Shown here: piece by piece, positions 1 through 34,632 of the stretch | How the letters are laid out: each line of letters starts with the position of its first letter | Numbering within the stretch: position 1 is the stretch's first letter | Source of the DNA: Desulfuromusa sp. | GTDB lineage: Bacteria; Desulfobacterota; Desulfuromonadia; Desulfuromonadales; Geopsychrobacteraceae | Assembly (NCBI GenBank): GCA_029932345.1 | Contig: JAOZQF010000002.1 | Location: 1-34,632 of the forward strand | Reading direction: 5' to 3' | Length of the DNA: 34,632 nucleotides | Position numbers and translations under genes: made by a program | Notes under the pieces: model-generated | Told to the model about the DNA's origin: nothing | Database searches by the model: none | The model's input: only the letters and a program-made list of their open reading frames with translations

Positions 1-779
1 TCAGTGCCTCGCGGGGTTGCTATTGGCAGAAATGTCTATTTTGCCCCGAAGCAACCGCCCCGGTCCACCCTTACGGCAGTTTTCAACCCGCAGAATTCCC
101 CGACTTGTTAGTACAATTATCTGAACGTTATGCGATTAAAAAATTTCATCTGACCGACAATGCTATCCCCGTTAATATCCTGAAAAAAATGGCGGAACAC
201 CGGGCTGACCTGAAAGGTCTCTCCTGGTTCGGATTTGTCCGCTTTGAACCTGCTTTGGAGGATCCAGAGTTTATCCAGCAGCTCGCTACATCTGGTTGCA
301 AGATGTTACAATTGGGGCTGGAAAGCGGTTCTCAAGTAGTTCTCGACCGACTGGGAAAGGGGATCAAGCTGGCAGCGGCATCCCAAATTCTGGAAAACCT
401 GCATCAAGCCGGAATCAGCAGCTATGTCTATATTATGCTGGGAACTCCGGGGGAAACTGAAGCGGATGCCGAAATGACCCTGAGTTTTCTGGAACAACAT
501 GCGGAGAAAATCGGCTTTCTCAATATTTCGATCATGAACCTGCCACGCGGATCAGAGCTATTGGAAAATCCAGAATTATACGGGATTGATAGCTCCTGGC
601 TTCGAGATGATGACACCCCCCTTAGCCTCTATCATGAATTTAAATCTGCAACCGGTTGGGATCGTGCTGCTGCACGTAAATTTCTGAATCAACGGTTGCT
701 TGGATCCCCGGTTATCCGGGAGATTGTCAAACGAAACCCACCTCTTTTCAGCTCCAACCATGCTTTTTTCTTTGTGTAA
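1..779 (+). CDS. Radical SAM protein, 5'-truncated by the window edge (probably B12-binding type)
   Basis: The reading frame is open to the left edge (first full codon at base 3), so the TTG start in the ORF track is internal and this is the C-terminal part of a longer protein. The first visible residues hold a cysteine cluster, RGCYWQKCLFC, the place for the [4Fe-4S] cluster that cleaves S-adenosylmethionine. Its spacing is CX4CX2C rather than the usual CX3CX2C. Downstream are the barrel motifs LGLESGSQ and MLGTPGET, which are typical of the MiaB/B12-radical SAM class (Elp3/MiaB/NifB fold), and the protein ends in SSNHAFFFV. An N-terminal cobalamin-binding domain is likely but lies outside the window. 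The substrate is unknown. It converges on the DUF1232 gene with one base between the two stop codons. The family is fairly sure; the reaction is not. Confidence 0.8.
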   Translation, partial: SASRGCYWQKCLFCPEATAPVHPYGSFQPAEFPDLLVQLSERYAIKKFHLTDNAIPVNILKKMAEHRADLKGLSWFGFVRFEPALEDPEFIQQLATSGCKMLQLGLESGSQVVLDRLGKGIKLAAASQILENLHQAGISSYVYIMLGTPGETEADAEMTLSFLEQHAEKIGFLNISIMNLPRGSELLENPELYGIDSSWLRDDDTPLSLYHEFKSATGWDRAAARKFLNQRLLGSPVIREIVKRNPPLFSSNHAFFFV

Positions 780-780
780 C

Positions 781-981
781 TCACCGCTTCGGATTAAAAA
801 TATTCGGCAGGTCATAACCAAAATAGCGCAAGCACATCAGCAGCAGAGTCATTGCTGCGGCCTCATCAAGATTGCCGATAAGCGGAATGTTGTCGGGGAT
901 CAGTTCAAAAAATCCTGCGGTCGGATTTAAGAGATAAATAAGCAAAAGAAATCCGAGGAGAAAAATAGCAGTTCTTTTCAT
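781..981 (-). CDS. Small DUF1232 (YkvA-like) membrane protein
   Basis: A protein of about 66 residues with one N-terminal hydrophobic segment (IFLLGFLLLIYLL) followed by ELIPDNIPLIGNLDEA, which matches the core DUF1232 pattern (IPD-hIP-hhG-hDD). DUF1232 proteins are small, membrane-associated and functionally uncharacterised. Three in-frame starts lie close together: GTG at 990, ATG at 987 and ATG at 981. None has a clear Shine-Dalgarno sequence. I chose the last because it gives MKRTAIFLL, a natural start for a membrane segment. It is transcribed toward the radical SAM gene, with the stop codons one base apart. The family match is good; the role is unknown. Confidence 0.65.
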   Translation of the reverse strand: MKRTAIFLLGFLLLIYLLNPTAGFFELIPDNIPLIGNLDEAAAMTLLLMCLRYFGYDLPNIFNPKR

Positions 982-1115
982 CGTCATCACTCACATAAAA
1001 TATGAAAAATAAATTCGACCAGAGCGTATTTCACTAAACTTTATTCGAAACTGTTTTTATAGCTGAGCAACAATAATTTTTGCGCCAAAACTATTTTTTA
1101 TCTTTTATGACTATG

Positions 1116-1182
1116 GTAGATTTATACACATCTACAGCACTTTTTGCGATGTTATTATCTTTCTCATTATGATCCGCAAAAA
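1116..1182. promoter_or_regulatory. AT-rich upstream region with two small inverted repeats
   Basis: The 240-base gap between the DUF1232 gene and the lipoprotein gene is AT-rich and non-coding. It holds an operator-like inverted repeat, GTAGAT-N8-ATCTAC (1116-1135), and a wider one, TTTTTGCG ... CGCAAAAA (1141-1148 and 1175-1182). Either could be a regulator site or an mRNA hairpin upstream of the lipoprotein gene. I could not identify a convincing -35/-10 pair. Confidence 0.25.
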
Positions 1183-1228
1183 CGACAATCCCCGGTTGAT
1201 GATAAAACCAATGACTGGAGCAGAAACA

Positions 1229-1720
1229 ATGAAAAGAAAACTGACAATTATCTCAATTTTGTTGCTTGGCTTAATCCTTTCAGGTTGCCAGACAGCAGTC
1301 ACAACAACTTACTACCTGGGAGCTAAAGCCGATCCGAAAGAGGTCGTCAACCTCTCGGCAGAGCAGGTTGAGCAGCAGCGTTGGCAAGATCTTTATGTGA
1401 CGGTCGACTATTCCTACACTCATCAAGGGAACCAATTTGATATTGATGGACTCTTCTCATTTTCAGATAGTGCCAAGATAAATTTTTCAAACGTACGCCG
1501 GTTTAAATTACACCTGTTCCTGTTGGATCAAAATATGCGGGTCGTTGATTACCGTGAGGTCGTTCGAGCCCTGGGATACAGCGTGGAAAATCAGGAAACA
1601 TTCAACGATACATTTGTGTTGGCTGAAAATGTCGTAGCATTCACCTTTGGCTACGAAGGAGTTCTAAGCGACGAAGGACTCAGTCAAGCAATCTTTAAGT
1701 TACCTAGACGTAACCCTTGA
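1229..1720 (+). CDS. Hypothetical lipoprotein
   Basis: The ATG at 1229 is preferred over the track start at 1169. It has GGAG eight bases upstream and opens a textbook lipoprotein signal: MKRK, a hydrophobic stretch, then the lipobox LSGC with Cys20 as the lipidated residue. The mature part, about 143 residues, has no motif that I recognise. It alternates beta-like hydrophobic segments (FKLHLFLLDQ, VVAFTFGYEG) with polar turns and has no membrane segment, so a periplasm-facing globular beta-rich domain is likely. It lies 20 bases before tex on the same strand and may share its transcript. No function is assigned. Confidence 0.75.
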   Translation: MKRKLTIISILLLGLILSGCQTAVTTTYYLGAKADPKEVVNLSAEQVEQQRWQDLYVTVDYSYTHQGNQFDIDGLFSFSDSAKINFSNVRRFKLHLFLLDQNMRVVDYREVVRALGYSVENQETFNDTFVLAENVVAFTFGYEGVLSDEGLSQAIFKLPRRNP

Positions 1721-1740
1721 AGAATCCAAATAAATAGAGA

Positions 1741-4053
1741 ATGGCAACAAACTGTATGAATAAATTTGATATCCTCCAGATTCTGGTTGAAGAAACCGCT
1801 CTGCAAAAAAACCAGATTGCCCAGACGGTCGGACTGCTTGAAGAGGGGGCGACAGTTCCCTTTATTGCCCGATATCGCAAAGAGACAACCGGAGAGTTAG
1901 ACGAAGTTCAAATTCGGCATCTGCAGGAACGGCTGGCATATTTTAAAGAATTGGAGGAACGACAGCAGACAGTTCTCAAGTCGATTGATGAACAGGGCAA
2001 ACTTACGACAGAACTGCAGCATAAAATTGTCACCTGCCGAAAAAAGACCGAGCTGGAAGATCTCTATCTCCCCTACAAACCGAAGCGACGAACCAAAGCG
2101 ACAATTGCCAAAGAGCAGGGATTGGAGCCACTGGCTGATCTCCTTTTGCAAGCTGTTGGCTCAGCTGAAAAGTTGGAACGTTTGACCGCTCCATTCATCA
2201 ATCCTGAAACAACGATCACCACGATGGAGGCGGCACTACAGGGGGCAGGACATATCCTTGCAGAACAGTTTTCCGATATTGCCGAAGCTCGTGCCCTGGT
2301 GCGGGAACTCACCTGGCAACAGGGGATGTTTTGTTCGTTGCCAGCCCGTGGCAAAGGTGAAACGATCAGCAAGTACGAAATGTACTATGATTTCAGTGAA
2401 CCACTAAAACAGATCCCTTCCCATCGGATGCTGGCGATGCGGCGGGGTGAAAAAGAAGCCCTCCTTCGCTTGTCAGTTGAAGCCCCTGAAGATGAGATTC
2501 TTTCACGACTGACCCGATTATTAATTCCACAGGCCAATCCCTACCACGATTGGCTTAAAATGGTGATTGACGATACCTACCAGCGCTTGCTGGCACCATC
2601 AATTGAGGTCGAATTGCGGTTACAGGCAAAACAAATTGCCGATAAAGAGGCAATTCGGGTATTTGCGGAAAACCTGCGCCATCTGCTCCTTGCTGCGCCA
2701 GCAGGCAATTTCCGGGTTCTGGGGGTCGATCCCGGATTACGTACCGGTTCCAAGCTCGCCGTTGTTGATCAGACCGGTCGCTTTCTTGACCATGCCACCA
2801 TCTATCCCCATACCGGGAGGGGGCGGATTGAAGAAGCTCAACAGCTATTTCTCCGCTTGATTGAACAATATCAGATTGAAATGGTTGCTATCGGCAATGG
2901 CACAGCCGGTCGTGAAATGGATCAATTTGTTCGTCAATGTTTGAAAACAGTTGGAAAAAAGCTACCGGTGGTGATGGTGAGTGAGGCGGGTGCCAGCGTC
3001 TATTCCGCATCCGACATTGCCCGTGAGGAATTTCCTGATCTCGATTTGACCATACGAGGAGCAATTTCCATTGCGCGGCGGCTGCAAGACCCGTTGGCAG
3101 AACTGGTCAAAGTTGATCCTAAAAGTATTGGGGTGGGACAGTATCAGCATGATGTCAGCCAAACTTCCCTGAAAAAATCTCTGGGTGAGGTTGTAGAATC
3201 TTGCGTCAACTATGTCGGAGTTGACCTGAATACTGCCAGCTGGGCATTGCTGAGTTTTGTTTCGGGCATCAGTGAATCGCTGGCGAAATCGATTGTCAGT
3301 TATCGGGATGAAAACGGAGTATTCAAACAGCGGAAACAGCTACTCAGTGTCCCCCGTTTCGGAAAGAAGGCATTTGAACAAGCCGCCGGTTTTTTACGCA
3401 TCCGCGATGCCGAACAACTTCTGGATAATACCGCAGTCCACCCGGAACGGTATAAACTGGTGCAGCAGATGGCAACTGATTACGGTGTCAAGTTACAACA
3501 ACTCGTTGCCGATCCGGCGTTAGTGGATTCAATTAATCTCAACCGCTATGTCGCCGATGGAGTTGGTCTGCCAACCTTGCGCGATATTATCAGCGAACTG
3601 AAAAAACCGGGGCGTGACCCCCGTGAAACTTTTGTTTCGACCAGCTTCCGTGACGATGTGATGGAAATCAAGGATCTCAAGGAGGGGATGAACTTGAATG
3701 GCATCGTCACCAATGTTGCCGCCTTTGGTGCATTCGTCGACCTTGGGGTCCATCAGGATGGGTTAGTCCACATCAGTCAACTTGCCGACCGGTTTGTCAA
3801 AGATCCCAACGATGTGGTCAAGGTTGGGCAACAGGTGCAGGTGCGGGTTCTGGAAGTTGACCTGCAGCGAAAACGGATATCGTTAACTATGAAGCCGGCC
3901 GGAGAAAAACCAAAAAAAGCTGCCGAGACACAAAAAAGGAGAAAGCCTGACCTGACCAAAGTCAAAGCAGAAACAGGACAAACTCAAGACAACCGTGGTG
4001 ATCTGGCAGCCGCACTGGAAAAATCTGGGTTTCGGGTGAAGAAAAGAAAATGA
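1741..4053 (+). CDS. tex: Tex-family transcription accessory / RNA-binding protein
   Basis: At 770 residues it matches the full length of Tex (about 770-780 in E. coli and Pseudomonas), a cytoplasmic nucleic-acid-binding protein linked to transcription and toxin-gene expression. The domains run in the expected order: an N-terminal helical region with PFIARYRKE near residue 45; a YqgF/RNase H-like domain around 330-460 (VLGVDPGLRTGSK); helix-hairpin-helix repeats around 500-570 (GISESLAKSIVSYR); and an S1 RNA-binding domain around 645-720 (GIVTNVAAFGAFVDLGV, DGLVHISQL). The tail is lysine-rich. A second in-frame ATG at 1756 cannot be excluded, because the only upstream purine run (AGAGA) sits too close to the first ATG. 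The identification is secure. Confidence 0.96.
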   Translation: MATNCMNKFDILQILVEETALQKNQIAQTVGLLEEGATVPFIARYRKETTGELDEVQIRHLQERLAYFKELEERQQTVLKSIDEQGKLTTELQHKIVTCRKKTELEDLYLPYKPKRRTKATIAKEQGLEPLADLLLQAVGSAEKLERLTAPFINPETTITTMEAALQGAGHILAEQFSDIAEARALVRELTWQQGMFCSLPARGKGETISKYEMYYDFSEPLKQIPSHRMLAMRRGEKEALLRLSVEAPEDEILSRLTRLLIPQANPYHDWLKMVIDDTYQRLLAPSIEVELRLQAKQIADKEAIRVFAENLRHLLLAAPAGNFRVLGVDPGLRTGSKLAVVDQTGRFLDHATIYPHTGRGRIEEAQQLFLRLIEQYQIEMVAIGNGTAGREMDQFVRQCLKTVGKKLPVVMVSEAGASVYSASDIAREEFPDLDLTIRGAISIARRLQDPLAELVKVDPKSIGVGQYQHDVSQTSLKKSLGEVVESCVNYVGVDLNTASWALLSFVSGISESLAKSIVSYRDENGVFKQRKQLLSVPRFGKKAFEQAAGFLRIRDAEQLLDNTAVHPERYKLVQQMATDYGVKLQQLVADPALVDSINLNRYVADGVGLPTLRDIISELKKPGRDPRETFVSTSFRDDVMEIKDLKEGMNLNGIVTNVAAFGAFVDLGVHQDGLVHISQLADRFVKDPNDVVKVGQQVQVRVLEVDLQRKRISLTMKPAGEKPKKAAETQKRRKPDLTKVKAETGQTQDNRGDLAAALEKSGFRVKKRK

Positions 4054-4086
4054 CCAGGGACAAATAAACCCGGTAGAATAAAAATC

Positions 4087-4115
4087 TTTCTGACAAAGCA
4101 ACTGAGCAGTATAAT
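4087..4115 (+). promoter_or_regulatory. Candidate sigma-70 promoter for the CBS/transporter pair
   Basis: A perfect TATAAT lies at 4110-4115, about 35 bases before the CBS gene start. The -35 is weak: TTTCTG at 17 bases, or CTGACA at a short 14 bases. The placement in the 96-base gap after tex supports separate transcription of the two-gene unit. Confidence 0.4.
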
Positions 4116-4149
4116 CTCAGAAACAACCGTTATAAAAGGGAGGAACCCT

Positions 4150-4644
4150 ATGGATGTCGTAAAATGTATGAGGACGCAAGTGCTTCTCGCTAAGCCCAAT
4201 AGTGACTACAAGAGTCTGTTGTGTAAAATTACCGGTTCCACAATACCACGGCAAATCTATGTCGTGGATGAGAGTTACAAATTGCTCGGGATTGTCACCT
4301 CTCTGGATCTTCTCAAAGAGCTGATACCATCCTATATGAATGCAGATCTGGCCAGATCTATAACCGATGGGGCTGACTTTTTACAAAAACAGGTTGAAAA
4401 AGTTAAAGACAAGTGCGCCAGCGATATCATGGCAACAAAAATCAAATTTTTACACCCTCATAATCAACTTTTTGAAGCAGATGCGCTGATTGCTGAAACC
4501 GGGTTCAATACTCTCCCGATTCTTGATGAAGAGGGAAAAATCCTTGGGGAAATTAACCGCCGGGAAATTTTGGTAAGGCTGGTCAACAACTGTACAGGAT
4601 TTAACCTTAATGACGAAAAACCTGTGGATCTTTCACTCCTTTAA
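4150..4644 (+). CDS. Stand-alone CBS-domain pair protein
   Basis: A 164-residue cytoplasmic protein made of two CBS motifs, a Bateman module. The first is near residues 8-60 (RQIYVVDESYKLLGIVTSLDLLKE) and the second near 90-150 (FNTLPILDEEGKILGEINRREIL). Such modules usually bind adenine nucleotides and regulate an attached or partner protein. There is no catalytic domain. The start has an excellent Shine-Dalgarno sequence, GGGAGGA, seven bases upstream. The gene ends 39 bases before a carrier gene on the same strand, so it may be the detached regulatory domain of that carrier. This coupling is inferred from the gene arrangement only, and the ligand is unknown. Confidence 0.85.
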   Translation: MDVVKCMRTQVLLAKPNSDYKSLLCKITGSTIPRQIYVVDESYKLLGIVTSLDLLKELIPSYMNADLARSITDGADFLQKQVEKVKDKCASDIMATKIKFLHPHNQLFEADALIAETGFNTLPILDEEGKILGEINRREILVRLVNNCTGFNLNDEKPVDLSLL

Positions 4645-4683
4645 GTTTTAGGGGTTGTAAATTCTATATTGGTGGAGCGACTC

Positions 4684-6024
4684 ATGTTCTGGATAGCAAC
4701 AACTATATTTCTGGTAGCTTACGCACTTATTATCTCTGAAAAAATCCACAAAACCAAAGTTGCAATGTTTGGTGCAGCTCTCATTCTAATCACCAAAGTT
4801 TTACACCAGGAAGAGGCATTTGATAGCTTGGAACTTGGTGTTGACTGGAATGTTATTTTTCTGCTCATCTCAATGATGATTATCATCAATATTATGACAA
4901 AAACCGGGGTTTTCCAGTATGTTGCAATCAAATGTGCAAAACTGGCAAAAGGGGAACCCTTCAGAATTATGATTCTGTTCGCAGTCATCACTGCTATCGG
5001 CTCTGCTTTTCTTGATAATGTCACCACGGTTCTTCTCCTTGTCCCGGTGACACTGTTTATCGCCGATCAGCTGGAGATCAACCCCATACCCTATCTGATC
5101 ACTGAAGCTCTGGCATCTAACATCGGGGGAACAGCCACCCTGATCGGTGACCCTCCCAACATCATGATTGCCTCAAAAGCCGGCCTCAATTTTATGGACT
5201 TCATCGTACATCTGGCCCCGGCGATTATCATTATTTTTCTTTTCTGGATGCTCGCCTGGAAAATTATCTTCGGTAACCGGCTGCATGTCCGGGATGAGCT
5301 GAAAAAACGGATCATGACTCTAGAGGAAAAGGAGCAGATCAAAGATGTGCCATTACTGAAAAAGTCATTGGTTGTTCTTGGTCTGACAATTCTTGGTTTT
5401 ATGCTGCATGGATTTTTCCACTATGAGCCTGCAACTGTTGCCTTGATGGGAGCAACCACCTTGCTGCTGGTTTCGGGAGAAGAGCCCCACAGTATCCTTG
5501 CTGATGTGGAGTGGCCGACGATTTTCTTTTTCATCGGTCTATTTATTATCATCGGGGGGATCGTCAAGGTTGGGTTGGTTGAAGATATGTCGCGGGCAAT
5601 GATTGCCGTCACCGATCCCCAACCTGACAATATGAAACTACTGTCAATGGTGATGCTCTGGTTTTCGGCCATCAGTTCAGCAGTGGTTGATAATATTCCC
5701 TTTGTTGCCACGATGAACCCACTGATTATCGACATGATTCATAAGGTCTACGATCTGGCACCAGGAACTGCAACAGCCGAGCACATTCAGCATCTGGCAG
5801 TAATGCCGGTCTGGTGGTCTCTGGCACTGGGAGCTTGCCTTGGTGGTAATGGCTCTCCCATCGGTGCATCTGCCAATGTCATTGTCGTTGGTCTGAGTGA
5901 AAAAGCCGGGCATAAGATCAGCTTCGGGCAGTTTCTCAAGTATGGTCTGCCGGTGATGCTTTTCACCGTTTTCCTGTCAATGATCTATGTCTATGTCCGC
6001 TACTATGTGTTCAAGTTGTATTGA
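4684..6024 (+). CDS. ArsB/NhaD/SLC13-superfamily (ion transporter) permease
   Basis: A 446-residue polytopic inner-membrane carrier with about ten to twelve hydrophobic segments. It shows the two inverted half-repeats of the IT superfamily: DNVTTVLLLVP followed by NIGGTATLIGDPPNIMI in the first half, and VVDNIPFVATMNP followed by GGNGSPIGASANVI in the second. Family members move Na+/H+, arsenite or dicarboxylates, and the sequence alone does not choose between them. The ATG at 4684 is used because GGTGGAG lies six bases upstream; the TTG at 4669 in the track lies upstream of that site. It follows the CBS gene, and its transcript ends at the strong hairpin at 6040-6072. The fold is sure; the substrate is unresolved. 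Confidence 0.88.
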   Translation: MFWIATTIFLVAYALIISEKIHKTKVAMFGAALILITKVLHQEEAFDSLELGVDWNVIFLLISMMIIINIMTKTGVFQYVAIKCAKLAKGEPFRIMILFAVITAIGSAFLDNVTTVLLLVPVTLFIADQLEINPIPYLITEALASNIGGTATLIGDPPNIMIASKAGLNFMDFIVHLAPAIIIIFLFWMLAWKIIFGNRLHVRDELKKRIMTLEEKEQIKDVPLLKKSLVVLGLTILGFMLHGFFHYEPATVALMGATTLLLVSGEEPHSILADVEWPTIFFFIGLFIIIGGIVKVGLVEDMSRAMIAVTDPQPDNMKLLSMVMLWFSAISSAVVDNIPFVATMNPLIIDMIHKVYDLAPGTATAEHIQHLAVMPVWWSLALGACLGGNGSPIGASANVIVVGLSEKAGHKISFGQFLKYGLPVMLFTVFLSMIYVYVRYYVFKLY

Positions 6025-6039
6025 TCCTCTCTGCGAATC

Positions 6040-6072
6040 AAAAAGGGCGGCCAAAATTTGGTCGCCCTTTTT
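6040..6072. terminator. Bidirectional rho-independent terminator
   Basis: A GC-rich stem (AGGGCGGCC with TGGTCGCCCT, one G-T pair) is flanked by five A on the left and five T on the right, so it can stop transcripts from both sides. It lies between two converging genes, the carrier (+) and dapL (-), exactly where a shared terminator is expected. Confidence 0.9.
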
Positions 6073-6091
6073 AAAGTTCTGAGAAGAATTG

Positions 6092-7327
6092 TTACTTTCC
6101 CCACTTATCCTTGATCCGCTGAACGGCCGTTTCCACGTTTTCCCGTTCGCCAAAAGCCGAAAGGCGGAAGTACCCCTCACCACTGGGGCCGAAACCACTC
6201 CCCGGAGTCCCGACGACAAAACATTCATTGAGGAGTTTATCGAAGAAGTCCCAGCTACTCATCCCTCCCGGGGTTTTCAGCCAGATATAGGGGGCGTTGA
6301 CTCCACCGAAGCACGCGATTCCGGCAGCAGTTAATCCCTCACGAATGATCCGGGCATTTTCCATATAGAAGTCTATAATCTCTTTGACCTGTGCCCAGCC
6401 CTCATCGCTGTAGACGGCCGCTGCGGCTTTTTGCACCGGATAGGAGACGCCGTTGAACTTGGTCGTCTGACGGCGGTTCCAAAGTTTATTGAAACTGTAT
6501 TTTTCGCCCTTTTCTGTTGTTCCCAGCAACTCTTCCGGAATCACGGTCAGACCGCAACGCACCCCGGTAAATCCTGCAGTTTTGGAGAAAGAACGGAACT
6601 CGATAGCACACTCTTTTGCCCCGTCAATCTCGTAAATCGAGTGGGGAATGTCAGCTTCGGTAATGAATGCCTCATAGGCGGCATCGAAGAAAATGATGGC
6701 GTCGTTGGTCAGGGCATAATCGACCCAGGCCTTCAGTTGTTCCTTGGTGGCGACGGTGCCAGTCGGATTATTCGGACAGCAGAGATAAATAATATCGACT
6801 TTTTCAGCCGGAAATTCGGGATTAAAACCGTTTTCCTCGGTGCAAGGCATGTAAACCAGACCTTCGTAATAGCCTTTGTCATCAGCATTGCCACTGCGCC
6901 CGACCATAACGTTGGTGTCGTTGTAAACCGGATAGACCGGATCACCGATGGCAACCTTATTGCCCAAGTCGAAGATATCGAGGATATTGGAGCTGTCGCA
7001 TTTGGACCCATCGGAAATAAAGACTTCGGTGGTTTTCAGCTCCACCCCGCGAGGTTTATACGCCTTATCGATAATGATCTGCGCCAGCCAGTCGTAACCT
7101 TGCTCCGGGCCATAACCGTGAAAGGTGGCAGCGTCAGCCATCTCATCGACACCCTGATGAAATGCTTCCAGCACCGCCGGAACCAGCGGCTTGGTCACAT
7201 CCCCGATACCAAGGCGGATCACCTTAGCATCAGGATTGGCTGTCGTAAATTCGCTAACCCGTCGCCCGATTTCAGGAAAAAGATAACCTGCTTGAAGCTT
7301 TAAATAATTATCGTTGATACGTGCCAT
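6092..7327 (-). CDS. dapL: LL-diaminopimelate aminotransferase
   Basis: A 411-residue class I/II PLP aminotransferase that converts tetrahydrodipicolinate directly to LL-diaminopimelate with glutamate as amino donor. It replaces the DapD/DapC/DapE succinylase steps. The PLP lysine sits in [14 protein letters not shown], and [11 protein letters not shown] and FFDAAYEAF are the expected cofactor-contact segments. Length and the N-terminus ([20 protein letters not shown]) match DapL of plants, Chlamydia and Deltaproteobacteria. GGAGAG lies six bases before the ATG. It is the last gene of the dapA-dapB-dapL run, 76 bases after dapB. The presence of DapL supports the taxonomic guess. Confidence 0.97.
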
Positions 7328-7403
7328 CTAAATCTCTCCATTTTTTTATTCAACAAATGACCGAAAGGTAATCACCCACAGTCAAATATCAGTTTCGCTG
7401 TTG

Positions 7404-8207
7404 TTATTCGCTGAGACCTAACACATCCTGCATATCGAAAAGACCGGAAGATTTGCCCTCCAGCCATTGACAGGCACGGACTGCCCCACGAGCAAACATG
7501 TCACGGCTCATGGCCCGGTGGCTAATCTCTATCCGTTCTCCCATACCAATAAAATAGACGGTGTGCTCCCCGACAATATCTCCACCCCGCACCGTTTGCA
7601 TCCCAATCTCATCTTTGGTTCGCTCTCCACACATCCCCTCGCGATGATAGTTGGCCACCCGGTTATAATCGCGACCCAGAGTTTCTGCGACAATTTCACC
7701 CATACGAACCGCCGTTCCGGAAGGGGAGTCTTTCTTCTTGTTGTGGTGCAATTCAACAACTTCAACATCAAAATCATCACCAAGAATTTTGGCCGCCTCC
7801 TTGAGTAATTTAAAACAGGCATTGACGCCAACACTCATATTTGGAGCAAGGACAACCGGAATTTTCTCAGCATATTTCGCCACCTCAGTTTTCTGCTCAG
7901 GGGTAAAACCAGTTGAACCACTGACCACCATTTTCCCAAGTTTTGCACAAATTTCCAAATTGTTCAGGGTCACCTCGGGAAAGGTGAAATCGATCAGAAC
8001 ATCGGCCGTTTGCATGGCTGAAGAAAGATCATCGGTGATTGGTACGCCCAGCTCCCCAACAGCTGCCAACAACCCGGCATCAGTCCCAATCTGAGGATGT
8101 CCGGGTCGTTCTATGGCCCCGCTTAACTCTAAACCATCTGCGCCTTGAACGGCTTGAATCAGGCGACCACCCATACGACCGGCGGCTCCGACAATTGCAA
8201 CTTTCAT
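7404..8207 (-). CDS. dapB: 4-hydroxy-tetrahydrodipicolinate reductase
   Basis: A 267-residue cytoplasmic reductase that turns the DapA product into tetrahydrodipicolinate with NAD(P)H, feeding DapL. The N-terminal Rossmann loop is GAAGRMGGRL, and the catalytic and substrate signature is ELHHNKKKDSPSGTA. VVSGSTGF and the C-terminal GDIVGEHTVYF are also typical. The length is normal. AGGA lies nine bases before the ATG. An 84-base gap filled with two strong hairpins separates it from dapA upstream. Confidence 0.97.
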   Translation of the reverse strand: MKVAIVGAAGRMGGRLIQAVQGADGLELSGAIERPGHPQIGTDAGLLAAVGELGVPITDDLSSAMQTADVLIDFTFPEVTLNNLEICAKLGKMVVSGSTGFTPEQKTEVAKYAEKIPVVLAPNMSVGVNACFKLLKEAAKILGDDFDVEVVELHHNKKKDSPSGTAVRMGEIVAETLGRDYNRVANYHREGMCGERTKDEIGMQTVRGGDIVGEHTVYFIGMGERIEISHRAMSRDMFARGAVRACQWLEGKSSGLFDMQDVLGLSE

Positions 8208-8218
8208 ATGACTATCCT

Positions 8219-8286
8219 GTAGAGGCAGGGTCTCCCTGCCAGGTTTCTTGAATTCCCGAACAGGGGCGGGGAAACCCCGCCCCTAC
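8219..8286. repeat. Double-hairpin REP-like palindromic element
   Basis: Two perfect hairpins stand side by side between dapA and dapB: GGCAGGG-TCT-CCCTGCC (8224-8240) and GGGGCGGGG-AAA-CCCCGCCCC (8263-8283). The whole is bounded by GTAG at the left and CTAC at the right, so the outer ends are also inverted repeats. It is GC-rich compared with its surroundings and lacks a T-tract. This fits a REP/BIME-type repeat better than a simple terminator, though it could reduce or stabilise the transcript between the two genes. Confidence 0.8.
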
Positions 8287-8291
8287 GTGAT

Positions 8292-9167
8292 TCATATCAG
8301 GTTATGTTTCTTTAACACTGTCTGCAGCTGTTCCAGAGTATCCGCCTGCATCGCAACTAGAGGAAGGCGGACATCAGTTTGACATTTTCCCATCAATGCG
8401 GCGGCGGTTTTAACCGGAACCGGGTTTGCTTCAATAAACATCGCCTGATGGACATCGAGTAACCGTAAATGGAGTTCTTTCGCCGCCGCCCAGCGACCGT
8501 CCTTGATCGACTGGACCATATCTTTTACCTGCTTCGGCATAATGTTCGCGGTGACCGAAATAACCCCTTTAGCACCACAAGCCATCAGTGGCAAGGTGAG
8601 GAAATCATCACCGGAGAGAACATCAATTTTGTCCCCGGCCCGAGCAATAATTTCACTTGCCTGAGTGACATCCCCGGACGCTTCTTTGATCGCCACAATA
8701 TTGTCAATTTCCGCCAGACGAACGGTTGTATCCGCACTCATATTGACCCCGGTTCGACCGGGGACATTGTAGACAACCTGCGGTAGAGCAACACTTTCAG
8801 CAATAGCTTTAAAATTCTGGTAAAGCCCCTCCTGTGACGGTTTATTATAATAGGGAGCAACCAGCAGAACTCCATCGGCTCCCATCTCTTTGGCATGTTG
8901 GGAAATCGCTATCGCTTCGGCAGTGGCATTGGAACCGGTCCCGGCAAGCACCGGAACCCGTTTATTGACCTGCTCAATACAGGCTTTGATCACCTGGTCG
9001 TGCTCTTCATAATCCAAAGTGGCAGACTCACCCGTGGTGCCACAGGGGACAATCGCATCAGTCCCATTTTCAATTTGGAATTCAATCAACTGACGGTAGG
9101 TTTCTTCAGCAAAATTCCCCTGAGAATCGAAAGGGGTGATGATTGCTACCATAGATCCTTGAAACAT
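8292..9167 (-). CDS. dapA: 4-hydroxy-tetrahydrodipicolinate synthase
   Basis: A 291-residue TIM-barrel aldolase condensing pyruvate with aspartate semialdehyde, the first committed step toward diaminopimelate and lysine. It shows PCGTTGESATL (substrate loop), APYYNKPSQEGL, YNVPGRTGVNM and the Schiff-base lysine in VAIKEASGD. The start is moved from 9329 to 9167. There GGGAGGA precedes the ATG at the right spacing, and MFQGSMVAIITPF is the usual N-terminus; the extra 54 residues in the track are upstream DNA. It follows lptM and precedes dapB on the same strand. Confidence 0.97.
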   Translation of the reverse strand: MFQGSMVAIITPFDSQGNFAEETYRQLIEFQIENGTDAIVPCGTTGESATLDYEEHDQVIKACIEQVNKRVPVLAGTGSNATAEAIAISQHAKEMGADGVLLVAPYYNKPSQEGLYQNFKAIAESVALPQVVYNVPGRTGVNMSADTTVRLAEIDNIVAIKEASGDVTQASEIIARAGDKIDVLSGDDFLTLPLMACGAKGVISVTANIMPKQVKDMVQSIKDGRWAAAKELHLRLLDVHQAMFIEANPVPVKTAAALMGKCQTDVRLPLVAMQADTLEQLQTVLKKHNLI

Positions 9168-9216
9168 GCTTTCCTCCCTGTTTAACGGTGCTGCTATAAA
9201 TGACTTGGTTAAACGG

Positions 9217-9378
9217 TTAATTACCGCAAGATCCCGGCTTCTTATCGACTTCACTATCGGCATTGACCGTAGCTGATTTCGAGGAGTCAGGCTTAACCGG
9301 TTTGACCGGCCCCTTGACCCCACAAGCATTGAGAATCAGCACTGATATAATTAGAATGATTAGATTTTTTATACGCAT
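9217..9378 (-). CDS. lptM: LptM/YifL-family small lipoprotein
   Basis: This 53-residue gene is absent from the ORF track because of its length. It reads MRIKNLIILIISVLILNAC, a lipoprotein signal with lipobox LNAC (Cys19), then GVKGPVKPVKP, the short Lys/Pro segment after the lipidated cysteine that marks the LptM (YifL) family. In E. coli, LptM helps the outer-membrane LPS translocon LptDE mature. The remainder is polar and low-complexity. Its position just downstream of argH agrees with the argH-lptM-lysA order seen in many Proteobacteria. The Shine-Dalgarno sequence is weak. I rely on the signal, motif and position together. Confidence 0.8.
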   Translation of the reverse strand: MRIKNLIILIISVLILNACGVKGPVKPVKPDSSKSATVNADSEVDKKPGSCGN

Positions 9379-9410
9379 CTCAGCTATTTTCCACGACAGT
9401 ATTTAAAAAA

Positions 9411-10781
9411 CTATGACGACTTCAAACGAGCCAGTTCCCGCTCAACCGCTTCCCGTGCTGTGCCACCGGTTGCTTTGCGGGCATTAACTGAAGCTTCGAG
9501 GGTGACAAAATCATAAATATCAGCATCGATCAGCGGGGAAAACTCTCGAAATTCAGCTAAACTCAACTCCGGAATATCCTTCCCCATTTCAATACAATAG
9601 CGCACGGTTTTTCCAACCACTTCATGGGCCTGACGGAAAGGGAGTCCTTTCCGGACACAGTAATCAGCGACATCAGTTGCCGTGGAGAACCCACGCGCTG
9701 CGGCAATCCGCATAGAATCGCCCTTAACTTTCATCCCGGCAATCATATCAGCAAAAACTTTCAGGCTCCCCTTCACCGTATCGATGGTATCAAACAGCGG
9801 CTCTTTATCTTCCTGCATATCCTTGTTGTAGGCCAGTGGCAACGACTTCATCAAAGTTAACAAGGAGATCAGATTGCCGTAAACCCGCCCGGTTTTACCA
9901 CGTACCAGCTCCGGCACATCAGGATTTTTTTTCTGCGGCATCATAGAACTGCCGGTACAGAAAGAATCGGAGAGCTCAATAAAGTCAAAGTCGGCACTCG
10001 ACCAGAGAACCAATTCTTCTGCCAGTCGCGACAGGTGCATCATCAATATGGCGGCAAAACTGCAGAACTCGATAGCAAAATCACGGTCAGAAACACTGTC
10101 GATGCTGTTCCTTGTTACGCCATCAAAGCCCAACTGTCCGGCTAGCCATTCCCGGTCGATGGGGAAGGTGGTTCCGGCCAGAGCTCCCGCGCCAAGTGGC
10201 AGGACATTGAATCTGGCACGCAAATCACGTAACCTGCTTCTATCGCGAGCAATCATTTCACGGTAAGCAAGCAGGTGATGGCTGTAGAGCAACGGCTGGG
10301 CAGTCTGCAGATGGGTAAAGCCGGGCATGATGATATCGAGATTCTCCTCAGCCTGCTGGATCAATGAACTTTCCAGCTTTTGCAGATAGTCGAGACTCGT
10401 ATCAATTTCATCACGCAGGTAGAGACGGATATCAACCGCAACCTGATCATTGCGACTACGCCCAGTATGCAACTTTCCACCAACGGCGCCAATTCTTTCA
10501 ATCAACCGTGCCTCAATGTTCATGTGGATATCTTCAAGGGCAACCGAGAACTCAAATTGCCCGGCATCGATATCCTGCAAAATCCCGTTCAGTCCGGTGA
10601 TGATCTGATCAGCTTCTTCGACAGCAATAATTCCTTGTCGGCCGAGCATTTCAGCATAGGCTTTGGATCCCTGGATGTCATAGCGGTAGAGGCGCTGGTC
10701 GAATTCGATTGAGGCAGTAAACTCCTCGACAAATTTGTCAGTTGGTTGGGTGAAACGACCACCCCAGAGCTTTTGTGTCAT
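9411..10781 (-). CDS. argH: Argininosuccinate lyase
   Basis: A 456-residue enzyme of the fumarase/aspartase superfamily that splits argininosuccinate into arginine and fumarate, the last arginine step. It shows the superfamily signature [22 protein letters not shown] and [10 protein letters not shown]. Two ATG codons are in frame: the one at 10787 directly abuts GAGGA, whereas the one at 10781 has it at normal spacing and gives [10 protein letters not shown], the family's usual start, so I use 10781. It lies about 110 bases after argG, with a repeat in the gap, and is followed by lptM. Confidence 0.97.
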
Positions 10782-10812
10782 ATTCATTCCTCAAAAGTAG
10801 GTAAAAGGTTAC

Positions 10813-10892
10813 AGGAGCAAGGATCAAGGTTAAACAAAACCTTAAACTTTGTCTTTGATCTTACCTTGCTCCTTGAACCTTGTTCCTTGTTC
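10813..10892. repeat. Palindromic repeat with CCTTG motifs, 3' side of argG
   Basis: The arms AGGAGCAAGG (10813-10822) and CCTTGCTCCT (10864-10873) are perfect inverse copies, and GATCAAGGTTAA / TTTGATCTTA extend the palindrome imperfectly. After it come repeated CCTTG units (CCTTGAACCTTGTTCCTTG). A related element lies on the other side of argG at 12132-12190. The role is unknown; a folded RNA between argG and argH is likely. Confidence 0.65.
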
Positions 10893-12110
10893 CTATTTCT
10901 TCCCGCGTTGAATGGCAGCAATCCGCAAACGCAGGGCACTCAGTTTAATGAAACCTTCGGCATCAGCTTGATTATAAACATCATCTGCTTCAAAGGTTGC
11001 AAAGTCGACATTGAAGAGACTGTCGGTAGCAGAGTCACGACCAACAACCCGACAGTGCCCCTTGTAAAGTTTGATGCGGGCTTTACCATTGACAGTTTTT
11101 TGAGTTTCATCAATCAGTGCCTGCAATGCGATCCGCTCAGGAGCAAACCAGTAACCGTTGTAAATCATCGCCGCATAACGGGGCACCAGAGAATCTCGCA
11201 GGTTCATCACTTCGCGATCCATGGTGATCTGCTCAACGGCGCGGTGTGCCTCTTCCAGGATAGTTCCGCCGGGAGTTTCATAGATGCCACGGCTTTTCAT
11301 ACCAACATAGCGGTTTTCCAGCAGGTCAACCCGCCCGATCCCATGTTTGCCACCGAGTTGGTTCAGTTTTGCCAGCAAGTTGGCCGGGGAGAGGCGTTCG
11401 CCATTAACTGCAACAGCATCCCCTTTTTCAAATTCAATCACTACCTCTTCCGATTGATCAGGGGCATCTTCTGGAGCAACCGTGAGGACGTACATTTCTT
11501 CTGGGGCTTCAGCCCAGGGATTTTCCAGAACATCCCCTTCAAAGGAGATATGCAACAGGTTGCGATCAGAACTCCAGGGGAATTTTTTGCTGGTCGGAAT
11601 TGGAATCCCATGCTTTTTAGCATAATTTTCAAGGGCGGTACGGCTGTTCATATCCCATTCACGCCACGGGGCAATCACTTTGACTGCTGGGTCAAAATGG
11701 TAGTAGGAAATTTCGAAACGAACCTGGTCATTCCCTTTTCCTGTCGCTCCGTGGGAAACGGCATCGGCACCTTCTTTGGCGGCAACGTCCATTTGTGCTT
11801 TAGAAATCAGTGGCCGGGCGATGGAAGTTCCGAGAAAGTAACGACCTTCGTAGATCGCATTGGCACGGAACATCGGGAAGACGAAATCGCGGGTAAATTC
11901 CTCTTTCAGATCGAGGATATGACACGATACCGCACCAGTGTTTTTAGCTTTTTCGGGGATACCATCGAGCTCTTCTCCCTGACCGAGATCAGCACAAAAA
12001 GCAACAACTTCGCAATCATATTCTTCAACCAGCCATTTAAGGATGATTGAGGTATCCAGCCCGCCGGAATAGGCGAGAACAACTTTTTTGACGTCTTCTT
12101 TTTTTCCCAT
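10893..12110 (-). CDS. argG: Argininosuccinate synthase
   Basis: A 405-residue ATP-dependent ligase joining citrulline and aspartate. The N-terminal ATP-pyrophosphatase loop is [24 protein letters not shown] and the substrate segments [10 protein letters not shown] and [10 protein letters not shown] are family signatures. The start is moved from 12140 to 12110. AGGAG lies eight bases before that ATG, giving [17 protein letters not shown] and the normal family length; the ten extra residues come from the upstream repeat region. It is preceded by the zinc-ribbon/RDD gene and followed by argH. Confidence 0.97.
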
Positions 12111-12131
12111 TTTATTTTCTCCTGATTTTGT

Positions 12132-12190
12132 TAGGAACAAGGGGCAAGGTTCAAGGAGATCTAAAATCTAAACCTTGAACCTTGAACCTA
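12132..12190. repeat. Palindromic AAGGTTCAAGG repeat, 5' side of argG
   Basis: GGCAAGGTTCAAGGAGAT on the left pairs with ATCTAAACCTTGAACCTTG on the right, so the region can fold as an imperfect hairpin around CTAAA. It resembles the element at 10813-10892 in its CAAGG/CCTTG units. Its right end runs into the last codons of the RDD gene. Confidence 0.65.
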
Positions 12191-12820
12191 GAGTTTAATA
12201 ACATATGTACCCGCCATCCGATCATGCATACCCAGCTTTTGATCGTCAAAAGCAACCATCAGATAGCCAATACCAAAAATAATCCACGAAATAAACTTTG
12301 CCGGAGATTCACGGAATGCCGCTCGACCATAACTCAAAGACGATCCATCACAGCGAATCACCTTAATTCTCAATGCCATTTTCCCGGGAGTTTGCCCACA
12401 ATAACCAGTAAAAAACACATAATAAGCAAAACTGAGGGTAAAACCAAACAGTAGAACTAAAATAGCGATATCTCCCACAGCACCACTATGACTGGCAACT
12501 CCAATCACAGCCAGTAATGTTCCCAGCAAAAAACACAGAACAAAAACAATCAAAGCATCAACAAAAGTTGCGACCACGCGGATCCAGAAACCGGCTTTAG
12601 GCAAAGCATCAATATCTGTCCGGGTCGAAACAGCTGCCTGAACCTGTTCAGGTTGCCGTTCAAAGACCGGGATTTCCAAATCCGCCGTTTTCTCTTGAAC
12701 TTTCTCTGCGAGGGGAAAGCTCTGTTTACACTTTGGGCAGTTGACCTTCGTAATATCGACAGGTAACTTTGCATCGTCAATTTGCTTACTAAAACCACAA
12801 TGGGGACAGGTAATCTGCAT
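12188..12820 (-). CDS. Zinc-ribbon / RDD-family membrane protein
   Basis: A 210-residue protein. Residues 1-40 form an MJ0042-type zinc ribbon with CPHC near residue 5 and CPKC near residue 34. A polar linker follows, and then an RDD domain from about residue 75 with three hydrophobic segments (FVDALIVFVLCFLLG; IAILVLLFGFTLSFAYYVFF; FISWIIFGIGYLMVAF) and the motifs TGYCGQTPGKMALRIKV and RAAFRESPAKF. RDD proteins sit in the inner membrane and are poorly understood; some have been linked to ion transport. The ATG lies three bases after the argF stop, so it is probably translated from the argF transcript. Nothing ties it to arginine metabolism except this position. Confidence 0.85.
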   Translation of the reverse strand: MQITCPHCGFSKQIDDAKLPVDITKVNCPKCKQSFPLAEKVQEKTADLEIPVFERQPEQVQAAVSTRTDIDALPKAGFWIRVVATFVDALIVFVLCFLLGTLLAVIGVASHSGAVGDIAILVLLFGFTLSFAYYVFFTGYCGQTPGKMALRIKVIRCDGSSLSYGRAAFRESPAKFISWIIFGIGYLMVAFDDQKLGMHDRMAGTYVIKL

Positions 12821-12823
12821 CGT

Positions 12824-13735
12824 TTACCGTGCCATTAACGTCGCCAGAATCGCTTTTTGAACATGGAGACGATTTTCAGCTTCATTGAAAATAATTGATT
12901 GAGCCCCTTCGACAACCTCATCGGTGATCTCTTCATCCCGGTGGGCAGGGAGACAGTGCATCACAACCGCATCTGGATCTGCCAGTTTCAGCAGTTCTGA
13001 GTTGATCTGAAATCCACTGAACGCCTTGATTCGCTCCTGTTGCTCCTCTTCATGTCCCATACTGGCCCAGACATCGGTATTGAGGACATCAACCCCCTCT
13101 GCCGCTTCACGGGGGTCGTTGGTGAGGATGATATTTGCCCCCGACTTCCGTGCCAGTGCGACAATTTCACGATCCGGCTCATACCCCTTCGGAGTGGCAA
13201 TGCGCAGTTCAAAACCTGCAATAGCTGCAGCATTGATCCAGCTGTTAGCCATATTATTACCATCACCCACCCAACAATATTTAAGGTTTCGGTAGTTTTC
13301 TTTATGCTCAGTGACAGTAAACAGATCGGCAACAAGCTGGCAGGGGTGGTAAAGATCACTTAAGCCATTGATCACCGGGATATAACTATTGGCCGCAAAC
13401 TCTTCCAGTGCCGCATGGGAATAAGTCCGAGCCATGACCCCGTCACAGTAACCGGACATCACCCGGGCGGTATCCTTAATCGGCTCACCACGACCCATCT
13501 GGGTGGTTCCCGAATGGAGAAAAAGTGCGTGCCCACCGAGCTGGAACATCCCGACTTCAAAAGAGACCCGGGTTCGGGTTGAACTTTTTTCAAAGATCAT
13601 CCCCAGGGTCTGTCCTTCGAGCAAGCGATGGGGAGTCCCCTCCTGTTGTTTCTGTTTCAGCTCTCGGGTCAGAGAGAAGATTGATTCCAGATCTTCCAGA
13701 GACCAGTCGGAGAGTGCAAGGAAATCTTTATTCAT
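12824..13735 (-). CDS. argF: Ornithine carbamoyltransferase
   Basis: A 303-residue transcarbamoylase making citrulline from ornithine and carbamoyl phosphate. The carbamoyl-phosphate site is SSTRTRVSFE, with HPCQLVADL and the ornithine-site signature HCLPAHRDEEIT. The start is moved to 13735, where GGGAGA lies eight bases upstream and the protein begins MNKDFLALSDW. The track's 13768 start reads repeat-adjacent DNA. The gene lies 104 bases after argD, with a palindromic repeat between them. Confidence 0.97.
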   Translation of the reverse strand: MNKDFLALSDWSLEDLESIFSLTRELKQKQQEGTPHRLLEGQTLGMIFEKSSTRTRVSFEVGMFQLGGHALFLHSGTTQMGRGEPIKDTARVMSGYCDGVMARTYSHAALEEFAANSYIPVINGLSDLYHPCQLVADLFTVTEHKENYRNLKYCWVGDGNNMANSWINAAAIAGFELRIATPKGYEPDREIVALARKSGANIILTNDPREAAEGVDVLNTDVWASMGHEEEQQERIKAFSGFQINSELLKLADPDAVVMHCLPAHRDEEITDEVVEGAQSIIFNEAENRLHVQKAILATLMAR

Positions 13736-13762
13736 TGATTTATTCTCCCAAGAAAAATCATT

Positions 13763-13833
13763 AACCACAGGGGCACGGAGACACAGAGAGAACCTCTTTG
13801 ATTTTTCTCAGTGACTCTGTGTCTTCTGTGGTT
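13763..13833. repeat. ACCACAG...CTGTGGT palindromic repeat, copy 1
   Basis: AACCACAGGGGCACGGAGAC on the left is inversely matched, with mismatches, by GACTCTGTGTCTTCTGTGGTT on the right, giving a hairpin of about 70 bases between argD and argF. A second member of the same family lies at 28113-28210. From general knowledge, repeats with AACCACAGAG ends occur in many bacterial genomes, including Deltaproteobacteria; their function is not settled. Confidence 0.8.
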
Positions 13834-13839
13834 CAAAGG

Positions 13840-15033
13840 CTATAGTTCTTTAAAAATCCCGTCCAAAATTTCAATCATCTGATCAACTTCACCTGTGGTC
13901 ACGATCAATGGCGGCACAAAGCGGAGGATTTTCCCGGCAGTACAATTAATTAACAGACCTCGGTTCAGGGCAGTTTTGACAATCTCTCCCCCCTCGATCG
14001 TCAGTTCCATCCCCACCATCAATCCGCGTCCACGGACCTGAGCAACAAAAGAGTATTTAGTTTGTAATTGTTCCAGTCTGGTTCGCAGGTAGTCACCCAT
14101 GGTGACACTATTCTTCAGAACATCGCCGTTGATGAACACCTTCATTGCGGCGACTGCGGCAGCAGCCAGAAGGGGATTTCCGCCAAAGGTTGAACCGTGG
14201 GTGCCAGGTCCAAGAGCTGTGGCGTACTTTTCTCTGGTGACCATGGCGCCGATAGGGGGGCCAGCAGCCAGTGCTTTGGCCAGAGTCATCACATCGGGTT
14301 CAACTCCATCGTGTTGATAGGCGAACAGCTTTCCGGTGCGACCAAGGCCAACCTGAACTTCATCAAAAATCAGCAGTAATTCATTTTGATCACATAATTC
14401 CCGAACCGCTTGAAGATATCCTGCTGGTGGGATGTTGATTCCCCCTTCGCCCTGAATCGGTTCCAGCATGATGGCGCAAGTTTTTGAGCTGATTGCTGTT
14501 TTGATCGCTTCGATATCACCAAAAGGGACAAATTTGAATCCCGGCAACAATGGACCAAAACCATTGCAGATTTTTTCCTGGTTGGTGGCACTGATTGTCG
14601 CGATAGTCCGACCGTGAAAAGAGTTTTCAGCGGTGATGATTTCAAACCGATCATCACCGTGGTTATCGAGACTGTATTTTCGTACCAGCTTCAGGGCGGC
14701 CTCGTTGGCTTCAGCTCCCGAATTACAGAAAAAGACCCGATCACCAAATGAGTGTTCACAGAGCATCTCTGCCAGTTCAATCTGCTGTGGAATATGATAA
14801 AAATTCGAGCAGTGGAGTAATCTGCCCGCCTGATCCTGTAATGCCTTAACAATATCGGGATGACAATGGCCAAGATTGTTGACGGCAACCCCGGCAAGGA
14901 AATCGAGGTATTTTTTGCCATCAATATCGGTCAACCAGCACCCTTTACCGCTGCTGGCAACCAGAGGATAACGACCGTAGGTTCCGGCAACATGAGCCAG
15001 TCCCCGGTCAATCCAGTTTTGAGAGTTGTCCAT
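13840..15033 (-). CDS. argD: Acetylornithine aminotransferase
   Basis: A 397-residue class III PLP aminotransferase that converts N-acetylglutamate semialdehyde to N-acetylornithine. The PLP lysine lies in TLAKALAAGPPIGAM; FDEVQVGLGRTGKLFAYQ and FCNSGAEANEAALKL are the expected cofactor segments. The ATG at 15033 shares one base with the argB stop (TGATG), and GAGGT sits eight bases upstream; a GTG one codon earlier is possible. The overlap indicates translational coupling to argB. Enzymes of this family often also accept succinyl-diaminopimelate precursors, but with dapL present that role is not needed here. Confidence 0.96.
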   Translation of the reverse strand: MDNSQNWIDRGLAHVAGTYGRYPLVASSGKGCWLTDIDGKKYLDFLAGVAVNNLGHCHPDIVKALQDQAGRLLHCSNFYHIPQQIELAEMLCEHSFGDRVFFCNSGAEANEAALKLVRKYSLDNHGDDRFEIITAENSFHGRTIATISATNQEKICNGFGPLLPGFKFVPFGDIEAIKTAISSKTCAIMLEPIQGEGGINIPPAGYLQAVRELCDQNELLLIFDEVQVGLGRTGKLFAYQHDGVEPDVMTLAKALAAGPPIGAMVTREKYATALGPGTHGSTFGGNPLLAAAAVAAMKVFINGDVLKNSVTMGDYLRTRLEQLQTKYSFVAQVRGRGLMVGMELTIEGGEIVKTALNRGLLINCTAGKILRFVPPLIVTTGEVDQMIEILDGIFKEL

Positions 15034-15926
15034 CACTTATACCTCGCCACCACAGTACCGATTCCTTTGTCGGTAAACATTTCCAGCAGGCAGGCGTGTT
15101 CCATCCGCCCATCAACGATGTGGGCTCTGGTAATCCCCTCTTCAACGGCATCGACACAACAGTTCACTTTCGGAATCATGCCACCGGAGATGGTGCCGTT
15201 GTTGATCAGATCGGGAACCCGCTGAATATCGATGGTAGAGATGAGTTTACCCTGCTTATCCTTGACCCCTTCAATATCGGTCAGCAGAATTAATTTCTCA
15301 GCTTTGAGTGCTCCGGCAATTCTTCCAGCGACCAGATCGGCATTGATATTATAGGTTTCACCATTGAGGCCACCGCCGATGGGAGCAATGACCGGAATGA
15401 AGTTGTTTTCTTTCAGACTTTCAATAATAGTCGGGTCTACCAGTTCAACTTCTCCGACCATGCCGATATCGATAATCTCCGGAGTCAGTGTATCTGGATT
15501 GACCGCAGTCATCTCCAATTTTCTGGCCTGAATCAAACCACCATCCTTGCCGGTAATACCCACCGCCTTGCCACCGTAGCGATTAATATTGGTGACAATC
15601 TCTTTATTGACCTTACCACCAAGAACCATTTCGACCACATCCATCGTCTCGCTATCGGTCACCCGCATCCCCTGAATAAACTGGCTCTCGATTTTCATTG
15701 CCTCAAGAACTTTGCCGATCTGTGGACCGCCGCCGTGCACGACAACCGGATTGAGACCGATATATTTCATCATAATGACATCACGGGCAAAGCTCTCTTT
15801 CAGGTGCTCTTCAACCATGGCATTACCACCATATTTGATGACAATGGTTTTCCCGGAAAAACGCTTGATCCAGGGGAGCGTTTCCATCAGCACATTGGCT
15901 TTTTTGATCAATTCTTCCATTGCCAT
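15033..15926 (-). CDS. argB: Acetylglutamate kinase
   Basis: A 297-residue amino-acid kinase that phosphorylates N-acetylglutamate, usually the arginine-sensitive step. It shows [10 protein letters not shown] near residue 28 (phosphate binding), [11 protein letters not shown] and the C-terminal [18 protein letters not shown]. The N-terminal helix ([18 protein letters not shown]) before the kinase core is typical of arginine-inhibited hexameric enzymes, so feedback control is likely but inferred. It heads the arg run, with the palindromic element at 15973-16097 separating it from hslU. It overlaps argD by one base. Confidence 0.96.
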
Positions 15927-15972
15927 GATTTTATAACCTTTTTACCGAATAATGAGTCGCTAAACAAATAAA

Positions 15973-16097
15973 ATGGCTAAGCAAAAATTTCGTCCTGCAA
16001 GGCGTAGTGGTTTTTCATGGGTGAAGGCCTGCATAGAGCAGGTCGAGGTCATGAAAAACTGCGACAACACCGCAGGGCGGACTTTTTGCGACGCCAT
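15973..16097. repeat. Long imperfect palindromic repeat between hslU and argB
   Basis: The left arm (ATGGCTAAGCAAAAATTTCG... to TTTTTCATG) and right arm (CATGAAAAACTGCG... to GCGACGCCAT) are inverse copies with several mismatches over about 47 bases each. The centre holds its own hairpin, GCCTGC-ATAGA-GCAGGT. The right end touches the hslU stop codon. It resembles an intergenic repeat unit rather than a classical terminator. It could fold strongly in the hslU 3' RNA and so separate hslU from argB transcription. Confidence 0.75.
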
Positions 16098-17425
16098 TAT
16101 AATATATAGCGCGACAGATCCTCGTCCTGACTGATTTCAGCCAGCCGCTGCTGAACATCTTTGGCAGCAATGTTCACTTGCTTTTCCGACAACTCCGGGG
16201 CAGTGAAAGAGAGCTCTTCCAGAAGTTTTTCCAGAATCGTGTGGAGACGTCTCGCACCGATATTCTCCGTCCGGTCGTTAACTGTTTTGGCGATCTTTGC
16301 CATTTCGTGAATCGCCTCATCTTCAAAATCGAGTTGAATCGCTTCCGTCTTCATCAACTCTTTGTATTGGCGAATCAAAGCATTTTTCGGCTCGGTGAGA
16401 ATGCGATAGAAATCGTTTTCTCCCAAGCTGTCCAGTTCAACCCGGATCGGAAAGCGACCCTGCAGCTCCGGGATCAGGTCGGCTGGCTTGGCAGTATGAA
16501 ATGCCCCCGCAGCAATAAACAGGATATGGTCCGTTTTGATCGAACCATGTTTGGTGCTGACGGTACTCCCCTCGACAATCGGCAGAATATCCCGCTGAAC
16601 CCCCTCACGGGAAACCTCGGGACCGTGTGTCCCTTCCCGGCTGGCAATCTTATCTATTTCATCGATAAAGATAATCCCATTCTGTTCCGCCCGCTCACGA
16701 GCCAGAGTTGTGACATTCTCCATATCGATCAATTTTTCCGCCTCAGATTCAATCAGGCTTTCACGTGCCTCGCTAACTTTGACCCGCTTATGTTTGGAGC
16801 TTTTAGGGAAGAGGTTACCGAACATCTCTTTGATGTTCATCCCCATCTCCTCATTTCCCTGCGGTGTAAAAACCCCCATGGCCGGCATACTACTCACCTC
16901 TATCTCCAGCTCAACGAAGCGCTCTTCCATCTCCCCCAGGCGCAATAGTTTCCGTAATCTATCACGGGTATGTTGCCGTTGTTCCTGTTTGTCGGGAGAT
17001 TGATCTGTTTCTCCGGGAAGCAGCAGATCAAGAAGTCTCTCTTCAGCATTCGCTTCCGCTTTGAGTTGCATCTTTTTCGCTTCTTCCTCTTTAACCATAT
17101 GGATTGCCAGTTCCAGAAGGTCACGAACCATACTTTCTACATCACGCCCGACATAGCCAACTTCAGTAAATTTACTCGCTTCTACTTTGATAAAAGGGGC
17201 CTGTGCCAGCTTTGCCAAACGACGGGCAATTTCGGTTTTTCCCACCCCGGTTGGACCAATCATGATGATATTTTTTGGTGCGATCTCATCACGCAACTCA
17301 GCCGGAACCTGCTGACGTCGCCAGCGATTTCTTAAGGCCACCGCAACGGCACGTTTGGCATCATCCTGACCGATAATATAGCGATCAAGTTCAGAAACGA
17401 TCTCTCTGGGAGTAAAATTATTCAC
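16097..17425 (-). CDS. hslU: HslU ATPase of the HslUV protease
   Basis: A 442-residue AAA+ unfoldase that feeds substrates into the HslV peptidase in the cytoplasm. Walker A is GPTGVGKTE near residue 56 and Walker B is [11 protein letters not shown]. The protein starts [20 protein letters not shown], the standard HslU N-terminus, and ends in SRYIL, the C-terminal tail that docks into HslV. The inserted I-domain, around 110-240, is rich in charged residues. The start is a GTG overlapping the hslV stop (GTGA), with GAGG seven bases upstream, so the two are translationally coupled. Confidence 0.97.
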
Positions 17426-17952
17426 TTAATAACCTCAATAGAAATATTGTCATTGGTATAAATACAGATATCGGCAGCAATTCGCAGCGCCTGATCAACA
17501 ATTTTTTCTGCATCAAGATCAGAATGGGCGACCAGTGCCCGGGCCGCAGCCAGAGCAAAACTACCACCAGAACCAATTGCTGCAACTCCGTCATCGGGTT
17601 CAATAACATCACCGGCACCAGAAATAACCAGGGTGACATCTTTGTCGGCAACAATCAGCAGAGCTTCCAGCCGCCGCAATATTTTATCGGTGCGCCAATC
17701 CTTGGCTAATGCAACAGCAGCACGAGAAAGATTGCCGCGATATTCCTGCAGTTTTGCTTCAAATTTTTCAAACAGGGTAAAAGCATCAGCGGTGCTCCCG
17801 GCAAACCCGGCGAGAACCTGATCTTGATAAAGTCGGCGAATTTTTCTGGCGCCATGCTTCATCACCGTATTGCCCAAACTGACCTGCCCATCACCAGCCA
17901 AAGCAACTTGTGAACCGTGTCGAACACAGCAGATTGTCGTCCCTTTAAACAT
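17422..17952 (-). CDS. hslV: HslV peptidase of the HslUV protease
   Basis: A 176-residue threonine protease related to proteasome beta subunits. The start is moved to 17952, where GGAG lies six bases upstream; the track adds 17 residues of leader DNA. The protein reads [13 protein letters not shown], so removal of a short propeptide (MFKG or MFKGT) would expose the catalytic threonine; the family usually has only a short pro-segment. [14 protein letters not shown] and [13 protein letters not shown] are family signatures. hslU follows with a four-base overlap. A sigma-32-like promoter lies about 50 bases upstream. Confidence 0.96.
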
Positions 17953-18001
17953 ATATAACTCCAAATTAATAAAACGATTGATAAACAATACTAGATAGCA
18001 C

Positions 18002-18031
18002 AAAAAGGGGCTGAGAATAAAGGACTTAAAG
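18002..18031 (-). promoter_or_regulatory. Candidate sigma-32 heat-shock promoter for hslVU
   Basis: Read on the minus strand, CTTTAAG is followed after 14 bases by CCCCTTTTT. This compares well with the RpoH consensus CTTGAAA-N(13-15)-CCCCATNT. The -10 ends 49 bases before the hslV ATG, leaving a normal leader. HslUV is a heat-shock operon in many bacteria, which supports the call. I judged this by eye and have no score. Confidence 0.5.
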
Positions 18032-18072
18032 CGATAATGGACAGAGGAAATAATGAAGAGTTGGTAGGGTAT

Positions 18073-19191
18073 TTAGTCTGTCAGGGGAAATTGAATCGTC
18101 ACGAGACTGCCATGCTCCAGCTCGCTTTCAATCGACAGTTGACCACCCATGCTGGAGATAAAATTGCGGGCATAGTGAAGGCCAAGACCAAAACCCCGCA
18201 CCTGCCCGGTCCGCTCAGGATCTACCTGGTAAAATTTATTAAATATTTTAGCCAGTTCCTGCGCTGAGATACCAATTCCGGTATCCTTGATCAACAGCTT
18301 CAGAGTGTTATCCTCCACCCTGATATCAAGGGTGACAACGCCCCCTTCCGGAGTAAACTTGATGGCATTGTCAAGGATGGCACGGATGGCAAAACCGATG
18401 CACTGAGGATTCAACATCAATGTTTCAACCGGCAGTTGCGATTCAATAAGATTTTCCAGACTGATTTTCCGGTTCAGCGCAGCGGGTTGCAAAGAAAACA
18501 TAATCTGTTCAGCAAGGTGACCTAAATCAATCGGTTCGAGGGGGACGTTTTCATCCTGCAGAGTCGCATCACTGAAATAGAGTAAATCCTGAATCAACTG
18601 TTCCAGATGGACCGTTTCAGCCTGGACCATTGCAACTATCTGTTTGAAATTATCGTCATTCGGACTTTCAACCCCTTCAGCAATATTCTGGATAAACAGG
18701 GAAATTGCCGTTGCCGGAGTTTTAAGTTTATGAGAAATCAGCCCGAGAAAATTACTTTTCAGCTGGTCGATCCGTTTTAAATCAGCCAGTTCTAAACGAA
18801 TTCTTTGCTTGTCAAAAACCTTTTCAACCGTGGTACTGAGTTGCAAGATATTGATCGGTTTATTGATAAAGTCATCAGCCCCCGCTTTGAGAGCATTGAG
18901 GATGAGATTATTGTCGGAATAGCCGGTCATTAAAACCACCGCCTGATCCGGTTGCCGCTCCTTCACTTTTTGCAGCAGTTCCAGCCCATCCAGATTCGGC
19001 ATCATCACGTCACTTAAAACCAGATCAATATCTTCCTCCGCCAAAATTCGGATCGCATCAAGACCGTCTTTGGCTTGAAGGACCCGATAATCTTCTAAAA
19101 CTTCACAACAAAGATTACGAATAATCGGCTCATCATCGACGCAAAGGATGGTTTTTGGTTTGCGCTTATAATCTGATTCAGAAAATGACAT
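18073..19191 (-). CDS. Receiver-histidine kinase hybrid (receiver domain first)
   Basis: A 372-residue soluble signalling protein with no membrane segment. Residues about 14-128 form a receiver domain (CVDDEP acidic pair, phospho-acceptor Asp61 in LVLSDVMMP, Lys111 in INKPI). Residues 140-205 are a HisKA dimerisation helix with His154 in LISHKLKTP. The rest is an HATPase with N box ILDNAIKFTPEGG, G1 DTGIGIS and G2 GFGLGLHYA. The receiver-first order suggests that an upstream kinase tunes this kinase. The start is uncertain: the ATG at 19191 lacks a strong ribosome site, and a GTG at 19221 adds ten residues. It lies between alaS and hslV, and no partner regulator is adjacent. Confidence 0.9.
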   Translation of the reverse strand: MSFSESDYKRKPKTILCVDDEPIIRNLCCEVLEDYRVLQAKDGLDAIRILAEEDIDLVLSDVMMPNLDGLELLQKVKERQPDQAVVLMTGYSDNNLILNALKAGADDFINKPINILQLSTTVEKVFDKQRIRLELADLKRIDQLKSNFLGLISHKLKTPATAISLFIQNIAEGVESPNDDNFKQIVAMVQAETVHLEQLIQDLLYFSDATLQDENVPLEPIDLGHLAEQIMFSLQPAALNRKISLENLIESQLPVETLMLNPQCIGFAIRAILDNAIKFTPEGGVVTLDIRVEDNTLKLLIKDTGIGISAQELAKIFNKFYQVDPERTGQVRGFGLGLHYARNFISSMGGQLSIESELEHGSLVTIQFPLTD

Positions 19192-19308
19192 ATTGAATTC
19201 ATGACTCTCGGTAAAAAGCACTGATCCTGCCTGGTTCCCCCTCCTAGTTAAATATAACCAGAGACTCTGGGATGTCCAGTTTTTACCTGGATATATTTTT
19301 CTTAAAAT

Positions 19309-21954
19309 TTATTGACTCAAGATTTTTTTCAACTGTTCCGGTGCCGCTTGTAGCAGCTCTTCAACCCGGTCGGCATCCGCACCACCAGCTTGAGCCAGCT
19401 CCGGGCGGCCACCACCGCGACCGCCAACAATCTCTGCCAGCGGTTTGATCAAGTCGCCCGCTTTGACCCGGGAGGTCAAGTCTTTGGTGACAGCAACCAG
19501 AAGAGAGACTTTGTCGTTAGCAGTGGCAACCAGAACCAGCACCCCGGAACCGAGTTTATCACGGAGTTGATCAGAAAATTCACGCAGCCCTTTCCCGTCA
19601 GCTCCCGGAACCTTCACCGCCAGCAATTTAATATCTTCAACCAGTTGCACTTGATCAACCAGTTCACCACTGCGATCAGCATTAGCTTTTGCCTGTAACT
19701 GTTGCAACTCTTTTTCGGTCTCTTTCTGCTGTTCCACCATTTTTTGCAACCGCTGCTCAAGTTTCTGCGGATCACTTTTAACCAGATCTGCCAACCGTTG
19801 CAGGGTTTGTTGCTGCTGCTGAACCAGAGCCAAAGCAGCCGTTCCGGTCACCGCTTCAATCCGGCGAACCCCGGCGGCAATCCCCCCTTCACTTAAAATA
19901 CGAAACAGCCCGATATCCCCGGCGGCACTGGCGTGGGTTCCACCACACAGTTCCATACTGTAATCACCAATATTGACAACCCGGACAATATCCCCATATT
20001 TCTCCCCGAAAAGAGCCATGGCTCCTGCTTCCCGGGCCGCATCGGCACTCATTTCCCGATTTTCTACCGGGGCATTGTGGCGAATCTGTTGATTGACTTC
20101 GATTTCAATCTGTTTTAACTCCGCAGCTGAAACGGGTGAAAAATGGGTAAAATCAAAGCGGAGCCGTTCCGGGGTAACCAGTGAACCGGCCTGTTTGATG
20201 TGATTTCCCAGCAGTTTTTGCAGGGCCGCCTGGAGCAGGTGAGTCGCCGTGTGGTTGAGGATAATCTGCTGCCGCCGTTCGGAATCAACTTTGATGGTCG
20301 CCTGAACGCCAATTTTAATCGCTCCGGTAACAACTTCACACAGATGGACGGTGAGGGTGGGAAGCGGTTTCCTGGTATCGACAATCCGCAGGGTTGCTTC
20401 GCTGGTTGATATGGTTCCCGTATCGCCAACCTGCCCCCCGGACTCCCCGTAACATGGGGTCACTGAGGTGATCACTTCAACAGTTTCACCACAGCTTGAT
20501 TGCTCTACCTGCTCCCCCTGGTGGAGCAGTGCCAAAACTTCACCAAAGTCCTCCTGCTTGGTATAGCCACTGAATTCAGAGTGGATTCCTTCCTCTACCA
20601 ACTGCTTATAGACGCCTGAAACTGCCTCCTCACCAGAACCTTTCCAATGTTTTCTCGCTTTGGCCCGCTGCTCTTCCATGCAGGATTCGAATCCGGCTTC
20701 ATCGAGGCTGTAGCCATCTTTTTCAACGATATCAGCAGTTAAATCAACGGGAAATCCATAGGTATCATAGAGTTTAAACACCGTCTCACCCGGGATAACC
20801 AGCTGTTTGTTCGCAGCCAGTCGGGCAATCTCTTCCTGCAGAATTCTGAGTCCGTTGCCCAGCGTCTGAATGAAGCGTTCCTCCTCATTCTGCACAACCT
20901 TGGCGACGAAATCGATCCGTTTTGCCTCTTCGGGGTAGGCTTCAGCCATTGACTCAAGGACAAAGACAGCGGTTTTAAACAGAATCGGATCTTCAAAACC
21001 GAGCATTTTTGCATGACGCATCGCCCGGCGCATAATCCTGCGCAATACGTAACCACGCCCTTCATTGGAAGGGAGAACCCCATCAGCAATCAGGTAGGCT
21101 GTGGCCCGACTGTGATCGGCCATAACCCGCATCGAGACATCATTCTCCCCATTGTCGCCATAGTTTTTCCCAGAAAGCTTTTCAATGTAAGCAATAATGG
21201 TACGGAGCAGATCGGTATCGTAGTTTGATTGCACCCCCTGCATCACAGTGGCAAGGCGCTCCAACCCCATCCCGGTATCGACAGCTGGTTTTGGTAATGG
21301 AACCAGAGTGCCATCGGGTTGACGATTGTACTGCATAAAAACGTTATTCCAGATTTCCATGTAACGGTCACAATCGCAGCCAACCGTACAGGTGGGGGAA
21401 TCACAGCCGATTTCCGGTCCATTGTCATAAAAGATTTCCGAACAGGGACCGCAGGGGCCCGTATCACCCATTGACCAGAAATTATCCTCTTCAAAACGGA
21501 AAATCCGCTCCCGGGGAACCCCCTCCTGGGTATGCCAGATATTTGCCGCTTCGTGGTCATCGGTATAAACAGAAACATAGAGGCGCTCTTTATCCAGCCC
21601 CATATCAACCGTCAGAAATTCCCAGGCGTAGGCAATTGCTTCCTTTTTGAAATAATCGCCGAAGGAAAAATTACCAAGCATTTCAAAAAAAGTATGATGA
21701 CGAGCGGTGCGCCCGACATTTTCCAGATCGTTATGCTTACCACCGGCCCGCACACATTTTTGTGAGGTGGTCGCCCGCACATAATGCCGCTTTTCATCCC
21801 CCAGAAAACAGTCTTTAAACTGGTTCATTCCGGCATTGGTAAACAGAAGTGTGGGATCATTATGGGGAACCAGAGAAGAGGAAGAGACGATCGTATGGCT
21901 ACGATCCGCAAAATATTTGAGGAATTTGGCGCGAATTTCATTTCCGGTCAGCAT
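19309..21954 (-). CDS. alaS: Alanyl-tRNA synthetase
   Basis: An 881-residue class II synthetase of standard length. In order there are: the aminoacylation core with [14 protein letters not shown] and [17 protein letters not shown]; the tRNA-recognition region with [15 protein letters not shown]; the editing domain with [11 protein letters not shown] and [11 protein letters not shown], which supplies the zinc-binding His/Cys residues that remove mischarged serine; a coiled-coil linker rich in Gln (near 725-765); and the C-Ala domain with [15 protein letters not shown]. The start is moved six codons to 21954, giving [15 protein letters not shown]. It follows recX, with a 163-base MITE-like element between them. 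Confidence 0.97.
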
Positions 21955-22043
21955 GTTATTGTAGCCTTTCATTATTTTTGTTTAGCTGAAATATGACGAT
22001 GGAATAATAGTAGAAGTGGTTGTATTTGAAAAGAAGTTTTAAC

Positions 22044-22206
22044 TAGTGTCCCGTGCGGTTAGTCCTTTTGGTTAATTCTGAGCAATTTTGGCTGATGGCA
22101 AGGCGTGTCGACGCAGGTCTAGCCAAAGCTAAGCCGAGGAGGCGCAACGTAAGCAGCAGACAAAAGGGCCAGAATTAATAGATGGAATTAACCGCACGGG
22201 ACACTA
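22044..22206. mobile_element. 163-bp MITE-like element with perfect terminal inverted repeats
   Basis: The ends TAGTGTCCCGTGCGGTTA (22044-22061) and TAACCGCACGGGACACTA (22189-22206) are exact inverse copies of 18 bases. If the outer TA is a target duplication, the element is GTGTCCCG... with 16-base termini, as in IS630/Tc1-type insertions. Inside, TTAATTCTG and CAGAATTAA, and CTTTTG and CAAAAG, continue the symmetry. The centre is GC-rich and non-coding. It fills most of the recX-alaS gap and holds no transposase. Confidence 0.75.
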
Positions 22207-22216
22207 AGATGAGGGA

Positions 22217-22729
22217 TTACTTCGGTTCTTCCTTGAGAATAGTGAATATCTGCCCGAGTGAGAATCCCCTCCGTTGAAAAAAACCGACGACACGGCGTTT
22301 CTCCCGATCCTCTGCAGTCAGATAATTAAAGGTTGGAAAACGGCGCAGCAACTGATTACGGAGGATATCGTCGGTAGAAAATTCAGCTTCTGCGGTTTCT
22401 AGAGCCCGGTCAACGGTTGTCCCGTCAATTCCCCGGCGCCGCAGATCAAATCTGATTTTGCTGCCAACGCCCCGCCCGGTACGCATCAACGAACGAGCTC
22501 GTTCGGTGGCATAGCGGTTGTCATCCAGATAATTATATTCGTGACATTTTGCTACAGCAGAATCTATCGCAGAGCGAGAAAAACCGAATTGCTCCAACTT
22601 CTGGCGCAGTTCGGTTTCACTCCGGTCTCGCCGGGAGAGTAATCGCAAGGCGGCGGAAAATGCTTTCTTAGCCTTGCGGGTATCACTAGTGTCACTAGAA
22701 TCGTTCGACTTCGACCTGTCCATCGCCAT
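22217..22729 (-). CDS. recX: RecX regulatory protein
   Basis: About 170 residues, close to E. coli RecX (166). RecX binds RecA filaments and limits their activity. Tandem three-helix repeats are visible: AALRLLSRRDRSETELRQKL, then YNYLDDNRYATERARSLM and GVGSKIRFDLRRRGI, and a third around REKRRVVGFFQRRGFSLGQIFTIL. The track start (22870) reads far into pilT. The ATG at 22729 has AAGGA at usable spacing; ATGs at 22741 and 22723 remain possible. In every case the gene starts inside the end of pilT. pilT lies between recX and recA, so RecX probably still comes from the same transcript as RecA. Confidence 0.88.
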   Translation of the reverse strand: MAMDRSKSNDSSDTSDTRKAKKAFSAALRLLSRRDRSETELRQKLEQFGFSRSAIDSAVAKCHEYNYLDDNRYATERARSLMRTGRGVGSKIRFDLRRRGIDGTTVDRALETAEAEFSTDDILRNQLLRRFPTFNYLTAEDREKRRVVGFFQRRGFSLGQIFTILKEEPK

Positions 22730-23876
22730 CGAGTCCTTCATCTTCCTTTGCCTGTTTTTCCTCAGCTTGACCCCGTTCAAAATCACTCCAGGAGGCATCG
22801 GAGGAAGAATCAATACCTGATGACTTGAGTTTAAAGTCATCAGGATTGGAACTCTGTCGAACCGCTTCATCGTAGCTGATAATTTTCCTTTTCACCAGAT
22901 CCATCAGGGCCTGATCGAAGCTCTGCATACCATACGTCGTGTAGCCATTAGAAATAGCCTCTTTCAGATGAACTGTTCTGTCCTCATCATCGATCAATTC
23001 ACGAACCCGCCCCGTTGAGATCATCACCTCAACCGCAGCAACCCGACCCTTTCCTCCAGCCCGGGGAATCAACCGCTGTGAGATGACCCCTTTCAGAACA
23101 TTGGAGAGCTGCAAACGGACGTGACGTTGCTGGTGAGGGGGAAACATGGAGATAACCCGTGAGATCGTTTCCGGAGCATCATTTGTGTGGAGCGTTGAAA
23201 GAACCAGGTGCCCCGTTTCGGCAGCAGCAAGAGCGGTCTCTGCTGTTTCCAGATCACGCATTTCACCAACCATAATAACATCAGGATCTTGACGCATGGC
23301 ACTTTTTAAGGCCGGAGCAAAGCCGATCGTATCAAAACCGACTTCACGCTGATTAATAATACACTTGCGATCCCGATGCAGATACTCAATCGGGTCTTCA
23401 ATCGTTACCAAATGAGCAGTCCGTCGACTGTTGATGTAGTCAACCATCGCAGCCAGCGTCGTTGATTTTCCCGTCCCCGTTGCCCCGGTCACAAGCACCA
23501 GTCCACGGGGCTCTTCGGCAATCTTTTTCAGCACCTGTGGCATCAACAGATCATCCAGAGTTGCAACTTTAAAAGGGATCACCCGAAAAACGGCAGAAAC
23601 CGATCCGCGCTGCATAAAAATATTGGCTCTAAAACGTCCCAACCCGGGAACACCATAGGCCAGGTCAACCTCTTTTAACTCCTCAAATTTTTTATGTTGA
23701 TGATCACTCATAATCGATTCACACATACTACGCACTTCGTCAGCCGTCAACCTGGGAGCTTTTGGCAGTGGACGAAGGGCACCATCAACACGAAAAACTG
23801 GCGGCAAACCCGCTTTCAAATGGATATCCGAGGTTTTTGATTTAAGGGCCATGCCGAGAATATCATTTAAATTCAT
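22695..23876 (-). CDS. pilT: PilT/PilU-type twitching-motility retraction ATPase
   Basis: A 393-residue hexameric ATPase of the type II/IV secretion family that drives type IV pilus retraction at the cytoplasmic base. It has an N-terminal PAS-like domain (DIHLKAGLPPVFRVDG), Walker A GATGTGKSTT, Asp box TIEDPIEY, Walker B VIMVGEMRD and the His box HLVLSTLHTNDAPETISR. The canonical PilT motif AIRNLIRE is replaced by a divergent STGRVRELIDD, and about 40 extra acidic residues (SSGIDSSSDASW... GQVEVERF) follow the core. It may therefore be a PilT paralogue rather than the main retraction motor. It lies 42 bases after recA and overlaps recX. Confidence 0.92.
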   Translation of the reverse strand: MNLNDILGMALKSKTSDIHLKAGLPPVFRVDGALRPLPKAPRLTADEVRSMCESIMSDHQHKKFEELKEVDLAYGVPGLGRFRANIFMQRGSVSAVFRVIPFKVATLDDLLMPQVLKKIAEEPRGLVLVTGATGTGKSTTLAAMVDYINSRRTAHLVTIEDPIEYLHRDRKCIINQREVGFDTIGFAPALKSAMRQDPDVIMVGEMRDLETAETALAAAETGHLVLSTLHTNDAPETISRVISMFPPHQQRHVRLQLSNVLKGVISQRLIPRAGGKGRVAAVEVMISTGRVRELIDDEDRTVHLKEAISNGYTTYGMQSFDQALMDLVKRKIISYDEAVRQSSNPDDFKLKSSGIDSSSDASWSDFERGQAEEKQAKEDEGLDGDGQVEVERF

Positions 23877-23918
23877 AATTCTATCCTGTCTGACTTTTCA
23901 ATTTAGAAGAGGCTGCTA

Positions 23919-24947
23919 TTATTCCTCGTTCGCATTGCTGGTAGCTGTTTCTCCCCCAATACCGTAGAGTTCCCGTAAGGTTGCCTCAATTTCATCGGTC
24001 ATTTCGGGATGTTCCTTCAGATATTGTTTGGCATTTTCCCGACCTTGACCAACCCGCTCCCCCTTATAGGAGAACCAGGAACCACTTTTTTCGACAATAT
24101 CATTATCCACCCCGAGATCGAGAAGATCTCCTTCGCGGGAGATTCCAGTCCCATACATAATATCGAATTCTGCCTGTTTAAACGGCGGAGCCACCTTGTT
24201 TTTTACCACTTTAACCCGGGTTCGACCACCAATCACATCCTGCCCCTGTTTCAATGCCGCAATGCGGCGGATATCGAGGCGAACTGAAGCATAAAATTTC
24301 AGGGCGTTACCACCGGTAGTGGTTTCCGGGTTGCCAAACATCACCCCGATTTTCATCCGCAGCTGATTGATAAAAATAATAGTGCATTTTGATTTACTGA
24401 CGATGCCGGTCAATTTTCGTAGCGCCTGGGACATTAAACGTGCCTGCAACCCCATGTGAGAATCGCCCATGTCCCCCTCGATTTCCGCCCGGGGAGTCAA
24501 AGCTGCAACCGAATCAACAACCAAAAGATCTACGGCACCGCTGCGAACCAGCATCTCAGTGATTTCCAATGCCTGCTCACCGGTATCAGGCTGACTGACC
24601 AGAAGATCATCGGGTTTCACTCCAAGGTGTTGTGCATACTGAATATCGAGGGCATGTTCCGCATCAATAAATGCAGCAACCCCCCCCTGTTTTTGAACCT
24701 GAGCCAGGATATGCAACGCAAGAGTGGTTTTTCCGGAAGATTCCGGTCCAAAGATTTCAACGATACGCCCCTTGGGGATACCACCAACCCCCAAAGCAAG
24801 GTCCAGACTCAAAGCTCCGGTAGGAATTGTATCGATCGCGGGGATCTGAAAATCGGAGCCGAGGCGCATAATGCTCCCCTTACCAAATTGTTTTTCAATC
24901 TGCCCCATGGCCAGATCCAGAGCGCGATTTCGGTTTTCATCGGACAT
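23919..24947 (-). CDS. recA: RecA recombinase
   Basis: A 342-residue ATP-dependent strand-exchange protein and SOS co-protease. Walker A is [10 protein letters not shown] and Walker B is [10 protein letters not shown]; the RecA signature [14 protein letters not shown] and the DNA-binding loop region [21 protein letters not shown] are intact. The C-terminus is short and acidic. The start is moved to 24947: GGAGGA precedes that ATG, and [24 protein letters not shown] is the standard N-terminus. A 195-base leader separates it from cinA and probably holds its own promoter. Confidence 0.98.
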
Positions 24948-25077
24948 GTGTTCCTCCAATTTAATTATGTTTTTAAGCAGTGACGAATCTGTCTCCACCC
25001 AGACATCCCATGCCCGTGAGTCAGAAAATGTCACATCGCTTCAATAAGATTATGCCAGGAAACAGCTATGGTTTTGG

Positions 25078-25132
25078 GGTTGATGTTCACCCTATCAAAA
25101 TAACATTAAAACTTTTTGTTGCTAATGTCGAG
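25078..25132 (-). promoter_or_regulatory. Possible recA promoter with an operator-like GGT-N8-ACC palindrome
   Basis: Reading toward recA, TCGACA (25127-25132) is followed after 17 bases by TAATGT, a plausible -35/-10 pair. Just downstream, GGTGAACATCAACC (25078-25091) forms a GGT-N8-ACC inverted repeat (GGGT-N8-ACCC when one more base is counted on each side), where an SOS repressor could sit. It does not match the Geobacter LexA pattern that I remember (GGTT-N2-C-N4-G-N3-ACC), so this is only a candidate. Confidence 0.3.
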
Positions 25133-25141
25133 TCAATATTA

Positions 25142-26386
25142 TTATTCGATACTTTGCCGGGCGAAACGGCGCAACCACTCTAACGCCATCGTTGCACTCA
25201 TCTGCTGAATCTGACCTCGACTCCCCGAGAATGTATATCTTTGGACATGGACCCCTGCCGCACTTGCCAGAGCGATAAAGACAGTCCCGACCGGCTTCTC
25301 CTCGGTTCCTCCATCGGGTCCGGCAATGCCGGTGATTGCCAGAGACAAATCGGTTCCAGTCGCTTGACGGAGCCCACTAGCCATCGCTCGGGCACAGTTT
25401 TCACTCACTGCACCGAACTGCTGCAATAAAAGGGTGGGAACTTTCAACCAATCCATTTTGGCCGAATCAGCATAGGTAATTCCGGCCCGTTCCAGAAAAG
25501 CTGATGCTCCCGGTTGACTGGTGAGCATTGCGCTCAGCAACCCGCCGGTACACGATTCGGCAAGAGAGAGAGTCAGGCCGGCACTTATCAGCAACTTACC
25601 AACATTCCCCTCCGGAGTCTCCCCATCCCGCGCCATCACAGCATCACCAAGATCGTTTAGCAGCAGAGCCTCCGCTTGATCAAGGCGCCACTCCGCATCA
25701 TCTCCGCGGGCTTTCAACTTGACCAGAACCAGCGGGTAATCAAGGGCAAAAGCGACCTCAACTCCATCGGGCAATTTTCGATAAGGGATCATCCGGTCAA
25801 TCTTTGGTTCAGACAGCCCAAAGATTTTGAAGGTTCGTTGCTGCAGTGGAGTTGCCCCGGTGATTTTTTGTTGCAACACCGGGAGGACCGATTGCTGAAA
25901 CATTGCCCTCATTTCAGTTGGAACTCCCGGGAGAAAAAACAGCTCACAGTGGTCATGTTGCAGCCGGAACCCCGGAGCGGTACCGATCGGGTTGGGGAGC
26001 GGTTGTGCCCATTGTGGCAAGAGTGCCTGTCGCTCACTACTCGGATCCATCTGCCGATGGTGGCGGACAAACCACTGATGCACCATTTCCAAGGCTTCAT
26101 CATTGACCACCAGTGGCTGCCCCAGAGTTCTTGCCGCTGCCCGGGCGGTACGGTCATCCCCGGTCAAACCCAATCCACCGGTAACAATGATGAACTGGAC
26201 ATGGCCAATCAGATATTGAAGAGCCGCAACGATCTCTTTTTCCTGATCAGGAACAGCAAGTGAACAGCGCAAACGGTAACCCTGTGTCGCAAGAATTCCG
26301 GCAATTGTCTGGGTATTACTGTCACTGATCTCACCACTGAGAAGTTCATCTCCAGTGATCAGTATGGCAATGTCGTAGGTGGGCAT
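25142..26386 (-). CDS. cinA: CinA: nicotinamide-nucleotide amidase / competence-damage protein
   Basis: A 414-residue two-domain cytoplasmic protein. Residues 1-170 are a MoaB/MogA-like (COG1058) domain with ITGDELLSGEISDSNT and VTGGLGLTGDDRTARA. Residues about 255-410 are the PncC deamidase with LAESCTGGLLSAML and ITGIAGPDGGTEEKPVGTV. The pair recycles NMN from nicotinamide-containing by-products such as those of DNA ligase. The start is moved to 26386, where GAGG lies five bases upstream; the track start adds six residues. It sits 27 bases after pgpA and precedes recA, an arrangement common in many bacteria. Confidence 0.95.
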   Translation of the reverse strand: MPTYDIAILITGDELLSGEISDSNTQTIAGILATQGYRLRCSLAVPDQEKEIVAALQYLIGHVQFIIVTGGLGLTGDDRTARAAARTLGQPLVVNDEALEMVHQWFVRHHRQMDPSSERQALLPQWAQPLPNPIGTAPGFRLQHDHCELFFLPGVPTEMRAMFQQSVLPVLQQKITGATPLQQRTFKIFGLSEPKIDRMIPYRKLPDGVEVAFALDYPLVLVKLKARGDDAEWRLDQAEALLLNDLGDAVMARDGETPEGNVGKLLISAGLTLSLAESCTGGLLSAMLTSQPGASAFLERAGITYADSAKMDWLKVPTLLLQQFGAVSENCARAMASGLRQATGTDLSLAITGIAGPDGGTEEKPVGTVFIALASAAGVHVQRYTFSGSRGQIQQMSATMALEWLRRFARQSIE

Positions 26387-26413
26387 AACAACCTCAGGCT
26401 TCATCGGGGAAGG

Positions 26414-26899
26414 TCAAAAGAATAGCCACAGACAGATTCGTAGCGCAATAGCGGCGTAAATCCCCGCCATAACATCATCCAGAGTCACCCCGATTCCATT
26501 TTTCATCTCCCGGTCAAACCAATTAGCCGGGGGCGGTTTGATAATGTCAAAAAGGCGGAACCAGAGGAATCCGAGGATTGCCACCGGCCAGGTAAAAGGG
26601 AGAAAAGCGGTGGTGATCAGATAGCCGATCAGTTCATCAATAACGATCCGGCCATCATCTGCTTCGTCATAAAATTTACCCGCAACATCACTCACCCAAA
26701 AGCTGAGGAACAAAATAGCGGTAAGGGTGAGAAGTTGCAGAGGCCAGGAAAAATGGGAGAGGTAATAAAAAGCTGGAATTCCCGCCAGAGTGCCGAAGGT
26801 TCCCGAAGCCACCGGAGCGTACCCGAGTCCACCGTTACTGGAGAGGAACAGAATCAATTTTCGATAGCCCCATTGTTCTATTGAGGGTTCTTCATTCAT
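26414..26899 (-). CDS. pgpA: Phosphatidylglycerophosphatase A
   Basis: A 161-residue inner-membrane enzyme that removes phosphate from phosphatidylglycerophosphate to give phosphatidylglycerol. It shows GLGYAPVASGTFGTLAG, the acidic segment IVIDELIGYL, RLFDIIKPPPANWFDRE and GVTLDDVMAGIYAA, all PgpA signatures with the expected Asp/Glu metal ligands. Three to four hydrophobic segments are visible. The track start (27013) lies inside larC. The ATG at 26899 has AAGGAGA upstream and overlaps the larC stop by eight bases, which indicates coupled translation. Confidence 0.93.
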   Translation of the reverse strand: MNEEPSIEQWGYRKLILFLSSNGGLGYAPVASGTFGTLAGIPAFYYLSHFSWPLQLLTLTAILFLSFWVSDVAGKFYDEADDGRIVIDELIGYLITTAFLPFTWPVAILGFLWFRLFDIIKPPPANWFDREMKNGIGVTLDDVMAGIYAAIALRICLWLFF

Positions 26900-28091
26900 C
26901 AATTTTCTCCTTGGTCGATAAATCAAGCTGCTCATAGGCTGCTGTTTCCACCTGCCGATAAACCTGTTGCAGGGGCTGCCCACTGTGACGTGCCAGTTTC
27001 CGGCAGTCGTCATATTCAGGGGTCAGACGTAAAAACTGCTGACCGTCAAAAATCAACTTGACCCGGGCAGAACCCATATCAGTTTTTACTTCTGCGCTAC
27101 GACGGTTCAATCGATAGCGATCACAGCTATTGCTACGAACTCCAATAGCACTGCTTTCATGCATGATCAAGCTTGCCAGTTCCGCCGCCTGCTCGGGTCG
27201 GCAGACCACGGTCAACAGGTTTCCGGGACGATTTTTTTTCATCTGCAAGGGGACATAACCCGCATCAAGGGCTCCAGCCAGAAACAACAATTCCAGCAGA
27301 TTTCCCAGTTGTTCAGGAGTGCTGTCATCAATGTTGGTTTCAAGTAACTGGACTTGATCCGTATCAGCAGAGCTACTCTCTTCACTATAAAGGATACCGC
27401 GCAGCAGATTGGGGCGATCTTCCAGCTTCCAGCCCCCCACCCCATAGCCGGTTTTTCCCAGAGGCCCTGCCGGAAACGGACTGAACTCCGCCAATTCAGC
27501 AACGATAGTAGCGCCAGTGGGGGTCACCAGTTCCTTATCGCAGCCACTGTCATAAACTGGCTTACCCTGAAGAATTCCCAGAGTTGCCGGAGCCGGGAGG
27601 GGGAGGGCACCATGAGCACATTTGCTCATACCATGAGATAACGGCAGAGGAGAGCAGAGTATTTTGTCGACTCCGAGAAGATGTAAACCAATAGCAACCC
27701 CGACCAGATCAACAATCGCGTCAACTGCTCCAACTTCATGAAAATGAACCCGATCAATATCTATCCCGTGCACTTTGGCCTCCGCTTTACCAAGGCGGCG
27801 AAAAAACTTCCGGGCGGTTTGTTGTACCGATTGTTGCAGGTCGCTCTCTGCCAACATTTTGTCAATGGTGCTCCAGCCGCGATGGTGGTGGGTCTCTTCA
27901 CAATGAACCTGAACCCGACACCCCTCGATACCGTGGCGCTGCTCGCGCCCGACTTCAAGTTTGTATCCGGAGATTGGCAGCATGGCGAGTTCGTTTTCCA
28001 GTTGTTGTTGATCGACCCCAAGATCAAACAGCAGTCCAAGAAACATGTCGCCGGAGATACCGGAGAAAGTATCTAAATAAAGAGTTTTCAT
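26892..28091 (-). CDS. larC: LarC: nickel insertion into the nickel-pincer nucleotide cofactor
   Basis: A 399-residue protein of the former DUF111 family. LarC inserts nickel into the pyridinium-dithio-carboxylate nucleotide used by lactate racemase LarA and relatives. The N-terminus LYLDTFSGISGDMFLGLLFDLG is diagnostic. A His-rich region (HCEETHHHRGW) near residue 65, VHFHEVGAVDAIVD, LPLPAPATLGIL and LLETNIDDSTPEQLG follow. In Lactobacillus plantarum the gene is split and read through by frameshifting; here it is one open frame. AGGA precedes the ATG. LarB lies upstream across a palindromic repeat; larA and larE are not in the window. Confidence 0.94.
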   Translation of the reverse strand: MKTLYLDTFSGISGDMFLGLLFDLGVDQQQLENELAMLPISGYKLEVGREQRHGIEGCRVQVHCEETHHHRGWSTIDKMLAESDLQQSVQQTARKFFRRLGKAEAKVHGIDIDRVHFHEVGAVDAIVDLVGVAIGLHLLGVDKILCSPLPLSHGMSKCAHGALPLPAPATLGILQGKPVYDSGCDKELVTPTGATIVAELAEFSPFPAGPLGKTGYGVGGWKLEDRPNLLRGILYSEESSSADTDQVQLLETNIDDSTPEQLGNLLELLFLAGALDAGYVPLQMKKNRPGNLLTVVCRPEQAAELASLIMHESSAIGVRSNSCDRYRLNRRSAEVKTDMGSARVKLIFDGQQFLRLTPEYDDCRKLARHSGQPLQQVYRQVETAAYEQLDLSTKEKIDE

Positions 28092-28112
28092 GACGTATCC
28101 TATTGATTATTT

Positions 28113-28210
28113 ACCACAGAGGCACTGAGCCACTGAGAAAACCAAGGCTTTTTGTCTCTTGTTGAGAAAAAGTTTTTTGACTTTCTCTGTGTCCCAGTGC
28201 CTCTGTGGTT
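28113..28210. repeat. ACCACAG...CTGTGGT palindromic repeat, copy 2
   Basis: ACCACAGAGGCACTGAGCCA on the left is the inverse, with few mismatches, of GTCCCAGTGCCTCTGTGGT on the right, spanning 98 bases between larB and larC. It shares end sequences with the element at 13763-13833 but has a longer, T-rich centre. It fills most of the gap between these two genes. Confidence 0.82.
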
Positions 28211-28225
28211 TGATCTAGTTAAAAC

Positions 28226-28981
28226 TTATTCACCTTTACGATTAATCCGGTTTGCCGCAAATGCCGCACCAAAACCATTATCAATATTCACCACCGTGAC
28301 TCCACTGGCGCAGGAATTGAGCATGCCAAGCAGGGCAGCTATTCCACCAAAAGAGGCACCATAACCGACCGAGGTGGGAACTGCAATCACCGGCACGGCC
28401 ACCAGACCGCCCACCACAGAAGGGAGCGCCCCCTCCATCCCGGCAATAACAATCAGGACTGCAGCTTCCCGCAGTAAATCCTGTCGGGCAAGCAGTCGAT
28501 GAATCCCGGCAACTCCGACATCGACCAACTCTTCAACTTCATTGCCAAGCATTCTTGCCGTGATAATCGCTTCCCGTGCAACCGGCAGGTCAGAAGTGCC
28601 GGCACAGATAACCAGAATCTTGCCTCGTCCGGTGATCTCAATTTTTTGTTGCACCAGACAGAAGGATCGTGCATCGATATCGTACTCTCCTTCCGGGAAT
28701 TGGTTGCACAATGCGGTCCCTTTTTCACCATCCAATCGGGTGACAAGGATGTTTCGACCGTGTTTTGCCATGGCTGACAGGATGGTTCGCAGCTGCTCCA
28801 GACTCTTACTTTCACCCAATACCACTTCGGGAACTCCCTGGCGCAGTTCGCGGTGATGATCAATCTGGGCAATCCCGAGATCTTCAAACGGGAGCTGTTT
28901 CAGACGCTCAACTCCATCATCAACACTGATTTGGCCATCCACCAGTGACTGCAGTAATCGGGTCAGTTCCTGAGAATTCAT
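28226..28981 (-). CDS. larB: LarB: pyridinium-3,5-biscarboxylate mononucleotide synthase
   Basis: A 251-residue protein with a PurE-like C-terminal half. LarB carboxylates nicotinic acid adenine dinucleotide and hydrolyses it, the first step toward the nickel-pincer nucleotide. Typical segments are VVLGESKSLEQL, ICAGTSDLPVAREA, DVGVAGIHRLL, GMEGALPSVVGGLV and the end region SVGYGASFGGIAALLGMLNSCASGV. The Shine-Dalgarno sequence (GGAG) is rather far, about 12 bases. It starts six bases after the HD-domain gene stop and is followed by larC, so the three are probably co-transcribed. Confidence 0.93.
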   Translation of the reverse strand: MNSQELTRLLQSLVDGQISVDDGVERLKQLPFEDLGIAQIDHHRELRQGVPEVVLGESKSLEQLRTILSAMAKHGRNILVTRLDGEKGTALCNQFPEGEYDIDARSFCLVQQKIEITGRGKILVICAGTSDLPVAREAIITARMLGNEVEELVDVGVAGIHRLLARQDLLREAAVLIVIAGMEGALPSVVGGLVAVPVIAVPTSVGYGASFGGIAALLGMLNSCASGVTVVNIDNGFGAAFAANRINRKGE

Positions 28982-28987
28982 TTTTTG

Positions 28988-29554
28988 CTATAGCTCCAGA
29001 TCAGCAGCGATCCCCTGCATCGCTTCCAGACAGAGATCACAGAAGTCCGCCAGCGGCAGGTCGATCAGTTCACATTCGGCGATGATTTCACGGTTGGCTC
29101 CGGCAGCAAATAATCTTTCTTTATACCGCTTCCGCACCGATTTGGGTTTAACGCTGTTAAGTTTTTTATCAGGATAAACCAGTGCCGTGGCGATAATCAG
29201 TCCGGTAATAGTTTCTCCTGCAGCCAGAGCGTGATGGATGCGCTTGCTCCGTTTGTCATTGTGGGCATGCTCATTGTGCATCCGGATCGCATCTATAATC
29301 TCCTCGTTAACCCCCTCCTGCCGCAGAACTGCAACCGTCTGATGGGTGTGAGCAGACAAATCATCTCCCGTTGCCTCAGCATCGAGGTCATGGAGCAATC
29401 CAGCCAACCCCCAAAGTTCTTCATCTTCGTCAAAATGGTGTGCTAATGCCCGCATCACCGCCTCACTGGCGAGGCTGTGTTTGTAGAGGTTGCGATTAGT
29501 AAGGTGTAGATTCAATAATTCCAGAGCACGTTCACGAGTTATTCCGTAGTCCAT
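28988..29554 (-). CDS. HD-domain protein (putative metal-dependent phosphohydrolase)
   Basis: A 188-residue soluble protein with an HD fold: His in YKHSLASEAVMRAL (about residue 25), the HD doublet in GLLHDLDAE (about residue 54), and later His residues in HTHQTVAVL and MHNEHAHND that could complete the metal site. It resembles the HDIG/HDOD-like predicted hydrolases, which act on nucleotides or nucleic acids; no substrate can be named. GGAGGA precedes the ATG at good spacing. It is the first gene of the HD-larB-larC-pgpA-cinA run, which suggests housekeeping or nucleotide-related chemistry but does not prove a role in cofactor synthesis. Confidence 0.85.
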   Translation of the reverse strand: MDYGITRERALELLNLHLTNRNLYKHSLASEAVMRALAHHFDEDEELWGLAGLLHDLDAEATGDDLSAHTHQTVAVLRQEGVNEEIIDAIRMHNEHAHNDKRSKRIHHALAAGETITGLIIATALVYPDKKLNSVKPKSVRKRYKERLFAAGANREIIAECELIDLPLADFCDLCLEAMQGIAADLEL

Positions 29555-29668
29555 TATTTCCTCCAGTTAAGATAATCTGATCATCATAACAAAAAACCTG
29601 CTGTGACCAAAAGGAAGAGTCACTATTTTTTCCTTTTTTAACCGATAGTCCGAGTACAATCATGTTTA

Positions 29669-29697
29669 TTGACAGTATGACTATCATTTGAAATATT
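29669..29697 (+). promoter_or_regulatory. Candidate sigma-70 promoter for the TPM/PDZ lipoprotein gene
   Basis: A perfect TTGACA (29669-29674) is followed after 17 bases by AATATT, a four-of-six -10. It lies about 75 bases before the start at 29771, in the gap between two divergent genes. Confidence 0.45.
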
Positions 29698-29770
29698 GGT
29701 CAGGTAAAATTTCTGCAACCGCCACACAATGTCAAAGATCCCGATCTTTCCGGGCAGGATGGATATACAG

Positions 29771-31102
29771 ATGAAATCATTGGTTCTTTTTATCCTCCTT
29801 GCACTGGTTTTCAGTGGCTGCAGTGATGACGGTTCATCCGCAGACAGAGATAAAATCCTCATCGACAACGCGGAATTACTGGTTGATAAAAAGCAACTGA
29901 TCAATGATTATTTAGCCTACAACCAAAGAATGCTGGAAGATTTTGATATTGATTTCAGGGTGTTGACCACGAATAATGATGAAGATATTAACGCTTTTGC
30001 CAACACCATATTTAATCAATTACAGGAGCATAGTTACAGCCACAGCGGCAAAGCGATATTGCTGATAATCAACAGCAAGCAGGACAAGGTGAGGATAGAA
30101 ATCTCCATGGCATTGGAACCAGTCTATACCGATATCTTTGTTTCTTATCTGGAACATAACGGCTTGCTCCCTTATTTCAGAGCTGGAAAAGTGGCAGATG
30201 CTGTGTTTGTTGCAGCGGAGTTAGTGAGAGACAGGGCTTACGAAGCCGATCGTGGAGAGGAATTTATGCCCCCCATGGAGAGTCGGTCAATGGGAGGAGG
30301 AGCAAAAACTTCAGCCAAAATAGGCCAGAACGACCCCGATGCCAAACAGGGAGAAATGGTTCAGGCTCCCGTCGATGCCGACCCCGAAATGGTTATGGCT
30401 ATCTATCTACAGGCACTTGAAAAACACAACAAGAACCCTGACTTGGAAATATTTACCACGGCAACAAAAAAGTTCTTTCGTCAATGGACAGTGACCGATA
30501 TCAATCAGAACAACGAATATCGTATTGTATCAAGTTGCGATGATAAAAAAATTGTCTATTCTGATGATCAACAATTTGCGGTACTCTCATCTCCGGTAGC
30601 ACAGAGAACTTGTTCTCCGTACTTTTTTGCCCGTGAAAATGGTCAATGGAGACTCGATATTGCGACCATGGCAAAAACAGTCCGTTTCAACGCTGATATG
30701 CAGTGGCATTTTTCTCTTCCGGATAAGCAGCAATATGGTCAAGCTTATGCCTTTGCCTTCAACGATTTATCCTTTGATAAAAACGGCTATCCCCACCGGC
30801 AGCAGAAAAAATTACGCTGGGGCTTCAGCTGTGGTGGCTGGTATCGTCCGGGTGAGGATCCCGACAAGCTGACCCGTTGCTGGATCAATAATTTACAAAC
30901 CGGTGGTGCCGCCCAAGAACTACTCGGTCTTAAAATCAACGACAAAGTTGTTGCTGCTGGTTATGGGAGTGAACAGATTGACAATATCTCTTTCCGGCAA
31001 TTTCTAAATTACATGGGCGAAGTTGCAAAAGGAGAAGAGGTCACTGTTACAGTAGTGCGAAAAGGGGAGAATAAGGTGACATTGCACGCGATTGCCCCTT
31101 GA
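29771..31102 (+). CDS. Lipoprotein with TPM-like domain, middle domain and C-terminal PDZ-like domain
   Basis: A 443-residue envelope protein. MKSLVLFILLALVFSGC is a lipoprotein signal with Cys17. Residues about 30-165 resemble a TPM domain (YgcG/Psb32 family): a hydrophobic strand DFRVLTTNN, SGKAILLIINSKQDKVRIEISMALE, and a helix AGKVADAVFVAAELV. A Gly/Pro/Met-rich linker (MPPMESRSMGGGAKT) follows. Residues about 205-340 are unrecognised but could be an NTF2-like fold (MAIYLQALEKHNK... FARENGQWRLD). The last 80 residues (GGAAQELLGLKINDKVVAAGYG... EVTVTVVRKGENKV) look PDZ-like. The ATG at 29771 is preferred over 29729 because the signal peptide starts there. TPM proteins act in photosystem repair or as phosphatases in other organisms; no function is claimed here. 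Confidence 0.75.
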   Translation: MKSLVLFILLALVFSGCSDDGSSADRDKILIDNAELLVDKKQLINDYLAYNQRMLEDFDIDFRVLTTNNDEDINAFANTIFNQLQEHSYSHSGKAILLIINSKQDKVRIEISMALEPVYTDIFVSYLEHNGLLPYFRAGKVADAVFVAAELVRDRAYEADRGEEFMPPMESRSMGGGAKTSAKIGQNDPDAKQGEMVQAPVDADPEMVMAIYLQALEKHNKNPDLEIFTTATKKFFRQWTVTDINQNNEYRIVSSCDDKKIVYSDDQQFAVLSSPVAQRTCSPYFFARENGQWRLDIATMAKTVRFNADMQWHFSLPDKQQYGQAYAFAFNDLSFDKNGYPHRQQKKLRWGFSCGGWYRPGEDPDKLTRCWINNLQTGGAAQELLGLKINDKVVAAGYGSEQIDNISFRQFLNYMGEVAKGEEVTVTVVRKGENKVTLHAIAP

Positions 31103-31175
31103 AATTTAACCCACTGATCGAGGTGGAGCGATAATTTATCAGCCCCGATTTTAAAAAGTTTTGGAGTCATATCTT

Positions 31176-31679
31176 ATGGATGAATTTGTGGAAGAAAATT
31201 TACCGCTGAGCCGAACCAAAAAGAAACAACAGGCAAAACAGGTTGAGTTGATTGCGAAACAATTGGTCGATCTAACCGATCATCAATTTTCCCGGATCAA
31301 CCTCTCTCCAACGATTGCTCAAGAGGCAGAACTGGCCCGAACAACCCGGGGACACGGGTCACAGCGTCGCCAACTGAAGCATTTAGCTGGAATGTTACGT
31401 AAAGCGGAAGATGACCTGTCGACCCTACTGGATCAACTCACAAATCTCGATCAGGTCGCACGGGGGGATAAAAAACAATTCCATCAGCTGGAAAAATTGC
31501 GCGATCGACTCTGCGATGCAGACAGTTTCACCGCCGCATTGACTGAGATGGTTGAGCTGACCCCGGAGATTGATCGAAAAGCGATATCCCGCCTGGCTCG
31601 ATCAGTTCATCAACATGAAGATCGCCGTGCCTATCGGGAAATCTTTCGCCGTTTACGTGATGAATGGACCGATCAGTAA
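31176..31679 (+). CDS. darP: DarP/YjgA ribosome-associated protein
   Basis: A 167-residue helical, highly charged protein of the DUF615 family. In E. coli DarP (YjgA) binds late 50S precursors and helps finish the peptidyl-transferase region. The match rests on LPLSRTKKKQQAKQVELIAKQLVDL at the N-terminus, GSQRRQLKHLAGMLRK in the middle, and FHQLEKLRDRLCD and REIFRRLRDEW in the C-terminal half. ATG 31176 is used: GGAG lies nine bases upstream, and the track's TTG at 31161 is less likely. It follows the TPM lipoprotein gene by 73 bases on the same strand and converges on the receiver-J-TPR gene. Confidence 0.9.
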   Translation: MDEFVEENLPLSRTKKKQQAKQVELIAKQLVDLTDHQFSRINLSPTIAQEAELARTTRGHGSQRRQLKHLAGMLRKAEDDLSTLLDQLTNLDQVARGDKKQFHQLEKLRDRLCDADSFTAALTEMVELTPEIDRKAISRLARSVHQHEDRRAYREIFRRLRDEWTDQ

Positions 31680-31730
31680 CTCCCAGCTATAAAATTACCC
31701 CGGCTTGAATCAGATAAGGATTAAAATAAA

Positions 31731-33623
31731 TTATTTCTTCTTCTTAAACTTACTGAAGAGCCCCTTTGACGGAGGACCCTGTTCGCGACGCAGATTCATC
31801 AAGCGCAATTCACGCAACGCTTCAGTACAATCCGGATTTGCCTGTACTGCCATTTCGAAAGATTTTTCTGCCTGGCGCTCTTTCCCCAGGGAGAGATAAA
31901 CATGAGCAAGGTAGAGATGAGTCAGGTCAAAGCCAGGATTAATCTCTCGAGATGCCAACAGCACCTCCATTGCCCGGTTCTGAATCTCAGGCTTCTTCGG
32001 CGCTGACTTGAATAACGCCCAGGCAAAAAAAGCCATGTATTCAGACTCTTCCGGACTCAGCTCGATTGCTCTTTGCAACGACTTAGCCGCCGCACTGAAA
32101 CGGCGCACCTTCAAAAGGGCTCGCCCTTCCTGATAGGCCCCTTCGGCCTCAATGATTTTATTGATATCTATTGATTTTTTGGGACCATTGACCAACTCGT
32201 CCAGGTATCCAGCACATGAATCTTCATCACTAAGAACCGTATATGCTTGCGTGATATATTGAAACATTTCATTGATTTTATTACTCATCTCCGTTGAAAG
32301 GCCACTACCGAGGAAACGATCAGGGTGATATTCTTTAGCCAGTTGATAGTATGCTCTTCGAGCATCACCAGAGCGGAACTGTCGTTCCAATCCCAGTGTT
32401 TCAAAATAATCACAAGACATAATCCGTTGATAGTCATCGAGAATTTTGTGCCGTAGATGCTCATCAATAATCTCAGGTTCGCCCTCTCCTGAAAGATCTT
32501 CGGTCGCAATTGGGTCTGGATCAACGCTCGATTCCAACATTTCAGAGATCATCAATGCCGCCAGCACTTTCTGGACCTCACGTCGTGCCAACGGATGTTG
32601 CTCCAGAATCTGATTAAGGGTTTTCACCCCCAAACAGCTCTTGAATACCGTCCTTCCCCGCTTGCTTAACTCAATATCCTGAAAACGATACAGAGGATTA
32701 CTTGCCTGTTTCAGATAATCGTCACTAAAAGGATAGAGGAACTCATCCAGTTGTGTTGGAGTCCAGTAACGATCAATCCCCTCCTTAATAAGAGCCGCTG
32801 GGGTCAGTTCGATTCTGGTAATATTCTGTTTGAAATCTTTTACGGGAACAAATTGACAGGTTCCACTCCGCCAGACAAAGCTTGAAAGGAGCTTGTCTGT
32901 GACCTGACGAACCAATGCGGTCTGTACCTCCTGAGGAGTCAACAAACCCATCTCAATCAGGACAGTCCCTTGTAATCGCCCACTTTCCTTACTTTTTTCA
33001 ACCGATTTATCGCAATCGATCTGAGTTATAACCCCATCCGCAACCAGCGTTCGGCCCAAACACTCACTGAGGACATTAGATCGGGTAAAAATCGGATAAC
33101 CCTCTTTTATATAAACAATTTTTTTTGCTGCTCCCCGGGTTAAGTGTAATAGTCCGGTCGCTTTCTGCCGATAGAGTTGCTGTAGTTGCAAAGGAATTGT
33201 GTAATCTGAAATGGACTGAACTTCTGAATCGGTCTCTTGCTGATTTTCATCCGGAGAGAAAATCCGTTCCATCAACTTCTGCAAATCCTCACCAGTGAAG
33301 GGTTTGAGGAGAAAATCATCCGCTCCATATTCGTCTTTTGCTGCGGCAACCTGTTCCGGGCTATGAAAATCTGCAGTGATCATAACCACCGGAAGATCCG
33401 TGGTATTATCATGTTTGCGCAATGCCCGACAAATATTTGGTCCAGAAATTTCCGGCATATTAATATCAACCAAAGCTAGATGAAACTCTTCAGTCAACAA
33501 CTTCCGCAAACCAATGGCACCACGATCAGCTACTTGAACCTGAAACCCAGCAGCCGATAAAGCCTGTTGTAAAAAATCACAAAGGTCACGGTCATCATCG
33601 ATAATTAAAATATTTTTGCTCAT
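31731..33623 (-). CDS. Receiver - PATAN (DUF4388) - J domain - TPR fusion protein
   Basis: A 630-residue soluble protein. Residues 1-120 form an intact receiver: Asp10-12, phospho-acceptor Asp53 in LALVDINMPE, Thr83 and Lys107 in LKPF. About 145-275 match the PATAN/DUF4388 module (GLLHLTRGAAKKIVYIKEGYP... VLIEMGLLTPQEVQ). About 400-465 are a J domain (DYFETLGLERQFRS, HPD in KEYHPDRF, TQAYTVLSDED), the part that stimulates DnaK ATPase. From about 485 to 610 there are TPR-like repeats (AYQEGRALLKVRRFSAAAKSLQRAIEL). A KFKKKK tail ends it. It may recruit DnaK to a signalling or motility complex; that is inference. GAGGGA precedes the ATG. It is followed upstream by glnE on the same strand. Confidence 0.9.
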   Translation of the reverse strand: MSKNILIIDDDRDLCDFLQQALSAAGFQVQVADRGAIGLRKLLTEEFHLALVDINMPEISGPNICRALRKHDNTTDLPVVMITADFHSPEQVAAAKDEYGADDFLLKPFTGEDLQKLMERIFSPDENQQETDSEVQSISDYTIPLQLQQLYRQKATGLLHLTRGAAKKIVYIKEGYPIFTRSNVLSECLGRTLVADGVITQIDCDKSVEKSKESGRLQGTVLIEMGLLTPQEVQTALVRQVTDKLLSSFVWRSGTCQFVPVKDFKQNITRIELTPAALIKEGIDRYWTPTQLDEFLYPFSDDYLKQASNPLYRFQDIELSKRGRTVFKSCLGVKTLNQILEQHPLARREVQKVLAALMISEMLESSVDPDPIATEDLSGEGEPEIIDEHLRHKILDDYQRIMSCDYFETLGLERQFRSGDARRAYYQLAKEYHPDRFLGSGLSTEMSNKINEMFQYITQAYTVLSDEDSCAGYLDELVNGPKKSIDINKIIEAEGAYQEGRALLKVRRFSAAAKSLQRAIELSPEESEYMAFFAWALFKSAPKKPEIQNRAMEVLLASREINPGFDLTHLYLAHVYLSLGKERQAEKSFEMAVQANPDCTEALRELRLMNLRREQGPPSKGLFSKFKKKK

Positions 33624-33649
33624 TATTGAATCCCTCTACTCTGAATCAC

Positions 33650-34632
33650 TTACGGATTGAGATATTTTTCAAGAAGTTCACGAATCCCTTCAGTCACCAA
33701 CTGATATTCTTTAAGGAATTCTCGTTCTACCTGATCTCCCCTGCCGGTATAACCAAGGCTGAGAGCGGCCTTCCTGAAACCCTTGTTATGAGCAGAAAGC
33801 TCATTGATCGACTGATCATACAAAAGTCTCAATTTATTTTCCAACCGACGGAGAAATTTATAACCGTTGATTAATAAATCAGCGTCATTCTGCACTAAAA
33901 TATGTTTTTCTGCCATAGATTTGAGTAAATCTACCGTATTTTGTGTGCGTAATGACTCAAACCTGCCGGCATGCAACAACTGCAGGTATTGGGTGATAAA
34001 CTCCACATCAACCATTCCACCACGACCTGTTTTGATATTAAAACGGTCATCCCGTTCTCGGCCGCTTTCCTCTTCCATCCGTTTTCGTAACCGATAGATT
34101 TCTCCCTGTAAATTGACCGGAACCGGCCGCATAAAAGCCAGCTGGGAAGTTATCCTCTGTAGTTGGTCAATAAACTCGGTTGCCCCACACACCACCCGAG
34201 CTTTAGTCATGGCCTGCCGCTCCCAGGGTTGAGCCGATTCGTGATGATATCGCTGAAACGCAGCTAAACTGGTGACCAGTGGTCCCTGATTGCCTGACGG
34301 TCGCAACCGGGTATCAATTTTATAAACCGACCCCTCGCGAGTCACCAGGGTGAGAATGGTAATAATTCTTTGTGCCAATTTGGCAAAATATTCACTATTG
34401 CTGAGCGACCGGAAACGTTTAGAATCGGTTGTTAAAATCGGTCGTGTTTCCCCCTCTTCTTCATAAATAAAAATAATGTCCAAATCTGAATGGTAGTTCA
34501 GCTCGAGACCACCCAATTTCCCCATGGCAATGATGGCAAAAGCGGTTTCCTGAACCTCTCCGTCCTCACCCTTTGCGAACGGGGCACCAAAGCGGACCGC
34601 CAGTTCCTGTCTGGACATTTTCCACGCCTGCT
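33650..34632 (-). CDS. glnE: Glutamate-ammonia-ligase adenylyltransferase, C-terminal part, cut by the window edge
   Basis: The frame is open to the right edge, so the ATG at 34618 in the track is internal and about two thirds of the gene lies outside. The visible 327 residues are the C-terminal adenylyltransferase unit, which adds AMP to glutamine synthetase. The nucleotidyltransferase core is GKLGGLELNYHSDLDIIFIY, with RLRPSGNQGPLV, a later acidic site GRGGMVDVEFITQYLQL and the terminal region YTGRGDQVEREFLKEYQLV. The bifunctional enzyme controls nitrogen assimilation together with PII; the N-terminal deadenylylase domain is not visible. The gene ends 27 bases before the receiver-J-TPR gene. 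Confidence 0.95.
   Translation of the reverse strand, partial: QAWKMSRQELAVRFGAPFAKGEDGEVQETAFAIIAMGKLGGLELNYHSDLDIIFIYEEEGETRPILTTDSKRFRSLSNSEYFAKLAQRIITILTLVTREGSVYKIDTRLRPSGNQGPLVTSLAAFQRYHHESAQPWERQAMTKARVVCGATEFIDQLQRITSQLAFMRPVPVNLQGEIYRLRKRMEEESGRERDDRFNIKTGRGGMVDVEFITQYLQLLHAGRFESLRTQNTVDLLKSMAEKHILVQNDADLLINGYKFLRRLENKLRLLYDQSINELSAHNKGFRKAALSLGYTGRGDQVEREFLKEYQLVTEGIRELLEKYLNP

Follow-up and report, generated by a model that had tools for sequence, protein, structure and literature searches.

A receiver-PATAN protein with a J domain and TPRs is conserved in the Desulfuromonadales and has a sister clade without the HPD motif

Can a two-component receiver direct a chaperone? J proteins determine where Hsp70 works, and one under the control of a receiver would connect environmental sensing directly to the targeting of chaperones; we found no such protein described in bacteria in the open-access literature that we searched. 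The question is raised by a gene from Desulfuromusa sp. that lies in the 34,632-nucleotide stretch of DNA that we analyzed (the window) and whose product joins a receiver and a PATAN domain to a DnaJ-type J domain and TPR repeats. A preliminary description of this gene had proposed that phosphorylation of the receiver could control the recruitment of DnaK. It gave neither the strand nor the glnE neighbor, and did not mention a MshEN-like insert in PATAN, a winged-helix-like middle segment, or the C-terminal tail. What is new here is the description of the family: its breadth, its HPD-less sister clade, the homology between the PATAN insert and MshEN, and the resemblance of the tail to that of MinD.

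The reading frame occupies exactly positions 31731-33623 of the window on the minus strand (ATG at 33623, stop codon at 31731-31733), and the plus strand across 31731-33623 has no long reading frame. The predicted protein has 630 amino acids and comprises, in order, the receiver, PATAN, a winged-helix-like segment, the J domain, the TPR region, and a basic amphipathic tail; the coding coordinates given below for these parts are all on the minus strand. Translation and a Pfam domain search bore out the coordinates, the domain order, the receiver's catalytic residues, and the HPD tripeptide of the preliminary description: the matches to Response_reg, DnaJ, DUF4388 (which we take to be Pfam's name for PATAN), and TPR_1/TPR_2 were all above the gathering cut-offs. 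Scans for promoters and terminators gave counts no higher than expected from shuffles. Conservation was assessed with an order-level alignment of 57 sequences and with a wider set of 59 sequences, in which identity falls to about 27% and 38 positions are invariant throughout.

Structure prediction, which the preliminary description had proposed as a check, was informative about the domains but not about how they are arranged. In the full-length AlphaFold2 model (mean pLDDT of 85), the domains are well defined one by one, but the pTM is just 0.44, so their relative placement is undefined and no coupling between the receiver and the J domain is predicted. When the whole model was compared to known structures with Foldseek, receivers dominated the matches and nothing informative about the architecture was found.

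The receiver (residues 5-117, positions 33273..33611; PF00072, E = 1e-23) has the complete signature: the acidic pair D9/D10, the phospho-acceptor Asp53 (codon at 33465..33467), T83, and K107-P108. Among the 57 order-level sequences, D9 is kept in 56 and D53 in 54 (it is changed in two), T83 is found in 54 with serine in the other three, and K107 is found in 55, with arginine instead in one; each receiver residue is retained in at least 94% of these homologues. No kinase gene adjoins the gene for the receiver-PATAN-J-TPR protein.

The J domain (residues 405-473, positions 32205..32411) was matched by PF00226 with E = 5.3e-12 and a score of 46.1 bits (the cut-off is 27.8), and a search of the genome placed it identically. 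Its HPD tripeptide (residues 433-435, positions 32319..32327) is invariant, in 57/57 order-level sequences and 59/59 of the wider set, and is also kept in three relatives that lack the receiver (L127, L169, and L170). In DnaJ, the HPD is essential, and R22, K26, R27, K48, and K51 position the protein on DnaK (PMC8215388). Of these five basic residues, the window protein keeps R22 alone; the others correspond to Y426, Q427, Q455, and T458. Across the 59 sequences, the equivalents of R22, Y25, and R36 of DnaJ are kept in 58, 56, and 55 members, respectively, while the position of K26 is tyrosine in 48 and the position of R27, glutamine in the window protein, is arginine or lysine in 36. Judged from its residues, the domain's catalytic signature is intact and much of its docking charge is missing. 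It is plausible that the J domain works; since most of the docking residues are replaced, the binding of DnaK by the window protein may be weak or different. The host genome encodes one full-length DnaK (on contig C71) and several J proteins. It also has a 260-amino-acid frame (C155:13053-13718) whose match to the DnaK profile (306 bits) covers the C-terminal part alone.

PATAN (residues 138-285, positions 32769..33212) was matched by PF14332 with E = 2.3e-11 and 44.2 bits (the curated cut-off is 25), and DUF4388 was matched in 41/41 homologues. PATAN and the segment that follows it were modeled as one compact unit, with a pLDDT of 91.6 and a pTM of 0.86. That middle segment (residues 289-366, positions 32526..32759) looks like a helix-turn-helix in the model and has weak matches to helix-turn-helix domains, in some of the 41 members only and 0.0012 at best; its resemblance to a winged helix is a weak similarity only.

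The helical insert of PATAN (the "alpha-clip") is present, with residues 188-250 helical in the models, and its first part (residues 188-240, positions 32904..33062) matches MshEN proteins by profile. When a profile of PATAN and the middle segment was compared to the PDB with hmmsearch, PilF (5.5e-16), MshE (6.6e-9), and PilB (7.4e-7) were matched over the insert. The MshEN domain consists of two 24-residue motifs separated by five residues (PMC5013675), and the insert has this layout, with motifs at 188-211 and 217-240 and a spacer at 212-216. Foldseek with PATAN and the middle segment gave nothing with E under 0.001. The insert was aligned to MshE (5htl_B) with a probability of 1.00 and an rmsd of 0.8 Å over 55 columns, but with E = 0.28; we accepted the Foldseek matches to the N-terminal domains of MshE and PilB (E of about 0.2 to 0.6) only once the sequence profile search agreed. 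The insert is homologous to the MshEN (T2SSE_N) domain of type IV pilus motors, and this homology offers a possible reason for the encounter between PATAN regulators and PilB.

We also considered whether the insert binds c-di-GMP, as MshEN does. C188 and L217 replace the arginine of the two RLG motifs, S211 replaces the first glutamine, and Q218 stands where MshEN has Leu39; position 188 is cysteine or phenylalanine in 58 of the 59 homologues. The insert also failed a relaxed form of the motif test that accepts R, K, P, or N at the first position. Because both motif arginines and the first glutamine are gone, binding of c-di-GMP by the insert is unlikely, and we rejected this idea.

The TPR region (residues 487-615, positions 31779..32165) has seven helices, as judged from two Pfam repeats (TPR_1/TPR_2), the model, and the conserved columns, and it closes with a highly conserved helix, ALRELRLxNLRR. 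The C-terminal tail that follows (residues 616-630, positions 31734..31778, ending in SKGLFSKFKKKK) has a pLDDT below 50 in the AlphaFold2 model and a basic amphipathic motif like that of MinD. The strict form of this motif is found in 40/59 family members, in 23/23 members of the sister clade described below, and in 0/396 neighboring proteins; the pattern was drawn up after viewing the family, so the contrast between 40/59 and 0/396 is descriptive and not a test. The tail of MinD, its membrane-targeting sequence, is EEEKKGFLKRLFGG, as read from E. coli; the window protein has KGLFSKFKKKK, and EKKGLFKRIFG of the sister clade is close to MinD. Given this resemblance, a peripheral membrane location is likely.

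The preliminary description had called the fusion unusual. It is not: at E = 1e-30 or better, 73 of the 136 genomes of the order, or about half, hold the gene, one copy each, mostly full length and in a syntenic position. Named holders include Desulfuromusa kysingii, Malonomonas rubra, Pelovirga terrestris, and Geothermobacter hydrogeniphilus; the host genome (1.94 Mb in 235 contigs) also has one copy. A wider search, with a profile of the portion C-terminal to the receiver (A2), found relatives in the Myxococcota and elsewhere in the phylum, in classes other than that of the window. Beyond the order, some of these relatives have a receiver (L126, L128, L129, L171, L172, and L174-L177), and the three named above do not. 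Instead of being unique or rare, the architecture belongs to a common, conserved, single-copy family. A few copies are interrupted: three have one in-frame stop (G084:C95, G046:C14, and G060:C47) and might be pseudogenes or assembly errors, and two family members (G043:C16 and L131) are broken into several frames, probably by frameshifts.

The preliminary description would have set its idea aside if the architecture proved common and already described. It is common, but we found no description of it in open-access papers: there were none on PATAN with DnaJ and no surveys of J proteins with receivers, and a search on DUF4388 gave only an irrelevant match. Within that literature, the family is apparently unstudied. 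The rarity of the fusion falls away from the earlier interpretation and the motifs stand. Their reality and strong conservation make it sensible to hypothesize that phosphorylation of the receiver is linked to the recruitment of DnaK.

A further family in the class, likewise single-copy, bears on this hypothesis. Its members share the J fold, the TPRs, and an intact receiver with the window protein, and their PATAN-like region is diverged, but the histidine of the HPD is absent from 23/23 of them, with GPD/GPE, SPE, or TPE-type sequences instead. When the J-TPR region was used to build a tree with the HPD masked, the HPD-less members grouped together with full support (100/100, 24 rows), and two changes of the HPD state suffice in all. 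The second change is in L178, a phylum-level receiver-PATAN-J-TPR homologue on a long branch, which has apparently lost the HPD independently. Among the genomes of the order, about 21 have both forms, 19 have the HPD-less form alone, and about 52 have the HPD form alone, including the window's whole family (f1), as counted from two separate lists of family members. We considered whether the two clades form an obligatory pair, like Pam18 and Pam16, and rejected this as a general rule: f1 has the HPD form only, and the Geobacter-like family f24 has the HPD-less form only. The two clades, which co-reside in some genomes and are separate in others, are a natural experiment: they are related and share the architecture and intact receivers, but the HPD is always kept in one and always lost in the other. 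The comparison shows that the HPD is maintained by selection in the window's clade. At the same time, the sister clade is a warning that the J fold can apparently serve without DnaK.

The surroundings of the HPD-less genes also recur. Six loci have enough flanking sequence, and in four of them the gene lies behind a gene that looks, by eye, like mltG; these four loci (L165, L167, L168, and L183) are from several families, and the HPD-less gene directly follows the mltG-like gene (YceG endolytic transglycosylase). In another locus, an HPD-less family member is followed, about 1.5 kb further downstream, by an Hsp70-like gene (L184:4887-6001).

Our preferred reading, which we hold tentatively, is that the window protein is a membrane-associated class C J protein that is switched by phosphorylation and recruits DnaK to a target selected by PATAN and the TPRs, perhaps the pilus motor. 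A histidine kinase would phosphorylate Asp53, and the resulting change in domain packing would uncover the J domain or the target site. Binding of the specific target would fall to the TPRs and to PATAN with its MshEN-like insert, the MinD-like tail would keep the protein at the membrane, and the HPD-bearing J domain would bring the host's DnaK to the target and trigger ATP hydrolysis. The target would most likely be a type IV pilus motor or a polarity-complex protein, because PilB is a binding partner of PATAN regulators in Synechocystis (PMC10519157, PMC7690835, PMC9090330) and because one of the host's four PATAN genes (on contig C19, 606 amino acids) is 9 bp from a PilT/PilU-type ATPase gene, at L216:3143-6039. 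In Myxococcus, PATAN proteins are found together with SgmX, a pilus regulator (PMC11580455). Another of the host's PATAN genes, on contig C93, encodes a receiver-PATAN protein and adjoins genes for a histidine kinase and a roadblock-type protein (named by eye from their sequences). If the preferred reading is true, then two-component systems gain direct command of a chaperone and can direct DnaK to a chosen target.

Several observations count against this reading: the replaced docking residues, the HPD-less sister clade, the low pTM of the full-length model, the near-universal presence of PilB, and the conserved neighbors, which are gatB, mtnA, and glnE and include no pilus genes. Co-occurrence with PilB was uninformative, as 274 of the 277 genomes of the class have a match, 230 of them over the curated cut-off, whether or not the gene is present.

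The main rival is that the protein regulates motility or polarity as PixG and PixE do, through its receiver and PATAN, with the J domain and TPRs as a protein-binding scaffold and no use of DnaK. The sister clade, which retains a receiver, a PATAN-like region, the TPRs, and the J fold but has lost the HPD histidine, fits this explanation, as do the replacement of most of the docking residues and the action of PATAN-receiver proteins on PilB without any J domain. However, a pure scaffold would not need the HPD, which is kept in all 59 members of the window's clade and in the receiver-less cousins. The sister clade shows that the HPD can be lost when it is not needed, and the masked tree requires only two changes. 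We consider the scaffold explanation unlikely, though it deserves weight.

A broader proposal covers both clades: an unstudied family of membrane-tethered regulators in which phosphorylation places DnaK on the pilus motor or on another PATAN client, with the HPD-less clade, often behind mltG, as the chaperone-free counterpart. We think it quite unlikely that all of this is correct.

The neighborhood suggests another role. The 3' part of glnE (33650..34618, minus strand), cut by the end of the window, lies 26 bp upstream of the gene, and in 51/51 loci of the order that have an upstream gene, this gene is glnE, on the same strand, at distances of -52 to 64 bp (median, -3 bp). Given this apparent translational coupling, the protein might be a chaperone adaptor for GlnE, with DnaK helping to fold, assemble, or switch GlnE or glutamine synthetase in response to nitrogen signals. 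But mtnA and gatB are kept upstream of glnE in most loci, so that this may be an ordinary housekeeping operon, and the divergent homologues beyond the order (L127-L129) adjoin an ilvE-type gene instead. The linkage to glnE is real, whereas a connection in function is no more than a possibility, because these genes together resemble a housekeeping operon; we regard the adaptor explanation as improbable. About 8 kb from the gene, the window also contains a gene for a PilT-type twitching ATPase (22695-23876, minus strand), whose end is overlapped by a recX-like gene and which is preceded by recA.

That the protein is degenerate, its domains relics without a coordinated function, is very improbable: a few homologues deviate (R for K107 in one, D53 changed in two of 57) and the copies in some genomes (G084, G046, and G060) are interrupted, but the protein is conserved at full length over many families, with its 38 invariant positions, a fixed synteny, and one copy per genome.

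Finally, we compared the protein to known systems. Like the class C J-domain proteins DjlA, HscB, and DNAJC3/P58IPK, it combines an HPD-bearing J domain with unrelated targeting domains, and DNAJC3 also unites TPRs with a J domain (PDB 2y4t was matched). None of these proteins has a receiver or PATAN, and in the window protein the basic residues that dock on DnaK are mostly replaced. The sister clade resembles Pam16, a type IV pseudo-J protein, in keeping the J fold while having lost the HPD (PMC13254874); the window protein differs from such pseudo-J proteins in that its HPD is present. Compared to MinD, the likeness is confined to the short tail and could be convergent; there is no MinD-type ATPase here. 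The PATAN insert is like the MshEN (T2SSE_N) domain of PilB, PilF, and MshE in sequence and in its 24-5-24 layout, but it is without the arginine of both RLG motifs and the glutamine of the first motif. The protein also resembles the cyanobacterial PATAN-receiver regulators PatA, PixG, PixE, and LsiR, which have the same PATAN with its helical insert and a CheY-like receiver. The output of PixE and PixG is protein-protein contact, as shown with the pilus motor PilB. In the window protein, in contrast to these regulators, the receiver is N-terminal, and PATAN is followed by the J domain, the TPRs, and the basic tail.
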